Shown one piece after another: positions 1 to 64,000 of a DNA stretch of 64,000 nucleotides; within the stretch, counting starts at the first letter, position 1, and each line of letters opens with the position of its first letter. A program made the translations under genes and the position numbers. Location: the NCBI RefSeq assembly GCF_024436055.1, contig NZ_JANFNH010000003.1, positions 186,001 to 250,000 on the forward strand. Reading direction: 5' to 3'. A model generated the notes under the pieces. The model did no database searches and was not told the DNA's origin. It was given only the letters and a program-made list of their open reading frames with translations. This stretch comes from Streptantibioticus rubrisoli (GTDB lineage: Bacteria; Actinomycetota; Actinomycetes; Streptomycetales; Streptomycetaceae).

Positions 1-1564
1 GGCGCTCCGCGCCGCCGAGTCCACCGAAGTAGCTGATCAGCGCGACCGCCGCGACGGTGATCGAGTCGTACGGCGCCGCGATGACCCCGAGGCCGTGGAA
101 GCTGCCCAGCTTCGACATCGCGGTCAGCGCCGCCAGATAGCCCACCAGCCACAGGCCGTGCAGCAGGTCCGGCCAGTCGAAGCCGTCCCGCCGGTGCTCC
201 CAGGCGTGCCACGCGTACCCGATCGCGGTGGCCAGCGCCAGCGCCAGCAGCACGTAGTGCAGCCGGTCCCAGCCCGACCAGTAGAAGATCAACGCGGTGA
301 CGGTGAAACTGGCCGGAGCGAGCACCGCCACCCCCGGCACCAGCCGCGCCATCCGCCGCCCGGAGCGGCGGAACGCCTGCGCCGAGACCAGGCTCATCGA
401 GTAGCCGAGCAGGGTGAGGATGCTGGTGACCGCGATGATGTGCGGCCAGTCCCGCAGGAAGACCAGGAAGCACGCGCCCAGCACGAAGTTCACCGCCAGG
501 GCGTTGCGCGGAATGCCCGACCTGGCGTGCACCGCGCCGATGCGCTGCGGCAGCAGCCCGTAGTACGGCAGCCCCATCGCGTACGCCGCGCGGCTGCCCT
601 CGGCGGTGTAGACCAGCGCGGAACCGGCCGGGGAGGCCACGGCGTCCACGGACAGCAGCACCCACAGCCAGAACAGGTTGAGCGCCTGCGCCAGATACAG
701 GTACGTCGACTGCGGGTTGATGCCCGCCGACCAGCCGTGCGCCAAAGTGGCATGCGGCACCGCGCCGAGGAAGGCCAGTTGCAGCCCCATGTACAGCACC
801 AGCGACCCCAGCAGCGCGGTCGCCACCGCGCGCGGGATGTCGCGGCGCTCCCCGGTCGCCTCACCCGCGAAGTCCAGCGGCGCCTGGAAGCCGGTGAACG
901 CGAACAGCGCCCCCGCCGTGGTGACCGCGGTCAGCGCCACCGGATAGCCGTTGGGGGCGATCCCGCCGTGCCCGGTGAGGTTGTGCCGGTCGAAGTGCGC
1001 GGCGATCAGCGCCAGCGCCGTCACCGTGGGCACCACGATCTTCCCGACGGTGATCAGCAGGTTGAACCGGGCGAACAGCCGTACCCCGAACCAGTTCAGC
1101 AGCACGAAGCCGCCCATCAGCCCGAGGCCGAGCAGATATCCCCAGACGGAAAGGTGCGATCCGGAGTACAGCCACGGCCAGTGCGGCCGAAGGTAGAGGA
1201 TCGCCGCGGACGCCTCACCCGGCGGATTGGTCGCGTACGCCAGCCAGATGCACCAGCTGGCGAACGTGCCCACCAGCCGGCCCGAACTGTGGAACGGCCA
1301 GCGCACCAGGCCGCCCGACATCGGGTACGACGCCCCCAACTCGACCAGCACCAACGCCATCGGCAACAGTGCCACACCCGCGATCACCCAGGTCAGCAGC
1401 GCGGCCGGACCGGCCTCCTGGGCCGCGTACATCGGCGTCAGCAGCCAACCGGACCCCAGGATGCCGCCGAGCGCGATACCGGTGAGATGCCAGAAGCCCA
1501 AGGCCCTGCGCAGACCGGGGTCACTCGCCGTGTTGCTGACGTCTCTGCTGGTCGTCGTCGCCAT
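1..1564 (-). CDS. APC-superfamily amino acid permease, C-terminus beyond the window
   Basis: The frame opens at an ATG (complement of 1562-1564) and stays open to the window edge, giving at least 521 residues. The N-terminus MATTTSRDVSN is polar and is followed by LTGIALGGILGSGWLLTP, the glycine-rich first helix of the APC superfamily. About eleven further hydrophobic segments follow, including YPMSGGLVRWPFHSSG after helix 2. Family knowledge: proton-coupled amino acid or amine uptake at the cytoplasmic membrane. The substrate cannot be told from sequence. A long open frame on the + strand over the same bases is arginine- and glutamine-rich and is an antisense shadow. The gene is divergent from the EACC1/caspase pair. 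Confidence 0.88.
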   Translation of the reverse strand, partial: MATTTSRDVSNTASDPGLRRALGFWHLTGIALGGILGSGWLLTPMYAAQEAGPAALLTWVIAGVALLPMALVLVELGASYPMSGGLVRWPFHSSGRLVGTFASWCIWLAYATNPPGEASAAILYLRPHWPWLYSGSHLSVWGYLLGLGLMGGFVLLNWFGVRLFARFNLLITVGKIVVPTVTALALIAAHFDRHNLTGHGGIAPNGYPVALTAVTTAGALFAFTGFQAPLDFAGEATGERRDIPRAVATALLGSLVLYMGLQLAFLGAVPHATLAHGWSAGINPQSTYLYLAQALNLFWLWVLLSVDAVASPAGSALVYTAEGSRAAYAMGLPYYGLLPQRIGAVHARSGIPRNALAVNFVLGACFLVFLRDWPHIIAVTSILTLLGYSMSLVSAQAFRRSGRRMARLVPGVAVLAPASFTVTALIFYWSGWDRLHYVLLALALATAIGYAWHAWEHRRDGFDWPDLLHGLWLVGYLAALTAMSKLGSFHGLGVIAAPYDSITVAAVALISYFGGLGGAER

Positions 1565-1741
1565 CGATCTCCCCCGTGAGCCAGTGGGCGGTGCTTGAGC
1601 CTTCGGCAAGGGTGACCACCGCTGTCCGCCCCGCTTACCGACGGAGCGTCAACCCCCTCCTTTCAGGTTCCCACTTCTTAGCACGGGCACCGTAAGTACG
1701 CTGGTTGTGTTCCGAACTTCACCGGACCTGCGGAGCCACCG

Positions 1742-2125
1742 TTGGACATCGCCATCACATGCGACGGCACGAACCCCGCGCAGGAACTGCGCCTGTTGCG
1801 CCAGTGGTTGCCCAAGGCCGACCCCGAACTCGCCCTCGACTTCGACAAACCGGAGACCTCCGCCGACCACCTCGGCGGCGAACTGGTGACCGAGGTGCTC
1901 ACCGGAATCAGCGCCACCGCCGACCTGATGGCACTGTGCGCGGCCGTGGCCGGATGGGTGCACAACCGCTTCGGGCGCAACGTCGACACCACCCCCCAGG
2001 TCCAGCGGAACCCGGCGCCGGACGGCGCCGCCACGGTCACCACGGTGGTGGTCGGGCCGGTGACCGTCACCATCACCACCGCGCCCGGCGAGCCCCTGCC
2101 CGTGGTCTCCCGCGATGACGGCTGA
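1742..2125 (+). CDS. Effector-associated constant component (EACC1)-type small protein
   Basis: 127 residues from a TTG start preceded by CGGAG. The protein opens MDIAITCDG, has a helical middle with ELRLLRQWLPKADPEL and GGELVTEVLTGISATADLMALC, and ends in beta strands (ATVTTVVVGPVTVTITTA). Small proteins of this shape encoded just upstream of caspase-, trypsin- or STAND-type effectors are known as EACC1 in comparative-genomic work on actinobacterial conflict systems. The stop overlaps the next gene's ATG by 11 bases, so translation is coupled and equimolar expression is likely. Inferred role: adaptor or sensor that recruits or restrains the caspase-like partner. The family name rests on context plus overall look. 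The TTG start is less certain than the frame. Confidence 0.72.
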   Translation: MDIAITCDGTNPAQELRLLRQWLPKADPELALDFDKPETSADHLGGELVTEVLTGISATADLMALCAAVAGWVHNRFGRNVDTTPQVQRNPAPDGAATVTTVVVGPVTVTITTAPGEPLPVVSRDDG

Positions 2126-4982
2126 CCCAGCGGATGCCGCCTACCTCCTCAGCATCGGAGTCTCCGAGTACCCCGACCCGCACTACGGCAACCGGGAGTC
2201 GCTCGCCAGTAGCGCCAAGGCGCTGTGCGCCGCGCTGAGCGGAGAGAACGGCATCTGGGCGATCCCCGACGGCAACAGCACCGTACTGACCGGTTATGTC
2301 ACCGTCCGGCAGTGTCTGTATGCCCTGAAGGAAGCCGCCGCGGTCCCCACCGACCTGCTCATCGTCTACCTCGGCTGTCACGGTAGCCGCTTCATGAGCA
2401 ACCCCGACGAACTGCAACTCGCCCTGTCCGACTCGGACTTCGACTACTTCAACCTTCATCTGTCCTTCCGGCAGGTCAAGGAGATCCTGCGCAACGCCGT
2501 GGCGCGGCGGAAGCTGCTGTTGCTGGACTGCTGCTACGCCGATGACTCCTTCCTCGGCGCACGGCGCGACAACACGGCGCTTGAGGTGGTCGGGGTGTGC
2601 ACCCTGGCGGCCACCGAATACCGGGTGGAGGCCAGCTCGGTGTGGAAGGACACCGGGTACACCGGCTTCGCCGGGGCTCTGGTGGAGGTGCTGGAGCAGG
2701 GCATCGCGGACGGACCGGCCGAGCTGACCATCAGCGATGTCTTCGAGGCGGTCAAGATCCGCATGGTGGCCGCCGGCCTGCCGCAGCCCGGCATGCGGGG
2801 CGACGCCGACCGGCTGGTGCTGGTACGCAATCCGGAGTACCGGCCCGGGCCCGACGAACCCGACCCGGCCCCCGAACTGTCCCCGCTGCTCGACCTGGCA
2901 CCCGCGGCCTTCGCCGAGACCATGCAGGAGCAGCCCGACGGAGTCGACCGCCTGCTGGCGGGCTTCGTCGATCACCGGACGCTCGACGACATCGCCTCGC
3001 TGATCGGCGAGTTCGCCAAGGGCGGTCAGACGGGCTACGCCACCGCCACCGCCGAGCGGGTGCTCGCCCAACGCGACAGCGCCGACTTCGCCGCCCTGAT
3101 CCACCGGCAGCACCAGAACCCCGCGGTCCTGGACACGTTGACCGGCCGCTCCGTCGACACCTTCGCCGTCGTGCTCGGCGGGCTGCTGCTGCGCGGCTGC
3201 GCGGAATGCGCCAGCGCCGCCGACGAGTTGTGCGGCCGGCCGCCGGTCGCCGACTGGACGTCGGACCAACTGGTGGAGCTGTTAGCCCTGTTGCGCCGCG
3301 GCACCGGATCCGACGCGCCACGTGACCGGGTGCTGGACGCGTTGACGATCGACCGGCTCAGCGCACTGGCCACCCATCTGTGGGAGGCGGACGACCACCG
3401 GGGCATGCCCCCCGAGCGCCGCCGGGATGCCGTGGACGCGGTGGAGCGGGTCGCCGCGCTGGCGCCGCCCACGCAGCTGTACGAACTGGCGGCGGGCATG
3501 GCCGCCGGTGGCCAACGCGAGCTGGGCAACGCCCTGTTGGAGGCCGCCGCCGACCGCCGGGGCGCGGCAGAACTGGCCGAGCTGCTGCGTCTGGCCGGTG
3601 CCGACCCCGACTTCGCCGAGCTACTGCGGTTCACCGTGCTGCGGCGGCACCCGCCGAGGTTCCTGCTGGCCGTACTGGACGCGCTGCCCGACGGGCCGCG
3701 GGCCGCGCTGCTGGCCTGCGCGGCGCAGCAGCCGCAGGGGCTGTCGGTGCGCGACCTGTCCCGGCTGCTGTTGCTGCTCCACCACGACGGAACCGGCGAG
3801 ATGCTGGATTCGGCGCTGGACGCCGCGGTCCGGCACCGCACGCCCGACCAACTGGCCGCGATGACCGTCCAGTTGTACCGGTACGGCGGGCGGCGGGTGG
3901 CCGGGCTGGTGACCGGGCGACTGGTACTGGCCGGGCCGTCCGCCGTGGAGAAGACGATCGAGGTGATGCGGCTGCTCCAGGAGGCGGAGCAGCACCTGAT
4001 GGTCGCCGCGACGCTCAACCGGGCCGCCCGGGACCTGCCCCCTGACCGGGTGTTCCATGTCGCCTGCCGACTCGCCGAGCTGGGCTTCCACGACCTGGCC
4101 CGGGCACTGGTGCGCCGGGTGGTCGGCAGGCTTGCGGCCCATCCGGCCGCCGCAGGCGACGGCGCGCTGGTCAGCACGCTGGACCGCTTCACGGCCCTGC
4201 CCGGCGCCATGGACGGCCAACTGCCCTGGCTGCTCGGCGCGCTCACGGAGTTCTGCACCGCGCAGCAGGTGTGGACGCTGATCACCTGGGTCCGCCCGCG
4301 CTGCCAGGCCGGTGAGGCAACGGTGCTCAACTGGGTCTGCCGGATCTGGCCGGTCGCGCGGATGGACGAGCTGGCCGCCATCATGGACCACGAGAGCTAC
4401 GGGGCGCTGGCCCGGCGGCTGATGACCGAGGCGATCGAGGTGTTCGCCGGACACCGTACCCAGGGCGGCGAGATAGCCGAACTCATCCTGGTGCTGCGGC
4501 GGCGCCTGGAGCGGCGGACGTTCAAGAAGGCGTCGCAGAAACTGGTGGTGGCACTGGCGGCCAAGCGCGACCCGGAACAGGTGATGCGGCTGATCGACCG
4601 CCTCGTCGGCGCGGACGAGTACCACCCGCTGCACGATGTGCTGCGCGACGCCGTGGTACGGAACTTCGACGTGGAGGCGCTGATCGCGTTGCCGGGTGTG
4701 CTCAGGGCGAAACAGCTCACCATCGTCCAGGAGATAGCGATGGCGGCGCTGGTCAGTCCGGCCCGGGTACCGACCGAGCAGGTACCCTCCGTGCTCCAGG
4801 CACTGCACGACGCGGGCAGCCCCCAGGAGGACCTCTGCGACATCTGCCGCTTCGTCGGCGCCCGCCGCAGGGTCGACCCCCTGGACGTGATCCACTGCCT
4901 GCGCGCGGCGTCCCTGCACGCGGAGGCCACCGCCTACGCCAAGGGTACGGACCCGGTCCGCCGCCGCTTCTACGTGCCCTGA
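2115..4982 (+). CDS. Caspase-family (peptidase C14-like) protein, EACC1-associated type
   Basis: 955 residues. Residues 8-240 form a caspase-like domain: YLLSIGVSEYPD (beta strand 1), LLIVYLGCHGS with catalytic His89, and RKLLLLDCCYADDSF with Cys140 (next to Cys139) in the position of the caspase nucleophile. Both catalytic residues are present, so it is predicted active; the specificity is unknown. Residues about 250-955 are an alpha-helical array rich in Leu/Ala/Arg with no recognised domain, perhaps a HEAT- or TPR-like scaffold. There is no signal peptide, so it is probably cytoplasmic. The start overlaps the EACC1 gene by 11 bases. Inferred role: effector of a biological-conflict or cell-suicide module, with substrate recognition or self-inhibition by the helical part. 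Confidence 0.85.
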   Translation: MTADPADAAYLLSIGVSEYPDPHYGNRESLASSAKALCAALSGENGIWAIPDGNSTVLTGYVTVRQCLYALKEAAAVPTDLLIVYLGCHGSRFMSNPDELQLALSDSDFDYFNLHLSFRQVKEILRNAVARRKLLLLDCCYADDSFLGARRDNTALEVVGVCTLAATEYRVEASSVWKDTGYTGFAGALVEVLEQGIADGPAELTISDVFEAVKIRMVAAGLPQPGMRGDADRLVLVRNPEYRPGPDEPDPAPELSPLLDLAPAAFAETMQEQPDGVDRLLAGFVDHRTLDDIASLIGEFAKGGQTGYATATAERVLAQRDSADFAALIHRQHQNPAVLDTLTGRSVDTFAVVLGGLLLRGCAECASAADELCGRPPVADWTSDQLVELLALLRRGTGSDAPRDRVLDALTIDRLSALATHLWEADDHRGMPPERRRDAVDAVERVAALAPPTQLYELAAGMAAGGQRELGNALLEAAADRRGAAELAELLRLAGADPDFAELLRFTVLRRHPPRFLLAVLDALPDGPRAALLACAAQQPQGLSVRDLSRLLLLLHHDGTGEMLDSALDAAVRHRTPDQLAAMTVQLYRYGGRRVAGLVTGRLVLAGPSAVEKTIEVMRLLQEAEQHLMVAATLNRAARDLPPDRVFHVACRLAELGFHDLARALVRRVVGRLAAHPAAAGDGALVSTLDRFTALPGAMDGQLPWLLGALTEFCTAQQVWTLITWVRPRCQAGEATVLNWVCRIWPVARMDELAAIMDHESYGALARRLMTEAIEVFAGHRTQGGEIAELILVLRRRLERRTFKKASQKLVVALAAKRDPEQVMRLIDRLVGADEYHPLHDVLRDAVVRNFDVEALIALPGVLRAKQLTIVQEIAMAALVSPARVPTEQVPSVLQALHDAGSPQEDLCDICRFVGARRRVDPLDVIHCLRAASLHAEATAYAKGTDPVRRRFYVP

Positions 4983-4987
4983 AGGCG

Positions 4988-5022
4988 GGGGTTCGGGGGG
5001 CGTGTCCCCCGAGAAGAACCCT
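4988..5022. terminator. Hairpin between convergent caspase and GH76 genes
   Basis: CGGGGG (4994-4999) pairs with CCCCCG (5006-5011) around a six-base loop. GGGTTC on the left and GAACCC on the right extend the stem with a small bulge. It lies exactly between two convergent stop codons and could serve both strands. Confidence 0.6.
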
Positions 5023-6098
5023 CAGTACAGCTTCCGGCAGTCAGCCGGGTCCCACGCCAGCGCCGCGTATACCTGCACCATCGCCGCCTGCTGCAGCGTC
5101 TCCGTCCACGCGGCTCCATCGAAGTGGAACAACCCCGTCCCGGCATCCCGGTACCGGTTCCACACCGTCTCCCCGTACTCCCGCATCGCGTCGCGATGGG
5201 TGTGCCCCCCGGCCACCGATTCCAGCAGCAACTGGTTCTTGAAGTAGATGGAGTTGAAGTAGGGCGGCTGCCCCAGCAGCCTGCCACCGGTGACGAAGTA
5301 GGAGTGCGCCGCCCCGGCGATCCGCTGGGCGCGGTCGAGGTACTCCCGGTCGCCGGTGATCTCGTACAGCAGCACGTTGACACCCACGGGCACGCCCTGG
5401 TTGTAGCTCCAGAACGTGGTCTCCACGGTGTCGGTGAGGTTGACGTGGTCCCAGTACAGGCCGTCGGGGCTGAGCAGATGGCGGTTGGTCCAGTCGTACA
5501 TCCTGCGCGCCCAGTCCAGGTACGAGGCCTGGCCGGTGATCTGGTGCAGCCGCAGGCCGAGTTGGGCGCCGGGCATGTTGGAGACGGTGTTGCGGTCCTG
5601 GCTCCAGGCCGCCTGGGTCCAGAACACCCCGCCGGAGTCGGCGTGCGCGGTGTCGGAGTCCCAACCGGAGACCACGAGTTGGAAGACCCGCTCGGCCCGC
5701 TCCAGCGCCTCACGGTCGCCGTGCGTCAGATACCGCTGGACGTCGAGCAGCCCCACCCACTCGTTGTCGTCGTAGAAGAAGTCACCCCCGCCCCCGTACG
5801 GCGGCACCGGGTAGGAGGCGTAGCCGGGTTTGCCGGTGGTGCCGCCGGAGGCCTTCCAGTACCGCTGCTGGCCGACCGCACGCGCCGCCAGATCGCGCAG
5901 ATACGCCTCGCCCTGCCCACCGGGCATCCCGGTCAGGTCCAACGTCGCGGTGTGCGCCTGGGAGAACGGCCACTCGTACGAGTAGGCGTTGTCGCCCGCC
6001 GCCACCGGATACCGCTCGTGGTAGAGACCGGAGCCGTCGCCCACGGCGAGGTACCGCTGCAACGCCTGGTAGGAGGCGGCGGCACGGGCTGCGCTCAT
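5022..6098 (-). CDS. Glycoside hydrolase family 76-like protein
   Basis: 358 residues from the ATG at 6098, preceded by GGGAGG at good spacing; the frame is open about 290 bases further upstream but that part is arginine/proline-rich non-coding sequence. The fold signature is an (alpha/alpha)6 repeat with Trp/Tyr-rich helices. FFYDDNEWVGL holds the paired aspartates (Asp110, Asp111) that act as nucleophile and acid in GH76 endo-alpha-1,6-mannanases. Other typical patches are FWTQAAWSQDRNT, YNQGVPVGVNVLLYEITG and YFKNQLLLE. Likely role: cleavage of alpha-mannan or a related glycan. Oddly, no signal peptide is visible, while GH76 enzymes are normally secreted. It is divergent from the FAD oxidoreductase. 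Confidence 0.85.
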   Translation of the reverse strand: MSAARAAASYQALQRYLAVGDGSGLYHERYPVAAGDNAYSYEWPFSQAHTATLDLTGMPGGQGEAYLRDLAARAVGQQRYWKASGGTTGKPGYASYPVPPYGGGGDFFYDDNEWVGLLDVQRYLTHGDREALERAERVFQLVVSGWDSDTAHADSGGVFWTQAAWSQDRNTVSNMPGAQLGLRLHQITGQASYLDWARRMYDWTNRHLLSPDGLYWDHVNLTDTVETTFWSYNQGVPVGVNVLLYEITGDREYLDRAQRIAGAAHSYFVTGGRLLGQPPYFNSIYFKNQLLLESVAGGHTHRDAMREYGETVWNRYRDAGTGLFHFDGAAWTETLQQAAMVQVYAALAWDPADCRKLY

Positions 6099-6255
6099 CG
6101 GCGTCCTCCCTGGCGACGGGGGCGGTGCGCGCCTGCTGTGAGACCGCGTCAAGGCTAGCTCAGGCCCGCCGCGGCGGCCGTTCTCCCGCCGCCGATTGCG
6201 TGACTCGCGGGCCCGCCGCACGCTGGGAGCGGAAGCGACACGGAGGGCAGGGACG

Positions 6256-7500
6256 ATGGAGCGGACCGCGTGCTGCGTGGTGGGGGGCGGCCCCGCGGGC
6301 ATGGTCCTCGGCCTGCTGCTGGCCAGGGCGGGGGTGGACGTCACGGTGCTGGAGAAGCACGGGGACTTCCTGCGCGACTTCCGCGGCGACACCGTTCACC
6401 CCTCCACCCTGTCGCTGCTGGACGACCTGGGCCTGGCCGAGCGGTTCGCCGAACTGCCGCAGCGCCGGGTGGACACCGTGCAGTTGCCGATCGGCCCGGG
6501 CGGCACGCTGTTCACCGTCGGCGACATCAGCTCGCTGCGCGGCAGGTACAACTACGTGGCGATGGTGCCGCAGTGGGACCTGCTGAACCTGCTGGCGGAG
6601 GAGGCCGGGCGCGAGCCCACCTTCCGGCTGCGCATGGACACCGCCGCCACCGGGTTCCGGTACGAGCGCGGCCGGGTCGCCGGGGTGCGCTACCGCACCG
6701 CGGACGGCCGCACCGGCGAGCTGGCGGCCACCCTCACGGTGGCCTGCGACGGCCGCGGCTCGCTGGCGCGGGAACTGCCGGAGCTACGGCTGCGGCGGTT
6801 CCGCTGCCCGATGGACGCCTGGTGGTTCCGGCTGCCCCGGCGGTCGGGCGACCCGCACGGGCTGGTCGGCACGCTGGGGGAGCGGTCCCTGATCGCCATG
6901 ATCGACCGCGGCGAGTACTGGCAGTGCGCCACGCTGATCCCCAAGGGCAGTGACGCCCAGCGGCGGGCCGCGGGCCTTGAGGCGTTCCGCTCCCAGTTCG
7001 CCGCGGCCGCCCCCTGGATGGCGGACCGGGTGGCGGCGCTGCGCTCCTGGGACGAGGTCAAACTGCTCGACGTACGGCTCGACCGGCTGGGCCGCTGGTA
7101 CCGGCCGGGGCTGCTCTGCATCGGCGACGCCGCGCACGCGATGTCGCCGGTGTTCGGGATCGGCATCAACCTCGCCGTGCAGGACGCCGTCGCCGCCGCC
7201 CGCCATCTGGCCGGGCCGCTGCGCGCGGGCACCGTGGGGCCGCGTGACGTACGGCGGGTGCAGCGGCGCCGGTGGCCGACGGCGGCGGCCACCCAGGCGT
7301 TGCAGCGGCTCGCCCACGCCCGGGTCATCGAACCGCTGCTCGCCGGGCGTTCCCGCGGCGCCGACCGGGACCGGCCACCGCGGCTGGTCCAAGTGCTCAC
7401 CGCCGCACCGTGGTTGAAGCGGGCGCCCGCCTACTTCTTCGGCTACGGCGCGCTACGCGAACGCCCGCCCGCCGCCGCGCTGGGCAGGGTCACTCGCTGA
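6256..7500 (+). CDS. FAD-dependent monooxygenase-like oxidoreductase
   Basis: 414 residues. The ATG at 6256 has a GGAGGG upstream and directly precedes the Rossmann motif CCVVGGGPAGMVLGLLLARAG (broken here for length: GGGPAG is the GxGxxG core), followed by the acidic end TVLEKH. The second FAD motif GDAAHAMSPVFGIGINLAVQDA lies near residue 290 (core GDAAHAMSP). This is the class A flavoprotein monooxygenase / PheA-TfdB FAD-binding fold. The substrate is unknown. The 3' end overlaps the convergent SEC-C gene by 11 bases. No pathway partners are adjacent, so a housekeeping or detoxifying hydroxylase is as likely as a biosynthetic one. Confidence 0.88.
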   Translation: MERTACCVVGGGPAGMVLGLLLARAGVDVTVLEKHGDFLRDFRGDTVHPSTLSLLDDLGLAERFAELPQRRVDTVQLPIGPGGTLFTVGDISSLRGRYNYVAMVPQWDLLNLLAEEAGREPTFRLRMDTAATGFRYERGRVAGVRYRTADGRTGELAATLTVACDGRGSLARELPELRLRRFRCPMDAWWFRLPRRSGDPHGLVGTLGERSLIAMIDRGEYWQCATLIPKGSDAQRRAAGLEAFRSQFAAAAPWMADRVAALRSWDEVKLLDVRLDRLGRWYRPGLLCIGDAAHAMSPVFGIGINLAVQDAVAAARHLAGPLRAGTVGPRDVRRVQRRRWPTAAATQALQRLAHARVIEPLLAGRSRGADRDRPPRLVQVLTAAPWLKRAPAYFFGYGALRERPPAAALGRVTR

Positions 7501-7909
7501 CCACACCGTCCACGTACACCCAGTCACCGTCGTACCGGACGAAACGGCTGTTCTCGTGCAGCTCACCGGCCCGCCCGCCGCGCTCGGTGTAGTGGGCCCG
7601 GAACTCCACCGTGCCCTCGGTGTGGAACGCGCTGCCCCCGGTCGTGCCGAGGACCTCCAGCCGCCGCCAGCGCGTTCCCGGGTCGAAGTCCACCCGGGTC
7701 GGCCGGGTGTCCGGATGCCAGCTGCGCAGCAGGTACGCCTCGTCGCGCAGGGCGAAGGCGCTGTACCGGGAGCGCATCAGCTGTTCCGCGGTCGCCGCCC
7801 GGGCGGTACCGCGGTGCAGTCGGCCGCAGCACTCCTCGTAGGCCGCGGGCAGTCCGCAGGGGCAGGGCGCCTCGGCCAGGCGGCCGGGGGATGGGGTGCG
7901 TCGGGACAT
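7490..7909 (-). CDS. YchJ-family SEC-C motif protein
   Basis: 139 residues. The N-terminal metal-binding motif CPCGLPAAYEECCGRLH matches the SEC-C pattern C-x-C-x(n)-C-C/H at residues 16-32. It is followed by the YchJ-type NTF2-like domain with AEQLMRSRYSAFALRD, TVEFRAHYTERG, LHENSRFVRYDGDWVYVDG. The size and architecture match the widespread UPF0225/YchJ family of unknown function; zinc binding through the SEC-C motif is likely. The start is the ATG at 7909. The gene is convergent with the FAD oxidoreductase, 11 bases overlapping. Confidence 0.9.
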   Translation of the reverse strand: MSRRTPSPGRLAEAPCPCGLPAAYEECCGRLHRGTARAATAEQLMRSRYSAFALRDEAYLLRSWHPDTRPTRVDFDPGTRWRRLEVLGTTGGSAFHTEGTVEFRAHYTERGGRAGELHENSRFVRYDGDWVYVDGVVSE

Positions 7910-7966
7910 GGCTCCATGGCGGTAGTGCGTACGGTCTGGTGCGCGCCCCAGCGTAGGGCACCCCGG

Positions 7967-8584
7967 TCAGCCGTTGACCGCCCGCAGGGCGCGCGCGGTG
8001 GACCGGGCCGCCGCCCGCTCGCGGCGCCGGGCCAGGAAGCGGCGGATGCGGGAGACCGCGAACGCCACCAACACCAGCCCGAGCACCAGCAGCGCCGCCG
8101 CCGCGGAAGCCGCCGCCCAGGGATGGAAGATCGCCAGCGTGACCAGACCGGCCACCGCGAGGTCCTCCAGCACGCTGACCGCGATGTTGCTGGCGGGCTC
8201 CGGTGAGGTGTTCACCGCCATCCGCAGCGAGGCCTTCACGGCGTGGCTGAGCAGTGCGCTCACCCCGCCGATGGCACCGGCCGCCACCTCGCCGAGCGAG
8301 CCGGGGTGGTGGCTGGCGAGCAGCGCGGCGACGGTGGCACCGGCGATCGGCCGGATGAACGTGTGGACGCCGTCCCATACGGTGTCCACGTACGGGATCT
8401 TGTCGAGCACCGCCTCGCACAGGAACAGCACGCTCGCCGCGATCAGTACATCGGTGCGCTCCAGCACCGGTGGAACGGCGGTCGCCCCGCCGAACCGCCC
8501 GAGGAGTCCGAGCAGCATCACCACGCCGTAGGCATTGATCCCACTGGCCCAGCCGCTGGTGAAGACCAACGGAACTATCGTCAT
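7967..8584 (-). CDS. DUF4126 membrane protein
   Basis: 205 residues, ATG at 8584 preceded by GGAAGG. Four to five hydrophobic helices are visible: LVFTSGWASGINAYGVVMLLGLLGR near the start, FIRPIAGATVAALLASHH, GAIGGVSALLSHAVKASLR, and the C-terminal AAASAAAALLVLGLVLVAFAV, ending in a very basic tail. GINAY and DTVWDGVHTFIRP are recurrent in DUF4126 proteins. The function is unknown; it is an integral membrane protein. It lies 57 bases downstream of nothing on its own strand and may be co-transcribed with the SEC-C gene. Confidence 0.82.
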   Translation of the reverse strand: MTIVPLVFTSGWASGINAYGVVMLLGLLGRFGGATAVPPVLERTDVLIAASVLFLCEAVLDKIPYVDTVWDGVHTFIRPIAGATVAALLASHHPGSLGEVAAGAIGGVSALLSHAVKASLRMAVNTSPEPASNIAVSVLEDLAVAGLVTLAIFHPWAAASAAAALLVLGLVLVAFAVSRIRRFLARRRERAAARSTARALRAVNG

Positions 8585-8645
8585 CTCGCCTTCCAGGTCA
8601 GGTCCACGGGCCCTCCGCGGTCGGACGGCCCGGGTCCAAATGATC

Positions 8646-8894
8646 TCAGGACGGCGGACCGGCGTACTCCACGGCCGCGTTCAGCAGCCACTCGGCCGGG
8701 TAGGCGGCGCAGCCAGGCCCGAACTTCGAGACGTGCGGCGGGAATTCGGCCTCGTACCCCTCCAACCAGCCGTCGGAGAGCCGGAAGGCCTCGCCCCGCG
8801 GGAGGTCCACGAGACGGCGGTGACAGGGCGCCCGCGAGAGCCAGGTCGAGCCGAGGTTCGTTGCGGATCCCGGTGCATGTCTCGCTTCGCACAA
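8646..8894 (-). pseudogene. Possible remnant of an unidentified gene
   Basis: Part of the 402-base gap between DUF4126 and the permease. An open frame of 82 codons has a protein-like second half (LPRGEAFRLSDGWLEGYEAE, then FPPHVSKFGPGCAAYPAEWL) with a natural mix of Trp, Phe, Tyr and Pro. The first half is composition-biased and lacks a convincing ribosome site. I do not recognise the family. It could be the 3' end of a decayed gene or a real short gene. The rest of the gap shows nothing else clear. Confidence 0.25.
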
Positions 8895-8986
8895 CCTGTG
8901 GTGTGCGTCTCAACAGGTTTGCCGGTCGGGAGCTGGGTACCAGCCACAATCATCGGCCGCCCCCGACGCCGCCCTGGAGTGCCCAT

Positions 8987-10528
8987 ATGCATGATTCCGG
9001 ACAAATGAGACAGACGGTAGCAGTTGCCACCGCGTCGCCGGTTGACGACACCGGTGACCTCGCGCGCTTCGGATACCGCCAGGAACTGGAGCGTTCGCTG
9101 GGCTCGTTCTCCAGCTTCGCGGCGGGCTTCAGCTACATCTCCATCATGACCGGTGTCTTCCAGCTGTTCGGCTTCGGATTCGCCTCCGGCGGGCCCGCGT
9201 TCATCTGGAGCTGGCCGCTGGTCTTCATCGGCCAGGGCGCGGTGGCGCTGTGCTTCGCCGAGGTGGCGGGGCAGTTCCCGCTGGCGGGCGGCGTCTACCA
9301 GTGGTCCAAGAACATCGCCCGGCCCGCGACCGCCTGGATGTCCGGCTGGATCATGACCATCGGCGCGGTGGTCACCGCGGCGGCCGTCGCCGTGGCGTAC
9401 CAGGTGATCCTGCCGCAGGTCTCGCTCGCCTTCCAGATCGTCGGCGGGGCCTCCGACGCGGGCCAGACCGCCACTCCCAACGGCGCGAAGAACGCGATCC
9501 TGCTCGCGCTCGGCCTGGTGGTCTTCACCACTGTCGTCAACATCGTCGGCGTACGGCTGATGGCGAAGATCAACAACCTTGGTGTGGCGGTGGAGTTGAT
9601 CGGCGTCACGTTGCTGATAGTGATGCTGGCGCTGCACATCAAGCGTGGTCCGCAGATCGTCACCCACACCCAGGGCACCGGGGCCGGGCAGTCCTGGGGG
9701 TACCTCGGTGCCTTCCTGGTCGCCTCGATCATGAGCGCCTACGTCTTCTACGGCTTCGACACCGCGGGCTCGCTGGCCGAGGAGACCAGGGAGCCCCGGC
9801 GGCACGCACCGCGCGCCATCCTGCGCGCCCTCACCGCCGCCTTCCTGGCGGGCGGGCTGCTGATGCTGGTCGGGATGATGGCCGTCGGCGACATCAACGC
9901 CAAGGAACTGGGCACGCTCGGCATGCCGTACCTGATCAAGTCCACCCTCGGCAACGGCCTCGGCAACGTCTTCCTGGTCTGCTCCGCCATCGCCATCACC
10001 GTGTGCTGCCTGGCCGTGCAGACCGCCGCGATCCGGCTGCTGTTCGCCATGGCCAGGGACGGGCGGCTGCCGTTCGGCACCGCCATCGCGAGGGTCTCGC
10101 CGCGCTCGAAGACGCCGATCGTCCCCGCGGTGCTCACCGGTGCGCTGACCATCGCGCTGCTGCTGGTCAACATCGGCAACCAGCGGGTCTTCTACATCCT
10201 CACCTCGGTCGCCATCATCCTGTTCTACATCCCGTACCTGATGGTCACCGGCCCCATGCTGCTGCGCCGGCTGCGCGGTCAGTGGCCGCGCCCGGACCAC
10301 GGCCCGTACTTCAACCTGGGCCGCTGGGGCACCCCGGTCAACGTGCTGGCGGTGCTGTACGGGGCCGCCATGACCGTCAACCTCGCCTGGCCGCGCAAGG
10401 AGGTCTACGGAAGCGACCACTGGTACTTCCAGTGGGGTGCCGTCGTCTTCACCGCCGTCATCGTGGCGGTCGGCGCGGGCCTTTACCTCATCCGCCGCGG
10501 GGCGAACAGCGCTCCCACCAGCGACTGA
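8987..10528 (+). CDS. APC-family amino acid/GABA permease
   Basis: 513 residues from the ATG at 8987 (CTGGAG eight bases upstream; another in-frame ATG at 9005). The N-terminus carries DLARFGYRQELERSLGSFSS, the usual entry to amino-acid choline transporter (ACT) family permeases, then SYISIMTGVFQLFGFGFASG. Twelve hydrophobic segments follow, with GGVYQWSKNIARP after helix 3 and FDTAGSLAEETREPRRHAPRA, the conserved loop after helix 6, then TAAIRLLFAMARDGRLPF. Predicted role: uptake of an amino acid, GABA or choline-like substrate. It stands alone between an unidentified remnant and a stem-loop, so no pathway assignment is possible. Confidence 0.9.
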   Translation: MHDSGQMRQTVAVATASPVDDTGDLARFGYRQELERSLGSFSSFAAGFSYISIMTGVFQLFGFGFASGGPAFIWSWPLVFIGQGAVALCFAEVAGQFPLAGGVYQWSKNIARPATAWMSGWIMTIGAVVTAAAVAVAYQVILPQVSLAFQIVGGASDAGQTATPNGAKNAILLALGLVVFTTVVNIVGVRLMAKINNLGVAVELIGVTLLIVMLALHIKRGPQIVTHTQGTGAGQSWGYLGAFLVASIMSAYVFYGFDTAGSLAEETREPRRHAPRAILRALTAAFLAGGLLMLVGMMAVGDINAKELGTLGMPYLIKSTLGNGLGNVFLVCSAIAITVCCLAVQTAAIRLLFAMARDGRLPFGTAIARVSPRSKTPIVPAVLTGALTIALLLVNIGNQRVFYILTSVAIILFYIPYLMVTGPMLLRRLRGQWPRPDHGPYFNLGRWGTPVNVLAVLYGAAMTVNLAWPRKEVYGSDHWYFQWGAVVFTAVIVAVGAGLYLIRRGANSAPTSD

Positions 10529-10546
10529 CTCCGGTTCGCGGCCATC

Positions 10547-10587
10547 GGTCACGTGCTGTTGCGATCGACTCGTGGCAGCACGTGACC
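10547..10587. terminator. 12-bp inverted repeat after the permease
   Basis: GGTCACGTGCTG (10547-10558) and CAGCACGTGACC (10576-10587) pair perfectly around a 17-base loop, 19 bases after the permease stop. There is no T-run. It is most simply a terminator, but CACGTG is also a common regulator half-site, so an operator for the next gene is possible. Confidence 0.5.
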
Positions 10588-10722
10588 GCGCGCTGTTCGC
10601 TGAGCCGTCGGGGGACGAACGGTCGGCGCGCACAACTGGCCGGTTTAGACCATGGCCGGTGCTTGGCGGCCCGGCTAGACTCACGGACCGTTCGACCTGT
10701 CGTGGCAAGGAGAGCGGAAGCC

Positions 10723-11289
10723 GTGCACCACTCCTCGCGCGCCGGGTCGAGACCCAGCAAACCCGGAAAAGGAGACATACGGCGGCTGCGTCGGCTGTCC
10801 GAGTCCCTGCTCGACCAGCTCAACCTGCCGGACAAATGCGATATCTCCACGCTCTGTGAACTGCTCAGCCGGACACGTGGCCGCCCCCTGCACCTGGTGC
10901 CGCTGGCCATGGGCGCGGCCCATCCGTGCGGTATGTGGATCGCGTTGGACGTGGCCGATCTCGTGGTGTTCGAGGCCGACACCAGCCGACTGCACCGGGA
11001 CCACATCATCGCCCACGAACTGGCCCACATGATCTGCGGCCACCGCGATGTGAACCAGCCCGAGACGGCCGGGCTGGAGCAGCTCTTCCCCGATCTGGAC
11101 CCCCGCCGGGTGCACGAGATGCTGGGCCGCACCAGCTACTCGTCGCAGGAGGAGCAGGAGGCGGAGATCCTGGCGTCGCTGATCCTGGAGCGCGTCACCC
11201 GGCCGCCGAAGGAACAGGTGTGGTCGGTTCCGCCCGCCGAGGCGCAGACCGTGGCCCGTATCGACCGTACGCTGCAGCGCCCTGGATGA
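10723..11289 (+). CDS. ImmA/IrrE-type metallo-endopeptidase-like protein
   Basis: 188 residues from a GTG at 10723 with AAGGAGA upstream; the reading frame is open far upstream inside the permease but that part is antisense-like. The zinc motif HELAHMICGH (His98-Glu99, His102) is the gluzincin HExxH of ImmA/IrrE (DUF955) proteins. The N-terminus is very basic (RRLRRLSESLLDQLNLPDKC). The end EEQEAEILASLILERVTRP resembles the EAxxFA...L region that supplies the third zinc ligand in this family. Usual partner: an XRE repressor that it cleaves; none is adjacent here. Instead a MAB_1171c-type membrane protein follows 16 bases later, a pairing seen repeatedly in streptomycetes. Confidence 0.85.
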   Translation: MHHSSRAGSRPSKPGKGDIRRLRRLSESLLDQLNLPDKCDISTLCELLSRTRGRPLHLVPLAMGAAHPCGMWIALDVADLVVFEADTSRLHRDHIIAHELAHMICGHRDVNQPETAGLEQLFPDLDPRRVHEMLGRTSYSSQEEQEAEILASLILERVTRPPKEQVWSVPPAEAQTVARIDRTLQRPG

Positions 11290-11305
11290 ACCCGCTGGAG
11301 GGTAC

Positions 11306-12532
11306 GTGGGAGATCTGAAGGGCGTTGTCTTTCCGCCCTGCGCGGCGCTGTGCGCCGTGGCGTTCCTCTACAAGCTGCGCGACCTGCGGCAGCACCGGGG
11401 CGACCCCGCGCTGCTCGCCCTGATCACCGCCTTCCTGCTCAAGGGCGTCTCGTTCACCCTGTCCATCCCCGCGGTCTCCGCCAGCGTGGACGCGCACACC
11501 GGGGTGCCCAACCTGGCGGCGCTGGGCATCCATCTGCTGGGCGGTGTCTCGTCCAGCGCCGCGCTGCTGGTGGCCATCACGTACTGGGTACACCCGGCCG
11601 AGCAGGCCTGGCCGAGGGCGCGGGCCTGGCTGTGCGGGTTCGGCGCGTGCGCGATGGCGATGTTCGCGCTGTGGCTGGCCGCCCAGCCACACGGGGACGT
11701 CAGGTCGGCGCACTACATCCTGCAGAACGTGGCCGACCCCGTGGTGGGCGGTTACACCCTGCTCTACGCCATCGCGTTCGGCGCCGGGATGATCCAGATC
11801 GCCCTGCTGTGCCGCCGCTACGCCAGGGCCGCGGGACGGCAGTGGCTGCGGTGGGGGATGGCCACCACCCAACTCGGCGCGCTGAGTTGCATCATCTACT
11901 GCGCCAACCGGGCCTGGGCGGTGGTCGCGGTCCACCTCGGACTCAACCCGCTGCAGTGGGAGGCACTGACCCCGATCGCCAACGGCATCGGCATCCTGTG
12001 CCTGGCGAGCGGGCTCACCATGCCGTCCTGGGGGCCGCGACTGTCCGAACTGCGGCGTGCGATCGGCAACTTCGTGGCGTACCAGCGGCTGCACCCGCTG
12101 TGGCGCGACCTGTACCGGGCGATCCCGGACATCGCGTTGAGCCCTCCGGCGTCCACCCGGCTCGACCGGTTCACCCCGCGCGACATCAACTACCGGCTGT
12201 ACCGGCTGGTGATCGAGATCCAGGACGGACTGCTCGTACTGCGCCCCCACATGGACCCCGAGATCGCCGCGGCCGCCGCACGGTCGGCCAGCGGCGCCGG
12301 CCTCGCCGGTGACCGCCTGGACGCCGCCGTACGCGCCGCCCAGGTGCGGGCGGCACTGAGGGCCAGAAGGGACAACCTTCCGGCCACCGACGGCGCACCG
12401 CCCACCACCCCCGTCGCGCGACCCGCGCTCGCCGCGGAAGAGGATGGGGACTACCTGGGCGAGGTCTCCCGACTGGTCGGTGTCGCCCGGGCCTATGCGG
12501 CTCTCGCACGGAGGAAGAGGAGCACCACATGA
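11306..12532 (+). CDS. MAB_1171c-family membrane protein
   Basis: 408 residues from a GTG at 11306 with GGAGGG upstream. Seven hydrophobic helices occupy roughly residues 1-215: [56 protein letters not shown], then four more. A soluble C-terminal half follows with [15 protein letters not shown] and [20 protein letters not shown], typical of this family (putative transporter, DUF6545 tail). The function is unknown. The gene sits between an ImmA-like protease and an aldo/keto reductase and overlaps the latter by four bases (ATGA), so the three form one operon. Inferred: a membrane sensor or exporter linked to the protease. Confidence 0.8.
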
Positions 12533-13524
12533 AGCAGCGCAGACTGGGCAACAGCGGGTTGGCGGTCTCCGCGCTCGGGCTCGGATGCATGGGCATGTCG
12601 ATCGCGTACGGCCCCGCCGACGAGACCGAGGCCCGACGGGTCCTGGACCGCGCCGGTGAGCTGGGCGTCACCCTGCTGGACACCGCGGACGCCTACGGGC
12701 GCGGCGCCAACGAGGAGTTGCTGGGCGGTTGGCTGCGCGGGCGGGACCGGGACCGGGTGGTGCTGGCCACCAAGTTCGGGCTGCGGCACGACGCGGCCAG
12801 CGGCCGGGTCGGCGACGTGGACACCTCCCCGCAGTACGTGCCGGTGGCCTGTGACGCCTCGCTGCGCCGACTCGGCGTGGACCACATCGACCTGTACTAC
12901 GCGCACCGCCGCGATCCCGAGGTGCCGGTCGAGGACACCGTCGGCGCCATGGCCGCGCTGGTCGAGGCGGGCAAGGTGCGGTACCTCGGGCTGTCCGAGG
13001 TGAGCGCCGCGACGCTGCGCAGGGCGCACGCCGTACACCCCATCGCCGCCGTGCAGTTGGAGTATTCGCTGTTCACCCGGGACGTGGTGGAGGGCGAGAT
13101 GCTGGCCACCTGCCGGGAACTGGACATCGCCGTGGTGGCGTACTCGCCGCTCGGCCGCGGCATGCTCACCGGCGCCGTCGCCTCCCGGGACGACCTGACG
13201 CGGGACGACAACCGGCTGCGCTGGCCGCGGTTCTCCGCCGAGAACATCGGCCCCAACCTGGAACTCGTCCGGGCAGTGGGCGAATTGGCGGCGACGATCG
13301 GGTGCACCCCCGGGCAGGCGGCGCTCGCCTGGCTGCTCGCCCAGGGCGACGACATCATCCCGATCCCCGGCACCAAACGGGTCCGCTATCTGGAGGAGAA
13401 CGCCGCGGCCGTCGAACTCCGGCTCACCGCCGAGCAGATCGACCAGCTGTGCCAGGCCGTGCCGTCCACCGCGGTCGCGGGCGAACGCTACCCGGAACAG
13501 GCGCTGCGCCGCGTAGGCCACTGA
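12529..13524 (+). CDS. Aldo/keto reductase
   Basis: 331 residues. Starts [20 protein letters not shown] and has the classic AKR set: [30 protein letters not shown] with catalytic Asp and Tyr, KFGLR with the active-site Lys, [20 protein letters not shown] with the fourth residue His, then [21 protein letters not shown] and [15 protein letters not shown], which binds the NADPH phosphate. It is an NADPH-dependent carbonyl reductase of the AKR13-like subgroup, with unknown substrate. The ATG overlaps the preceding stop as ATGA, implying coupling to the membrane protein. Confidence 0.93.
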
Positions 13525-14006
13525 CCACCGCCGGGACCTCGCGGCCGCTGGGTCGTGGGCTCCCGGGGCAGGCCATCCAACTCACGTACCCGGCCGATGA
13601 CTTCGGCGATCGAGTGGAAGCCCCGCGCGGACAGCCCCGCGCCGCGCGGCGCTACCCCGGCCGTGGTCAGCGGGCGGTGCGCATCCGGCGTATGTGTTCT
13701 GCGAACCGGCGGGCGCCCGGGCTGGCCGCGTGCCCTCCCGTTGTCCGCTGCAGTCCGCGATGATCGGGTTCTCCGTGCTGCTGTCCTGCGGCGCCATGGC
13801 GGCCGCCGCGGCCACCAGCCGCGGTGCCACCCGCCGCCGGGTGCGCGGCCGCCACCGCAGGCAGCGCGGAGCCAGCGGCCAGCATCGGGCCACCCGTCGC
13901 CGGGGGGCCGCCGCCCACCGCTGACGGCGGCCTCTCGGTACGATGAGGGCGCAGGCGCGTACCTCGGGGCGAGGGCGCGACCCTTCGTCGACAGGAGCGT
14001 TCCGCA
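13525..14006. other. 482-base gap with no convincing gene
   Basis: Between the reductase and panD. A 54-codon + frame at 13760-13924 starts with a hydrophobic stretch (MIGFSVLLSCGAMAAAAATS) and ends in a poly-Arg tail but has no ribosome site. A − strand frame contains the protein-like FHSIAEVIGRVRELDGLP near 13570-13625, possibly a decayed coding fragment. Neither is supported enough to call. AGGAGCG at 13993 is the panD ribosome site. Confidence 0.4.
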
Positions 14007-14426
14007 GTGCTGCGCACCATGTTCAAGTCCAAGATCCACCGCGCGACGGTCACCGAGGCCGATCTGCACTACGTGGGGTCGGTGACGGTCGACGCCGAGC
14101 TGATGGAAGCCGCCGACCTGCTGCCCGGCGAGCTGGTCCACATCGTCGACATCACCAACGGCGCCCGGCTGGAGACCTATGTCATCGAGGGTGAGCGCGG
14201 CTCCGGCGTCATCGGCATCAACGGCGCCGCGGCGCATCTGGTGCACCCCGGCGACCTGGTCATCCTGATCAGCTACGCGCAGGTGGACGACGCCGAGGCC
14301 AGGACGCTGCGCCCGCGGGTGGTGCACGTGGACGAGGGCAACCGGATCGTGGAGCTGGGCGCCGACGCCTCCGCCCCGGTGCCGGGCGGCGACACCGTAC
14401 GCAGCCCCCGGGCCGTGGCACGCTGA
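14007..14426 (+). CDS. panD: Aspartate 1-decarboxylase
   Basis: 139 residues from a GTG at 14007 with AGGAGCG upstream. It makes beta-alanine from L-aspartate for pantothenate and CoA. The proenzyme cuts itself between Gly24 and Ser25 in [11 protein letters not shown] to form the pyruvoyl cofactor. [18 protein letters not shown], then [14 protein letters not shown] and [20 protein letters not shown] are the family's conserved blocks. The length matches the family; the last ~20 residues are a loose, Pro/Ala-rich tail. It is convergent with grpE (7 bases between stops) and not linked to other pantothenate genes. Confidence 0.97.
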
Positions 14427-14433
14427 CCGCGGC

Positions 14434-15012
14434 TCAGGAGGCGCCGCCGGGCTCCGGCGGCGCCGCCACGATCACCAGCGCCGGGCTGAGCAGCTGGTCG
14501 CCCAGCCGGTAGCCGGGCCGCAGCACCTGCGCGCAGGTCGGGCCGTCGACGTCCGGGGAACGGGCCTGCGACAGCGCCTCGTGCACCGTGGGATCGAACG
14601 GCTCCCCGGGTTCCCCGAAGGACCGCAGCCCGAGCGCCGCCAGATGCGTCTCCAGCGCGTCGCTGACCGCGACGAAGCCGTCGGTCATGTCACCGTGGCG
14701 CCGCACCCGCACCACGGTGTCCAGCACCGGCAGCAGTTCGCGCACCACGTTGGCCACCGCGATCTCGCGCACCGCCAGCCGGTCGCGCCGCACCCGCTTG
14801 CGGTAGTTGTCGTACTCCGCCTTCAGCCGCTGCAAGTCCGCTGTGCGCTCGGCGAGTTGCGCGCTGAGCTGGCCGGGGCCGGTCTCCTTGACCGTGCCCG
14901 ACGGGGGCCGCAGCCGCAGCACCGGGTCGACGCAGTGCGCGCGCGGGTCGTACGGGGCGGACACCGGTACCGGTAGCCGCGCCCCGGGCGGGGAGCCGGT
15001 GGGGTGGGTCAT
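14434..15012 (-). CDS. grpE: GrpE nucleotide exchange factor (paralogue)
   Basis: 192 residues. It releases ADP from DnaK. After a proline-rich 45-residue head comes a coiled-coil [30 protein letters not shown], of which DNYRKRV is the family marker, then LPVLDTVVR and the beta domain with [14 protein letters not shown] and [19 protein letters not shown]. Its ATG overlaps the dnaK stop (ATGA), so it is the second gene of a dnaK-grpE operon. The sequence is divergent and short in the tail compared with housekeeping GrpE, suggesting an accessory copy. Confidence 0.9.
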
Positions 15013-16883
15013 CCGGTGCCTCCCTTGGGCTTGTCCTCGTCCACGATCTCGGCGTCCACCACCTCGTCCTCCGGCTTGCCGCCGGTGGCACCGGCGGTAC
15101 CGGTGTCGCCGCCGGTGGCGGCCCCGGCGCCCTCGCCCGCCGCGGCGTACATGGCCTGGCCCAGCTTCTGGCTGACCGCGGCCAGCTTCTCGGTGGCGGC
15201 GCGGATCTCGGCGGTGTCCTGGCCCTTGAGCTTCTCCTTCAGCTCACCGATCGCCGTCTCCACCTCGCTCCTGACGTCCGCGGGCACCTTGCCCTCGTTG
15301 TCCTTAAGGAACTTGTCGGTCTGGTAGACGAGTTGCTCGGCCTGGTTGCGGGTCTCGGCGGCCTCGCGGCGCTTGTGGTCCTCCTCCGCGTACTGCTCGG
15401 CCTCGCGCATCATCCGGTCGATGTCTTCCTTGGGCAGCGCGGAACCGCCGGTGACGGTCATCCGCTGCTCCTTGCCGGTGCCCAGGTCCTTGGCGGAGAC
15501 GTGCATGATGCCGTTGGCGTCGATGTCGAAGGTGACCTCGATCTGCGGCACACTGCGCGGCGCCGGGGGCAGACCGGTCAGCTCGAACATGCCGAGCTTC
15601 TTGTTGTACGCGGCGATCTCCCGTTCGCCCTGGAAGACCTGGATCTGCACCGACGGCTGGTTGTCCTCGGCCGTGGTGAAGATCTCCGAACGCTTCGTCG
15701 GAATCGTGGTGTTGCGCTCGATCAGCTTGGTCATGATGCCGCCCTTGGTCTCGATGCCGAGGGACAGCGGGGTGACGTCCAGCAGCAGGACGTCCTTGAC
15801 CTCGCCCTTGAGCACACCGGCCTGCAGGCTGGCGCCGATGGCGACGACCTCGTCCGGGTTGACACCCTTGTGCGGGTCCTTGCCGGTCAGTTCCTTGACC
15901 AGCTCGGTCACCGCGGGCATCCGCGTCGATCCGCCGACCAGGATGACGTGGTCCAGGTCCGCGACCTTGATCCGGGCGTCCTTGACCGCGGCGTGGAACG
16001 GCTCCTTGCAGCGCTCCAGCAGATCGGCGGTGAGCTGCTGGAACTGCGCCCTGGTCAGCTTCTCGTCCAGGTGCAGCGGGCCTTCCGCGGACGCCGTGAT
16101 GTACGGCAGGTTGATGTTGGTCTCGGTGGACGAGGACAGTTCGATCTTGGCCCGCTCGGCCGCCTCGCGCAGCCGCTGCACCGCCATCTTGTCCTTGGAC
16201 AGGTCGATCCCGTGGGCGTTCTTGAACTGCTTGACCAGGTGCTCGACGATCCGCTGGTCCCAGTCATCACCGCCGAGGTGGGTGTCGCCGTGGGTGGCCT
16301 TCACCTCGACCACGCCCTCGCCGATCTCCAGCAGCGACACGTCGAAGGTGCCGCCGCCGAGGTCGAAGACGAGGATGGTCTGGTCGTTCTCCTTGTCCAG
16401 GCCGTACGCCAGGGCGGCGGAGGTCGGCTCGTTGATGATCCGCAGTACCCGCAGCCCGGCGATCTCGCCCGCCTCCTTGGTGGCGGTGCGCTGCGCGTCG
16501 TTGAAGTAGGCGGGCACGGTGATCACGGCGTCCGTCACGTCCTCGCCGAGATAGGCCTCCGCGTCCCGCTTGAGCTTCTGCAGCACCCGTGCGGAGATCT
16601 CCTGGGCGGTGTAGCGCTTGCCGTCGATGTCGCCCTTCTCGGGGAAGCGCCAGTTCGGGTCGCCGACGTGCCGCTTGACCGAGCGGGCGGTGCGCTCCAC
16701 GTTGGTGATGGCCTGACGCTTGGCGATCTCGCCGACGAGCACCTCGCCGCTCTTGGCGAAGGCCACCACCGACGGGGTGGTGCGCGCCCCTTCGGTGTTG
16801 GTGATGACCGTGGGCTCGCCACCCTCCAGGACGGACACCACGGAGTTCGTCGTACCGAGGTCAATACCGACTGGCCGTGCCAT
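15009..16883 (-). CDS. dnaK: Molecular chaperone DnaK (Hsp70)
   Basis: 624 residues. The N-terminal ATPase has [56 protein letters not shown] and [10 protein letters not shown]. The substrate domain has [28 protein letters not shown] and [21 protein letters not shown] (written in parts). The tail ends in a Gly/Ala/Asp-rich stretch with [15 protein letters not shown]. It is a full-length, typical actinobacterial DnaK. It is followed by overlapping grpE but not by dnaJ or hspR, and no CTTGAGT-N7-ACTCAAG HspR box is seen in the 84 bases upstream. It is probably a second copy, with regulation other than HspR. Confidence 0.96.
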
Positions 16884-16967
16884 GGCAGCTCTCCTCCTCG
16901 CGCCCGCTATCGGTTCCAGAGTGCCTCGGGAATCCGTCCGCCGCAGCGGTGCGGGTGCCGCGGAGCG

Positions 16968-18146
16968 CTACGGAACGTCCGTCCGCCCGTAGGGCAGCTC
17001 CAGCCGTACCGCGAACCCGCCGTCCGGCTCCGGTGCCGCCGCCAGCGTGCCGCCGAGCAGTGTGGCGCGCTCCCGCAGCCCCACGATGCCGTGGCCGCCG
17101 CCCGGCAGATCGGGGCGCGGCGCCTGGGCGGACGCCGGGCCGTTGCGTACGCATACCCGCAGCGACTCCTGGGCGACCACCACCGTCACAGTGGTCGCGG
17201 CTCCCGGCGCGTGCTTGCGGACGTTGGTCAGCGCCTCCTGCACCGTGCGGTACGCGGCCCGCTCCACCGGCTCCGGCAGCTCCCGGCCGTCCGCGCCGTC
17301 GATCCGCAGCTCGGCGTTGACCTCGGAGGCGGACACCAGCGCCGGAAGGTCGGCGAGGGTGGGCTGCGGCGCGAGTTCGGTCGGTCCGGCACCGGCGGCC
17401 CGCAGCACCAGGATCATGCTGCGCAACTCCTCCAGCGTGGCCACCGCGAGCCCGCGCAGCGTGCCCGCGACCTCCTTGACGTCCGGGTCGCGCGCGGTGA
17501 CCTCCAGCGCGCCCGCCTGCACGGCGATCAGCCCCGCCTGGTGCGAGACCACGTCGTGCATCTCACGGGCGATCCGCGCCCGCTCCCTTGCTATCACCGT
17601 CTGCGCGTGCAGCGCCCGCTCGTGGTCCCGTACCGTGGCCAGCTCCGCGACCCGGTCCGACAGGTCCTTCCTGGTCTGCGCGAGCAGCCCCAGCATCACC
17701 GGGCCGGTGCCCAGCATCACCGCGTAGATCAGCTGCTGCACCAGATCGCTGAGCGTCTCCTTGGCGAACCCGGTGATCGGCCACGGGACGAACGCCCCGG
17801 CGGCCACCACCAGCGCGGCCAGCGCCTTGTGCCGCACCGGCCGCTCGGTCCTGGCCACCGTGTAGGCGCCGACCATGGCGGCGATCAGCGCGTTGCCCGC
17901 GTACAGCCCGGGGAGGGTGGCGATCAGGACGGTGCGCGGCCACCGCCTGCGCAGCAGCAGGACGGCGGCGGCGCCCAGCGACGCGTAGAAGTGCCAGTCG
18001 CGTGGCGGCGGGTAGTTCAACGCGGCGTCCAGACCGGCCAGCGCCACCAGGACGAGGTCGATGACCCGCGACTGCCAGCGGCAGTGCGTGCGCCACAGCA
18101 GCCGCAGGAACGGCAGCGGCTGGGCGGCGCGTACCGAGCGGCTCAC
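16968..18146 (-). CDS. NarL-type sensor histidine kinase
   Basis: 392 residues from a GTG at 18146 that overlaps the response-regulator stop (GTGA). Five to six N-terminal membrane helices (residues about 28-155, including VIDLVLVALAGLDAAL and KALAALVVAAGAFVPWPI) lack a large extracellular loop, so it probably senses through the membrane. A HisKA_3 dimerisation domain follows with REMHDVVSHQAGLI, phospho-acceptor His197. The HATPase has EALTNVRKHAPG (N box) and GGGHGIVGLRERATLLGG (G box). It phosphorylates the regulator encoded just upstream. The stimulus is unknown. Confidence 0.93.
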   Translation of the reverse strand: MSRSVRAAQPLPFLRLLWRTHCRWQSRVIDLVLVALAGLDAALNYPPPRDWHFYASLGAAAVLLLRRRWPRTVLIATLPGLYAGNALIAAMVGAYTVARTERPVRHKALAALVVAAGAFVPWPITGFAKETLSDLVQQLIYAVMLGTGPVMLGLLAQTRKDLSDRVAELATVRDHERALHAQTVIARERARIAREMHDVVSHQAGLIAVQAGALEVTARDPDVKEVAGTLRGLAVATLEELRSMILVLRAAGAGPTELAPQPTLADLPALVSASEVNAELRIDGADGRELPEPVERAAYRTVQEALTNVRKHAPGAATTVTVVVAQESLRVCVRNGPASAQAPRPDLPGGGHGIVGLRERATLLGGTLAAAPEPDGGFAVRLELPYGRTDVP

Positions 18147-18817
18147 AGGCCCTGCTCCTCGACCAGCCCGACCCGGTCCGCCAGCACGGCGGCCTGGATC
18201 CGGTTCGCCACGCCCAGCTTGGTCAGCACCGCCCGGACGTAGTCCTTCACGGTGGCCACCGCTATGTGCATCCGGGCGCCTATCTCAGCGTTGGACAGCC
18301 CCTGCCCGACGTACGCCAGCACCTGTCGCTCACGCGGCGACAGCGCGCTCACCGCCTCGCTGGCCTGGTACGACGCGGCGGCCCTGGCGGGGCGGCCCAG
18401 TCGCCGGACCACCGAGGGGGACAGGCAGCCCGCGCCGGTGGCCACCGCGCGCACCGAGCGGACCAGGATCTCCGGGTCGGTGTCCTTCAGCAGGAAGCCC
18501 GAGGCGCCGAGCCGCAGCGCCTCGCCGAGGTACTCATCGGTGTCGAAGGTGGTGAGCATCGCGACGTACGGCGGGCTGGGCAGTTCGGTCAGCCGCCGTA
18601 GCACGGTGAGCCCGTCGACGTCGGGCATCCGGATGTCGAGCAGCACCACATCGGGCTGGTCGCGGCGTACCGCGGCGACCGCCTGGGCCCCCTCGCAGCT
18701 GGCCACGACGGTGATGCCGGGCGCGCTGCCCAGGATCATGGCCAGCCCGGATCTGATCAGCGCCTCGTCGTCGACGATCAGCACCCGTACCGGGGAAGGG
18801 GTTTCCACTTCAGTCAT
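18143..18817 (-). CDS. NarL/LuxR-family response regulator
   Basis: 224 residues from the ATG at 18817, chosen because the protein then begins MTEVETPSPVRVLIVDDEAL; an upstream in-frame ATG at 18856 would add 13 poor residues. Receiver domain: Asp16/Asp17, phospho-acceptor Asp61 in VVLLDIRMPDVDG, Thr in MLTTFD, and Lys in GFLLKDTDPE. LuxR helix-turn-helix: LSPRERQVLAYVGQGLSNAE then VATVKDYVRAVLTKLG. It is the first gene of a two-gene operon with the kinase. Targets are unknown, and no obvious dyad is visible upstream. Confidence 0.93.
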   Translation of the reverse strand: MTEVETPSPVRVLIVDDEALIRSGLAMILGSAPGITVVASCEGAQAVAAVRRDQPDVVLLDIRMPDVDGLTVLRRLTELPSPPYVAMLTTFDTDEYLGEALRLGASGFLLKDTDPEILVRSVRAVATGAGCLSPSVVRRLGRPARAAASYQASEAVSALSPRERQVLAYVGQGLSNAEIGARMHIAVATVKDYVRAVLTKLGVANRIQAAVLADRVGLVEEQGL

Positions 18818-19241
18818 GCGGCGTGTCCCGCCCTGCTCACCAAATCTGTGCGACAAACGAGCGAACAGCTCTGCGTGACCGTACCGCAGCCCGAATCACC
18901 TCAGAAGAGTCAATTCGTAGCGGCCCGAGTACCCTCCGTCACAAGTCGTCGTGCGACATGGCCGTACGACCCTCGTTCGCAGGTCTGATCGGGTACCTCC
19001 GGTAGGAGGTGCGCTCTCCCTCGGGCGGTGGGTGTTCGCCGTCGGCGCACGCTGGGAGGCTGGAACACCCGCCGAGACGTGACCCGGTCGGCGGGGGCAC
19101 GGCAGCCGGTCACGTCGTGGTGACCCGCCGATCCCCCCACACCCAAACAGCGGATCCGGCGGCGGAAGCACCGGCAGCCCGCCTTGAGTCCCTGGGCGCG
19201 GCCGCGCCCAGGGACACGGGCGAGCCACCGCGGCGCTGCCG
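18818..19241. other. 424-base gap between response regulator and GH27 gene
   Basis: No gene is supported. It holds a short stem ACCTCC-GGTA-GGAGGT near 18997-19012 and the 28-bp palindrome listed separately. The half nearest 18818 should carry the promoter of the two-component operon; the half nearest 19241 is the 3' flank of the alpha-galactosidase. Confidence 0.5.
19188..19215. terminator. 28-bp perfect palindrome, likely terminator of the GH27 gene
   Basis: GTCCCTGGGCGCGG is followed immediately by its exact reverse complement, giving 14 + 14 bp with no loop. It sits 27 bases beyond the alpha-galactosidase stop on the − strand. No T-run follows. Confidence 0.55.
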
Positions 19242-20477
19242 TCAGGCCGCGCGCAGCCTCAGCATCACCGTGGCGTGCGGCCGGACCCGAACGGTGACCG
19301 AACCGCCGTACCGGCTGGTCCGCCTGGTCACCAGGTCCTTGCCGGACAGGTGCTGGGCGGGGCCGAGGCCGAGGGTGCTGGCCGACGCGGTGATGGTGAG
19401 CGGGGAGTCGCCGCGGTTGAGGAAGACCACGGCGCGGTCGCCGTTCGCCAGCGGCCTGGTGAGCACGTCATGGGTGTCGGTGTGCGCCGCCCTGGTGGCC
19501 TGGACGCCGAGGCGGTCCTGGTCGACCGCGATGACGTCGCGGTTGCCGAGGATCGCCAGCGCCTGCGGGGAGAGGGTGGTCAGATCGGTGCTGCTGATCA
19601 GCGGTGCGGCCATCTCCGCCCACAGCGCCATCTGCGTCTGCGCCTCGTCGGCGGTCAGGCCGCGGTCGCCGACCAGCAGGAAGTCCGGGTCGTTCCAGTG
19701 CCCGGGACCCGCGTACCGGCCGAGCGGCACGTTGTAGTCGTAGTTGCCCAGCAGGCTCTTCCACTTGGCCGCGCCGCTCTGCTGCCCGAGGGCGATGTCA
19801 TAGCCCTCGCGCCACAGGTTGCCGTACTTCGCCACCCAGCCGAGCACCGTGTACCAGTCGGCGGTGCCCTGGAAGTACGCGGGGGCGGACTCGGAGAAGA
19901 CGATCTTCCGGCCGCTGTCGCGCAGGGCCCGGCTCATACCGGCGTACGCCTGGCGGTAGGTCTGCTCGGCGGACTGGCCGGGAACCGACGGCACGTTGCA
20001 GCCGTCCAGCTTGAGGTAGTCGACTCCCCACTTGGCGAACAGTCTCGCGTCGGCGTCGTAGTGCTGCCAACTGCCCGCGTAGCCGCCGCAGGTCTGGGTG
20101 CCCGCGTCCTCGTAGATGCCGAACTTCAGTCCCATGCGGTGCAGTTGGCGCCCGACGTAGGCCATGCCGTGCGGAAACTTCTGCGGGTCGGAGACCAGGT
20201 TGCCGGAGGCGTCGCGGCTCTTGCCCATCCAACAGTCGTCCGTGGTGACGGTGTTGTAGCCCTTGGCGGCCAGTCCGCTGCGCACCAGGGCCCTGCCCTG
20301 GTCCAGGATCAGCTTCTCGTCGATGTTGCACTGGTAGTACGACCAGTCGTTCCAGCCCATGGGCGGTGTGGCGGCCAAGCCCTGGTAGCCGCCACTGGGG
20401 TGGGTGGATGGAGTGCTGGGCAGCGCCGCGGGACTGGCGAGCGCGAGCGCGGCGGCGACCATGATTTTCGCGAACAT
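19242..20477 (-). CDS. Secreted alpha-galactosidase, glycoside hydrolase family 27
   Basis: 411 residues from the ATG at 20477, preceded by GGAGG. A signal peptide (MFAKIMVAAALALASPAALPS) targets it for export. The GH27 (beta/alpha)8 domain shows TPPMGWNDWSYYQC, TDDCWMG, MGLKFGIYEDAGTQTC and YLKLDGCN with nucleophile Asp158; the acid/base Asp is expected in NLWREGYDI. Then NDPDFLLVGDRGLTADEAQT, SAPLISSTDL-like text (AAPLISSTDLTTL) and the C-terminal beta-sandwich with VVFLNRGDSPLTI. It hydrolyses terminal alpha-galactosides or alpha-N-acetylgalactosaminides outside the cell. It is next to a remnant sugar porter and divergent from an aminosugar/tagatose catabolic operon. Confidence 0.95.
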   Translation of the reverse strand: MFAKIMVAAALALASPAALPSTPSTHPSGGYQGLAATPPMGWNDWSYYQCNIDEKLILDQGRALVRSGLAAKGYNTVTTDDCWMGKSRDASGNLVSDPQKFPHGMAYVGRQLHRMGLKFGIYEDAGTQTCGGYAGSWQHYDADARLFAKWGVDYLKLDGCNVPSVPGQSAEQTYRQAYAGMSRALRDSGRKIVFSESAPAYFQGTADWYTVLGWVAKYGNLWREGYDIALGQQSGAAKWKSLLGNYDYNVPLGRYAGPGHWNDPDFLLVGDRGLTADEAQTQMALWAEMAAPLISSTDLTTLSPQALAILGNRDVIAVDQDRLGVQATRAAHTDTHDVLTRPLANGDRAVVFLNRGDSPLTITASASTLGLGPAQHLSGKDLVTRRTSRYGGSVTVRVRPHATVMLRLRAA

Positions 20478-20575
20478 GACAACCTCCGATGGGGAAGTGG
20501 CGGGGCGAAGCCCCGGAAGGGGGTCAGCGGCGCAGCCCTCCAGGGGGCGTAGCCCCCCGAGAGAACGCCTCACCC

Positions 20576-20773
20576 TCACCCCGGGCGCGTAGCGCCAACC
20601 GCCGTAGCGAGGTGGAAGTCCTTGCTCAGGAAGACCAGGGCGCCCGAGATGCTGCCGGTGTCATAGCCGTAGATCCCTCCCACCAGCGCACCGGTCAGCG
20701 CGATCAGCCGACCGGTGCGGTATCGGCCGGAGCGCGGCGCGGCAGTGGGGGACACCTGGGGCGGGTGAGGCAT
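20576..20773 (-). pseudogene. N-terminal fragment of an MFS sugar-porter transporter
   Basis: The 65-codon frame starts at an ATG (20773). GRLIALTGALVGGIYGYDTG then SISGALVFLSKDFHL is the first transmembrane helix and loop of sugar-porter (XylE/GalP-type) transporters. The similarity stops after about residue 57, where the next helix should begin, and the frame ends within eight codons. A full transporter needs about 460 residues, so more than 85% of the gene is missing. The break is followed by GC-rich hairpin-like intergenic sequence (20500-20570). The fragment lies 98 bases upstream of the alpha-galactosidase, reading toward it: it was probably the permease for the released sugar. Confidence 0.8.
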
Positions 20774-20813
20774 AGCGGCAACCACCGTTGATTGGTTTTG
20801 GGGGTTGTGCTGA

Positions 20814-20832
20814 TCGATTTTGCAAATATCGA
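20814..20832. promoter_or_regulatory. Candidate operator between divergent sugar genes
   Basis: TCGAT (20814-20818) and ATCGA (20828-20832) flank TTTGCAAAT in an unusually AT-rich patch of the divergent intergenic region. It is a plausible binding site for the DeoR-type regulator encoded downstream. The evidence is only a short dyad in the right place. Confidence 0.3.
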
Positions 20833-20966
20833 GGCCAAACTGAGCATCTGTCAACAGGCGCGCCCCGGACTTCAGCCATGGACAGCCGGGCCTGTCCTGC
20901 GCGATGCTGATCGAAGCGCGCCTGTTTCGCGCAACAGGAGTCACCCGGAGCCGGAGAGAAGGATCG

Positions 20967-21875
20967 ATGGCCGCGATCGAGCACATGGCGCAGGAAATCG
21001 ACAGCCAGCCGGATGTGTGGCGGCGGGCCGCCGAGATCGCCGCCGCCGACAACGTCCCGCTGCCCGCCCCCGGTGAGCGGGTGGCCGTCGTCGGCTGCGG
21101 CACGTCGTGGTTCATGGCGCAGTCCTACGCGGCGCTGCGCGAGCGCGCCGGACACGGCGTCACCGACGCCTTCGCCGCCTCGGAGGCGTTCGCCGCGGGC
21201 GAGGCGTTCGTCCAGCGCGGCTATGACACGGTGCTGGCCATCACCCGCTCCGGCACCACCACCGAACTGCTGCGGCTGATGGGCTTGTTGAAGGGCCGCG
21301 TCCGCACCGTCGGCGTCGTCGGTGACCGGCACGCGCCCATCGCCGAGGTCTGCGACGCCATCGTGGGGCTGCCGTTCGCCGACGAGAAGTCGGTGGTGCA
21401 GACCCGGTTCGCCACCTCCGCGCTGCTGCTGCTCCGCCGCCACCTGGGCGAGGACGTCACCCCCGCGGTACGCGATGTGGCGGACGCGCTGCGCCAGCCG
21501 GTCGACCCCGCGTGGGTGAAGGCCGAGCAGTTCACCTTCCTGGGCCACGGCTGGACGTACGGCCTGGCCAACGAGGCCGCGCTGAAGATGCGCGAGGCGT
21601 CACAGAGCTGGACCGAGGCCTACCCCCTGCTGGAGTACCGGCACGGCCCGATCGCCATCGCGGCGCCGGGCCGGGTCACCTGGGTACTCGGCCCGGACAA
21701 CGGTGAGTTGGCGGCGGACGTGGCCCGTACCGGTGCGCTTTTCGTGCACCATGAACGGGACGCGCTGGCCGATCTGGTGCTGGTGCAGCGCGTCGCCCTG
21801 GAGCGGGCCAGGGCCCGAGGGCTCGACCCCGACCGGCCGCGCGCGCTGACCCGGTCCGTCATCCTGGACGCGTGA
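20967..21875 (+). CDS. SIS-domain sugar-phosphate isomerase/deaminase (AgaS-like)
   Basis: 302 residues from the ATG at 20967 after GGAGAGAAGGA. Two SIS domains: VAVVGCGTSWFMAQSYAALR then LAITRSGTTTELLRLMGLLKG (phosphosugar-binding Ser/Thr loop), and in the second half FLGHGWTYGLANEAALKMRE, ASQSWTEAYPLLEYRHGPI. The last block closely follows the glutamine-fructose-6-phosphate aminotransferase isomerase domain and AgaS, with catalytic-loop Glu and His. There is no glutaminase domain, so a ketose/aldose isomerase or aminosugar-6-phosphate deaminase is expected. It is the first gene of a three-gene operon with an aldolase and DeoR regulator, consistent with galactosamine or tagatose catabolism. 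Confidence 0.85.
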   Translation: MAAIEHMAQEIDSQPDVWRRAAEIAAADNVPLPAPGERVAVVGCGTSWFMAQSYAALRERAGHGVTDAFAASEAFAAGEAFVQRGYDTVLAITRSGTTTELLRLMGLLKGRVRTVGVVGDRHAPIAEVCDAIVGLPFADEKSVVQTRFATSALLLLRRHLGEDVTPAVRDVADALRQPVDPAWVKAEQFTFLGHGWTYGLANEAALKMREASQSWTEAYPLLEYRHGPIAIAAPGRVTWVLGPDNGELAADVARTGALFVHHERDALADLVLVQRVALERARARGLDPDRPRALTRSVILDA

Positions 21876-21914
21876 CCGCGAGAAACTGACGGGCAGTCGA
21901 GGAAGGACCGTGTC

Positions 21915-22772
21915 GTGCCGCTGACCACCACCGCGTCCGTGATGCGGGACGCCGTCGCCGCGGGCACCGGCGCCGCCGCCTTCAACGTCCTCCATCTGGA
22001 GACGGCCGAGGCGCTGGTCGCCGCCGCGGAGCGGGCCGGGGCGCCGCTGATCCTGCAGATCAGCGAGAACTGCGTGCGCTACCACGGCAGCCTGCTGCCG
22101 CTCGCCCGGGCCACGCTGGCGCTGGCCGAGGCGAGCAGCGCGCCGGTCGCCGTGCACCTGGACCACATCACCGACCCGGCCCTGCTGCGCGAGGGCGTCA
22201 CCGCGGGCATCGGCTCCGTCATGGTGGACGCCTCGGCGCTGCCGTACGACCGCAACGTGGCGACCACCGGCGAGCTGACCGCCTGGTGCCATGACCGGAA
22301 GGTGTATGTGGAGGCCGAGTTGGGGGAGGTCGGCGGCAAGGACGGGGTGCACGCGCCGGGCGCCAGGACCGATCCGGACGAGGCGCTCGCGTTCGTGCGC
22401 GCCACCGATGTGGACGCGCTCGCGGTGGCCGTCGGCTCCTCGCACGCCATGCGGGAGCGCACCGTCGAGCTCGACAAGGAGCTGATCACCCGGCTGCGGG
22501 ACCGGCTGCCGGTGCCGCTGGTGCTGCACGGTTCGTCCGGGGTGCCGGACGAGGAGATCCGCCGGGCCGTCGCGGCCGGTATGACGAAGATCAACGTCTC
22601 CACCCATCTGGTCGCCGCCTTCACCGCCGAGGTACGGCGACGGCTGGCCGCCGACCCGGCACTGGTCGACTCCCGCAAGTACCTGGGCCCGGCCCGTGAG
22701 GCGGTGACCGAGGCGGCGGTCGACCTGCTGCGGGTGATCACCACCCCCGCACCGGAGCCCATCCCCAGCTGA
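21915..22772 (+). CDS. Class II ketose-bisphosphate aldolase (tagatose/fructose type)
   Basis: 285 residues from a GTG at 21915 with GAGGAAGG upstream. It is a zinc-dependent aldolase: VAVHLDHITDP gives catalytic Asp83 and zinc ligand His84; YVEAELGEVGGKDG is the conserved EGELG-like block with a metal site; VAVGSSHAM and LHGSSGVPDEEIRRAVAAG carry the second and third zinc histidines and the phosphate loop; GMTKINVSTHL follows. The short length and sequence resemble KbaY/GatY/AgaY rather than housekeeping Fba. Predicted to split tagatose-1,6- or fructose-1,6-bisphosphate. No dedicated kinase is present in the locus. Confidence 0.9.
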   Translation: MPLTTTASVMRDAVAAGTGAAAFNVLHLETAEALVAAAERAGAPLILQISENCVRYHGSLLPLARATLALAEASSAPVAVHLDHITDPALLREGVTAGIGSVMVDASALPYDRNVATTGELTAWCHDRKVYVEAELGEVGGKDGVHAPGARTDPDEALAFVRATDVDALAVAVGSSHAMRERTVELDKELITRLRDRLPVPLVLHGSSGVPDEEIRRAVAAGMTKINVSTHLVAAFTAEVRRRLAADPALVDSRKYLGPAREAVTEAAVDLLRVITTPAPEPIPS

Positions 22773-22815
22773 CATGGACAATGGCCACTCCAGCGCCACC
22801 CCGCGGAGGGCCACC

Positions 22816-23610
22816 ATGAGGCACGAACGACTGACCGCCCTGCTCGAACTGCTCGGCCGACGAGGCCAGATGGGCGTCGAGGAGGCCGCGGCCGAGCTGG
22901 GCGTGTCCGCCGCCACCGTGCGCCGCGACATGGACACCCTCGCGGAACAGCAGTTGCTGACCCGCACCCGCGGCGGTGCGGTGCTCAGTTCCGTCGCCTA
23001 CGACCTGCCCATACGCTACAAGGGCAGCCAACGCGCCCCCCAGAAGCGGCGGATCGCCCAGGCAGCCAGCGCACTGGTACCGCGCGGCAGCGTGGTGGGG
23101 CTGAGCGGTGGTACCACCACCACGGAGATCGCCCGCACCCTGGCGAGCCGCCCGGACCTGGCGGAGGCCGGTCCCGATCCGCATCTGACGGTTGTCACCA
23201 ACGCGTTGAACATCGCCAACGAACTGGCCGTGCGCCCGCAGATCAAGATCGTGCTGACCGGCGGTGTCGCCCAGCCCCGCTCCTACGAACTCGTGGGCCC
23301 GTACAGCGACCTGGTGCTGCGCGAGGTCACCATGGACCTCGCGTTCATCGGGGTGAACGGCCTGGATCCGCAGGTCGGGGCCACCGTGCACGACGAACGC
23401 GAGGCCCGGGTGAACCGGCTGATGGCCGAGCGGGCCACCCGCGCGGTGGTGGTCTGCGACTCCTCCAAGCTCGGCGTGCGCGCCTTCGCCTCCATCGGCA
23501 CCTGCGAGCTGTTCGACACCCTCATCACCGACGACGGCGCCGACGAACAGGCCCGCGGTGAGTTCACCGACCGCGGCCTGAGGGTGATCATCGCCCCGGT
23601 ACCCGACTGA
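22816..23610 (+). CDS. DeoR-family transcriptional regulator of the sugar locus
   Basis: 264 residues from the ATG at 22816, preceded by GGAGGG; an upstream in-frame ATG at 22774 lacks a site. N-terminal DeoR helix-turn-helix: RHERLTALLELLGRRGQMGV, EEAAAELGVSAATVRRDMDT. The C-terminal sugar-phosphate sensor (DeoRC) shows LSGGTTTTEIARTLA, VVTNALNIANEL, LTGGVAQPRSYELVGPY, FIGVNGLDPQVGATVHDERE and VVCDSSKLGVRAF. It is likely a repressor relieved by a phosphosugar intermediate of the isomerase/aldolase pathway. It is the last gene of the operon, so probably autoregulated through the divergent intergenic region. Confidence 0.92.
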   Translation: MRHERLTALLELLGRRGQMGVEEAAAELGVSAATVRRDMDTLAEQQLLTRTRGGAVLSSVAYDLPIRYKGSQRAPQKRRIAQAASALVPRGSVVGLSGGTTTTEIARTLASRPDLAEAGPDPHLTVVTNALNIANELAVRPQIKIVLTGGVAQPRSYELVGPYSDLVLREVTMDLAFIGVNGLDPQVGATVHDEREARVNRLMAERATRAVVVCDSSKLGVRAFASIGTCELFDTLITDDGADEQARGEFTDRGLRVIIAPVPD

Positions 23611-23690
23611 GCAGCACGAGGATCCGCCCAACCGGCTAGCCTGGCACGGTAGTTGACATGATCTTCGGGGCGCGAAGGGATGTGCGGGTG

Positions 23691-24533
23691 ATGGGGCGGG
23701 GTCCGGAGTGGATGCGGTCGCGGTCGAGCGCGCCCGTGGAACTGCACACCGACCGGCCACACGCCGCCCGGGTGTACGACTACCTGCTGGGCGGCAAGAC
23801 CAACTACGCGGCGGACCGCGAGGCCGCGCGGCGGACGCTGCAGTCGCTGCCCAACGCCGCGCTGGTGGCCCGGCAGAACCGCGCCTTCATGCACCGCGCG
23901 GCCCGCTATCTGGCCGAGGCGGCAGGAGTACGCCAGTTCCTGGACATCGGCACCGGCATCCCGACCCAGCCTAATCTGCACGAGGTCGTCCAGGCCGTCG
24001 CTCCGCGGTCGCGGATCGTCTACGCCGACAACGACCCCATCGTGCTCACCCACTCCCGCGCCCTGCACACCAGCCACCCCGCGGGCCGCACCGCGTACGT
24101 GCACGGCGACCTGTGCCAGCCGGAGGACATTCTGGGCAATCCGGAACTGACCCGCACCCTCGACCTGGACCAGCCGGTCGCGCTCACCCTGGTCGCGGTG
24201 CTGCACTGGTTACCGAAGGAGTGCGACCCGTACGAGATCGTGGCGCGGCTGCTCGACGCACTGCCCAGCGGCAGCTTCCTGGCGCTCACCCATGCCACCA
24301 ACGACTTCGAACGCAAGGCGCTGGAGCAGATCGCGGAGGACTTCCAGCGCACCGGCTCCACGGTGAACACCCGCAGCAAGGCCGAGATCGCCGAGTTCTT
24401 CACGGGGCTGGAGCTGGTCGAACCCGGTATCGAGGTGGTGCACCGCTGGCGGCCGGACGCCGGGGACATCGAGGCCGAATCGCTCTCGCCCACCGATGTC
24501 CCGCTGTACGGCGCGGTGGCCCGGAAGGGCTGA
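23691..24533 (+). CDS. SAM-dependent methyltransferase, DUF574 family
   Basis: 280 residues from the ATG at 23691 (GAAGGG upstream); an alternative ATG at 23658 has no ribosome site. The family opens with DRPHAARVYDYLLGGKTNYA and AADREAARRTLQSLPNAAL; the AdoMet-binding loop is QFLDIGTGIPTQPNLHEVVQ, followed by RIVYADNDPIVLTHSRALL-like text and ALTLVAVLHWLPKECDPYEI. DUF574 (PF04672) proteins are abundant in streptomycetes, often beside XRE-DUF397 regulators as here; their substrates are unknown. It is convergent with the HATPase gene with only 4 bases between. Confidence 0.9.
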   Translation: MGRGPEWMRSRSSAPVELHTDRPHAARVYDYLLGGKTNYAADREAARRTLQSLPNAALVARQNRAFMHRAARYLAEAAGVRQFLDIGTGIPTQPNLHEVVQAVAPRSRIVYADNDPIVLTHSRALHTSHPAGRTAYVHGDLCQPEDILGNPELTRTLDLDQPVALTLVAVLHWLPKECDPYEIVARLLDALPSGSFLALTHATNDFERKALEQIAEDFQRTGSTVNTRSKAEIAEFFTGLELVEPGIEVVHRWRPDAGDIEAESLSPTDVPLYGAVARKG

Positions 24534-24537
24534 CCGC

Positions 24538-25065
24538 TCAGGCGCCCGCCGAGACGGCCGCCCACACCACCTTCCCGCCGCGGTCCGGCGGGGTCCAGCC
24601 CCATGTCTCGCTGAGCGCGTCGACCACGTGCAGCCCGCGGCCGGTCTCCGCGAAGTAGTCGGGCTCCTTGAGTACCGGTACGTCGGTACCGGGATCGCAC
24701 ACCGCGCACAGCACGGTCGTGCCCCGGCGCAGCAGGCCGAGCCAGACCGGGTGCGCCGGTACGGGGAGTTGCGCGGGAGCCGTCAGCCCGTACCGCATGG
24801 CGTTGCTCAGCAACTCGGAGACGATGATCGCCGCGTTGTCCACCAGGGCGGGCATGCCCCAGCCGGTCAACGTCGAGCGGGTGAACTGGCGTGCCTGGCC
24901 CGCCGCTTCGAGGTCGTCGGCTAAACCGCAGGCGGCGAATCCGCTGGGGCCCTGGTCGCTGTCGTCCAGCGGGAAGGCCCCCCTCGCGGCCAGTGCCAGC
25001 CAGTGCCTGCCGGGTCCGTCGGGTACGGCGGCGGTGCCTGCTGAATCGGCCGGATGTGTGGTCAT
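24538..25065 (-). CDS. HATPase_c ATP-binding regulatory protein (RsbW-like)
   Basis: 175 residues from the ATG at 25065 (GGAG upstream). The GHKL-ATPase motifs are DNAAIIVSELLSNAMRYGL (N box), VCDPGTDVPVLKEP (a D-x-G variant) and ETGRGLHVVDALSETWGW (G box). Such stand-alone ATPases in streptomycetes resemble anti-sigma factor kinases and are commonly paired with DUF397/XRE genes. It is divergent from the DUF397 gene and convergent with the DUF574 methyltransferase. Likely a regulatory partner in the same WhiJ-like module; the kinase target is not evident. Confidence 0.88.
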   Translation of the reverse strand: MTTHPADSAGTAAVPDGPGRHWLALAARGAFPLDDSDQGPSGFAACGLADDLEAAGQARQFTRSTLTGWGMPALVDNAAIIVSELLSNAMRYGLTAPAQLPVPAHPVWLGLLRRGTTVLCAVCDPGTDVPVLKEPDYFAETGRGLHVVDALSETWGWTPPDRGGKVVWAAVSAGA

Positions 25066-25290
25066 CACGATCTCCGTGGAACCTCTCGGGCAGTCGTTGC
25101 GGACGGGCCTCCCGAATCCACTATCCCCCGATGCGCGGTGGCGCTGCAAGCACATCTGCAATTACAGTCGTAAGCACACCGGTAAGTACATCTGCAAGAA
25201 CGGATGCACGTGCACGGAGAGTTGACGCAGCATCAGGAAAAGTTGGCGAAGCCGGTGGTCACCGTGTGCGGCGGCAAAGGAGCGACGCGG

Positions 25291-25527
25291 ATGCAGCAGA
25301 TCGACAACGGTGTGCGGGCCAGTCGGATCGAGGGAGCGGTCTGGCGCAAGAGCCGACGGAGCAACCCCAGCGGCAACTGCGTGGAGCTCGCCGCGCTGCC
25401 CGACGGCCAGTTCGCGGTGCGCAACTCCCGTCACCCCGAAGGACCCGCGCTCATCTACACCCGTGAGGAGATGATCGCCTTCATCGGCGGGGCGAAGGAC
25501 GGCGACTTCGACTCCCTGGTCGGCTGA
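25291..25527 (+). CDS. DUF397 protein
   Basis: 78 residues from the ATG at 25291, with AAAGGAG upstream. The family signature WRKSRRSNPSGNCVELAALP followed by FAVRNSRHPEGPALIYTRE and EMIAFIGGAKDGDFDSLV is complete. DUF397 proteins are small and nearly always next to an XRE-DUF5753 regulator (the WhiJ/BldB-associated arrangement), with which they act in development or antibiotic control. Here the XRE gene follows 108 bases downstream on the same strand. Confidence 0.95.
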   Translation: MQQIDNGVRASRIEGAVWRKSRRSNPSGNCVELAALPDGQFAVRNSRHPEGPALIYTREEMIAFIGGAKDGDFDSLVG

Positions 25528-25635
25528 GCCGGACCGGCGAGGTCAACACCGAGCATCCGCGCCGCCCGGCGCTGTACCCAGGGGCGGCACGGATGCCAGA
25601 CTCGGGGAAGTCCCCAGTCGCACAGGAGAGTTGGA

Positions 25636-26547
25636 ATGTCCGCCATGACGCGGCCGAGCCAAGAGGCGTCGATAAGGCGCTACCTCGAACACCCACGGGG
25701 CGGTCCGACCGTCCTGCGCATCGTGCTGGGCACCCAACTGCGCAGGCTGCGTGAGCAGTGCGGGATCAGCCGGGAGGCGGCGGGCGATGCGATCCGCGGC
25801 TCACACGCCAAGATCAGCCGACTCGAACTCGGCCGGGTGAGCTTCAAGGAGCGCGACGTCTCCGATCTGCTCACCCTGTACGGCGTGCTGGACGAGCAGG
25901 AGCGCGCCGACTACCTCGCGCTGGCCCGGCAGGCCAGCACGCCCGGCTGGTGGAACCAGTACGGCGATGTGCTGCCCAGCTGGTTCGAGACGCACATCGG
26001 CCTGGAGGAGGCCGCCTCGTTGATCCGGACCTACGAGGTCCAGTTCATCCCCGGCCTGCTCCAGACCGAACAGTACGCACGCTCCGTCACCAAACTCGGC
26101 TATCCGAACGCCTCGCTGCGCGAGATCGACCGCCGGGTCGAACTGCGCATGGCCCGCCAGCGTCTGCTGACCGCGCCGGGCGCGCCCCGGCTGTGGGCCG
26201 TGGTGGACGAGGCCGCGCTGCGCCGCCCGCTCGGCGGCGTCGAGGCGATGTGCACCCAACTGGACCACCTGCTGAAGGTGGCCGAGCTGCCGAACATCAC
26301 CTTGCAGGTCGCCCCGTTCCACCTCGGCGGAATCGCCGCGGCCGGTGGGCCGATCACCATCCTGCGCTTCCAGGAGCCGGACCTGCCCGACATCGTCTAC
26401 CTGGAGCAGCTCACCAGCGCGCTCTACCTCGACAAGCTGGACGAGGTCGACAACTACCTGAGCGTGATGGACCGGTTGTGCGCCGAGGCCGAGCCGCCCC
26501 GGGAGTCCGTGGCGTTCATCACCGAGCTGCTCCGCCAACTCGGTTGA
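25636..26547 (+). CDS. XRE-family regulator with DUF5753 domain
   Basis: 303 residues; ATG at 25636 after AGGAGAG. Helix-turn-helix at residues ~33-90: LGTQLRRLREQCGISREAAG then SHAKISRLELGRVSFKERDV. The DUF5753 effector domain has WWNQYGDVLPSWFETHIGLE, LIRTYEVQFIPGLLQTEQYA, ARRQ-like RLLTAPGAPRLWAVVDEAAL, and ITILRFQEPDLPDIVYLEQL. This is the DNA-binding half of a WhiJ-like pair with the DUF397 protein upstream. It ends at a strong terminator. Confidence 0.95.
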   Translation: MSAMTRPSQEASIRRYLEHPRGGPTVLRIVLGTQLRRLREQCGISREAAGDAIRGSHAKISRLELGRVSFKERDVSDLLTLYGVLDEQERADYLALARQASTPGWWNQYGDVLPSWFETHIGLEEAASLIRTYEVQFIPGLLQTEQYARSVTKLGYPNASLREIDRRVELRMARQRLLTAPGAPRLWAVVDEAALRRPLGGVEAMCTQLDHLLKVAELPNITLQVAPFHLGGIAAAGGPITILRFQEPDLPDIVYLEQLTSALYLDKLDEVDNYLSVMDRLCAEAEPPRESVAFITELLRQLG

Positions 26548-26552
26548 CCCGC

Positions 26553-26583
26553 AGGGGGCTTGGGGTCATCTCCCAAGCCCCCT
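26553..26583. terminator. Bidirectional hairpin between XRE and DUF2993 genes
   Basis: AGGGGGCTTGGG (26553-26564) pairs perfectly with CCCAAGCCCCCT (26572-26583) around a seven-base loop, between convergent stop codons. Confidence 0.75.
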
Positions 26584-26589
26584 TGGCGA

Positions 26590-27891
26590 TCACAGCTTCG
26601 TGCCGCCGCCCACCGGAACGTTGCTGCCGTAGGCGTGCACCTCGATACCGTCGTGCCGCACCGACACGTCCCGCAGCCGCACGCCACCGGGCAGTTCCGG
26701 CAGCCTGAACGAGAGCGACAGCCGCTCGGCGAGCTTGGGCATCTGGATGTCGCGCAGGCCCTGCACCAGGGAGGGGTCCACCCCGATCTTCCCCAGCAGC
26801 CAGGGGTTCTGCTCCACCAGGTCGAGGATGTTGACCCGCATCAGGCGCTCCACGAAGCGCGGATCGCCGGTGATCCGGCGCAGCGCGGCATCGCTGCGCG
26901 CGGCCTCCCGGACTATCTGCGGGGTGAGCCCGAGACGTTGCGCGATGGCCCCGACCGCCAGCAGCGCCTTGGCCTTCGCGGCGTCGGTACGGATCCGCTC
27001 CGCCATCGGCCGGGCCAGCCGCAGGCCGCCGTTGTCCCCCGGCGTGTAGCTCGCCACGCCCGGGACGTCGATCAGCATGTCGTCGATGGTCGTGTTGACC
27101 GAACGGTCGCCCTCCAGCCGTAAATGGGCCACCGCTCGCGCCCGCACCCGGTATCCCGCGATCGCCAACCGCCCCTCGGCGAGCACCGACTGATCGTCCT
27201 TGGCGCTGAACTTCACCTGGGACGAACCGAGTTCGCGGTCGAGGTCGTCGAACGCCAGCAGCACACTGCCCTGCATCCGCCCGATCACCGCGCCGCGGAT
27301 CGAGGACGGCACATCACCCAGGATCCGGATCTCCCGCACCGATCCGTCCACCTTGGCCATGGAGACCGGACCGGCGGACACGTGCGGCACCGTGATGTCC
27401 ACCTGGTCGAGGCGGCCGTACGCCACCTGGGTGAGGAACGGGAAACCGTGGATGTCGACCTCGGGGTCCGCCTGCAGGTGCATGGCCTCCTTGAGCCGGT
27501 GCGCCGCCTGTTTCTCGGCGTACAGCGCCGCCCAACGGTCCGCGAGGGTGAGGAAGGCCCCGCAGGTGAGCACGGCCGCCAGGGCCTTGGCGGTGGTCGG
27601 GACTCTGAGTCCACGCCGCGGCCGGTGCCGCCGATGGCCGCCGCGGCGCACGCGCTCCTGGTCGTCGTACTCCGGTCGCAGACCCAGTCCTAGCGGATCG
27701 CCCCGGTCCTCCTCGCGCAAGTCCAACCAACCCAGTTCCTCGTACGGGTTGTGGCGCGGCGGCGCCGGCTCGGCGCCGCGTGGATCCGCCAACTCCTCGT
27801 ACGGGTTGCGCCAGTCGGATTCCCCGAGGTGGGGGTGGGAATCCCCGGACACATGGCCCACGGTCGTCGTGTTCGTGGTGTGGGGTGCCAT
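26590..27891 (-). CDS. DUF2993 (LmeA-like) membrane-anchored protein
   Basis: 433 residues from the ATG at 27891; no clear ribosome site. The N-terminal ~95 residues are polar with a doubled NPYEEL motif and an Arg-rich RRGGHRRHRPRRGL, followed by one membrane helix (KALAALTCGAFLTLADRWAA-like, residues ~97-117). The outside part is a DUF2993 domain: DPEVDIHGFPFLTQVAYGRL, VDITVPHVSAGPVSM, IDDMLIDVPGVASY and a C-terminal VRLRDVSVRHDGIEVHAYG. DUF2993 proteins bind lipid (the mycobacterial member LmeA acts in cell-envelope glycan synthesis). The doubled NPYEEL repeat could be a protein-interaction tag. Confidence 0.88.
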   Translation of the reverse strand: MAPHTTNTTTVGHVSGDSHPHLGESDWRNPYEELADPRGAEPAPPRHNPYEELGWLDLREEDRGDPLGLGLRPEYDDQERVRRGGHRRHRPRRGLRVPTTAKALAAVLTCGAFLTLADRWAALYAEKQAAHRLKEAMHLQADPEVDIHGFPFLTQVAYGRLDQVDITVPHVSAGPVSMAKVDGSVREIRILGDVPSSIRGAVIGRMQGSVLLAFDDLDRELGSSQVKFSAKDDQSVLAEGRLAIAGYRVRARAVAHLRLEGDRSVNTTIDDMLIDVPGVASYTPGDNGGLRLARPMAERIRTDAAKAKALLAVGAIAQRLGLTPQIVREAARSDAALRRITGDPRFVERLMRVNILDLVEQNPWLLGKIGVDPSLVQGLRDIQMPKLAERLSLSFRLPELPGGVRLRDVSVRHDGIEVHAYGSNVPVGGGTKL

Positions 27892-28180
27892 CGAACGATC
27901 TCATCACGAACACCCGTACGGACCGCAAGTCTCCTTGACGGAATCATGCTTCGTTCCGGACAACGGGACCCCGGTCGCCCGGCGCGTCGCGGTTGGTCGA
28001 ACTCATGTGATTTCAGGGCCAGTTGGGGAGTGATCGGTCCTATACCGGTCTTGACGCGGAGCGATGCCTGCCGGTTTGCTGTGCGTGATCACACAACTCT
28101 GTGGTCGTGCTGTGACGGTTCTGTGCGGGCGATCCGACCAGTCGCCCGGAGGGGAAGTGCGCCATGGGGGAAGTACGTCT

Positions 28181-29134
28181 ATGACGCCGCCTCCGCCTCC
28201 TCTGGGACGCTCCCGGGGCAGGGACGACATCAGCTTCGATCCGGCGCTGGACGACACCGAGTTGGCCACCGTACGGGACGCGCTGGCCCGCGGCCGCTGG
28301 GACCACGCCCGTGCCCTGCTCGCCGCGACCGGCGACGACTGGGACCGGCGCGGACACCGCCTGGTCGTCCTCGCCGAAGGCCCGGCCAGCGCCGCGTGGG
28401 CGCGCGACTGGCAGTTGGCCGAACCGGACAGCGCGGACGCCGCCGCGCTGCTCGCCTGCGCCTCGGTCTTCCGCGCCGTCCACGGCAAGGGCACCGCCCG
28501 CGACGCGCACGAGGCGTGCGCCGCGGCCGCCCGGATGGCACCCGACGACCCCTCGCCGTGGCTCGGTCTGCTCATCCTGGCCCGCCGCACCGGCACCGAC
28601 GACGAACGGGCACGCGCCTTCGACCAGGTCCGCACCCGGCACCGGGAACACCACCACGCCCACCACCTGATGGCCGCCTGCCTGGCCGAGCGCCCGCCCG
28701 GGGACACCGACGACCCGCTGCACGAGGTGTACGACTTCGCCTCCTGGGCCGCCGAGCAGGCACCGGCCGACTCACCACTGGCCGTACTGCCGGTGGTCGC
28801 CCACGCCGAGCGCTACCGGGTGCTGGCCGGTGCCGGGGCGGCGCCGCGCGACCCGGCCCACTCCCGGCACTGGACCACCCGCCGCGCCCGCCAGGTGATG
28901 AAGGCAGCCTTCGACTGGTGGCTCGAATGGGACGACGACCACCACCATCCACGCCGCAAGACAGACCTCAACTACCTGGCGCACGCCAAGTTCTACGAAG
29001 GCCGCACCGCCGAGGCCGCCGCGCTGTTCACCCGCATCGGCCCGCACGCCACGCACGCCCCCTGGTCCTATCCGGACCGCGATCCGAAGAAGGCGTTCCG
29101 TGCCGCGCGCCGTGCCGCGCTCGGCTCCTCGTAA
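28181..29134 (+). CDS. Hypothetical tetratricopeptide-like protein
   Basis: 317 residues from the ATG at 28181 (GGGGGAAG upstream); the frame is open upstream, but that part looks non-coding. It begins MTPPPPPLGRSRGRDDISFD. The body is all-helical with Ala/Arg/Trp-rich pairs: DALARGRWDHARALLAATGD, DAHEACAAAARMAPDDPSPW (close to the TPR consensus), and KFYEGRTAEAAALFTRIG. HHHAHHLMAACL and WWLEWDDDHHHPRRK are His-rich. I do not recognise the function. It is 36 bases upstream of a permease and amine oxidase on the same strand, so it probably belongs to that operon. Confidence 0.7.
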   Translation: MTPPPPPLGRSRGRDDISFDPALDDTELATVRDALARGRWDHARALLAATGDDWDRRGHRLVVLAEGPASAAWARDWQLAEPDSADAAALLACASVFRAVHGKGTARDAHEACAAAARMAPDDPSPWLGLLILARRTGTDDERARAFDQVRTRHREHHHAHHLMAACLAERPPGDTDDPLHEVYDFASWAAEQAPADSPLAVLPVVAHAERYRVLAGAGAAPRDPAHSRHWTTRRARQVMKAAFDWWLEWDDDHHHPRRKTDLNYLAHAKFYEGRTAEAAALFTRIGPHATHAPWSYPDRDPKKAFRAARRAALGSS

Positions 29135-29170
29135 CCGCGCCCAACCCGCCAAGGGAAGGAAAGGCACCGC

Positions 29171-30697
29171 ATGTTGACGGGCAGCACGAGCGACATCAGC
29201 ACGTATCTGGGCCAGGAACGGCGGTTGCGCGCGGGCCGTCTCGGCCTGCCGGGGCTGCTGTTGTCGGTGGTCGCGGCCAGCGCGCCGATGATGGTGGTGG
29301 CCGGCGTCATGCCCACCACCTTCGGCGAGATGGGCGTCGTCGGGCAACCCCTGCTGTTCGTGATCCTCGCCGTGGTCCTGATGCTGTTCAGCGTCGGCTA
29401 CGCGGAGATGAGCAGACATGTGCACAACGCCGGTGCTTTCTACGCCTACATCGCCCGCGGCCTCGGTGGCACCGCGGGCGCCGCCGCGTCCGTCGTCGCG
29501 CTGGTCGCCTACAGCGCCATGCAGGTCGGCATCTACGGCGTCTTCGGCTTCGAACTGTCCGGCCAGCTGGCCAGGCACCTCGATGTCGACATCGCCTGGT
29601 GGGTACCCGCGCTGGCGGCCGTGGTGGTGGTCGGGGTGCTCGGCTGGCTGAAGATCGACCTCAACGCCAAGGTGCTCGGCGTGCTGCTGCTGGTCGAGTG
29701 CGCCATGGTGCTCGCCTTCGACGTGGCGGGGCTGGCGGACCCCGGCGGGGACGGTCTGTCACTGCACTCCTTCAACCCCGGCACGCTCGGCGGCGCGGGC
29801 ATCGGCACCGCGCTGTGCTTCTGCGTCGCCGCCTTCGTCGGCTTCGAGCAGGCACCGGTCTACGCCGAGGAGACCAGCCGCCCGCAGGTGCTGGTGGCCA
29901 GGGTGATGTACCTCGCGGTGGGTTTCGTCGCACTGTTCTTCGTCGTCGGCTCGTGGGCGCTCAGCGTGGCCGCCGGGCCGTCGCGGATCGTCGGCACGGC
30001 CCAACAGCAGGGTCCCAACCTGCTGTTCTGGCTCGCGCAGAACCGTTTCGGGGCCACCTTCACCGATGTCATGCACGTCTTCTACGTGACCGGCATGTTC
30101 GCCGCCATGCTCAGCTTCCACAACGTGGTGGCCCGGTACGCCTTCGCGATGGGACGCGAGGGACTGCTGCCCGCGGCGGTCGGCCGCACCTCCAGGACCA
30201 GCGGCGCACCCGCCTACGGCTCGCTGCTGCAGAGCGCGGTCTCGCTGGTGGTGGTGCTGGTCTTCGCGGCGACCGACAACAGGCCGCACGACGACCCGAC
30301 CGCGCCGGTGCTCCACCTGTTCACCTGGATGGGCAACGTCGGAGCGCTCGGGATCACCCTGCTGATGGCCACCGCCTGCGCGGCCGTCATCGCCTTCTTC
30401 GTACGGCACGGCGCCGCCCGCCCCCAGGCCGTACGGCTGGCCGCCTCGGGGCTGGCCGGTGCCGCGCTGCTGGTGATCGCGGTGCTGACGGTCAAGGACT
30501 TCGGCGTCCTCCTGGGCGCCGACCCCGGCTCCGCGCTCAGCTGGATCCTGCCCGGCATCATCGGACTCAGCGCGGTCTGCGGTCTGGTGCACGGGCTGGT
30601 GCTGAAGAAAGCGCGCCCCGCCGTACACACCCGCGTCGGCCTGGGCAACGAGGCCTTCCAGTTGGAGAAGGCCGCCGCATCGGAGGGAACGTCATGA
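29171..30697 (+). CDS. APC-family permease linked to amine oxidase
   Basis: 508 residues, ATG at 29171 with GGGAAGG upstream. Twelve or more membrane helices, with LRAGRLGLPGLLLSVVAASA at the N-terminus and MSRHVHNAGAFYAYIARGLG after helix 2, AAFVGFEQAPVYAEETSRPQ after helix 6, and FHNVVARYAFAMGREGLLPA. This is the APC superfamily subgroup that imports amines and amino acids. Its stop overlaps the start of the copper amine oxidase (ATGA), so the likely cargo is the primary-amine substrate of that enzyme. Confidence 0.9.
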   Translation: MLTGSTSDISTYLGQERRLRAGRLGLPGLLLSVVAASAPMMVVAGVMPTTFGEMGVVGQPLLFVILAVVLMLFSVGYAEMSRHVHNAGAFYAYIARGLGGTAGAAASVVALVAYSAMQVGIYGVFGFELSGQLARHLDVDIAWWVPALAAVVVVGVLGWLKIDLNAKVLGVLLLVECAMVLAFDVAGLADPGGDGLSLHSFNPGTLGGAGIGTALCFCVAAFVGFEQAPVYAEETSRPQVLVARVMYLAVGFVALFFVVGSWALSVAAGPSRIVGTAQQQGPNLLFWLAQNRFGATFTDVMHVFYVTGMFAAMLSFHNVVARYAFAMGREGLLPAAVGRTSRTSGAPAYGSLLQSAVSLVVVLVFAATDNRPHDDPTAPVLHLFTWMGNVGALGITLLMATACAAVIAFFVRHGAARPQAVRLAASGLAGAALLVIAVLTVKDFGVLLGADPGSALSWILPGIIGLSAVCGLVHGLVLKKARPAVHTRVGLGNEAFQLEKAAASEGTS

Positions 30698-32595
30698 CGT
30701 GCTGCCACCCGCGGCCCCCGGCGGCCGACCCCCACCCGCTGGACCCACTGACCGCCGAGGAGATCGACACCGCCCGGCGCGTCCTCCAACAGCAAGGCCA
30801 CGTCGGCGAGTCCACCCGCTTCCCGCTCGTACTGCTCGACGAGCCCGACCGGCACACCGCCACCGCACACCGGGACGGCGACCCCGTGGCGCGCCGCCTG
30901 CGGATCACGCTGCTGGACTCGCGCACCGGCGCCGCCGCCGAAGCGCTGGTGGACGTCACCGCCGGACTGCTGCTCTCCCACCGGGAGCTGGACCCGGCCG
31001 TCGAAGGCCAACCGCCGGTCGCCTTCGAGGAGTACGAGGTCGTCGAGTCGGTCGTCAAGGCCGACCCCGGCTGGCGCAAGGCCATGGCCGAGCGCGGCAT
31101 CACCGACACCGAACTCGCCATCTGCGCACCCCTGTGCGCGGGCAGCGCAAACGGGGACGGCAACCACGGCCGCAGACTGCTGCGTTCACTGACCTGGCTG
31201 CGCTGTGAGGCGACCGACAGCCCCTGGGCGCATCCGGTGGGCGGACTGTACGCCGACGTCGACGTGATCGAGCGGCGCGTGGTCCGGCTGGTCGACACCG
31301 GTGCGGTGCCGGTTCCGGCCGAATGCGGCAGATACGAGGCCGAGTTCAACGGGCCGCCGCGCACCGATCTGCGTCCACTGGAGATCCGCCAGCCACAGGG
31401 GCCCTCGTTCGAGATCCGCGGGCATCAACTCAGCTGGCAGGACTGGCGGTTCCGCATCGACTTCAACGCCCGGGAGGGCCTGGTACTGCACCAGATCATC
31501 CTGCGCGGGCGATCCGTGCTGCACCGCGCCGCGCTGGCCGAGATGGCGGTGGCCTACGGCGAGGCGGAGGAGTCGCGCAACTGGGTGGCGTTCCTGGACG
31601 CGGGGGAGTACTCGCTGGGCCGCAACGCCAACTCACTGAAGCTCGGCTGCGACTGCCTGGGCGAGATCCGCTACCTCGACGCGGTACTCGCCGACGACGA
31701 CGGCGCCGCGTACACGCTGTCCAACGCGATCTGCGTGCACGAGGAGGACGTCGGGCTGCTGTGGAAGCACACCGACATCTTCAACAACGACACGGCGGAA
31801 AGCCGCCGTTCGCGGCGGCTCGTCGTCTCCTACATCGCCACGGTGGGCAACTACGACTACGGCTTCTACTGGTACTTCCACCAGGACGGCACCATCGCCT
31901 TCGAGGCCAAGTCCACCGGCATCGTGCAGACCTCGGCGATCCGGCCCGGCGCCGGATCACCGCACGGCACCGAGGTGGCGCCGGGGTTGTTGGCGCCGTA
32001 CCACCAGCATCTGTTCTGCGTGCGGTTGGACGCGGCGGTCGACGGGACGCGGAACACGGTGGAGGAGGTCGATGTCGTCCCGGTCCCCAGCGGTCCGGAC
32101 AATCCCAACGGCAACGCCTTCACCGTGCGCCGCACCGCCATCACCGACAGCGCGCGCGGCGGCCGGACCGCCGACACGACGGTGGGGCGGCGCTGGCGCA
32201 TCACCAACACCGGGGTGCGCAACCGGATGGGCGAGCCGGTGGCGTACACGCTCGTTCCGCAGCCCGGTCCCGTGCTGCTGGCCCAGCCGGGGTCGGCGGC
32301 ACGGCGCCGGATGGCCTACGGCACCAAGCACCTGTGGGTCACCCGGTACCGGCCGGAGCGCCGGTACCCCGCCGGGGACTACCCCAACCAGCACCCGGGC
32401 GGGGCGGGCCTACCGGAATGGACCGCCGCCGGTGAGTCGTTGGAGAACACCGAACTCACCCTCTGGCACACCTTCGGACCCACGCATCTGCCACGCCTGG
32501 AGGAGTGGCCGGTCATGCCCGTCGATGTGTCCGGGTTCATGCTGAAGCCGACGGGGTTCTTCGACCGCAACCCGGCGCTGGACCTTCCCCGGTAG
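30694..32595 (+). CDS. Copper-containing primary-amine oxidase
   Basis: 633 residues. It oxidises primary amines to aldehydes with release of ammonia and hydrogen peroxide. The topaquinone precursor is Tyr387 in VGNYDYGFYWYF; copper ligands are His437 and His439 (YHQHLFCVRLD) and probably His598 (FGPTHLPRLEEWPVMPVD). The catalytic-base region is VAYGEAEESRNWVAFLDAGE. Length and residue numbering closely follow the phenylethylamine oxidase of Arthrobacter (Tyr382, His431/433/592). No signal peptide, so cytoplasmic. The ATG overlaps the permease stop. It is six bases from the convergent prenyl-synthase stop. Confidence 0.96.
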   Translation: MTCCHPRPPAADPHPLDPLTAEEIDTARRVLQQQGHVGESTRFPLVLLDEPDRHTATAHRDGDPVARRLRITLLDSRTGAAAEALVDVTAGLLLSHRELDPAVEGQPPVAFEEYEVVESVVKADPGWRKAMAERGITDTELAICAPLCAGSANGDGNHGRRLLRSLTWLRCEATDSPWAHPVGGLYADVDVIERRVVRLVDTGAVPVPAECGRYEAEFNGPPRTDLRPLEIRQPQGPSFEIRGHQLSWQDWRFRIDFNAREGLVLHQIILRGRSVLHRAALAEMAVAYGEAEESRNWVAFLDAGEYSLGRNANSLKLGCDCLGEIRYLDAVLADDDGAAYTLSNAICVHEEDVGLLWKHTDIFNNDTAESRRSRRLVVSYIATVGNYDYGFYWYFHQDGTIAFEAKSTGIVQTSAIRPGAGSPHGTEVAPGLLAPYHQHLFCVRLDAAVDGTRNTVEEVDVVPVPSGPDNPNGNAFTVRRTAITDSARGGRTADTTVGRRWRITNTGVRNRMGEPVAYTLVPQPGPVLLAQPGSAARRRMAYGTKHLWVTRYRPERRYPAGDYPNQHPGGAGLPEWTAAGESLENTELTLWHTFGPTHLPRLEEWPVMPVDVSGFMLKPTGFFDRNPALDLPR

Positions 32596-32600
32596 GGCTC

Positions 32601-33512
32601 TCAGGGCCGTAGCCGCCGGGCGCGCAGGTACTCGCGGGCCAGTACGCCCAGCGCCGCCAGGGGCGAGGGGCTCGCCGGGCTGCGCAGCAGGTCGATCTCC
32701 TTGGTGGCGGCCGCGGTGGTGGTGAGGGTTTCCAGCTCGATCAGCGCCCGGACCAGCGGGCGGTTGGCGGGCGGCACGAGGTCCACCAGCGGGCGGGCGG
32801 CGGCCAGCGACGTGCTGGCCTGCTCCAGCAGGTGCTGGAGCAACTCACGGGTGCCCGGGGTGTCCAGCGCCTCCTCAAGATCGGTACGGGTCACCCCGTA
32901 CCGCTCCATGACGTCCGCCGGAACCGCCAGCCGTCCGCCGCGCAGGTCCTCGGCCAGGTCGTTGACGAAGTCCAGCCGCTGGCTGCCGTCGATGTAGGTA
33001 CGGCAGGCGGCGCGATAGGCCGCCAACTCGTCCTGCGGCGCCAGCAGGCAGGCGATCAGCATGAACGACGGCAGCGAGTACTCGTCCACATAGCGCTGGT
33101 AGTCCGCCTCGGTCGCGAACCCGGAGAACTCGAGATCCGTGCGGGCCGTGCTGAGGTACTCCTCGACATGCCCGCGCAGTCGGGGATGGGCGGCGATGGT
33201 GTTCAGCAGCGCCCGCAGCACCGGAAGATCGCTCCTTCCGGTGTCCAGGGCCTCGCGCACCCGCTTCTCCCACTCCGCGTAGGCGTCGGCCCGCTCCGCC
33301 ACCGGACCGCTGTCCATGACGTTGTCGCCGTGGTGCATGAAGCCCGTGGCCGCGACCACATGCGGGAACAGCGCGGCGGGCAGCAGCAGCCTGGCCGCCA
33401 GGTAGGAGCTGCGACGGTATCGCGCCACGATCTTGCGCTGCTCGGTGTAGTCGTCGCGCAGCCCGGCCTCGCCGATGCCAGCCGCGTCAAGTGCCTTGTT
33501 CCATGAGCTCAT
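32601..33512 (-). CDS. Squalene/phytoene synthase-family protein
   Basis: 303 residues. Head-to-head prenyl synthase fold: YRRSSYLAARLLLPAALFPH, then GFMHHGDNVMDSG where the first aspartate motif (usually DDxxD) is reduced to D-N-V-M-D, and the second motif QRLDFVNDLAEDLRGGRLAVP (core DFVND, and EDLRGGRL) which keeps both aspartates. YVDEYSLPSFMLIACLLAP is the typical substrate-pocket helix. Likely condenses two prenyl diphosphates or acts on one with water. It is divergent, across a 145-base promoter region, from a squalene-epoxidase-like FAD enzyme, so the two may make a terpenoid together. The weakened first motif makes catalytic competence uncertain. Confidence 0.85.
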   Translation of the reverse strand: MSSWNKALDAAGIGEAGLRDDYTEQRKIVARYRRSSYLAARLLLPAALFPHVVAATGFMHHGDNVMDSGPVAERADAYAEWEKRVREALDTGRSDLPVLRALLNTIAAHPRLRGHVEEYLSTARTDLEFSGFATEADYQRYVDEYSLPSFMLIACLLAPQDELAAYRAACRTYIDGSQRLDFVNDLAEDLRGGRLAVPADVMERYGVTRTDLEEALDTPGTRELLQHLLEQASTSLAAARPLVDLVPPANRPLVRALIELETLTTTAAATKEIDLLRSPASPSPLAALGVLAREYLRARRLRP

Positions 33513-33657
33513 TGACCGTTGACCGTTCCTCCGTGCGGACTGCCTGGCACGCGAAGCCTATCGGTAAGCGGAATGGCCGAATGTGTACGGCCGCCGCGGG
33601 CGCCGGGCAGAACCATGGTCATAGGCTGACGGCCGGGAACTGGTGACAGGGGTGTGG

Positions 33658-34998
33658 ATGCGTACGGCACTGGTACTGGGTGGCAGCATGGCCGGGCTGA
33701 TGGCGGCCAGGGTGCTCAGCGACCACGCGGAGCGAGTGGTGATCGTCGAGGCGGACGACCTCGACACGGACGGCGCCCGGCCGGGGGTGCCGCAGATGGT
33801 GCAGGTGCACGTGCTGCTGGACATGGGCGGCATCCAACTGGAGCGGTGGTTCCCCGGGCTGATCCGCGAACTCGCGAACGACGGGGCCGTGCTGTCCGAC
33901 GGCGACCGGTTGCACCAGTACCTCGACGGCGTACGCAAGCCGCAGGTCACCGGCTTCCAACTGGTCAGCGCCACCCGCCCGTTCATCGAGACGAGAGTGC
34001 GGCGCCGGGTGCTGGCGCGGGAGAACGTCACGGTGCTGCGCGGCCGGGTGGACGGGCTGCGGTTCACTGGCAACCGGGTCAGCGGGGCGTACTACCTGCC
34101 GATCGGCGCGGACCGCGATGGCCGCGAGGAACTGTCCGCGGACCTGGTGGTGGACGCCACGGGGCGTGGCAGTCGACTCGGCGCCTGGCTGGAGGCCGCG
34201 GGCTGGCAGGCGCCGCCGCTGGAGCGGATGCGGATCGAGCTGGGCTATGCGACGGCGTTTTTCGGCCGCGGCGAGGAACTGCCGGATGTCACCATCTCAC
34301 AGAACCTGGGCGGCCCCCCGGCCGCCGGGCAACCGTTGGTGGACATGGGGGTCATCGCCGAGGTCGAGGGCGGCCGTTGGATGGTGCTGCTGGCCAACTA
34401 CGCCGACCAGCGGCCCACCAGGGACCCGGAGGAGTTCCTCGTCCGCTGCGGCAAGCTCGCCGCCGAGCCGTTCCGGGAGGTGGCCGCGCGCTGCGAGATG
34501 CTCGGCGAGGTGGCCGTACACAGCGTCGCGGACAGCCGCCGCCGTGACTTCGGGCGGCTGGACCGGTTCCCCGCCGGACTGGTCGCGGTGGGCGACGCGG
34601 TCGCCGCGTTCAACCCCGTCTACGGCCAGGGCATGGCGTCGGCGACGCTGCACGCGTCCTGCCTGTCGACCTTCCTGCGCTCGGGGGCGTCGCTGGACGA
34701 ACCCGCCTGGGACTACTTCCGCCGGGTGCGGGTGGTGGTGGACGCGGCCTGGCAGCTGTCCACCCTGGGCGACCTCGCCCTACCCCATGTGAACGGCCCG
34801 TATCCGCCCGGATACCGCTTCGCCAGCTGGTACACCGAGCGGTTCCTGGCCGCGACCATCACCGACCGGGAGGTCAACCGGATCTTCGTAGACGTGGTGA
34901 ACATGCGTGAGCACCCCAGGCTGCTCACCCGCCCGTCCACCATGTTGCGGGTGGCGAAGGCGTTGCGGGGGCAGAAGGGTTCAGCGCACCGGGCGTAG
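33658..34998 (+). CDS. FAD-dependent oxidoreductase (epoxidase-like)
   Basis: 446 residues from the ATG at 33658 (AGGGG upstream); a GTG five codons earlier is possible. N-terminal Rossmann LVLGGSMAGLMAARVLSDHA with acidic VVIVEADDL; then GVPQMVQVHVLLDMGG, which resembles the GVPQ-x-HxLL block of streptomycete FAD epoxidases; LVVDATGRGSRLGAWLEAAG; and GLVAVGDAVAAFNPVYGQGM, the GD box, whose FNPVYGQGM is shared with polyether epoxidases and geranylgeranyl-reductase-like enzymes. Divergent from the prenyl synthase. The 3' end overlaps the convergent phosphoesterase by 18 bases. Confidence 0.88.
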   Translation: MRTALVLGGSMAGLMAARVLSDHAERVVIVEADDLDTDGARPGVPQMVQVHVLLDMGGIQLERWFPGLIRELANDGAVLSDGDRLHQYLDGVRKPQVTGFQLVSATRPFIETRVRRRVLARENVTVLRGRVDGLRFTGNRVSGAYYLPIGADRDGREELSADLVVDATGRGSRLGAWLEAAGWQAPPLERMRIELGYATAFFGRGEELPDVTISQNLGGPPAAGQPLVDMGVIAEVEGGRWMVLLANYADQRPTRDPEEFLVRCGKLAAEPFREVAARCEMLGEVAVHSVADSRRRDFGRLDRFPAGLVAVGDAVAAFNPVYGQGMASATLHASCLSTFLRSGASLDEPAWDYFRRVRVVVDAAWQLSTLGDLALPHVNGPYPPGYRFASWYTERFLAATITDREVNRIFVDVVNMREHPRLLTRPSTMLRVAKALRGQKGSAHRA

Positions 34999-36432
34999 CC
35001 CGGACAGGTCCCGCACCACCGTGTGGTTGCGGTCGGCGATGGTGCCGAGGGTGTAGTGCGTCCAGGTGCCGAAGTACTCGGCGCGGGTGCGCTGGCTCCA
35101 GCGTTTCGCCAGCTCCGTGCGGGTCTTGTAGAAGTTGACCTGGTAACCGCCGGTGTGGCAGCGCAGTAGCGCGTAGCCGCCCGGGTACTCCTTGGCGGCG
35201 GCGACCTCCAGGAACTCCACCGCCTTGCTGTCCTGGGCGAAGGTGCGCTTGTTGCGGTGGGTGTGCCCGCAGTGGTGGAAGAACACGCCGGGGGCGCGGC
35301 GGTAGAGCGCCTCCAGTTCGCGGGCCTTGACCTGGTCCAGGTCGAAGCCGGGACCGGCCGCGGTGGTGACCGCCGACTCGAAGGTCACCGGGTGGTGGCC
35401 GAACAGCAGGGTGGGCCGGTCCCGGTCCTCCCGCAACTCCCGTCTCAGATCGGCGAGTTGACCGTCGTCCAGGGTGCCGCCCGCCGCGTCCAGCGTCGTG
35501 GTGTCGAGCCCGATGATCCGCAGGCCCCCCACCTCGTGGGTGGACAGTGTCTGCCGCCGGTACCGGAAGGTGTCCCCCCAGCAGTCGTGGTGGTCGTCCG
35601 CGCCCGGCACCGGGGTGCACCCGGCGTAGTCCTGGCCGACGTGCGGCCGGTCGTGGTTGCCGCGGGCCACGAAGTAGTCCCGGCCCAACCGGCCCCAGCC
35701 GTCCAGCAGTTGGCGCACCCGGGTCACGTCCTTCGGCCGGGCCTCGGCGGTCAGGTCACCGGCGACCAGCAGCACGTCGGCGCCCCGGTCGGGCTGGCGC
35801 AGGTCCGCCAGCAGCGCTTCCAGCATCACTTCCGGATACGGTGGCAGGCCCGGGTCCTGCCGGAACGACGGCGGCCAGTCGCCGACGATGACGCCCGCGG
35901 TCTGCTCGCCCATGTGCAGGTCGTTGCAGAGCGCGACGGTGAACAGATACCGCCCGGGCGGAGGCAGCAGCGTGGTGAACACTCCTGGCGCGTCCATCGA
36001 CCCGCCGCTGCCCGGGAACTGCAGCGCGGACTGCTGGGCCACCTGTCCCGCCGACCGGCCCTGGAACGCGTAGGTACGCCCGGGTTCCAACCCGTGTACC
36101 TCGGCGTAGTGGAACGCCGTCGGGCTGGTGTCGTGGAACACGGTGCGCAGCGAGCCGGGGTTGCCGGGCTCGCCCAGCAGCAGTTCGGTGTCGGTGGGGA
36201 CGGGGGTGGGCGCGCCGTAGCGGTCCACCTCGGTCGTCGAGCCGGTGAACCAGGTGATCACCACACTGGTGTCGGTGACCGTCACCACGTCCAGATCGGT
36301 CACCAGCAGCCTCTTCGGCCGCGCGGCGGCGGAGGCGGCACCCGCCCCCGTGGCCACGTCGGCGAACGGCAGTACCGCGACCAGACCGGCCCACGCCAGG
36401 GCCTGTCGGCGAGAGGAGGGACAGCAGTCCAT
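34981..36432 (-). CDS. Tat-exported metallophosphoesterase
   Basis: 483 residues from the ATG at 36432 (GGAG about 14 bases upstream). The twin-arginine signal SSRRQALAWAGLVAVLPFAD is at residues 5-24. A fibronectin-like N-terminal domain (VTDTSVVITWFTGSTTEVDR and EVHGLEPGRTYAFQGRSAGQ) precedes the calcineurin-like domain with LCNDLHMGEQ (D-x-H), LLVAGDLTAEA (GD), FVARGNHDRP (GNHD), LLFGHHPV and FFHHCGHTHRNKR (GHxH). Two-metal phosphatase/phosphodiesterase acting outside the cell, in the purple-acid-phosphatase-like architecture. Its 3' end overlaps the FAD enzyme gene by 18 bases. Confidence 0.92.
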   Translation of the reverse strand: MDCCPSSRRQALAWAGLVAVLPFADVATGAGAASAAARPKRLLVTDLDVVTVTDTSVVITWFTGSTTEVDRYGAPTPVPTDTELLLGEPGNPGSLRTVFHDTSPTAFHYAEVHGLEPGRTYAFQGRSAGQVAQQSALQFPGSGGSMDAPGVFTTLLPPPGRYLFTVALCNDLHMGEQTAGVIVGDWPPSFRQDPGLPPYPEVMLEALLADLRQPDRGADVLLVAGDLTAEARPKDVTRVRQLLDGWGRLGRDYFVARGNHDRPHVGQDYAGCTPVPGADDHHDCWGDTFRYRRQTLSTHEVGGLRIIGLDTTTLDAAGGTLDDGQLADLRRELREDRDRPTLLFGHHPVTFESAVTTAAGPGFDLDQVKARELEALYRRAPGVFFHHCGHTHRNKRTFAQDSKAVEFLEVAAAKEYPGGYALLRCHTGGYQVNFYKTRTELAKRWSQRTRAEYFGTWTHYTLGTIADRNHTVVRDLSGLRPVR

Positions 36433-36597
36433 GGCTGGGAAGTATGCTCCTCGGCCTTGAACTTGGGGAGAAGACGGGATGACGGGTCCACCGGTGTGAC
36501 CGGATCGCCGCGGGCCCCGCACCGGCAGGCGGACGGCGGGATCCTGGTCGGCGGCCGGTCCGCGCTGGCGGGCGCCGCCGTGCTGGGTCAGTCTGGG

Positions 36598-36804
36598 ATG
36601 GTGAGCCGGTATCCGTATGTGGTGTACGCCTGGGACGGGCACAGCCCGTACCGGCTGGTCATGTTTCCCAACGAGAGCTACCGGCAGGTGCACACCCGGG
36701 AGGAGCTCGAGGTGCTGGCCAAGGAGTGGGGGCTGGACCTCGACGATCCCGACCAGGTGGTGTGGGAGGGCGGCGACCGCTGGCCGCCACCGTCACAGCA
36801 GTGA
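36598..36804 (+). CDS. Small hypothetical protein
   Basis: 68 residues from the ATG at 36598 (GTG at 36601 is an equal alternative). It reads VVYAWDGHSPYRLVMFPNES and EELEVLAKEWGLDLDDPDQV: an amphipathic, Trp- and Tyr-rich protein-like sequence, unlike the antisense frames around it. No family recognised. It overlaps the convergent SpoIIE-phosphatase gene by 12 bases. The upstream gap (36433-36597) is the divergent promoter region with the phosphoesterase. Confidence 0.6.
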   Translation: MVSRYPYVVYAWDGHSPYRLVMFPNESYRQVHTREELEVLAKEWGLDLDDPDQVVWEGGDRWPPPSQQ

Positions 36805-37908
36805 GCCCCGGTGCCCGGCGGGCGCGTCGCGGCGCACCGCCAGCACCGCCGCGTCGTCGTTCAGCGCGCCCGCGTACGCCCGGACGTCGTCCAGCAGCTC
36901 GTCCAGCAGCGTCTCGGGGTCGTCCGCGCGCATCGCGGTGACCCGCTCCAGCAGCGGGTAGAACCGGTCCGACGCGTCGCGCGCCTCGCAGACCCCGTCG
37001 GTGTAGAGCAGCAGCAGCTCACCGGGCTGGAAACCGATGGTCCGGGCGGTGTACGCGCCGCCCACCAGCGACAGCAGCGCCAGCGGCGGGGCGTACTCCG
37101 GTGGGTCGACCTCCGTCGTGGCGCCGGAGGCGTCGCGTAGCAGCGGCGGCGGGTGGCCGCAGTTGACGATCGCGGTCGGGCCCTGGTCCGGGACGCTGAC
37201 CAGGACCGCGGTCACGAACTCCTCGCCGCCCGGCCGCCGGGCGAGCACCCCGTCCATCCGGCGCGCCACCGCCGTCAGGTCCCCCTCGGTCTGCGCGGCG
37301 TCCCGGAACACCCCCAGCACGTCCACCGCCGCCTCCACCGCCGACAGCCCCTTGCCGCGCACATCGCCGAGCAGCATCCGCGTCCCGTAGGGCGTCGGCA
37401 GCACCTCGTACAGATCACCGCCGATCCGGGCCTCCGCCGCGGCGGCCACGTACCGGACGGCGACCCGCAGCGGCCCGAACCGGCGGGGGACCGGCCGCAG
37501 CAGCGCCTGCTGGGCGGCGGCGGCCACGTTGCGCACCTGGGCCAGCTCACGCTCCCGGGCGGCGACCAGCGCCACCGAGGCGGTACTGGTGAAGGTGACC
37601 GCCAGCACGGTGGCCGCGGCCGTGGCGTGCACCACCGTGGGCACGCCCTGGTTGGCAAGGCCCAACAGCGCCACGCCCGCCGTGCCGATCAGCCCGGCGA
37701 CCATCGGTACCACGGCTTTGCGGGTGCTGATCGCCGTCAGTACGGGCAGCGCGGCCAGGATCGGGGAGAACGTCGAACGGGAGCCGGTGAGCAGGTCGAC
37801 CACGATCGCGGCGGCGATCAGCAGGTACGCCAAACCGACCAGTAGCCGCACGCGCGGCGACAGGCGCACCGGCGGCAACTTCGGCTGGGCAACCGCGACC
37901 TCGGCCAT
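36793..37908 (-). CDS. Membrane-anchored SpoIIE-type PP2C phosphatase
   Basis: 371 residues from the ATG at 37908, preceded by GGGAG. Three to four N-terminal helices (RVRLLVGLAYLLIAAAIVVD, SPILAALPVLTAIS, AVVPMVAGLIGTAGVALLGL) are followed by a linker coiled-coil (AARERELAQVRNVAAAAQQA). The catalytic SpoIIE/RsbU domain has AEARIGGDLYEVLPTPYGTR, LLGDVRGKGLSAVEAAVDVL, FVTAVLVSVPD, NCGHPPPLLRD and LLLYTDGVCEARD; the metal aspartates are in GGDLYE, GDVRGKG and TDGV. It dephosphorylates an anti-anti-sigma factor or similar protein. No sigma/anti-sigma partner is adjacent. Confidence 0.93.
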   Translation of the reverse strand: MAEVAVAQPKLPPVRLSPRVRLLVGLAYLLIAAAIVVDLLTGSRSTFSPILAALPVLTAISTRKAVVPMVAGLIGTAGVALLGLANQGVPTVVHATAAATVLAVTFTSTASVALVAARERELAQVRNVAAAAQQALLRPVPRRFGPLRVAVRYVAAAAEARIGGDLYEVLPTPYGTRMLLGDVRGKGLSAVEAAVDVLGVFRDAAQTEGDLTAVARRMDGVLARRPGGEEFVTAVLVSVPDQGPTAIVNCGHPPPLLRDASGATTEVDPPEYAPPLALLSLVGGAYTARTIGFQPGELLLLYTDGVCEARDASDRFYPLLERVTAMRADDPETLLDELLDDVRAYAGALNDDAAVLAVRRDAPAGHRGSLL

Positions 37909-38195
37909 GGCTCCCTCCTGCCCGACTCGCCCGGCAGTCATGAACCATTATCCCGCGCTCAGGCCCGTCAGGATTGGCCGAAAGACCCACCGAGGAAGAG
38001 GGGCCGCTCGCCGCCGAAACCGCCCCCAGGAGACCCCGTACCGAAGCGGCCCGAGCCTGTCCCGGAGGCCACCACTGCGGGCGGCCCGCCCTCGCGGAAC
38101 CCACCGGGCGGCGTCCGCGCCGCCATCTGCCGTTGTGCGCCGGTGCGTTGGGCACCGTCCGGTCCCGCGCCGTCACCGCGCGCGAAAAGCAGAAG

Positions 38196-38233
38196 GCCTG
38201 CCCGGTGCGACGGGGGATGCACACCGGGCAGGC
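38196..38233. terminator. 12-bp stem with downstream T-run
   Basis: GCCTGCCCGGTG (38196-38207) pairs exactly with CACCGGGCAGGC (38222-38233) around 14 bases. On the + strand a TCTTTTT tract follows nine bases later; on the − strand a CTTCTGCTTTTC tract follows. This is one of the few stems here with T-rich flanks, so an intrinsic terminator or attenuator is likely. Confidence 0.55.
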
Positions 38234-38354
38234 ACATGGATCTTTTTACCGCATCGAGAGGTGGTTATGCATCAAAATCTTGTTCGCTTTGTCGCTCACC
38301 ACGCCATGGACAACGAAATCAGGCCATGTGCTCGCATCAGGGCCGTGGGGGGCG

Positions 38355-38393
38355 AGGGGCGGCGCCGGGCCGTCGTGGCGCGGCGCCGCCCCT
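38355..38393. terminator. 13-bp GC stem-loop downstream of the XRE gene
   Basis: AGGGGCGGCGCCG (38355-38367) and CGGCGCCGCCCCT (38381-38393) are perfect complements around a 13-base loop. Lies 70 bases beyond the XRE stop on the − strand. Confidence 0.6.
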
Positions 38394-38400
38394 GCGGTGT

Positions 38401-38431
38401 AGGTGGCCCTGACCCCCGTCCGGGGCCACCT
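38401..38431. terminator. 9-bp stem-loop next to the XRE stop
   Basis: AGGTGGCCC (38401-38409) pairs with GGGCCACCT (38423-38431), only 7 bases from the previous stem, giving a double hairpin. First stem met by transcription leaving the XRE gene. Confidence 0.5.
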
Positions 38432-38462
38432 CGTTGTGAGGCCGTGTGGACACGGCTTCGTT

Positions 38463-38933
38463 TCAGGGTGTTTGGGGAGGGTCGGAAGGCAGGTTCATCT
38501 CGCGGCGGAACTGGCCGATGATCGTGGTCAGGCAGTCCTGTACGTCCGGCGGCAGGCCCACCGCGCGCAGCGCGATGGCGCGTACCCGCTGGTCGCGCAT
38601 GGCGACGAGGAAGCGGACCTCCTCCTCCACCCGCTGGGCCTGGGACGCGGACAGGTCGCCCAGCAGATAGCCGACGGGCACGCCGAAGAACTTGGCCACC
38701 GCGCGCAGCACATCGGGGCTGGGATTGGCCCGCTTGCCGTTGCGCAGCATCGACAGGTACTGCTCGGTGAGGGTGACCCCGCCGTACTCCTCGGTGCCCT
38801 TGCTGATCTCGGCAGCCACATGGGCGTTGGTGTAGGGAGCCCCGGGCGGGTGCATGTGGGCGAACAGGTAGTTGAGGCGTTCGGCCAGCGACCCGCACGT
38901 GGCCTTGGGCGGTGTGTCACCTCCGGCTGCCAT
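38463..38933 (-). CDS. XRE-family regulator, EspR-like
   Basis: 156 residues. It reads GSLAERLNYLFAHMHPPGAP then YTNAHVAAEISKGTEEYGGV, TLTEQYLSMLRNGKRANPSP (recognition helix QYLSMLRNGKR), DVLRAVAKFFGVPVGYLLGD and a C-terminal helical dimerisation part (RVEEEVRFLVAMRDQRVRAI). The long N-terminal insertion between helices, the NP/PSPDVL block and the ~156-residue length resemble mycobacterial EspR and related streptomycete regulators. An array of CTTAACTG half-sites lies just upstream, which suggests autoregulation. The divergent amidohydrolase end (39085) is 3' of that gene, so the operators serve this gene only. Confidence 0.9.
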   Translation of the reverse strand: MAAGGDTPPKATCGSLAERLNYLFAHMHPPGAPYTNAHVAAEISKGTEEYGGVTLTEQYLSMLRNGKRANPSPDVLRAVAKFFGVPVGYLLGDLSASQAQRVEEEVRFLVAMRDQRVRAIALRAVGLPPDVQDCLTTIIGQFRREMNLPSDPPQTP

Positions 38934-38953
38934 CTCTACCGTCCTTCCAACGT

Positions 38954-39066
38954 CTCACCGCCAGTTAAGCCACTTAACTGCACGCTTGGCATCCTGCCAT
39001 GTAAGCGCTGCCTTGCACCAGTCGTATTAAGAAACCGGCTGTTCAGGCCACTTAACTGGCGGTGAG
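38954..39066. promoter_or_regulatory. CTTAACTG operator array upstream of the XRE gene
   Basis: CAGTTAAG (38962-38969) and CTTAACTG (38973-38980) form an 8-bp dyad with a 3-base spacer. A third copy, CTTAACTG at 39051-39058, is the core of a perfect 16-bp inverted repeat: CTCACCGCCAGTTAAG (38954-38969) with CTTAACTGGCGGTGAG (39051-39066). TTAA is rare in this genome, so three exact 8-mers in 120 bases are far from chance. They sit 20-130 bases upstream of the XRE start, ideal for autorepression with possible looping. Confidence 0.7.
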
Positions 39067-39084
39067 GTGATGGCCCGGTACGGC

Positions 39085-42000
39085 TCACACGCCCACGTCG
39101 CAACAGCAGTCACGGCGCAACTGGCGGCCGACCGCCAGCCATTCGGCATCCGCCGCCGACGCCCGGCGCGCGGCGTGTCCCGGTGTCGTGAAGCTGCCCA
39201 CCAACTCCGCCTGCTCGTAGGGGACTCCGCCGCGCAGCACCGACACCGTGCGCACCAGTGAGTCGAAGTCGGTGAACGGATCGCCGTCGATCACCGTCAG
39301 GTCCGCCAGCTTGCCCTCCTCGACGGTGCCCAACTCCCGTTCCACTCCGAAGACCTGGGCCGGAATGGCGGTCGCGGTGCGCAGGGTCCGCGCCGCCGAC
39401 AGGCCGCAGCGGTGCAGCGCCCGCAGCCCCATGTGCAGATGCAAGCCCACCGGCACCAGCGGGGAGTCGGTGCCCATCGCCACCAGACCGCCACCGTCCA
39501 GCACCCTGCGGTAGGCGCCCACCTCCGTTTCCAGCGCTGCCAGTTGGTCGGCCGTCGCGGGTCGCGCGGCGAGCTGGCGGACCGCCGCGGTGTCCCACGG
39601 GGGCATCAGCACGGTGACCCGGGGGTCGCTGGCGAGCGCCGGATCGTCGCCCACCAGCGGTGCCGCGGTGAACGGCGTGGCGATCATCCGGAAGCCGGGC
39701 GCCGTGTACAGCTCCAGCAGGTCCTCGTAGGAGTGCCCGGTGGCCGTCACGTCATGCCCGAACTCCAGCCGCTGCGTGGCGTGCAGATGGGTCGTCAGGT
39801 CCTGTCCGACCTGGATACCCGGTGTGCACAGATGACTGCCGCTGCGCACCCCGAGCCGCTCGTGCGCGAAGCGCGCCGCCGTCTCCATCACCCAACCGGG
39901 CGCGCGCACATAGGTCTTGACGAAGTCCCAGTCCAGCGCCGCCGCCCGGGCCAGCGACCGGTCGAGCCCCTCCCGGGTGCGGTGCGCCCTGCCCATGCTG
40001 TACGCCACCCGCGAGCCGTCCAGCAGCTCACCGGTGGCCAGCAGCCGCGGCCCGGCCAGCACGCCCGCCGCGACCGCGTCCCGGATCCGGGCCTGCTCGT
40101 AGGCGTAGCCGCCCAGCGATACCGCCGTGGTGATGCCGTAGGCGAGCTGCAGGCAGGTCTGCCGACCGCCGTAGGTCGTCTGCCAGGGATGTGTGTGCGA
40201 ATCCCACAGCCCGGGTGTGACGGTGTACGAGGAGGCGTCGATCCGCCGCAGCGCGGGCCGCCCGGCGCGGTGCGGTTCCACGGCGGTGATCCGCCCGCCG
40301 CGCACCACCACGTCGACGTCATGCCGGACCTGCTCGCCGGTGCCGTCCCACAACTGCCCGGCGTGCACCACGGTGTCGGCGGGCGCCGGGCGCCGGTAGT
40401 CGAGCGGCACGCGGATCGTACGGGCGGTGCCGCCCGCGGCGTCGATCAGCCGCAGGGTGCCCGACGACAGGTACAGCAGGCTGCGCGAGTCCCCGGACCA
40501 CGACGGATGGTCCGCGGCCTCCTCGGTGAGCTGCCGTGGCGCCCCGTCCGGGGTGCCGTCCGGACGTACCGGCAGCAGCCACAGCGCGGACTCCGCGATG
40601 ACCGCCATCCAACGGCCGTCCGGTGACCAGACCGGGCCCGAGTCATGGCGGTCGGAGATGGACACATGCGGCGCCACGGCGTGCAGCCGGGCGGTGCCGT
40701 CCGTGGCGTCCACCACCCGGATCAGGTTGTAGCCCTCACGGAACCGCTGGTTGAGCCGGTTGCGGTCGCAGAACGCCACATAGCGGCCGTCCGGCGACCA
40801 GCTCGGCCGACCCGGCAGGCCGCCACCGCCCAGCGGCGCGGCGAGTACCCGCTCGGTGCCCTTGGCCAGATCGCGCACCACCAGGTTGCCGGACATGTCC
40901 ACACAGGCCAGCCGCTCGCCGTCCGGCGAGAGCGCCGGATACACCCGGCCGCCAGAGGCCAGCACGGTCTCCTCGCCCGAGGCGAGGTCACGGCGGCGCA
41001 CCGCGAACAGCCCGTCCCGGTCGTCGGCGTACAGCAGGGAACGCCCGTCCCGCGCCCAGACCGGGCCCAGCAGGTACCGGGTGGGCTCGGTGCTGACGAT
41101 CCGGCGCGGTCTGCCGCCCGAAGTGCCGCACAGCCACAGCGAGTTGAGCGCCGCGAAGGCCACCTGCCGGCCGTCGGGGGACAGCGCGGGCAGATGCACC
41201 CCGCGCACCGGGCGTACGCCGGAGCCGTCCAGGTCGTACTTCTTCACCCGGTAGCGCGGCCGGTCCACGGGCAGCGCGGCGGCGAACGGGATCCGCCGGG
41301 CGGCGGCGGGCCGCTGCGGGCACAGCAGCCGGAACTGTCCGTCCACGGTGACCAGCAACTCGTCGTCGGACGTCCAGCGCGGTGGGGCGGGCGCCAGGTC
41401 CCCGTCTATCGGCACCGGCGCGCCGTCCACCACCAGCGTGCAGGAGGCGGCGGGCGCGGGGGTGGTGCGCAGATAGGCGAGCCGTCCGCGAGGTGAGACG
41501 GCCGGGACCATCAACTGGACGCCGGGGGTCGGGTCGGTGTGCGTCACGGTGACCGGTCCCGAGCCGTCGGCCGGGACGGAGGCGATGGTGCGGGCGTCCA
41601 GCGCGGTGCCGCCGGGCGCGCCGGAGGCCACCGGCCGGGCGCGGACGAACCGCACCTCGCGGCCGTCCGGCGACCAGGTCGGGTCGAAGTCCTCCCAGGG
41701 GCCGTCCTGCAGCGGACCCTGCTGGCCAGGCAGTCCGGTGATCCGGGTCAGCCGTCCGGTCGCCACGTCGAGCAGCCAGATCCGGTACGGGCTGCCCGCC
41801 GTTGGCCCTTCGTAGTCCCCGCCGCGCTCGGAGGCGAAGGCGATCCGGGTGCCGTCCGGCGACCAGGACGGGCCGCGGTCGTCCCAGGGGCCGTCGGTGC
41901 GCTGTCTCAGGCCCGAGCCGTCGGGGCGCAGCGTCCAGATGTGGAAGCCGCCGCCCCGGTAGGCGCACACGGCCAGCAGTTCGCCGTCGGGGGAGAAGAC

Positions 42001-42318
42001 CGGGCGGGTCGGCTCCAGGTCGGGCGTGCTGATCGGTACCGCACGGCCGCCGCCGGACGGCAGCGACCACAGCACGTTCTGCACCTCGGCGATGATCCGG
42101 TCGCCAGCGGGGGACAAGGTGGCCGAGCCGTTGGTGCCGGAGGTGAGGGAGAGCGTGGTGCGCCCGGTGGCGCCGTCGGCGGTGGGCGGTGCGGCGAGGG
42201 CCTCACCCGGTAGGCCGAGTACGGCTGAGGCGGCCGCGGCTGACGCGGCCGCCTGTAAGAAACCGCGCCGGGAGAGCGCGGAACCGGTGGTGTCGGAAGG
42301 GTCCTGAACGGTGTCCAA
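39085..42318 (-). CDS. Tat-exported TolB-like propeller / amidohydrolase fusion
   Basis: 1077 residues. The twin-arginine signal LSRRGFLQAAASAAAASAVL is at residues 15-34 with a cleavage region near GEALAAPP. Residues ~60-640 contain many PD40/WD40-like blades (FSPDGELLAVCAYRGGGFHI, WSPDGTRIAFASERGG, LSPDGRQVAFAALNSLW, WSPDGRYVAFCDRNRLN). Residues ~660-1077 are an amidohydrolase: VVRGGRITAVEPH, TPGLWDSHTHPW (metal HxH near residue 708), TGHSYEDLLELY, MGTDSPLVPVGLHLHMGLRA (metal Asp), and LGTVEEGKLADLTVIDGDPF. This is the family of exported amidohydrolases of the imidazolonepropionase type; a peptide-derived or cyclic amide substrate is likely. A possible remnant start context lies in the 789-base upstream gap. 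Confidence 0.93.
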   Translation of the reverse strand: MDTVQDPSDTTGSALSRRGFLQAAASAAAASAVLGLPGEALAAPPTADGATGRTTLSLTSGTNGSATLSPAGDRIIAEVQNVLWSLPSGGGRAVPISTPDLEPTRPVFSPDGELLAVCAYRGGGFHIWTLRPDGSGLRQRTDGPWDDRGPSWSPDGTRIAFASERGGDYEGPTAGSPYRIWLLDVATGRLTRITGLPGQQGPLQDGPWEDFDPTWSPDGREVRFVRARPVASGAPGGTALDARTIASVPADGSGPVTVTHTDPTPGVQLMVPAVSPRGRLAYLRTTPAPAASCTLVVDGAPVPIDGDLAPAPPRWTSDDELLVTVDGQFRLLCPQRPAAARRIPFAAALPVDRPRYRVKKYDLDGSGVRPVRGVHLPALSPDGRQVAFAALNSLWLCGTSGGRPRRIVSTEPTRYLLGPVWARDGRSLLYADDRDGLFAVRRRDLASGEETVLASGGRVYPALSPDGERLACVDMSGNLVVRDLAKGTERVLAAPLGGGGLPGRPSWSPDGRYVAFCDRNRLNQRFREGYNLIRVVDATDGTARLHAVAPHVSISDRHDSGPVWSPDGRWMAVIAESALWLLPVRPDGTPDGAPRQLTEEAADHPSWSGDSRSLLYLSSGTLRLIDAAGGTARTIRVPLDYRRPAPADTVVHAGQLWDGTGEQVRHDVDVVVRGGRITAVEPHRAGRPALRRIDASSYTVTPGLWDSHTHPWQTTYGGRQTCLQLAYGITTAVSLGGYAYEQARIRDAVAAGVLAGPRLLATGELLDGSRVAYSMGRAHRTREGLDRSLARAAALDWDFVKTYVRAPGWVMETAARFAHERLGVRSGSHLCTPGIQVGQDLTTHLHATQRLEFGHDVTATGHSYEDLLELYTAPGFRMIATPFTAAPLVGDDPALASDPRVTVLMPPWDTAAVRQLAARPATADQLAALETEVGAYRRVLDGGGLVAMGTDSPLVPVGLHLHMGLRALHRCGLSAARTLRTATAIPAQVFGVERELGTVEEGKLADLTVIDGDPFTDFDSLVRTVSVLRGGVPYEQAELVGSFTTPGHAARRASAADAEWLAVGRQLRRDCCCDVGV

Positions 42319-42431
42319 GAAGGCTCCCTGGCTTGTTGGTTGAGGGGGAGTTCGATGTTGCGCGCTGCCGATCGTGGCACAGCCCGGGCGCCAAGCAGGC
42401 CGGGCGAGGTCATCTGAGGTTGGGCACCACC

Positions 42432-42496
42432 CCGAAGGGCCGCGGGGCTGTGTTTATGTGCGGCTCCGCCGCGTGGGCGCGACCAGCCACAACGAC
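42432..42496 (-). repeat. Dispersed intergenic repeat, copy 1
   Basis: About 59 bases, from CCGAAGGG to CCAGCCAC, match the reverse complement of 57750-57808 with three mismatches. It contains a GTGCGGCT...CCGCGTGG-type internal dyad. Both copies are intergenic. Such GCGCGGGGC / GTGGCTGG elements recur widely in streptomycete genomes and are not coding. Confidence 0.75.
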
Positions 42497-42583
42497 GCTG
42501 CGGACGATCGACGGCATAGCGCCGCACGCCCAGCGGAGCGCTTAGACATACCGGCCGTCCGGAGTCAAGGTTCGGTCAAGTAG

Positions 42584-42614
42584 TTGCGCGCATGTGCAAG
42601 AAGAAGGCTAGACT
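42584..42614 (+). promoter_or_regulatory. Candidate promoter of the Mg2+ transporter leader
   Basis: TTGCGC (42584-42589) and TAGACT (42609-42614) are separated by 19 bases and lie about 20 bases before the M-box. TAGACT is a good streptomycete −10 element; the −35 and spacing are weaker. Confidence 0.4.
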
Positions 42615-42632
42615 TCAACCGATGTTGCAAGA

Positions 42633-42792
42633 GGCACCTCGTTCGGTGAGGCGTCTGCACGGACACAGGCCACTGATCCCACCCGTCGAGAGACGCTCCG
42701 GATCAGGACAGGTCTCCCCGAGTTAAGGGGTGACCCCAAGTGGCTTCCCGCTCTTGGCGGGACACGCCGTGGAGTGCCAAAGCTCTGACGAG
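42633..42792 (+). ncRNA. M-box (ykoK-type) Mg2+ riboswitch
   Basis: The leader has the diagnostic M-box blocks in order: GTTCGGTGAGGC (42641-42652), GTCGAGAGACGC (42685-42696), a helix TGATCC (42674-42679)/GGATCA (42700-42705), ACAGG just after, and the closing strand GTGCCAAAGCTCTGACGAG (42774-42792). GGCAC (42633-42637) pairs with GTGCC (42774-42778) as the closing helix. M-box RNAs fold with bound Mg2+ and switch off Mg2+ transporter genes. Here the target is the Nramp-family gene at 43108, about 315 bases downstream. Boundaries are approximate. Confidence 0.85.
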
Positions 42793-42880
42793 TTGGGGTG
42801 AATCAGCCGTGTTCGGGCTGGTCCGCTCCTTGCCGAGTCCGTTTGGCGCACAGCGCCCCGGCCGGGAGGAGGCGAGAGAC

Positions 42881-42958
42881 ATGGATTGCAGTAGCAGTAG
42901 TCCGGGCCATAGTCAGCCCCGCATCCGCTTGTCCTCGTTGACCTCCGGCACGCGGTAA
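42881..42958 (+). CDS. 25-residue leader ORF between M-box and transporter
   Basis: ATG at 42881 follows GGGAGGAGG with ideal spacing; the frame reads MDCSSSSPGHSQPRIRLSSL plus five residues and stops at TAA (42956-42958), a codon rare in this genome. It is serine-rich with PG and QPRIR. It lies downstream of the riboswitch and 149 bases before the transporter start. By analogy with the Pro-codon leader mgtL upstream of mgtA in enterics, translation of it may add a second control layer. Expression is inferred from the ribosome site only. Confidence 0.45.
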   Translation: MDCSSSSPGHSQPRIRLSSLTSGTR

Positions 42959-43107
42959 CCACCTTCCCTGCGCGCACCACAGCACCACAGATCGCGGTCC
43001 CGTACGGCCTAGAGCCGCTCGGCCGCGGTTCGGCGTGCGCTCGCAGGGGGGATTGCTGCTGCGTGCCCCCTAGCAAAGCCCCCTGACGGGGAACTGGGAG
43101 GCCCGTA

Positions 43108-44760
43108 ATGACCACCATCACCGAGACCGCCGCCGCACAGACCCCGCGCGCCGCTGTGCTCGACGACGCGCACGTCGGCGACATCCGCGGCGCGCTCGGC
43201 ACCATCCGGCTGGACGACACCGCGCCGCGGTTGGGTCTGTCGGCGAAGCTGAAGACCCTGCTGGCGATCGTCGGCCCCGGCCTGATCGTGATGGTCGGCG
43301 ACAACGACGCCGGTGCCTTCACCACCTACGGCCAGGCCGGGCAGAACTACGGCACCAAGCTGCTGTGGACGCTGCTGCTGCTCATCCCCGTGCTGTACGT
43401 CAACCAGGAGATGGTGCTGCGTCTGGGGGCGGTCACCGGGGTCGGGCACGCCCGGCTGATCCTGGAGCGGTTCGGGAAGTTCTGGGGCGCCTTCTCGGTC
43501 ATCGACCTGTTCCTGCTCAACGCGCTCACCTTGGTGACCGAGTTCATCGGCATCACGCTGGCGGCCGGGTACCTGGGGTTGCCGAAGGCGGCGTCGGTGG
43601 TGCTGGCGGCGGCGATCATCATCGCGTCGGCGTTCACCGGTTCGTTCCGCCGGTTCGAGCGGATCTGCGTCTTCCTGTGCGCCGGATCGCTGCTGCTGGT
43701 GCCCGTCTACTTCATGGTCCACCCGGCCACCTCGCAGATGGCCCATGACTTCGTCGCGCCCACCATGCCCGGTGGTGCGGGGCAGTTGGCGACCGTGATG
43801 CTGCTGATCATCAGCATCGTCGGCACCACCGTCGCCCCCTGGCAGCTGTTCTTCCAGCAGTCGTACGTCATCGACAAGCGGATCACCCCGCGGTTCATGA
43901 AGTACGAGAAGGCCGACCTGTGGATCGGCATCGCCATCGTCGTCATCGGTGCCGCCGCCATGATGGGCTTCACCGCCGCCGCGTTCGCCGGGACCAAGGG
44001 CTTCGGGAACTTCACCGACGCGGCCGGGGTGGCCCACGGACTGGCCGCTGCGAGCGGCAAGTTGACCGGCGTGCTGTACGCCATCGCGCTGCTGGACGCC
44101 TCCATCATCGGCGCGTTCGCCGTCTCCCTGTCGACCGCGTACGCCGTCGGGGACGTGTTCGGGATGAACCACTCGCTGCACCGCGGGGTCAAGGGCGCCA
44201 AGGGCTTCTACGCCGTCTACGCCGGACTGGTGGCCGCGGCCGCCGCGATCGTGCTGATCCCGGGCTCGCCGCTGGGGCTGCTGACCGAGGGGGTGCAGAC
44301 CCTCGCCGGTGTGCTGCTGCCGTCCGCGTCGGTCTTCCTGCTGCTGCTGTGCAACGACAAGGCCGTCCTCGGCCCCTGGGTGAACGGGGCCAAGACCAAC
44401 GCGTTCACCTCGGCCGTGGTCGGCGTGCTGGTGATGCTCTCGATCATCCTCACCGCCTCGGTGCTCTTCCCGGACATCACCGCGGGCGCGATCATGGACA
44501 TCATGGCCGCCTGTGGAGTGGCCGGGGTGCTCGCCATCGGCTACGCCGAGGTGCGCCGCCGGCGCAAGGGCTGGGCGCGCGCCGGTGCGGGCATCGACCG
44601 CACCGGGCGGGACGAGTGGCGGATGCCGCCGTTGGAGACGCTGGCCAAGCCGGTGATGTCCACCGGCTACAAGATCGGCATGGGCGCGCTCCGCTCGTAC
44701 CTGCTGATCGCGATGGTCCTGGTGGTCGTCAAGATCGTCGAGGTGGCGCTCGGCCACTGA
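43108..44760 (+). CDS. Nramp-related divalent cation (probably Mg2+) transporter
   Basis: 550 residues, ATG at 43108 with GGGAGG upstream. Eleven to twelve helices of the SLC11/LeuT fold. In the metal site, helix 1 reads VGDNDAGAFT (residues 63-72), where MntH has DPGN; helix 6 reads IVGTTVAPWQLFF (239-245 = GTTVAPW), where Mn/Fe Nramps have ATVMPH. Loss of the methionine and histidine is the hallmark of Nramp-related magnesium transporters (NRMTs) described in Clostridium and Eggerthella. The M-box upstream independently points to Mg2+. The C-terminus extends ~60 residues with a basic RRRRKGWARAG loop. It should not be named mntH. It is convergent with the ABC transporter. Confidence 0.9.
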   Translation: MTTITETAAAQTPRAAVLDDAHVGDIRGALGTIRLDDTAPRLGLSAKLKTLLAIVGPGLIVMVGDNDAGAFTTYGQAGQNYGTKLLWTLLLLIPVLYVNQEMVLRLGAVTGVGHARLILERFGKFWGAFSVIDLFLLNALTLVTEFIGITLAAGYLGLPKAASVVLAAAIIIASAFTGSFRRFERICVFLCAGSLLLVPVYFMVHPATSQMAHDFVAPTMPGGAGQLATVMLLIISIVGTTVAPWQLFFQQSYVIDKRITPRFMKYEKADLWIGIAIVVIGAAAMMGFTAAAFAGTKGFGNFTDAAGVAHGLAAASGKLTGVLYAIALLDASIIGAFAVSLSTAYAVGDVFGMNHSLHRGVKGAKGFYAVYAGLVAAAAAIVLIPGSPLGLLTEGVQTLAGVLLPSASVFLLLLCNDKAVLGPWVNGAKTNAFTSAVVGVLVMLSIILTASVLFPDITAGAIMDIMAACGVAGVLAIGYAEVRRRRKGWARAGAGIDRTGRDEWRMPPLETLAKPVMSTGYKIGMGALRSYLLIAMVLVVVKIVEVALGH

Positions 44761-44772
44761 GGCGCCGGGGCG

Positions 44773-46125
44773 TCACAACGCGGCCTCCGCGCCCGGTTCC
44801 AGGGTGAGGAGGCCGTCGTCCGCGTCGTAGTCGAACAGTTCGCCGTACCGGCCCCAGTCGACCGCGATGTCGAGCTGGCGCCGGGCCTCGTCGACGGAGT
44901 ACCTGCGGCGCAGCAGATCGAGGAAGAAGCCCTCACGCAACCGCTGGCCCTCGGTCGCCGCCAGCGCCTGCACGATGGCCCGCACCAGCGGCGCGCGCCG
45001 CGCCGCGTGCCGGGCGAACAACTGCTTGCTGGTGAGGATGTCGGCGGCGGCGAACTCCCGGCCCTGCTCGGTCAGTGTGATCCGCGGCCCCGCCGTGCGG
45101 GCAAGACCCAGCAGCACGGCGGCGTCCACCAGCGGCAGCAGGTCGTCGATCTCAAAGCTCAACTCGTCGGCCAGCTCCGCCAGACCGTCCTCACCGCCCC
45201 GCGCCACCAGGATCTCCAGCAGCCCGGCCAGCCCGCCCACGCTCACCTCGGGCAGCGGTACCGCGATCGGGGTGGCCACCGACCTCGGCGCCCCGGCGGG
45301 CGCCTGCGCCGCGGCGGCGGCCGCCTGCGCGGCCTCCTCCCGGCCGGTGAGGATCCCGTACACCGTGTCGACCAGGGCCTCGAACTGCGCGGTGCGGCGG
45401 TCCCGCGGCCGGGGCAGGCCGACCGTCAACTCGGCCCTGATCCGGCCCGGGTTGGAGGACAGCACCAGGATCCGGTCGGCGAGCAGCACCGCCTCCTCGA
45501 TGTTGTGGGTGACGATCAGCACCGACCGCACCGGGGCCTCGTGCCCCTCCCACAGGCCGACGATCTCCCCCCGCAGGTTCTCCGCGGTCAGCACGTCGAG
45601 CGCGGAGAACGGCTCGTCCATGAACAACGCGTCCGGCTCCACCACCAACGCCCGTGCCACGCCCACCCGTTGGCGCATGCCGCCGGACAGCTCCTTGGGG
45701 TAGGCGCCCTCGAAACCGTCCAGGCCGATCAGGTCGATCGCCCTCAGCGCCCGCTCCCTGCGCTCCTCCTCGGCGACCCCCCGGGCCTGCAGGCTCAGCT
45801 CCACGTTCTGCTGCACCGTCAGCCACGGCAGCAGCGCGAAGGACTGGAAGACCATCGCCACCCCCGGATTGGTGGCGGTCAGCGGCGTGCCGCGGTACGA
45901 GACGGTGCCCGCCGAGGGGGCGATCAGCCCGGCGAGGCAGCGCAGCAGCGTGGACTTGCCGGAGCCGGACTTGCCGAGCAGCGCCACGATCTCGCCCTCG
46001 TCCACCCGCATGCTGATCGCGTCCAGCACCGGCAGCTCCCGGCCGTCGGGCGTGGTGAACGTCTTCGTCACGGCTTCGGCCCGGACGATCGTGGTGCCGG
46101 GCTCCGGGCTGGGGGTGGTGGTCAT
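44773..46125 (-). CDS. NitT/TauT-type ABC transporter ATPase with AAA-associated domain
   Basis: 450 residues. ATPase: Walker A GKSGSGKST (51-59), Q-loop VFQSFALLPWLTV, signature LSGGMRQRVG, Walker B ALFMDEPFSALD and H-loop VTHNIEEA. Beyond residue 260, after an Ala-rich linker, comes a winged-helix C-terminal domain (VGGLAGLLEILVARGGEDGL, ELSFEIDDLLPLVDAAVLLG and AVDWGRYGELFDYDADDGLL), the ABC-associated domain PF09821-like found in this subgroup. Related to nitrate/sulfonate/bicarbonate importers. It lies 13 bases downstream of its permease; no substrate-binding protein is encoded nearby. Confidence 0.92.
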   Translation of the reverse strand: MTTTPSPEPGTTIVRAEAVTKTFTTPDGRELPVLDAISMRVDEGEIVALLGKSGSGKSTLLRCLAGLIAPSAGTVSYRGTPLTATNPGVAMVFQSFALLPWLTVQQNVELSLQARGVAEEERRERALRAIDLIGLDGFEGAYPKELSGGMRQRVGVARALVVEPDALFMDEPFSALDVLTAENLRGEIVGLWEGHEAPVRSVLIVTHNIEEAVLLADRILVLSSNPGRIRAELTVGLPRPRDRRTAQFEALVDTVYGILTGREEAAQAAAAAAQAPAGAPRSVATPIAVPLPEVSVGGLAGLLEILVARGGEDGLAELADELSFEIDDLLPLVDAAVLLGLARTAGPRITLTEQGREFAAADILTSKQLFARHAARRAPLVRAIVQALAATEGQRLREGFFLDLLRRRYSVDEARRQLDIAVDWGRYGELFDYDADDGLLTLEPGAEAAL

Positions 46126-46138
46126 CGGCGGCTCCGGG

Positions 46139-47875
46139 TCACAGCGCGTAGCGGGTCTCGGCCAGGCGGTAGAGGCGGCGCCACAGCAGTCGGTTCAGCG
46201 CGACGACGTACACGCTCATCGCCGTGACGCCGACCAGGATCCTCGGGAAGTCACCGGTACCGGTCGCGCCCGCGATGTACGCGCCCAGCCCGGTCGCGGT
46301 CAGCCGGTGGTGGCCGAAGCCGACCACCTCGGCGACGATCGAGGCGTTCCAGGCGCCGCCCGCCGCGGTGATCCCGCCGGTGACGTAGTACGGGAAGATC
46401 GCGGGCAGGATGAAGTGCCGCCAGCGCAGCCGTCCGCCGACCTGGAAGCCGGTCATCGCCTCCCGCAGGTCGGACGGGATGGCCGAGGCGCCCGCGATGA
46501 CGTTGAACAGGATGTACCACTGCGCGCCCAGCGCCATCAGCACGATGGCGCCCGCGTCCAGCGAGATGCCCAGCGCCACGAACGCGGCCGTGGCGAACGG
46601 GAAGAGGAAGTTCGCCGGGAAGCTGGCCAGCACCTGCACCACGGGCTGGGCGAACCTGGTGACCTTCGGGTTCATCCCGATCCACACCCCGACCGGCACC
46701 CACACCAGCGTCGCCGCCACCAGCAGCACCACCACCCGCCCGAACGTCGCCGCACCCAGCGCGAAGGCGTGCCCGAACTCCCCGAGCCCCACCGACCCGC
46801 GCACATAGCCCAGCGCCTTCCACGCGCCGTAGAGCACCACCACCGCCACCGCACCGGCGAAGAACACATCGCCGGTGCGCTCCCGCGCCACGGGCCTGAC
46901 CAGCGGGTGCTCGGCCACTCCGAACGGCCGGGTGGCCGTGTCCAGCGCCCGGCCCGCCCAGCCCAGTGGCCGCGCCATCAGTTCCGGCAGCGAGGAGCGG
47001 CGCAGCAGTTCCAGCACGACGCTGCGCGGGCGCTCGGCGGCCTCCGACTCCTCCACCCGGAACCGCTCCGACCACGCCACCATCGGCCGCCAGAACACCA
47101 CGTTCACGCCGATCACCAGCACCACCATCACGGCGACGGCGATGCCCACCCCGGCCAGGTCGCCGTTGCCGATGGCGGTGGCCGCGTAACTGCCGATGCC
47201 GGGCAGCGCGTACTGGTGGTTCAGGACGCTGATGGTCTCGGAGGCGGCCAGGAAGAACCACGCGCCGCCGAAGCTCATCATCCCGTTCCAGACCAGCGGG
47301 ATCATGCCGCTGGGCACGTCGAGCCGCCAGAACCGCTGCCACTTCGTCAGCCGCATCACACGTGCCGCCTCGTCCAGTTCGCGCGGCTGACTGACCAGCG
47401 AGTGGTAGAAGGCGAACGTCATGTTCCAGGCCATCGAGGTGAAGATGGCGAAGATCGAGGCGCACTCCAGGCCCAGCGTGGAGCCCGGGAAGAGGTTGAT
47501 GAACGCGGTCACCACCACGGACAGGAAGCCCAGCACCGGCACCGACTGCAGGATGTCCAGTACCGGAACCAGCACCTTCTCGGCCCTGCGCAGCCGGGCC
47601 GCGGCCAGCCCGTAGCCGAAGGTGAACAGCACCGAGACGATCAGCGCCAGGAACATCCGCAGCAGTGAGCGCACCGCGTAGAACGGCAGATCGGCCGGGT
47701 CGGTGGAGACCGTCTTGGGCGCCTGGCCGGGCAGGAACGGCGCGTTGAGCGACGGCGCCAGCTCCAGCAGTCCGTACAGCAGCCCCACCAGCGCCGCCGC
47801 CACCAGCAGGTCCACCCAGCGCAACCCGGGACGGCGCCAGACATCCCGGGACGGAAAGCCGTCCGCGCCCGCCAC
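46139..47875 (-). CDS. ABC transporter permease with two fused BPD domains
   Basis: 578 residues. It starts MAGADGFPSRDVWRRPGLRW with one helix, then two binding-protein-dependent permease domains: the first around SLLRMFLALIVSVLFTFGYG, ILQSVPVLGFLSVVVTAFIN and EAARVMRLTKWQRFWRLDVP (EAA loop); the second around FGRVVVLLVAATLVWVPVGV, VQVLASFPANFLFPFATAAF and REAMTGFQVGGRLRWRHFIL. The EAA loops contact the adjacent ATPase. Two halves in one chain mean the transporter needs only a homodimeric ATPase and, normally, a binding protein, which is absent here. Operon order: permease, ATPase. Confidence 0.92.
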   Translation of the reverse strand: MAGADGFPSRDVWRRPGLRWVDLLVAAALVGLLYGLLELAPSLNAPFLPGQAPKTVSTDPADLPFYAVRSLLRMFLALIVSVLFTFGYGLAAARLRRAEKVLVPVLDILQSVPVLGFLSVVVTAFINLFPGSTLGLECASIFAIFTSMAWNMTFAFYHSLVSQPRELDEAARVMRLTKWQRFWRLDVPSGMIPLVWNGMMSFGGAWFFLAASETISVLNHQYALPGIGSYAATAIGNGDLAGVGIAVAVMVVLVIGVNVVFWRPMVAWSERFRVEESEAAERPRSVVLELLRRSSLPELMARPLGWAGRALDTATRPFGVAEHPLVRPVARERTGDVFFAGAVAVVVLYGAWKALGYVRGSVGLGEFGHAFALGAATFGRVVVLLVAATLVWVPVGVWIGMNPKVTRFAQPVVQVLASFPANFLFPFATAAFVALGISLDAGAIVLMALGAQWYILFNVIAGASAIPSDLREAMTGFQVGGRLRWRHFILPAIFPYYVTGGITAAGGAWNASIVAEVVGFGHHRLTATGLGAYIAGATGTGDFPRILVGVTAMSVYVVALNRLLWRRLYRLAETRYAL

Positions 47876-47978
47876 CGCCTCACCTCCGTCGCCGTGGTCC
47901 TCAGCGAATCACGGCCCCGGTGGCGGCCCGCCGGGTTGCGGACGGCAACACCCCGACGCCCACCGGCTTGGGCGACAG

Positions 47979-48998
47979 TCAGTGCGGGTGCGGTCCCTCG
48001 CGGTGCACCGGGCCGTGCGCGTCCGCGCAGTGGCCTTTGTCCCGCTCGGCGCCGCGGCGGGTGACCGCCAGCAGTTGCTCGGGGGCGTGGTCGACCTGGA
48101 GCGTGGTGTGGGTGATGCCGTAGTCGTGGTGCAGCAGTTCCACCAGGTCGCGCTGCACCGCGTGGCAGTCCCCGGACGGCTCGACCAGGATGTGCGCGGA
48201 CAGCGCGGGCTGGCCGGAGGTGATCTGCCAGACGTGCAGGTCGTGCACCTCGACCACGGACGGGTGGCCGACCAGCCGGTCGCCGATGGCGTCCGGGTCG
48301 ACCCCGGCGGGCGCGGCCTCCAGGAAGATCCGGCCCGACTCGCGCACCAGGCCCGTACCGGCCTTCAGCATCAGCGCCACCACCACCAGCGAGGCGATGG
48401 CGTCCGCGCGGGCGAACCCGGTGAGCAGCACGACCAGTCCGGCGACCGCGGTGGCGATGAAGCCGTACAGGTCGGTGAGGATGTGCTGGAAGGCGCCCTC
48501 GACGTTCAGCGAGGTGCGGTTGGCCTTGGAGAGGCACCAGGCGGCGATCACGTTGACCACGATGCCGACCAGCGCCGTCACCAGCACCAGAGTGCCGGTC
48601 ACCACGGGCGGGGAGATCAGCCGCCAGGCCGCCTCGTACGCCAGCCACAACGACAGCACCAGCAGCGTGATGCCGTTGGCCTGCGCGGAGAGGATCTCGG
48701 CGCGCTTGAGCCCGTAGGTGAAGCCGCCGCGCGCCGGACGCGCGGCGAGCCGCATCGCCACCAGGGCGAGCACGATCGAGGCCGCGTCGGTGAGCATGTG
48801 CGCGGCGTCCGAGATCAGCGCCAGCGAGTGGGCGAACAGGCCGACGACGACCTCGACGGCCATGAAGCCCACGATGAGGCAGAGCGCGATCGTCAGCCAG
48901 CGGCGGTCGGCGTCGGCCGACACACCGTGCGCGTGCCCATGGTCGTGCCCGTGGCCGCCATGGTCGTGCTCGTGCCGCTGCTCCGGCTCGTTGCCCAT
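47979..48998 (-). CDS. Cation diffusion facilitator (ZitB/CzcD-type) efflux pump
   Basis: 339 residues from the ATG at 48998 (GGAGGG upstream). The N-terminus is His-rich (HEHDHGGHGHDHGHAHG). Six helices follow; HSLALISDAAHMLTDAASIV supplies the helix-2 HxxxD metal site, and NVEGAFQHILTDLYGF the helix-5 HxxxD. The cytoplasmic domain has VHDLHVWQITSGQPALSAHI and ends in a second His-rich tail (HCADAHGPVHREGPHPH). It exports Zn2+ or a related metal in exchange for protons. The nearest metal gene is the Nramp-related transporter. Confidence 0.94.
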   Translation of the reverse strand: MGNEPEQRHEHDHGGHGHDHGHAHGVSADADRRWLTIALCLIVGFMAVEVVVGLFAHSLALISDAAHMLTDAASIVLALVAMRLAARPARGGFTYGLKRAEILSAQANGITLLVLSLWLAYEAAWRLISPPVVTGTLVLVTALVGIVVNVIAAWCLSKANRTSLNVEGAFQHILTDLYGFIATAVAGLVVLLTGFARADAIASLVVVALMLKAGTGLVRESGRIFLEAAPAGVDPDAIGDRLVGHPSVVEVHDLHVWQITSGQPALSAHILVEPSGDCHAVQRDLVELLHHDYGITHTTLQVDHAPEQLLAVTRRGAERDKGHCADAHGPVHREGPHPH

Positions 48999-49169
48999 CC
49001 CCGATTCCCTCCGCTGTGGACAAGTTGATCGGGCATCTCGTGGTACCCGGTCCAAGGCAGTAGACCGCGAATCGGCGAAAGATCCAAAGACTGCACTGGC
49101 AACCGTTATCGAACCCGGTAAGACCGCTGTGACCTGCGGTTTCTCCGCGAGCCCCAAATCGGCCCAGCG

Positions 49170-50408
49170 TCAGTCGCGCTTGGTCGCCACCCACTGGGTG
49201 ACCGGCATGGCCTGCCGCCATCCGGTGAAGCCGCCCACCGCGACCGCGTGCGAGACCCCGATCCGCACCAGCTCGCCGCCATGCCGTCGGTAGCGCTCGG
49301 CCAGCAGCGCCTCGGACTCCAGCGTCACGGTGTTCGCCACGAGGCGGCCACCGCTGGGCAGCGCCGCCCAGCAGGCGTCCAGCAGCCCCGGCGCGGTGGC
49401 ACCGCCACCGATGAACACCGCGTCCGGCGCGGGGAGTTCGGCGAGCACTCGCGGCGCGCTCCCGGTGACCACGCGCAGCCCCGGCACGCCCAGCCGCTCC
49501 GCGTTACGGGCCACCCGCTCCGCCCGCACCGGATCGCGCTCCACGGCGATCGCCCGGCAGCCGCGGTGGGTGCGCATCCACTCGATGCCTATGCTGCCGG
49601 AGCCCGCGCCGATGTCCCACAGCAGTTCACCGGGGGTGGGGGCGAGCGCGGCCAGCGTCACCGCACGCACCTGACGCTTCGTCAACTGGCCGTCGTGCTC
49701 GAAGGATTCGTCCGGCAGGCCGGGGATGTTCGGCAACCGCGGGGTGCCCTCGGCGGGCTCGCACTCCACCGCCACCACGTTGAGCGGGTCGCCCGCGGGG
49801 TGCGACCAGGTGTCGGCGGTTCCGCGGAGCTGGCGCTCCCGTTCACTGCCGAGTTGCTCCAGCACTCGTATGCGGCTCGGGCCGTAGCCCCGGTCCCGTA
49901 GCAGGGCGGCGACCTCGGCGGGCGTGGCGGCACCCGCGCTGAGCGCCAGCAGCCGCCGTCCGGCGTGCAGCGCGGCGGCCAGTGTCGCCACCGGCCGACC
50001 GACCAGGCTGACCACCTCGGTCTCCTCCAGCGGCCAGCCCAGCCGCGCGCACGCATGGCTGACCGACGAGGGGTGCGGCAGTACCCGCAGCCGCTCGGCG
50101 CCCACAACCCCGGTCAGCGTCCGGCCGATGCCGAAGAACATCGGATCCCCGCTGGCCAGTACGCACACCCCGCGCCCGGCGTACCGCTCCAGCAGCCCCG
50201 GCACCGCGGGCCGCAGCGGTGACGGCCAGGCGACCCGCTCACCGCGGCATTCCGGCGGCAGCAGCCCGAGCTGCCGGGGGGCACCGATCACCACCTCGGC
50301 GCCGAGCAGCGCTCGTTGGCCGGCCGGTGAGAGACCCTCCCACCCATCGGCCCCGATCCCGACCACCGTCACCGGCGCATCGTCGCTGTGGCTTGCGGCG
50401 GAACTCAC
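49170..50408 (-). CDS. cobL: Precorrin-6Y C5,15-methyltransferase / decarboxylase
   Basis: 412 residues; a fusion of CbiE and CbiT. The N-terminal half (1-~205) is a tetrapyrrole methylase: VTVVGIGADGWEGLSPAGQR, GRGVCVLASGDPMFFGIGRT and LPHPSSVSHACARLGWPLEE. The C-terminal half (235-412) is the CbiT-type methyltransferase/decarboxylase: QLTKRQVRAVTLAALAPTPG, LLWDIGAGSGSIGIEWMRTH, AIAVERDPVRAERVARNAER and AVFIGGGATAPGLLD. It converts precorrin-6Y to precorrin-8 in aerobic cobalamin synthesis. Alone here, without other cob genes, and no cobalamin riboswitch was seen upstream. Confidence 0.96.
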   Translation of the reverse strand: MSSAASHSDDAPVTVVGIGADGWEGLSPAGQRALLGAEVVIGAPRQLGLLPPECRGERVAWPSPLRPAVPGLLERYAGRGVCVLASGDPMFFGIGRTLTGVVGAERLRVLPHPSSVSHACARLGWPLEETEVVSLVGRPVATLAAALHAGRRLLALSAGAATPAEVAALLRDRGYGPSRIRVLEQLGSERERQLRGTADTWSHPAGDPLNVVAVECEPAEGTPRLPNIPGLPDESFEHDGQLTKRQVRAVTLAALAPTPGELLWDIGAGSGSIGIEWMRTHRGCRAIAVERDPVRAERVARNAERLGVPGLRVVTGSAPRVLAELPAPDAVFIGGGATAPGLLDACWAALPSGGRLVANTVTLESEALLAERYRRHGGELVRIGVSHAVAVGGFTGWRQAMPVTQWVATKRD

Positions 50409-50464
50409 GGATCACCTCGGGGCGCTCGGTCGGAGACGGAATCGGACTCCGGAACTCTACTGAT

Positions 50465-50489
50465 CCGCCGGGAGCTCGCTCCCCGGCGG
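50465..50489. other. Stem-loop upstream of cobL
   Basis: CCGCCGGGAGC (50465-50475) pairs with GCTCCCCGGCGG (50478-50489) with one bulged base and a 2-base loop. Lies in the ~150-base region between cobL start and the tsaD fragment; no clear role. Confidence 0.35.
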
Positions 50490-50562
50490 GGCTGCCGGGG
50501 GCTTGGCCCCGACGACCGGATCTGCCCCCGGTGTTCTGCATAGATAAGCAATTGCAACATCT

Positions 50563-50871
50563 TTGCAAGAAAGGCCGTCGCGTGCCCCCTCCTCTCCGAT
50601 CGCCCTCGGCATCGTAGGGGCGCGCACCCTGGTGGTGGTCGGCGGTGTGGCGGCCAACTCCCGGGTGCGGTCGCTGGCCGCCGAGCGGTGTGCGGCCGCG
50701 GGTGTCCAACTGCGCGTTCCGCCACCGCGGTTGTGCACGGACAACGGCGCGATGATCGCCGCGATGGGGGACCTGCTGGTCCGCGCGGGCGCCCCCGCGG
50801 CGCCGTGGAACCTCTCGGTGGACCCGTCGGCGCCGCTGGAGTACGCGGCGCTGTGCCCGGTCGCCGGGTAG
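50563..50871 (+). pseudogene. C-terminal fragment of tsaD (tRNA t6A threonylcarbamoyltransferase)
   Basis: The protein-like part begins about 50623: [40 protein letters not shown] and [18 protein letters not shown] are the last quarter of TsaD, including the catalytic-site TDNGAM with its metal Asp. A full TsaD has about 350 residues; only ~85 remain, with no upstream homology, no N-terminal HxxxH metal site and no start that makes sense. The frame is intact over the fragment, so the loss was recent or the part was duplicated here from the essential copy elsewhere. Confidence 0.82.
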
Positions 50872-50882
50872 CGCGAACGACG

Positions 50883-50913
50883 AAGGTGCCGGTCCCTGTG
50901 GGACCGGCACCTT
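50883..50913. terminator. 14-bp perfect hairpin between convergent genes
   Basis: AAGGTGCCGGTCCC (50883-50896), loop TGT, GGGACCGGCACCTT (50900-50913). It starts 12 bases after the tsaD fragment stop and ends 32 bases before the SSI stop. It ends in TT on either strand, a good bidirectional terminator. Confidence 0.8.
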
Positions 50914-50944
50914 ACGGGCCGTCGCGCTGAGCGGTCCGGGCCGC

Positions 50945-51373
50945 TCAGAAGTCGAAGACGGAGGCGTTGTTGCTCTTCATCACGCACTGGTTGGCGTAGG
51001 TGTGCGTGTACGAGATCCGCTGGCCGTTCCAGACGCCCTGCGCGGTGACCGTCACCGGCATCCAGATCATCGGGCATATCGTGCGCTGCGCGTTGGTGCT
51101 CAGCTCGGCGAAGTCGCCGCCCACGGCGCCGAGTTCGGCGCAGGCCTGGTACGCGTCCGGGTGGTCACCGCCGACCGACGGCGAACAGCGGAGGGTTACC
51201 GCGCGCTCTACGGTGGCGGTGTTCGGGTTGGTGCCGTTGGCGATGGTGAGCACCAGGGCCGAGGGCGCGTGCGTCGCCGGGCCGCTGTCGGCGGCCGCGG
51301 TGGTGGCGCCGATACCGGTCAGTCCCAGGGCGAGGGCGGCGACGATGCCCATGGTCCGCTTGGTGAACCGCAT
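50945..51373 (-). CDS. Secreted subtilisin-inhibitor-like (SSI) protease inhibitor
   Basis: 142 residues from the ATG at 51373 (AAGGAG upstream). The signal peptide MRFTKRTMGIVAALALGLTG... ends near TTAAA (residue 28). The mature part shows APSALVLTIANGTNP, ERAVTLRCSPSVGGDHPDAY, ACAELGAVGGDFAEL, ICPMIWMPVTVTAQGVW and the C-terminus CVMKSNNASVFDF. Four cysteines at 63, 78, 100 and 130 match the two SSI disulphides. The reactive bond is expected at Met102-Ile103; typical SSIs have Met-Val followed by Tyr-Asp-Pro, here Ile-Trp-Met-Pro, so specificity may differ. Secreted control of subtilisin-like proteases during growth and development. Confidence 0.94.
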   Translation of the reverse strand: MRFTKRTMGIVAALALGLTGIGATTAAADSGPATHAPSALVLTIANGTNPNTATVERAVTLRCSPSVGGDHPDAYQACAELGAVGGDFAELSTNAQRTICPMIWMPVTVTAQGVWNGQRISYTHTYANQCVMKSNNASVFDF

Positions 51374-51793
51374 TCCGAACACTCCTTGACTCGGGGGGTG
51401 CTGATAGCGGTCGGGAGTCTTGCCGAATCCTCCACGTAACGCACATCGAACGAACACTTCTGGTCACGGGGTGCGATCATGCGGTGGCTGCGAGTGGCGT
51501 CGGGGCTGCTCGGGGCGGGTGCGCGGGGGGTTGTTCGATGGGCTGCCGGTTGTGAATTCCGTGTTACCTAACGGCAGTTGACGCCTTCCTCACCTGTACG
51601 AATACCGAACATGTTGTCCGCTCAGGACGGACCGAGTCGGCCGAAAACGCACACCTGTGCTGGACAAAAAGGGCACCCGTGCGGTGCGCGGGGCATATCC
51701 CCGAGGCGTACGAAACATCGCTGAAACACGTTGGCCCCGCGGCCGGAAGCCGCGGGGCCAGGGCGGGCGCGCAGCGCCCTCGTTTGATGGCGG
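51374..51793. other. 420-base gap between SSI and MprF-like genes
   Basis: Holds the SSI promoter region on the right-hand side of 51374 and the terminator listed next. No gene-like frame is seen. Confidence 0.5.
51732..51760. terminator. 12-bp hairpin downstream of the MprF-like gene
   Basis: TGGCCCCGCGGC (51732-51743), loop CGGAA, GCCGCGGGGCCA (51749-51760). Lies 34 bases beyond the MprF-like stop. Confidence 0.75.
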
Positions 51794-53584
51794 TCAGCCG
51801 TCCCGGCGCAGCCGGGCCAGCGGGGCGGGGGTGGTGATGAAGCCCTCGGCGCGGGCGTTGGCGATGCCGATCCGGGGCAGCTGCGAGGTCTTCTCGAACA
51901 GCAGGAAGCGCGGCTCCCAGATCGGGCGGTACTTGGAGTTGGAGCGGTACAGCGACTCCAACTGCCACCAGCGGGAGAAGAACAGCAGCGCGGAGCGCCA
52001 CATGCGCAGCACCGGCCCCGCACCCAGCCGGGCGCCCTCCTCGAAGACCGAACGGAACATCGCGAAGTTGAGCGAGATCCGCTCCACGCCCACCGTGCCA
52101 GCTTTCTGGATCAACTCCAGGACCATGAACTCCACCAGACCGTTCTCGGATTCACGGTCCCGGCGCATCAGGTCGAGGGACAGGCCCTTCGGCCCCCACG
52201 GCACGAAGCTCAGCAGCGCCCGCAACTTCCCCTCACCGTCGACGCATTCGATCATCACGCACTGGCCGTCGGCCGGATCGCCGAGCCTGCCCAGTGCCAT
52301 GGAGAAGCCGCGCTCGGTCTGCCCGTCGCGCCAGCGGTCCGCCGCGTCCAGCAACTGGGCCATCTCGTCCGCCGGGATGTCCGCATGCCGACGGATGCGG
52401 GTGGTGTAGCCCGCGCGCTTGACCCGGTTGTACGCCTGCCGTACGCCCCGCATCGCACGGCCTTCGAGAGTGAACTCGGCGGGGTAGACGATCGCTTCGT
52501 CACCCATCTCCAGCGCGTCCAGGCCGTGCCGGGCGTAGACGTTGCCCGCCTCCTCGCTGGCGCCGGTCACCGCCGGGATCCAGGCGTGCTCCCGGGCCTC
52601 GGCCAGCCAGGCGTCGATCGCGCCGGGCCAGGCCTCCACGTCCCCGATCGGGTCGCCGGAGGCCAGCGACACCCCGCCGATCACCCGGTAGGTCACCGCC
52701 GCCTTGCCGGACGGCGAGAAGATCACCGACTTGTCGCGGCGCAGCGCGAAGTACCCCAGCGAGTCACGCGAGCCGTGCTTGTCCAGCAGCGCACGCAGCC
52801 GGTCCTCGTCGTCCCGGTCCAGCAGCTCGCGCCCGCGCGGCGAGCGGAACAGCGCGTACAGCACCGCGAGCAGCAGCGCGAGGCCCGTGAGGTTGATGCC
52901 CGCGCTGACCCAGCGCGCCACGTGCAGGGTGCCGAAGTCCTTGTCGTTGGTCAGGGTGGTCAGCCGCAGCGCCACGTACCACACCCGGTCGCCGATGCTG
53001 GCCCGGTCCGGACCGACCGCGGTCACCAGGGTCGCGCCGACGAAGACGGAGATCAGCGCGCCCGCACCCAGCACCGCCAGGGCGAGCTGCGGGTTCGTAC
53101 GGTCGCCCTTGGCGTAGAACTCCCGGTGTGCGATCACCGTGAACAGCAGCACCAGGCAAGTGATCGCGAACGACACCCAGTTGAACGGGTGCTCGCGGAA
53201 CTCCTGCCAGGTCACAAGCCACCACGCGGTCAACGCCGCGTACCCGCCGCACAGCAGGACGAAGACGATCCACGCCATCCGCTTGCGCCGCCCCAGCATC
53301 ATCGCCATGAACAGCGCCGCGGCCGCCGAGCCGAACCCGGCGAACAGCATGAAGGGGGTGAACAGCTCACCGGTGTTGTGCTCCTGCACCCGCTCGCGCA
53401 GCGCGAAGGACACCGCGGTCAGCAGGTTCAGCACACCTACCAACCGCAGGTACCAGATCGGCACCGCCGCGCTGCGTCGCGTCAGGGCGGAGGACTGCCT
53501 GCCCGACCGACGCTGCTGCTGTCCTCCCGCCCCCGGCCCGGTGCCCGTATCGGCACTCGGCGCGGCACTGACAGCATTGCTCAT
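51794..53584 (-). CDS. MprF-like phosphatidylglycerol lysyltransferase-domain protein (DUF2156)
   Basis: 596 residues. A polar ~45-residue head is followed by six to seven helices (VPIWYLRLVGVLNLLTAVSF, FGSAAAALFMAMMLGR, WIVFVLLCGGYAALTAWWLV and others up to INLTGLALLLAVLYALF). The C-terminal GNAT-like DUF2156 domain includes GYFALRRDKSVIFSPSGKAA, GGVSLASGDPIGDVEAWPG, GDEAIVYPAEFTLEGRAMRG, GLSLDLMRRDRESENGLVEF and WEPRFLLFE. MprF-type enzymes add lysine or another residue to phosphatidylglycerol, giving resistance to cationic peptides. The flippase part is short, as usual in actinobacteria. The aminoacyl donor is unknown. Confidence 0.9.
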   Translation of the reverse strand: MSNAVSAAPSADTGTGPGAGGQQQRRSGRQSSALTRRSAAVPIWYLRLVGVLNLLTAVSFALRERVQEHNTGELFTPFMLFAGFGSAAAALFMAMMLGRRKRMAWIVFVLLCGGYAALTAWWLVTWQEFREHPFNWVSFAITCLVLLFTVIAHREFYAKGDRTNPQLALAVLGAGALISVFVGATLVTAVGPDRASIGDRVWYVALRLTTLTNDKDFGTLHVARWVSAGINLTGLALLLAVLYALFRSPRGRELLDRDDEDRLRALLDKHGSRDSLGYFALRRDKSVIFSPSGKAAVTYRVIGGVSLASGDPIGDVEAWPGAIDAWLAEAREHAWIPAVTGASEEAGNVYARHGLDALEMGDEAIVYPAEFTLEGRAMRGVRQAYNRVKRAGYTTRIRRHADIPADEMAQLLDAADRWRDGQTERGFSMALGRLGDPADGQCVMIECVDGEGKLRALLSFVPWGPKGLSLDLMRRDRESENGLVEFMVLELIQKAGTVGVERISLNFAMFRSVFEEGARLGAGPVLRMWRSALLFFSRWWQLESLYRSNSKYRPIWEPRFLLFEKTSQLPRIGIANARAEGFITTPAPLARLRRDG

Positions 53585-53901
53585 GGATGACGCCCCTCAG
53601 ATCCGTGAAAACCGCTCGCTGGTGCGCCCCCATTGACGAACCGCGTTCCGCACCAACCCTCGACTTTACCAATCACACGAAAGGGCGACACCGCTCTGTG
53701 CCTGGGCAAACCGGTCGTCTTCTGTGCGGGAACTGTGCGGCAACCATGTGGCGGCGATATGGCGTCCACCTCTAGGGGCATTTCACACCACCGGCACCGG
53801 ACGGAACCGCCGCGAGTTGAAATTCCGGCTATTTCCCAGCGATTTCATGACGATGTCGACCGTGCGGGTACCGATGCCGATCGTGATGTTCCCGACAGTG
53901 C
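53585..53901. other. 317-base gap
   Basis: Between the MprF-like start and the next stop. The part next to 53584 should be the MprF-like promoter region. Two near-repeats (ACGATGTCGACCGT and CCGATGCCGATCGT, about 53846-53886) stand out slightly. No gene is seen. Confidence 0.45.
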
Positions 53902-54306
53902 CTACTGGCCGAGGATGAGCTTCTCCAGCGCCGCCCGGGCACGTGCGTCCGACTCCGCGCGGGTCGCGATGGCGACCGCCAGCTCCCGTACCCACTCGTC
54001 CAGTGCGACCGGGCGGCGGGAGAGCACCACCCCGCGCACCTCCTTGCACACCTCACCCGTCGCACGGCCGCCCGACAGGTTCAGCACCAGCCGCTGCTCG
54101 CCCAGGCTGACCTCAAGCCGCTCCACCCGGCCCTCCCGGCCCGCCAGCCGGTCCGCCATACCGCGCTTGCGCTGCACCGCCACCGAGCCGGGCGGCAGCG
54201 CGTCCGCCAGGGTGCCGGTGAGCACCCGGGCGTACACCTCGAGATCGGCGGCGTCCTGGCGCAGCGCGGCGGCGAGGAGGTCGATCGGATCGTTGGGCGA
54301 GGTCAT
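53902..54306 (-). CDS. Hypothetical protein of the YbjQ cluster
   Basis: 134 residues, ATG at 54306 (AAGGATT upstream). It opens MTSPNDPIDLLAAALRQDAA, has a beta-rich middle (VERLEVSLGEQRLVLNLSGG, CKEVRGVVLSRRPVALDEW) and ends in a helix (ARARAALEKLILGQ). No known domain recognised. It is the last of three leftward genes beginning with the YbjQ-type proteins, 51 bases after the previous stop, so it is probably a functional partner. Confidence 0.78.
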   Translation of the reverse strand: MTSPNDPIDLLAAALRQDAADLEVYARVLTGTLADALPPGSVAVQRKRGMADRLAGREGRVERLEVSLGEQRLVLNLSGGRATGEVCKEVRGVVLSRRPVALDEWVRELAVAIATRAESDARARAALEKLILGQ

Positions 54307-54357
54307 GGAATCCTTCCGGGGGCCCGGGGGCGAAGCCCACGAGAATACCGAATCGGC

Positions 54358-55191
54358 TCAGCCGTCAAGGCTCAGCACCATCGTCGGCCGTTCGATGACG
54401 TGGTCGTCGCGCAGCGGCCGTACCGCGGTGCCGATCGCGAAGAACTCGGTGGTGTGGCCGCCCCAGCGGTGGTTGTGCGAGTTGAGTTGCACGCCCACGA
54501 TGCCCTCCGCGTGCAGTTCCTCCGCCTCGTGCTGCATCCGCTCCATCGCCAGCTCGCGCGCGTCGTACAGCGCCTGGGTGAACGGTTCGATCTCCACGTT
54601 CTTGCCGAAGTTGGAGAACACCGAGCCCATCTTCTGGTGCGCGATGTGGTAGACGCAGGTGCCCATCACCATGCCCAGCGGCGCGTACCCGGCGCGGATC
54701 AGCGTCCAGAAGTCCTGGCCGCTCAGGTCGGAGGTGAACGGCTGGCCCTTGACGTTGCGCCAGCTGCCGTCACCGCCCGGCGCCGGGGCGTCCGCCTTGA
54801 CCGCGGTGCCGATGGCGATGAACTCCGCGATGTCGCTGCCGAATTCACGCGCCTCGACCGACAGCCGCACCCCCACGATGCCGTCCGCGCCGAGCTGCGC
54901 CGCCTCCGCCTCCATCCGCGTCATCGCCAGCTCACGCGCGTGGTACATGGCCTGGCTGAGCGTGGTCAGTTCCTGGTTCTTGCCCCAGCGGCCCAACTGG
55001 ATCCCGACGTGGTAGATCGAGCTGCCCAGCACCAGGCCGATGGGCCGGAAGCCCGCCTCGCGCACCAGCAGGAACTCGTTGACCGACAGGTCACTGGTGA
55101 AGATCCCGCCCGGCTTGCCCGGCTGCAGCTCGGCAAGGCGGCGCATCGCGTCAGCCGGTACGCCCTGGGCGGTGGGGTCGGTGGCGGTCAT
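54358..55191 (-). CDS. Tandem YbjQ (DUF74) heavy-metal-binding-type protein
   Basis: 277 residues. Two YbjQ/DUF74 domains are visible: FTSDLSVNEFLLVREAGFRP, GLVLGSSIYHVGI, QAMYHARELAMTRMEAEAAQ and LGADGIVGVRLSVEARE; then FTSDLSGQDFWTLIRAGYAP, MVMGTCVYHIAHQ, QALYDARELAMERMQHEAEE and LHAEGIVGVQLNSHNH. Each half ends in a FxAIGTAVK/R strand. Single-domain YbjQ proteins form pentameric rings with unknown function; two in one chain imply an altered ring. It lies 61 bases after the larger paralogue and shares its operon. Confidence 0.85.
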   Translation of the reverse strand: MTATDPTAQGVPADAMRRLAELQPGKPGGIFTSDLSVNEFLLVREAGFRPIGLVLGSSIYHVGIQLGRWGKNQELTTLSQAMYHARELAMTRMEAEAAQLGADGIVGVRLSVEAREFGSDIAEFIAIGTAVKADAPAPGGDGSWRNVKGQPFTSDLSGQDFWTLIRAGYAPLGMVMGTCVYHIAHQKMGSVFSNFGKNVEIEPFTQALYDARELAMERMQHEAEELHAEGIVGVQLNSHNHRWGGHTTEFFAIGTAVRPLRDDHVIERPTMVLSLDG

Positions 55192-55252
55192 GATCGGGTT
55201 CCCCTCGTTGCGTGATCATCGGCGGTACGGGCGGTTGCGCGGATCATGCGGA

Positions 55253-56281
55253 TCACTGCGTACCCTCCAGTTCCGACAGCTCGGCCAGCATCCGGCGCAC
55301 CTCGGTCGGATCGGTGCCGTAGGAGTCCAGTTCGCGCCTGATGCGCTGGCGCAGCCGCTTGCGCCTGGAGTCCAGCGGCATGACGCTCAGGGTGCGCGGC
55401 GCGGCCTCGCGCACCTGGAAGGCGGCCACCGCCGTGCCGACCAACGTGGCCTCGGCGGCATGGTCCTCGGCGTCGGACTCGCTGTTGCGGTTGCGCGCCC
55501 GAACGCAGCGCTCGCCCCAGACCCGCAGGTCGCTGCTGCCCAGCACCACACCGTCGGCGCCGCTCCGGGCCGCCTGGCCGTACAGCTGGGCCCGGGCGTC
55601 GTGCCGGGTGGCGCCCACCAGGTCGGTCCAGCCGGTGACCTCCTGGTTGCCCGCGCCGAACCAGTTCTGCCGCCGGGTCGTCCAGTCGTTGTGCCGGACC
55701 CCGATGGACAGGCCGATCAGCAATTCCACCGGCACCCATCCGGCCGTGATCAGCTTGGCGAAACCCTGCCCGTCCAGATGCGTGGTGAACGGCCGCGGCG
55801 GCCGAACCGGCCCCTGCGCCCGCACCGCGGTGCCGATCACCTGGAACTCCAGGCAGTTGGGCGCGGCCGGAAACGGCGCGATGGTCAGGTTCGCGGCCAA
55901 CACCCCGTCGCCGCCCAGCGCCGAGCACTCCGCGGTCATCCGGCTGAGCGCCTTGCGCCGGGCGTCCATCAGCACCTCGACCAGCGCCCGCGAACCGGCT
56001 CCCTGACCGGACAGCGCCACCTGCGCCGGATACGCCATCCGGCCGGAGAACCCGGCGTACTGGTACCCGCAGTCGTAGTAGCCCCAGTACTGCCCGCTGC
56101 GCGACACCTGGTAGACGGCCGAGCCCATCGCCTGGCCCACCGGCTCGAAGCCCACCGAGCGGACGGCGGCGAACTCGCCGGTGGACAGCGCGGACGACCA
56201 CGTGCCGGTGCGCCGTGCCTCGGCGGTCCTGGCCGCCGCCACCGGGGGCAGGGCCGACCCCGATGACCACTCCCCGCTCAT
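55253..56281 (-). CDS. Second, divergent tandem YbjQ-type protein
   Basis: 342 residues from the ATG at 56281; the frame is open 40 codons further but without a site. Two YbjQ-like halves: LSTGEFAAVRSVGFEPVGQA, EVLMDARRKALSRMTAECSA and LGGDGVLAANLTIAP end in EFQVIGTAVRAQ; the second, LDGQGFAKLITAGWVPVELL, ARAQLYGQAARSGADGVVLG ends in LVGTAVAAFQVRE. An insert with tyrosines and cysteine (SRSGQYWGYYDCGYQYAGF) interrupts the first half. The C-terminus is an arginine-rich helix (RRKRLRQRIRRELDSYGTD). First gene of the trio; 146 bases from the divergent caspase-fold protein. Confidence 0.82.
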   Translation of the reverse strand: MSGEWSSGSALPPVAAARTAEARRTGTWSSALSTGEFAAVRSVGFEPVGQAMGSAVYQVSRSGQYWGYYDCGYQYAGFSGRMAYPAQVALSGQGAGSRALVEVLMDARRKALSRMTAECSALGGDGVLAANLTIAPFPAAPNCLEFQVIGTAVRAQGPVRPPRPFTTHLDGQGFAKLITAGWVPVELLIGLSIGVRHNDWTTRRQNWFGAGNQEVTGWTDLVGATRHDARAQLYGQAARSGADGVVLGSSDLRVWGERCVRARNRNSESDAEDHAAEATLVGTAVAAFQVREAAPRTLSVMPLDSRRKRLRQRIRRELDSYGTDPTEVRRMLAELSELEGTQ

Positions 56282-56427
56282 GGAAGACCAACTCCCCGTC
56301 CGCGTTAGCGCGCTGGTTTGGGAGGCTGAGTCTAGGACCTGGGACCGACAGGGCGCACTCGGGCACCGGGGTGCCGAACGCCGGGACTGTGGCGGGGCCG
56401 CCATCGCCTGGCCGATACTGTGCTGAC

Positions 56428-57690
56428 ATGGCGATCAACGGGGCGGCGGACCACCAGAACCATGGATGCGCGCTGCTGCTGACCTCCGCACCTCCCGGAA
56501 GACACCGGGTGTTGGACACCTCCTCGGCGCTGCCGCTGCTCGCGGCCGTCCCGCCGCACATCCTCACCGGTACCCGCTCCGGCGGGAGCGTCGTGCAGTT
56601 GGTGGATCCGGTGGACGCCAACACCGTCACCACCCATCTGCACACCGCCGCGGCCGCCCCCGGGCCGCTGCTGGTCTACGTGTGCGGACAGCTCACCCTG
56701 GACCGCAAACAGCGGCTGCCGCACCTGCTGCTGGGCCGCACCACGGCGGAAACCGTGCGGTACACGGCGCTGCCGTGGCACTGGCTGGCCGCCACGTTCC
56801 AGCAGCGGCCGCCCGGCAGCACCACGGTGGTGTGCGACCTGGTCGCCGACGAGTCGGCATGGCAGCTGATATCCACCCGGCCCGACCAGTTGACCGGCGG
56901 ACTGGCACTGTACGGCGTGTTGGCCCCGCCGCCGCCCAAGCGGGAGACCGTGGCGTGCGGGTACAGCCGGGCGCTCGCCGAACTGCTCCGGGCCGCCGAG
57001 GTCCGCCCGCCCCTGGAGCGGTTGCACCAGGAGGCGGCAGCGGCGGCCGGGCTGACGGGCGGGCGGCAACTGCTCTTCGGCGGCTGGCCGCCGCAGCGAT
57101 CGCACCACGGCGGGGCGCCCGTCGAACCGCCGCCCGCCGCAGGGGCGTTGGCACCCGCCCAGCCCCAACTCCCCGCCGCCGGGCCGGTGCCGCCACACCC
57201 CGCTGACCTGGCGCCGCGCGCCGCCGACAGCCGCAGCACGGCGCTCGCCGCGCCCCCGCCGGGCGCGGCCGATCCGCATGCCGCCATCCGCGAGGCGGCC
57301 CGGGCCGGTCGGCACACCGAGGCCGCGGCCATAGCGGCGGCGTGGGAGCAGGCCGCACTACGGGCCGCGGGGCCCTCCTCGGCGGAGGCCGTGCACTGGG
57401 TGGAGGTCCGCGCTGACCTCGCCATGCTCGCCCAGGACACCGGCCGCGCCTGCGAGTTGTGGCTCACCGCCGCCAGCGCCCGGCTCATGGGCGGCCAGGA
57501 CACCGAGGACGAGGCGGTGATCAACGCGGTCGACCGCGCCCACCACTGCTGGTCCCGGGTAACCGACCCGGCCCGGGCCCGCCAACTCGCGCCGGAGCTG
57601 GCGCGGTTGCGCCGCCAGGTGGTAGGCCACCAGCCCGGCGCGCTGTCCGCCCTGCAACAACGCCTGGACGCCCTGGGCGCCGTGCGCTAA
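56428..57690 (+). CDS. Probable inactive caspase-fold protein
   Basis: 420 residues from the ATG at 56428 (weak site). Residues ~10-160 can be laid over the active caspase of this window strand by strand: GPLLVYVCGQLTLD against DLLIVYLGCHGSR, PHLLLGRTT against LQLALSDSD, WLAATFQQRP against QVKEILRNAV, and TTVVCDLVADESAW against KLLLLDCCYADDSF. The histidine position is Gln88 and the cysteine position is Val139, so no protease activity is expected. A Pro/Ala-rich linker (residues ~225-285) leads to a helical TPR-like C-terminus (REAARAGRHTEAAAIAAAWE). Divergent from the YbjQ trio. The fold assignment is inference from pattern. Confidence 0.6.
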   Translation: MAINGAADHQNHGCALLLTSAPPGRHRVLDTSSALPLLAAVPPHILTGTRSGGSVVQLVDPVDANTVTTHLHTAAAAPGPLLVYVCGQLTLDRKQRLPHLLLGRTTAETVRYTALPWHWLAATFQQRPPGSTTVVCDLVADESAWQLISTRPDQLTGGLALYGVLAPPPPKRETVACGYSRALAELLRAAEVRPPLERLHQEAAAAAGLTGGRQLLFGGWPPQRSHHGGAPVEPPPAAGALAPAQPQLPAAGPVPPHPADLAPRAADSRSTALAAPPPGAADPHAAIREAARAGRHTEAAAIAAAWEQAALRAAGPSSAEAVHWVEVRADLAMLAQDTGRACELWLTAASARLMGGQDTEDEAVINAVDRAHHCWSRVTDPARARQLAPELARLRRQVVGHQPGALSALQQRLDALGAVR

Positions 57691-57746
57691 GCGCTCAGCG
57701 CTTCGCTGGAAGTGCCGCGATGTGCCGTTCGATCGGCCGCGGCACC

Positions 57747-57808
57747 GTCGTGGCTGGTCGCGCCCACGCGGCGAAGCCGCACATGAACACAGCCCCGCGC
57801 CCCTTCGG
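57747..57808 (+). repeat. Dispersed intergenic repeat, copy 2
   Basis: Matches 42432-42496 in inverted orientation. A partner arm at about 57893-57932 (GGGGCGCGGGG to CCAGCCACAACG) is complementary to this arm (CCCCGCGCCCC and GTGGCTGG), so the whole 57747-57932 stretch can fold as one long hairpin. Confidence 0.75.
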
Positions 57809-57950
57809 GGCGCCACCGCACCGCGGCGGACTTCACCCGACCTGCTTAGGCAGGTCGGCGGAATGGGCACCGAAGGGGCCCCAAAGGGGCGCGGGGAACT
57901 GCGCGCCCAGCCACAACGTCGCCGCACCCGACCGAAACCGCACACCACCG

Positions 57951-58042
57951 CCCCCAGCGGGAGCGTCACCGCACCCCCAGCGGGAGCGTCACCGCACCCC
58001 CAGCGGGAGCGTCACCGCATCCCAAGCCGGAAGCGTCACGCG
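57951..58042. repeat. 23-bp tandem repeat, three perfect units plus a degenerate one
   Basis: CCCCCAGCGGGAGCGTCACC plus GCA is the 23-base unit. Copies start at 57951, 57974 and 57997; a fourth, degenerate copy begins at 58020 and runs into the 3' end of the phosphatase gene (its stop is at 58036-58038). There are no spacers between units, so it is not a CRISPR array. Confidence 0.85.
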
Positions 58043-59604
58043 TCGCTGCGGGGGCGTTCCAGTGTGAAGCGGTCCACCGGCTTCATCGATCCGCCCGGAC
58101 CGGTCACCGCGTAGTACGTGACATGGATCCGGGTCCGCCCGCCCGGCTCGCCGGGATCCACGTCGAACGCGCAGAAGCCGTAGGGGTTGTCGCGATCGCG
58201 GAAGGCGGACCAGGGCGCGTCCTCGTGGGCGTAGACCGCCTGGTAGTGGCCGTTCGTCCTGGTGTCGCCGCGGGCGACGATCACCTTGGCGGTCTTGCCG
58301 TCGTACAGCTTGCCGTTGGAGGTGAAGCCCATGCCGCCCCCGCCGATCACCATGTGCACGGTGCCCTTGCTGGTGTCGGCCAGCGTGAGGTCGGTGGAGA
58401 CCGGGATGGGGGTGGCCGTCGCGTTGCCCTGCTGGCCGCGGATGGGCAGCGACCGCTCGTAGTGGTGCTCGTGGCCGCAGACGACCAGGTCGACGCCGTA
58501 CCGGTCGAACAGCGGCAGCCACGCCTGGCGCACACCGAGGTCGGCGCCGTTGAAGTCGGCGGTGGAGATCACCACCTGGTGCATGCACACCACGATCCAG
58601 TCGATGTCCCGATCCGCCCTGGTGCGCCGCAACTCCTGTTCCAGCCAGCGCTCCTGCGCACCCGCCGAGTAACCGCGGATGTACGACCCGCCCGCGTCCT
58701 GGTAGGCGACGTCATCGTTCTGCAGCATGATCACGCGCACCGAACCGGCGGTGAACGCGTACCACAGGCCCTTGAACTCGTCCTCGGCCCCGTTGTCCGG
58801 GAAGTCGAAGTACGTCTGGTAGCCGCGGAAGCCGATGGGGCCGTTGCCCAGTTCGTTCTCGTGGTTGCCCGCGGCGGGCATCCAGGGCCGGTTGCGGGCG
58901 CTGCGGCTGTTGTTGATGAACCAGTCGCGCCACACCCGGGTCGGGTTGGCCGACATCTGGGCGTAGCACAGGTCGCCGTTGAGCAGGTGGAACAGCGGAG
59001 CCACCCGTTCCACGGCGGAGGTGGTGTCCCCCGCGTACTGCGAGCCGAAGTTGTCCTGGCCCCAAAGTCCGCCTGGTTCCGCCTTGTTGACCTGCGGGGT
59101 GGCCTGGTCGCCGAAGCTGGTGAAGGTGAACGGGCGCCGCCCGCGCGGTGCGGTGCGGAAGGTGCCGGCCTCCGGGGTGGCCCCGTCGTGCACCGCCATG
59201 TACAGGTACTCGGTGTCGGGCCGCAGCCCCCGGACGCGGGCGTGGTGGGCCTGCACCTCCTCGCCGGTGACCGGGTCGCGGTAGGTCCGGGTCCGCGCCG
59301 GGTGCGCGGCGCCGACGCCGTGCTCGACCGTGCCGAGCAGCACCCGGGGACGGCGTACCGAGACATCGGTCTGCCAGGAGACCGTGACCTCGCGGGAGGC
59401 GTCGGCGCCGAACTGCAGGTGCACCCCGGCCAGCGCCGGAGCGTCCAGCCTGCTCGGGGTGGTGAGCAGGGTGGGGGAGGAGGCGGGCAGGGCGTTGGCC
59501 CGGCCGCCGTCGACGGCGATGAGGGAGACACCCGCTCCGGCCGCGGTGAGCAGACCCCGGCGGGAGACGGATGGCCGGGGCGGGGAAGGTTCGGTGCGAC
59601 TCAT
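58036..59604 (-). CDS. Tat-exported purple-acid-phosphatase-type metallophosphoesterase
   Basis: 522 residues. The twin-arginine signal SVSRRGLLTAAGAGVSLIAV is at residues 12-31. An N-terminal fibronectin-like domain (LAGVHLQFGADASREVTVSW and ARVRGLRPDTEYLYMAVHDG) precedes the phosphoesterase: FTSFGDQATP, LFHLLNGDLCYA, WMPAAGNHENELGNGPIG, WIVVCMHQVVIS and VVCGHEHHYERSLP. The GDxxY, GNHE and GHxH blocks are those of purple acid phosphatases, with Tyr in the first block giving the red Fe-Tyr ligand. It resembles the phosphoesterase at 34981 in layout but is a separate lineage. Likely phosphate scavenging outside the cell. Confidence 0.93.
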   Translation of the reverse strand: MSRTEPSPPRPSVSRRGLLTAAGAGVSLIAVDGGRANALPASSPTLLTTPSRLDAPALAGVHLQFGADASREVTVSWQTDVSVRRPRVLLGTVEHGVGAAHPARTRTYRDPVTGEEVQAHHARVRGLRPDTEYLYMAVHDGATPEAGTFRTAPRGRRPFTFTSFGDQATPQVNKAEPGGLWGQDNFGSQYAGDTTSAVERVAPLFHLLNGDLCYAQMSANPTRVWRDWFINNSRSARNRPWMPAAGNHENELGNGPIGFRGYQTYFDFPDNGAEDEFKGLWYAFTAGSVRVIMLQNDDVAYQDAGGSYIRGYSAGAQERWLEQELRRTRADRDIDWIVVCMHQVVISTADFNGADLGVRQAWLPLFDRYGVDLVVCGHEHHYERSLPIRGQQGNATATPIPVSTDLTLADTSKGTVHMVIGGGGMGFTSNGKLYDGKTAKVIVARGDTRTNGHYQAVYAHEDAPWSAFRDRDNPYGFCAFDVDPGEPGGRTRIHVTYYAVTGPGGSMKPVDRFTLERPRSDA

Positions 59605-59765
59605 GGGGGCCGACGATGCCCGCCGGATGTGTCATACCGGATGTGACACGGCGAAGAATGGCCGACGAACGACCGAACGAGACCGAAACCGTGCGCGATA
59701 ACCGTGCGCGATGTGGCCCCGGGCGCGGCGGCGAACCAGCCCGCCCCGCCCGGGACTTGAGGCGG

Positions 59766-60383
59766 TCAGCGGGCGGCGTGCGCCCCGCTCGCCCGGCGCT
59801 TGCGGCCGAACACCAGCAGTGCGCCACCGGCGGCCAGCACGGCGGCGCCACCGGCGATCAGCGGTGTGGCGCTGGAGCCCCCGGTCTGCGCCAGGCCGCC
59901 CGACTGCGAGGGCGAGGGAACGGGCGCGACGGCGGACGGGGAGGCGCTGAGGGTCGCCGTGACGCTGGGCAGCGGGCTGCTGGACACCGGCGGCGGACCG
60001 GACGGGGTGGCGGAGGTCGAGGCGTTGGCGCACACCGGGGCGGTCTTGGTCTGGTCGACGCTGTACCGCTGGTCGTCACCGGCGTGCACGACCAGCTCCA
60101 CCGGCAACGGGCTGGAGTGCTTGGGCAGTTGGAACGTGTTGTGGTACGTGTCGCCGAACTGGGTGGCCGGTAGCAGGTCCTTGCCGTCAGCCTTGAGCTC
60201 CACCGTGTTGGTGGCCCGCGTGTCGTAGTTGGTGAGGTCGATCGAGGCCGTGTCGCAGGTCACCGACCATCCCGGGACGTGTGCAGAGGCGGGGGCGGCC
60301 AGTGCGCCGCTCCCGAGCAGGGCCGTGAAGACGGCAGCGGCGATCACGCCTGATCTCCTGCCGCCCCGGCTCGCTCTGATCAT
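59766..60383 (-). CDS. LAXTG-anchored (sortase E-type) surface protein
   Basis: 205 residues from the ATG at 60383 (GGAGAG upstream). The basic head MIRASRGGRRSG and hydrophobic GVIAAAVFTALLGSGALAAP are a Sec signal with cleavage after ASA. The mature part has one ~80-residue beta-rich domain with two cysteines (43 and 118) and a Ser/Pro-rich stalk (residues 120-160). LAQTG (164-168) precedes the membrane helix ATPLIAGGAAVLAAGGALLV and basic FGRKRR. LAXTG is the class E sortase signal used by streptomycetes, so the protein is linked to the cell wall. Head-domain function unknown. Confidence 0.9.
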   Translation of the reverse strand: MIRASRGGRRSGVIAAAVFTALLGSGALAAPASAHVPGWSVTCDTASIDLTNYDTRATNTVELKADGKDLLPATQFGDTYHNTFQLPKHSSPLPVELVVHAGDDQRYSVDQTKTAPVCANASTSATPSGPPPVSSSPLPSVTATLSASPSAVAPVPSPSQSGGLAQTGGSSATPLIAGGAAVLAAGGALLVFGRKRRASGAHAAR

Positions 60384-60594
60384 GAGCTCTCCTTCTCCAA
60401 CTTCCCCTGGCGGCGCCCCCGTTGCGCCGCGGCATCAATGAGAGGGGCGGCACACTACTCCAGTCCGGTGGCACCTCGGAATCCATGGCCTGAGCACGAG
60501 CGGGCGTCGGCCTCCGTGATCTTGGAGGCCCATGCCGCGCCGCTTCTTATGAAGAATTCACACCCGGCGTGCTAGAGGGCGCTCCGGAGCGGGT

Positions 60595-60620
60595 TACACT
60601 AGCTTGCTGGATACAAGCAA
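60595..60620 (+). promoter_or_regulatory. Promoter/operator region of the MarR operon
   Basis: TACACT (60595-60600) is a possible −10. It abuts the imperfect dyads GCTTG (60602-60606)/CAAGC (60614-60618) and TTGCT (60605-60609)/AGCAA (60616-60620). A palindrome covering the transcription start is the usual autoregulatory site of MarR-type repressors. Confidence 0.45.
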
Positions 60621-60642
60621 TACACTCTGGAGGCGGAAGGCG

Positions 60643-61158
60643 ATGGGTGAGGGTACGGACCAGACAGGCCTCGCCGAAGCAGCGGCCGGTCTGGGCGCCG
60701 AGCTGGTACGGCTCACCCGGCTGATCGCGGCCTGGAAGCAGCGCGCCAAGCACGAGCCGGGCGCCGCTGACCGGGTACTGCTCGCCAGGCTGGTGATCGG
60801 TGGGGAGCGCCGGGCCACCGATCTGGCCGCGGATGCCTTCCTTGACCTGTCGACCGTCAGTCGGCAGGTGCGCTCCCTGGTGGAGCGGGGTCTGGTCGAG
60901 CGCCGACCGGACCCGGAGGACCGGCGAGGGTCGCTGCTGACCGCGACCGAGGCCGGGCGCGCGGCGTTCGAGCACTACCAGCGCCAGCGCGACGCGGAAC
61001 TGGCCGAGCTCCTGAAGCCCTGGCCAGCCGAGGACCGCAGTGAGCTGATCCGGCTCATGGCACGCCTCAACGACGACTTGGTGGAACAACAACAGGCGCG
61101 GCTCTGCCCCGGGGGACACGCGGGCACCGCGGCGAAGCAGGGAGAAATACACGTATGA
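60643..61158 (+). CDS. MarR-family transcriptional regulator
   Basis: 171 residues from the ATG at 60643, with GGAGGCGGAAGG upstream; an ATG 13 codons earlier would start inside the operator. Winged helix: GAELVRLTRLIAAWKQRAKH, ADRVLLARLVIGGERRATDL, DLSTVSRQVRSLVERGLVER, RRPDPEDRRGSLLTATEAGR and a final dimerisation helix (ELAELLKPWPAEDRSELIRL). The wing has the DPEDRRGS motif typical of MarR/OhrR-like drug-response regulators. Its stop overlaps the exporter start (ATGA), so it represses the pump and itself. Confidence 0.95.
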   Translation: MGEGTDQTGLAEAAAGLGAELVRLTRLIAAWKQRAKHEPGAADRVLLARLVIGGERRATDLAADAFLDLSTVSRQVRSLVERGLVERRPDPEDRRGSLLTATEAGRAAFEHYQRQRDAELAELLKPWPAEDRSELIRLMARLNDDLVEQQQARLCPGGHAGTAAKQGEIHV

Positions 61159-63764
61159 GCACGTCCGCGTCTCCGCCGTCCGCGGAGTCCAAGGCGATAG
61201 CCTCGCCGGGCGGCATGAGCCACCGGCAGATCCTGACCATCCTCAGCGGCCTCATGCTCGGCATGTTCCTGGCCGCTTTGGACCAGACCATCGTCAGCAC
61301 CTCGATCAGGACCATCGCCGACGACCTGCACGGACTGAGCCAGCAGGCCTGGGCCACCACCGCCTACCTGATCACCTCCACGATCGCCACGCCGCTGTAC
61401 GGAAAGCTGTCCGACCTGCACGGTCGCAAGCCGTACTTCCTCACCGCGATCAGCGTGTTCATCGTCGGCTCGGCGATGTGCACCTTCTCCACCTCGATGA
61501 CCGAGCTGGCCGCCTTCCGGGCGTTCCAGGGCCTCGGCGCGGGCGGTCTGATGTCGCTCGCCCTGGCGATCATCGGTGACATCGTGCCGCCCCGCGAGCG
61601 CGCCCGCTACCAGGGCTACATGCTCGCCACGTTCGCCACCTCAAGCGTCGCCGGACCGCTGATCGGCGGCTTCCTGGCCGGTCAGAGCACCCTGCTGGGC
61701 ATCACCGGCTGGCGCTGGGTGTTCCTGGTCAACGTGCCGATCGGCATCATCGCGCTGTTCGTCGTCGCCAAGGTGCTGAACATCCCGCACACCCGCCGCG
61801 AGCACCGCATCGACTGGTGGGGCGCCGTCACCATCGCCATCGGCGTCGTGCCGCTGCTGCTCGTCGCCGAGCAGGGCCGGGACTGGGGCTGGGGCTCCAC
61901 GAAGTCCCTCGTCTGCTATGCGATCGGCGCGGTCGGCATCATCGCCTGGATCTTCGTCGAGCGGTGGATCGGCGATGACGCGCTGATCCCGATGCGGCTG
62001 TTCCGCAACGGCACCTTCAGCAAGACCAGCATGCTGTCGGTGCTCATCGGTATGGGCATGTTCGGCGGGATGCTGATGATCCCGCAGTACCTGCAGATCG
62101 TGAAGGGCGCCAGCCCGACCAAGTCCGGCCTGGAAATGCTGCCGTTGATGCTCGGCATGATCATCGCCTCGGTCGTCTCCGGTCAGGTGACCGCCAAGAC
62201 CGGGCGCTACAAGATCTTCCCGGTCATCGGCATCCTGCTGATGGTCGCGTCGATGCTGCTGTTCTACCGCGAGGTGCAGTGGGACACCCCGCTGTGGCAG
62301 ACCATGGTCTACATGCTCGTCTTCGGCCTCGGCCTGGGCGGCTGCCTGCAGACCCTGGTGCTCGCGGTGCAGAACGCCGTGCCGCCGAAGGACATGGGCG
62401 TGGCGACCGCCTCGTCCACCTTCTTCCGGCAGATGGGCGCCACCGCCGGTACCGCGATCTTCCTTTCGGTGCTGTTCAGCAACGTCGGCGGCAAGATCTC
62501 CTCGGCGTTCAGGGCCGCCGTGCACACCGACTGGTTCCAGACGGCGCTGCATGACCCGTCGGTGCTGTCCAACCCGGCCAACCGGCCCGTGCTGAGCATG
62601 CTCAAGCACCCCGGCGCGGCAGGCGGCTCCTCCGGTGTGCTCAACGACTCGTCGTTCATCCAGAAGCTCGACCCGCGGCTGGCCGAGCCCTTCAAGCAGG
62701 GCTTCGCCGACTCCATGCACACCGTCTTCCTGCTGGGTGCCGTGGTGGTCGCGGTGGCGTTCGTGCTGATGCTGTTCATCAAGGAGGTGCCGCTGCGCCA
62801 GGTCTCCGGCCTGCAGGCCCGCGCCGCCGAGGCCGCCGGGTCCGACGAGGGCGGCACGCCGCCCGCCGCACCCGCCGCACCGGCCGTGGAGCAGCCGGTG
62901 GCCGCGGCCGTGGCCACCGAGCCCGGCACCGGCACCCACCGGCGCGAGGGCGGACCGGCCGAGGCCGCCGAACCGGCCGCCGCCACCGCCGTGTTGGACC
63001 GCACCGGTGTACCGGTACGCGGCCTGGTCACGGACGGCGAGGGCACCCCGGTCCCGCAGGCCGTGGTCACCCTGATCGACGTCGGCGGCCGCCAGCTCGG
63101 CCGTACCACCACCGAGGCCGACGGCCGCTACGAGCTGGACACGCCCGGCAGCGGCACCTATGTGCTCATCGGCTCCGCCGGTGCCCGTCAGCCGCAGGCG
63201 GCCACCGTGGTGGTCGGCGACGCTGCCGTCGACTTCGACCTCACGCTCAGCGGTGCGGCCGGACTGACCGGTGCGGTACGCGCCGCCACGGACGGCGAAC
63301 CGCTGCCGGGCGCGCTGGTGGTGGCCACCGATGTGCGCGGTGAGGTCGTGGCCTCCGGCGCCGCCGGGGTGGAGGGCGACTTCTCGTTCGGCGAACTCGT
63401 TCCGGGCAGCTACACGCTGGCGGTCAGCGCCGAGGGGCACCGCCCGGCCGCGCTGCCCGTCGAGGTCGTCACCGGTACGCCCAACTGGTACGAGGTACGG
63501 CTCTCGCCGGGCGCCCGGATCCGCGGCACGGTGCGCACGCCCGACGGCGCGCCGCTGGACGACGCCAGGGTGACCCTGCTCGACCCGGCCGGAAACGTGG
63601 TCGGCACCTCGACGACCGGGGCCGACGGCGAGTACGGGTTCAGCGATCTGGAGTGCGGCGAGTACACCGTGATCGCCAGCGGATACCCGCCGGTCGCCAC
63701 CCAGGTGCACCTCGACGGCACCGGCCGTGAGGGGTTCGACGTGGACCTGGCCCACGAGCGGTGA
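61155..63764 (+). CDS. DHA2 (EmrB/QacA) drug exporter with carboxypeptidase-regulatory-like tail
   Basis: 869 residues. Residues ~20-560 are a 14-helix MFS exporter: LSGLMLGMFLAALDQTIVST (motif D1), LYGKLSDLHGRKPYFL (motif A, GKLSDLHGRK), GLGAGGLMSLALAIIGDIVP (motif B region with RxRxxYQG following), and VATASSTFFRQMGATAGTAI. A Pro/Ala/Glu-rich linker (~560-615) leads to three tandem beta-sandwich repeats of the CarboxypepD_reg type: VRGLVTDGEGTPVPQAVVTL, LTGAVRAATDGEPLPGALVV and IRGTVRTPDGAPLDDARVTL, each followed by a YELDTPG/YTL-like strand. The tail would sit in the cytoplasm after 14 helices. The gene overlaps marR by four bases. Confidence 0.92.
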   Translation: MSTSASPPSAESKAIASPGGMSHRQILTILSGLMLGMFLAALDQTIVSTSIRTIADDLHGLSQQAWATTAYLITSTIATPLYGKLSDLHGRKPYFLTAISVFIVGSAMCTFSTSMTELAAFRAFQGLGAGGLMSLALAIIGDIVPPRERARYQGYMLATFATSSVAGPLIGGFLAGQSTLLGITGWRWVFLVNVPIGIIALFVVAKVLNIPHTRREHRIDWWGAVTIAIGVVPLLLVAEQGRDWGWGSTKSLVCYAIGAVGIIAWIFVERWIGDDALIPMRLFRNGTFSKTSMLSVLIGMGMFGGMLMIPQYLQIVKGASPTKSGLEMLPLMLGMIIASVVSGQVTAKTGRYKIFPVIGILLMVASMLLFYREVQWDTPLWQTMVYMLVFGLGLGGCLQTLVLAVQNAVPPKDMGVATASSTFFRQMGATAGTAIFLSVLFSNVGGKISSAFRAAVHTDWFQTALHDPSVLSNPANRPVLSMLKHPGAAGGSSGVLNDSSFIQKLDPRLAEPFKQGFADSMHTVFLLGAVVVAVAFVLMLFIKEVPLRQVSGLQARAAEAAGSDEGGTPPAAPAAPAVEQPVAAAVATEPGTGTHRREGGPAEAAEPAAATAVLDRTGVPVRGLVTDGEGTPVPQAVVTLIDVGGRQLGRTTTEADGRYELDTPGSGTYVLIGSAGARQPQAATVVVGDAAVDFDLTLSGAAGLTGAVRAATDGEPLPGALVVATDVRGEVVASGAAGVEGDFSFGELVPGSYTLAVSAEGHRPAALPVEVVTGTPNWYEVRLSPGARIRGTVRTPDGAPLDDARVTLLDPAGNVVGTSTTGADGEYGFSDLECGEYTVIASGYPPVATQVHLDGTGREGFDVDLAHER

Positions 63765-63771
63765 CCGTCCG

Positions 63772-63802
63772 GGTGGGGCGGGTCCGGCGGACCCGCCCCA
63801 CC
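63772..63802. terminator. 14-bp hairpin between convergent genes at the right end
   Basis: GGTGGGGCGGGTCC (63772-63785), loop GGC, GGACCCGCCCCACC (63789-63802). It begins 8 bases after the exporter stop and touches the next gene's stop. Confidence 0.8.
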
Positions 63803-64000
63803 TACCGGTCGCGGTGCCGGTCGAGCGCCGCGGCCGCGGCTCCGCCGAGCGCGGCGGCCAGCAGTACGGCGAAACCCGTGCGGTCCGTCGACCGCCAGGC
63901 CAGTTCACCCTGGCCGTTGACGATGAAACCGTCGAAGAACAACCAGCAGACCGCCGCCACCGCCACAGCCCGCACCATTCTGGTGGTCTGCGCGGCGATC
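63802..64000 (-). CDS. C-terminus of a small membrane protein, 5' end beyond the window
   Basis: The last 65 codons, ending TAG at 63802. Two hydrophobic segments are visible: MVRAVAVAAVCWLFFDGFIV and GFAVLLAAALGGAAAAAL, joined by NGQGELAWRSTDR and ending DRHRDR. No family recognised. Coding sense is supported by the regular GC third positions and by the terminator placed exactly at its stop. Confidence 0.7.
   Translation of the reverse strand, partial: IAAQTTRMVRAVAVAAVCWLFFDGFIVNGQGELAWRSTDRTGFAVLLAAALGGAAAAALDRHRDR

Follow-up and report, generated by a model that had tools for sequence, protein, structure and literature searches.

An M-box riboswitch, a conserved upstream reading frame and an NRMT-type transporter gene in Streptantibioticus rubrisoli: a probable Mg2+-starvation import unit

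The locus and its M-box leader

The stretch of DNA analysed here (the window) comprises 64,000 nt of Streptantibioticus rubrisoli (assembly GCF_024436055.1, contig NZ_JANFNH010000003.1, positions 186,001-250,000, forward strand). It carries an M-box riboswitch aptamer, followed on the same strand by a short upstream open reading frame (uORF) with its own Shine-Dalgarno (SD) region and by a gene for an Nramp-related transporter (Table 1). The end of the aptamer and the transporter ORF are 303 nt apart, and a GGGAGG ends 6 nt upstream of the transporter ATG. No ORF for an MgtE N-domain lies between the leader and the transporter.

Table 1. Features of the leader, the transporter gene and its neighbors (positions within the window).
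Feature	Position	Strand	Basis
Flanking ORF before the leader, amidohydrolase-like	39085-42318	-	by eye
M-box (ykoK leader) aptamer, RF00380	42631-42804	+	cmscan against Rfam 15
P1 3' strand GGGGUG, proposed anti-anti-SD	42795-42800	+	Rfam consensus pairing; complementarity to CGCUCC (42824-42829) in a 28-leader consensus fold
Proposed upstream anti-SD, CGCUCCUUGCCG	42824-42835	+	CGCUCC pairs with P1 3' strand; CUCCUU can pair with uORF SD; UUGCCG pairs with uORF end CGGUAA
SD region of the uORF, CCGGGAGGAGGCGAG	42862-42876	+	conserved in leaders
uORF, 25 codons and TAA, MDCSSSSPGHSQPRIRLSSLTSGTR	42881-42958	+	SD-led; similar peptide in related leaders; shuffle test
C-rich stretch with little G, candidate site of Rho loading	42900-43007	+	C minus G percentiles
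uORF 3' part (CUCG...CCUCCGG), complementary to the SD region of the uORF	42934-42948	+	consensus fold, duplex test
Nramp-related (NRMT-type) divalent metal transporter, 550 aa	43108-44760	+	ATG start; Pfam, structure search, trees
Flanking ORF after the transporter, convergent, ABC ATPase-like	44773-46125	-	by eye

We scanned the whole window against Rfam 15 using cmscan. The M-box was the sole RNA family above its gathering threshold, and was matched at full length (model positions 1-169 of 169) with 134.7 bits against a gathering score of 44 (E 3.8e-30). The first-pass annotation had proposed an M-box in this leader, and the covariance model bears this out; the start coordinate given there, 42633, lies 2 nt within the aptamer. 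The occurrence of an M-box together with an Nramp gene at this locus is confirmed as real and far beyond chance.

The genome contains five M-boxes in total, i.e. four besides that of the window. Two of the five lead full-length NRMT-type genes, namely the window transporter and a second copy (C30:4195-5838) that is 88% identical to it. The remaining three sit ahead of small proteins of two types. One protein of each type was scanned, and neither matched any Pfam or NCBIfam family; the NCBIfam family 'Mbox_reg_Rv1535' is matched by a mycobacterial M-box-led protein. The four further M-boxes, the second transporter copy and the 25-codon SD-led uORF were absent from the first-pass annotation.

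For the search of relatives we used a model, R1, built from 18 M-boxes. In 44 of 80 named relatives R1, which was built partly from loci later searched (including seven of these 80), matched upstream of the gene at 149 bits at least, and the weak remainder scored 25.1 bits or less. Rfam placed an M-box at the gene in seven of the 19 relatives scanned, the same seven that were used in R1, and in none of the other 12; for the remaining 37 positive relatives R1 is the sole basis (149 bits or more). The positive loci make up 44 of 60 testable Actinomycetota and 0 of 19 Pseudomonadota, one locus having too short a flank. Five Streptomycetaceae relatives are without an M-box by R1 and likewise by a permissive Rfam scan.

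A sample of the phylum was also searched, under stricter filters by which weak matches are lost, and 15 of 198 genomes were found to contain an M-box. In 13 of these 15 an M-box is followed, at most about 2.2 kb away and in the same orientation, by an Nramp gene, and the other two have no Nramp match. Counted by riboswitch, 14 of the 23 M-boxes of the sample lead an Nramp gene, the farther of two tandem M-boxes on C30 not being counted. None of 30 fetched Nramp loci (26 of the DPGN type, one partial and three of the GPGT type) is near an M-box of this sample. The leaders are related by descent, so these counts do not represent independent events.

The transporter and its metal site

The transporter matches the Pfam Nramp family (PF01566) with 254.3 bits. 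Among solved structures, EleNRMT is closest in sequence (7qia, E 1.5e-46), followed by a Bacteroides Nramp (1.3e-17) and by MntH, NRAT and human chains (1.3e-8 or weaker). We searched the PDB with an AlphaFold2 model of the protein based on 27 aligned relatives (mean pLDDT 73.4, pTM 0.77), and EleNRMT (7qia/7qji) was again the first match, with a TM score of 0.85-0.86 by target length and an E value of 1.8e-14. Other Nramps come next in this search, and the fold alone therefore does not tell substrates apart.

Phylogenies were reconstructed using FastTree (134 proteins, 411 columns) and, for 68 of the same proteins, IQ-TREE; both trees are without clostridial NrmT sequences and without the A. 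capsulatum protein discussed below. In the FastTree phylogeny a 76-tip group (support 0.999) contains the window protein, EleNRMT and every one of the 28 M-box-led Nramps included, and the proteins with DPGN and AxxMPH motifs form, with NRAT, a separate 30-tip group (support 1.0). The IQ-TREE phylogeny recovers the canonical MntH group with an SH-aLRT value of 100 and a 40-row group containing EleNRMT and the window protein with a value of 96; the latter includes three DPAG-TTLA proteins that were placed just outside the NRMT group by FastTree. Within this group the 22-row branch of the window protein (99) stands beside an 18-row EleNRMT branch (90), indicating that the window clade is a sister of the EleNRMT clade and is not nested within it. 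The protein had been proposed to fall outside canonical MntH, with the lack of an M-box and a place inside MntH named as signs to the contrary. The M-box was found, and the protein adjoins EleNRMT, with canonical MntH excluded, in both trees.

Identification as a canonical MntH was rejected, since the protein has neither DPGN nor AxxMPH, lies on a separate branch in both trees and scores below the cut-offs of the three NCBIfam MntH/Nramp models that match it (78.9 against 430, 50 against 272.5 and 40.1 against 50). These scores also run counter to the earlier expectation that automatic annotation would call the gene mntH. Among the best 20 of 56 plasmid-borne relatives, all 12 that have an annotated feature are labelled 'Nramp/NRAMP family divalent metal transporter', and eight have none listed. 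The worry about mislabelling was fair in spirit, as M-box-led mycobacterial genes are labelled manganese or manganese/iron transporters in print (PMC3774663, PMC12810186).

In terms of the metal site, helix 1 reads GDNDAGAF (residues 64-71) and helix 6 reads GTTVAPW (residues 239-245), as the first-pass annotation had stated. The site residues are D67-A-G-A70 and T240-T-V-A243, together with E145 and Q397. Helix 6 is without the canonical methionine, as had also been stated, and a tryptophan occupies the position of the canonical first histidine. In EleNRMT the reported site draws on Asp55 and Gly58 from helix 1, Thr224 plus an alanine from helix 6 and Gln379 from helix 10; DxxG-TxxA/T is the signature reported for the NRMT clade (PMC8806188). 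The window protein keeps the aspartate, the threonine, the alanine, the helix 3 glutamate and the glutamine, and Ala70 replaces Gly58.

These features were followed in 83 relatives (the window protein, the second copy in the genome, one protein from the genus and 80 named loci). GTT[VI]A is present in all 83, in agreement with the helix 6 part of the NRMT signature (TxxA/T, no methionine). Helix 1 has DAGA in 82 and DAGG in one, departing from the published DxxG. Outside the clade, the closest relatives led by an M-box are L152 and L153, apparently mycobacterial, which have DAGG-TTVA; DAGA therefore looks derived. We file the window protein as a variant clade on account of its DxxA-TxxA, set against the published DxxG-TxxA/T. 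The 'Mg2+-type metal site' of the first-pass annotation thus calls for a caveat as regards helix 1. Judged from these residues, a wide site for hydrated Mg2+ is still plausible with DxxA, as alanine is small and adds no ligand.

An alternative is that the transporter mainly imports Mn2+ (or Fe2+), the M-box being a general divalent-metal sensor or reading Mg2+ for some other reason. The three Nramp matches in the genome, i.e. both M-box-led copies and a C-terminal part of a third, include no canonical DPGN MntH, and some carrier is thus needed for Mn2+ uptake. EleNRMT is reported to transport Mn2+ as well as Mg2+ (PMC8806188). A relative from A. capsulatum rescued Mn2+ uptake and was judged by Shin et al. 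to be a likely Mn2+ transporter, but that gene has no M-box (PMC4072509). The missing methionine and the tryptophan in helix 6 argue against a mainly Mn2+-importing protein, and the genome encodes two ZnuA-family binding proteins for other metals. Moreover, a genome search with PF01769, the MgtE membrane domain, returned no match and there is one CorA, which makes a regulated Mg2+ importer a plausible need. We regard a mainly Mn2+ or Fe2+ importer as unlikely.

The uORF and the pairings of the leader

The ATG of the uORF lies 77 nt past the aptamer, behind GGGAGGAGG, and its stop codon TAA occupies 42956-42958; in the leaders where a uORF was found, it starts 56-103 nt after the aptamer. The peptide has no Pfam or NCBIfam match, as expected at 25 aa. 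We looked in 61 actinobacterial M-box leaders for uORFs with 12-50 codons, a start 40-130 nt past the aptamer and an SD pattern of our own definition. Of these leaders, 47 belong to the window clade (the window, two from the genome search and 44 named relatives); the other 14 comprise seven from the genus, six mycobacterial ones, two of which lead NRMT-type genes, and one that leads a CorA-like gene. Such a uORF is present in 54 of the 61 leaders, compared with a mean of 0.87 and a maximum of 3 of 61 in 30 dinucleotide shuffles; when 300-nt segments upstream of relatives lacking an M-box were tested in this way, 8 of 35 had one. The seven leaders without such a uORF are L032, L064, L073, L077, L083, L034 on the minus strand and one mycobacterial leader. 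By eye, the SD of L032 is farther from the start codon, and the mycobacterial leader has a GTG start and a distant SD.

Recognisably the same peptide is encoded in 34 of the 47 window-clade leaders (those with a PG[HR] peptide), and these were used for codon analyses. The aligned uORFs have a conserved start and end in one frame despite insertions in the middle, with an arginine before the stop in 33 of 34. The fraction of non-majority nucleotides is 0.202, 0.144 and 0.172 at codon positions 1, 2 and 3; the third position thus varies no more freely than the first. In the transporter gene of these 34 loci, by contrast, it is the most variable (0.102, 0.071 and 0.226). Among serine codons, AGT accounts for 94 of 214 in the uORFs and for 5 of 157 in five ORFs of the window. 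The frame kept across insertions, the lack of freedom at third positions and the AGT bias together suggest that both the frame and the RNA are constrained, and conservation of the peptide as the sole constraint was rejected because of the third positions. Alternatively, the uORF could be a mere translated leader with a functional peptide, whose target is the transporter or something else, and the RNA pairings would be side effects. The single frame shared by its two ends is what such a peptide would show; the third positions, the excess of AGT and the wide differences between peptides from group to group all speak against it, and we consider this explanation improbable.

A consensus fold was computed from 28 of the 42 leaders with a script-found uORF, the other 14, mostly more divergent, having been omitted beforehand. 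It pairs GGGGUG of the aptamer with CGCUCC around a small hairpin, UUGCCG with CGGUAA, and the SD region of the uORF with the CUCG...CCUCCGG in its 3' part. Over the 41 pairs of this fold 97.2% of cells are standard pairs, a share that drops to 36-52% on shifting the partners by 1-3 columns; this comparison favours the fold over its shifted versions since the structure came from the same alignment. Double changes occur in six pairs only, all of them in the hairpin of the P1 strand and the anti-SD. In this alignment of 28 leaders the SD-uORF and UUGCCG-CGGUAA helices have none, and the helices other than the first thus rest on conserved complementarity. The SD-uORF duplex averages -27.7 kcal/mol against -21.5 kcal/mol after synonymous recoding; this recoding test gave values of 0.05 or less in 19 of 34 loci and 0.07 in the window itself. 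The second half of the leader, from the uORF stop to the gene, was folded for 21 leaders and is conserved in sequence with a weak consensus structure (covariation term -0.16).

We modelled the openness of the SD in 33 of the 34 PG[HR] leaders (L053 was dropped because the strand pattern was not found). With the leader folded up to the uORF start, including the P1 3' strand changes mean openness from 0.19 to 0.41, and replacing the strand by AACAAC gives 0.19. Of the 33 leaders, 29 are more open with the strand, 13 of them by more than 0.2, and the window goes from 0.15 to 0.70; the other four show no rise, and one of these, L047, drops by more than 0.2. Applied to 13 further M-box leaders, the model predicted a rise exceeding 0.1 for nine and a smaller one for four. 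Once the full uORF is present, openness stays low with or without the strand (0.165 and 0.179). The folds therefore give no support to a plain equilibrium switch, and we propose an element of timing instead; the modelled pattern is what a co-transcriptional switch would show. The order anti-anti-SD, anti-SD and SD-led uORF, which characterises a translational M-box, is seen here solely at the level of complementarity and modelled accessibility.

The C-rich stretch begins inside the uORF. Segments of 78 nt starting at 42900-42930 rank at the 95.7-99.2 percentile of the window in C minus G, with the 99.2 percentile reached at 42910-42987, and in 31 of 42 leaders the stretch is at or above the 90th percentile. 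Its position fits a putative Rho site that would be covered by translation. The M-box might instead act like that of Bacillus ykoK, by way of an intrinsic terminator and with no role for the uORF; this is the mode stated for most M-boxes (PMC4072509). However, the only terminator-like site between 42300 and 43150 (42430-42447) lies upstream of the aptamer, which leaves no candidate between aptamer and gene, and no T run follows the GC-rich hairpins ahead of the transporter. We consider action through a terminator very unlikely.

Building on the computed aptamer, conserved uORF, complementarities and family placement, we consider it probable that the locus is a Mg2+-starvation import unit composed of an M-box, a uORF gate and an NRMT-type Mg2+ importer. 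Translation of the uORF, the direction of switching, the part played by Rho and Mg2+ as the substrate we infer as follows. At low Mg2+ the aptamer would leave helix P1 unclosed, and its free last strand, GGGGUG, would pair with the anti-SD CGCUCC, leaving the uORF SD open during transcription. A ribosome could then load on the uORF and cover the C-rich stretch that Rho would otherwise bind, allowing transcription to reach the transporter gene. At high Mg2+, P1 would close, the anti-SD would take the SD, the uORF would not be translated and the transcript would terminate early. If no ribosome has loaded before the 3' half of the uORF is made, this half would pair with the SD and lock it. The transporter, an NRMT-type member of the Nramp superfamily, would import Mg2+ and perhaps Mn2+ too, like EleNRMT.

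Relation to known systems

Nramp-related Mg2+ transporters led by M-boxes are known from Clostridium (Shin et al., published 2014; PMC4072509). The core pairing of an M-box with an NRMT-like gene is already known, and the present locus is a variant of it by virtue of its DxxA clade and its uORF platform. In common with the NrmT/NRMT systems (PMC4072509, PMC8806188) it has the M-box leader, the loss of the helix 6 methionine, the TxxA followed by PW and the grouping with EleNRMT. It differs in the DxxA of helix 1 in place of DxxG and in belonging to a sister clade of that of EleNRMT. Further differences are about 100 extra C-terminal residues with two more predicted helices, the absence of a gene between leader and transporter, the convergent ORF after the transporter, and a leader with a uORF platform in which no intrinsic terminator was found. 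Canonical Nramps of the MntH/DMT1 kind share with the window protein the Nramp fold, the helix 1 aspartate and the helix 3 glutamate, but not its branch, and their DPGN and AxxMPH are missing from it.

In M. avium, M-boxes are reported ahead of a 'manganese/iron transporter' (PMC3774663), and a 'Mn2+-type' M-box class is in print for mycobacteria (PMC12810186). Since L152 and L153 fall within the NRMT group and carry DAGG-TTVA, a manganese label would be doubtful for genes of that type. M-box-led mycobacterial genes of the NRMT type become candidate Mg2+ importers, as does a group of actinobacterial and proteobacterial genes annotated as 'NRAMP family divalent metal transporter', and the natural DxxA variant offers a test case for the selectivity model.

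In terms of the leader, the relevant comparison is with the pe20/rv1535 M-box of M. tuberculosis, which is reported as the first translational M-box, together with Rho, and whose uORF2 (Rv1805A) is called mycobacteria-specific (PMC12810186). Both leaders have a P1 3' strand, an anti-SD and a uORF SD in this order, and a C-rich stretch. Unlike its M. tuberculosis counterpart, the window M-box leads a transporter and not PE/PPE genes, and its uORF encodes a different peptide; the 3' half of the window uORF acts, by complementarity, as a second anti-SD, a feature not met in the part of the M. tuberculosis account cited here (PMC12810186). We found no description of uORF-bearing M-box leaders outside mycobacteria in the openly licensed literature. 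The same order of elements occurs, with a different peptide, in Streptomycetaceae, Streptosporangiaceae and a member of Pseudonocardiaceae, which suggests that uORF-based M-box control of the M. tuberculosis kind is common to many harmless actinobacteria, where it would be easy to dissect. On the other hand, the uORFs of many actinobacteria that do not belong to the streptomycete group are dissimilar, some of them without a C-rich stretch. A broader generalization, which we put forward tentatively and with some doubt, is that actinobacterial M-boxes in general may be timed translation gates. The aptamer would open the ribosome site of the uORF briefly, until the 3' half of the uORF locks it, and only a ribosome loaded within that time would keep Rho off, so that the uORF would be both a shield against Rho and a lock. 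The mycobacterial uORF2 would then represent one branch of a wider actinobacterial mechanism rather than a mycobacterial invention.

Relatives in Proteobacteria and on plasmids

In none of the 19 proteobacterial relatives searched, which are 63-69% identical to the window transporter, was an M-box present. Relatives are also encoded on plasmids: we recovered 56 plasmid records with a relative at an E value of 1e-20, and 39 of these cover at least 80% of the query, which suggests gene transfer.

Second half of the leader and other M-box-led genes

The part of the leader between the uORF and the transporter is also conserved in Streptomycetaceae, and within it a CCCC/GGGG hairpin lies immediately 5' of the Shine-Dalgarno site of the transporter. 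In two actinobacterial leaders (L066 and L079) the uORF is followed, about 240 nt past the M-box, by a second small ORF that reads MSITITI... and precedes the transporter.

An M-box in Actinacidiphila (L034, 110.6 bits) leads what appears by eye to be a CorA-like ORF, which adjoins an M-box-led NRMT gene. In this minus-strand leader the uORF sequence can be recognised, but by eye no start codon stands in frame with it. M-boxes also lead small proteins of 84-98 aa, each preceded by its own uORF, and these proteins fall into two types, MRIELTWPR... and M[PT]VLTLRRT..., for which a Pfam and NCBIfam scan of one protein per type returned no match.

Locations of the features and relatives described (L, locus read; C, contig; G000, own genome; G002, another genome of the genus)
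Feature	Locus	Position	Strand
Second half of leader	window	42959-43107	
M-box leading CorA-like ORF	L034	1491-1668	minus
M-box-led small protein	L009	from about 3332	
M-box-led small protein	L010	from about 7518	
M-box-led small protein	L011	about 8889-9146	minus
M-box-led small proteins, further loci	L019, L020, L021, L023		
Third Nramp reading frame of own genome	L009 (G000:C30)	1216-2082	
Transporter C-terminal part	L016 (G002)	C63 end	
Transporter C-terminal part	L018 (G002)	C96 start	
Nramp with DAGS and AVIMPW	L014	G002:C61:63169-64275	
Nramp with DAGS and AVIMPW	L203	G098:C30	
Proteobacterial relatives, first set	L068, L072, L075, L078, L080, L081, L084, L086, L087, L090		
Proteobacterial relatives, second set	L091, L093, L095, L097-L099, L101-L103		

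Further Nramp copies and the helix-6 methionine

The third Nramp frame of the own genome corresponds only to the C-terminal end of the protein, with 46% identity over query 327-502, even though the locus extends 1.3 kb further upstream. Two tandem M-boxes lie 0.8 and 1.6 kb downstream of this frame. The two C-terminal parts in the other genome of the genus (97% and 64% identity) sit at contig ends, and these copies have therefore probably been split by assembly.

Two further Nramp proteins, one of them from the same genus, have a methionine in helix 6 again. They form a long branch adjoining the NRMT clade of the window transporter (support 0.971 in FastTree, SH-aLRT 99 in IQ-TREE), and may possibly have reverted to transition-metal transport.
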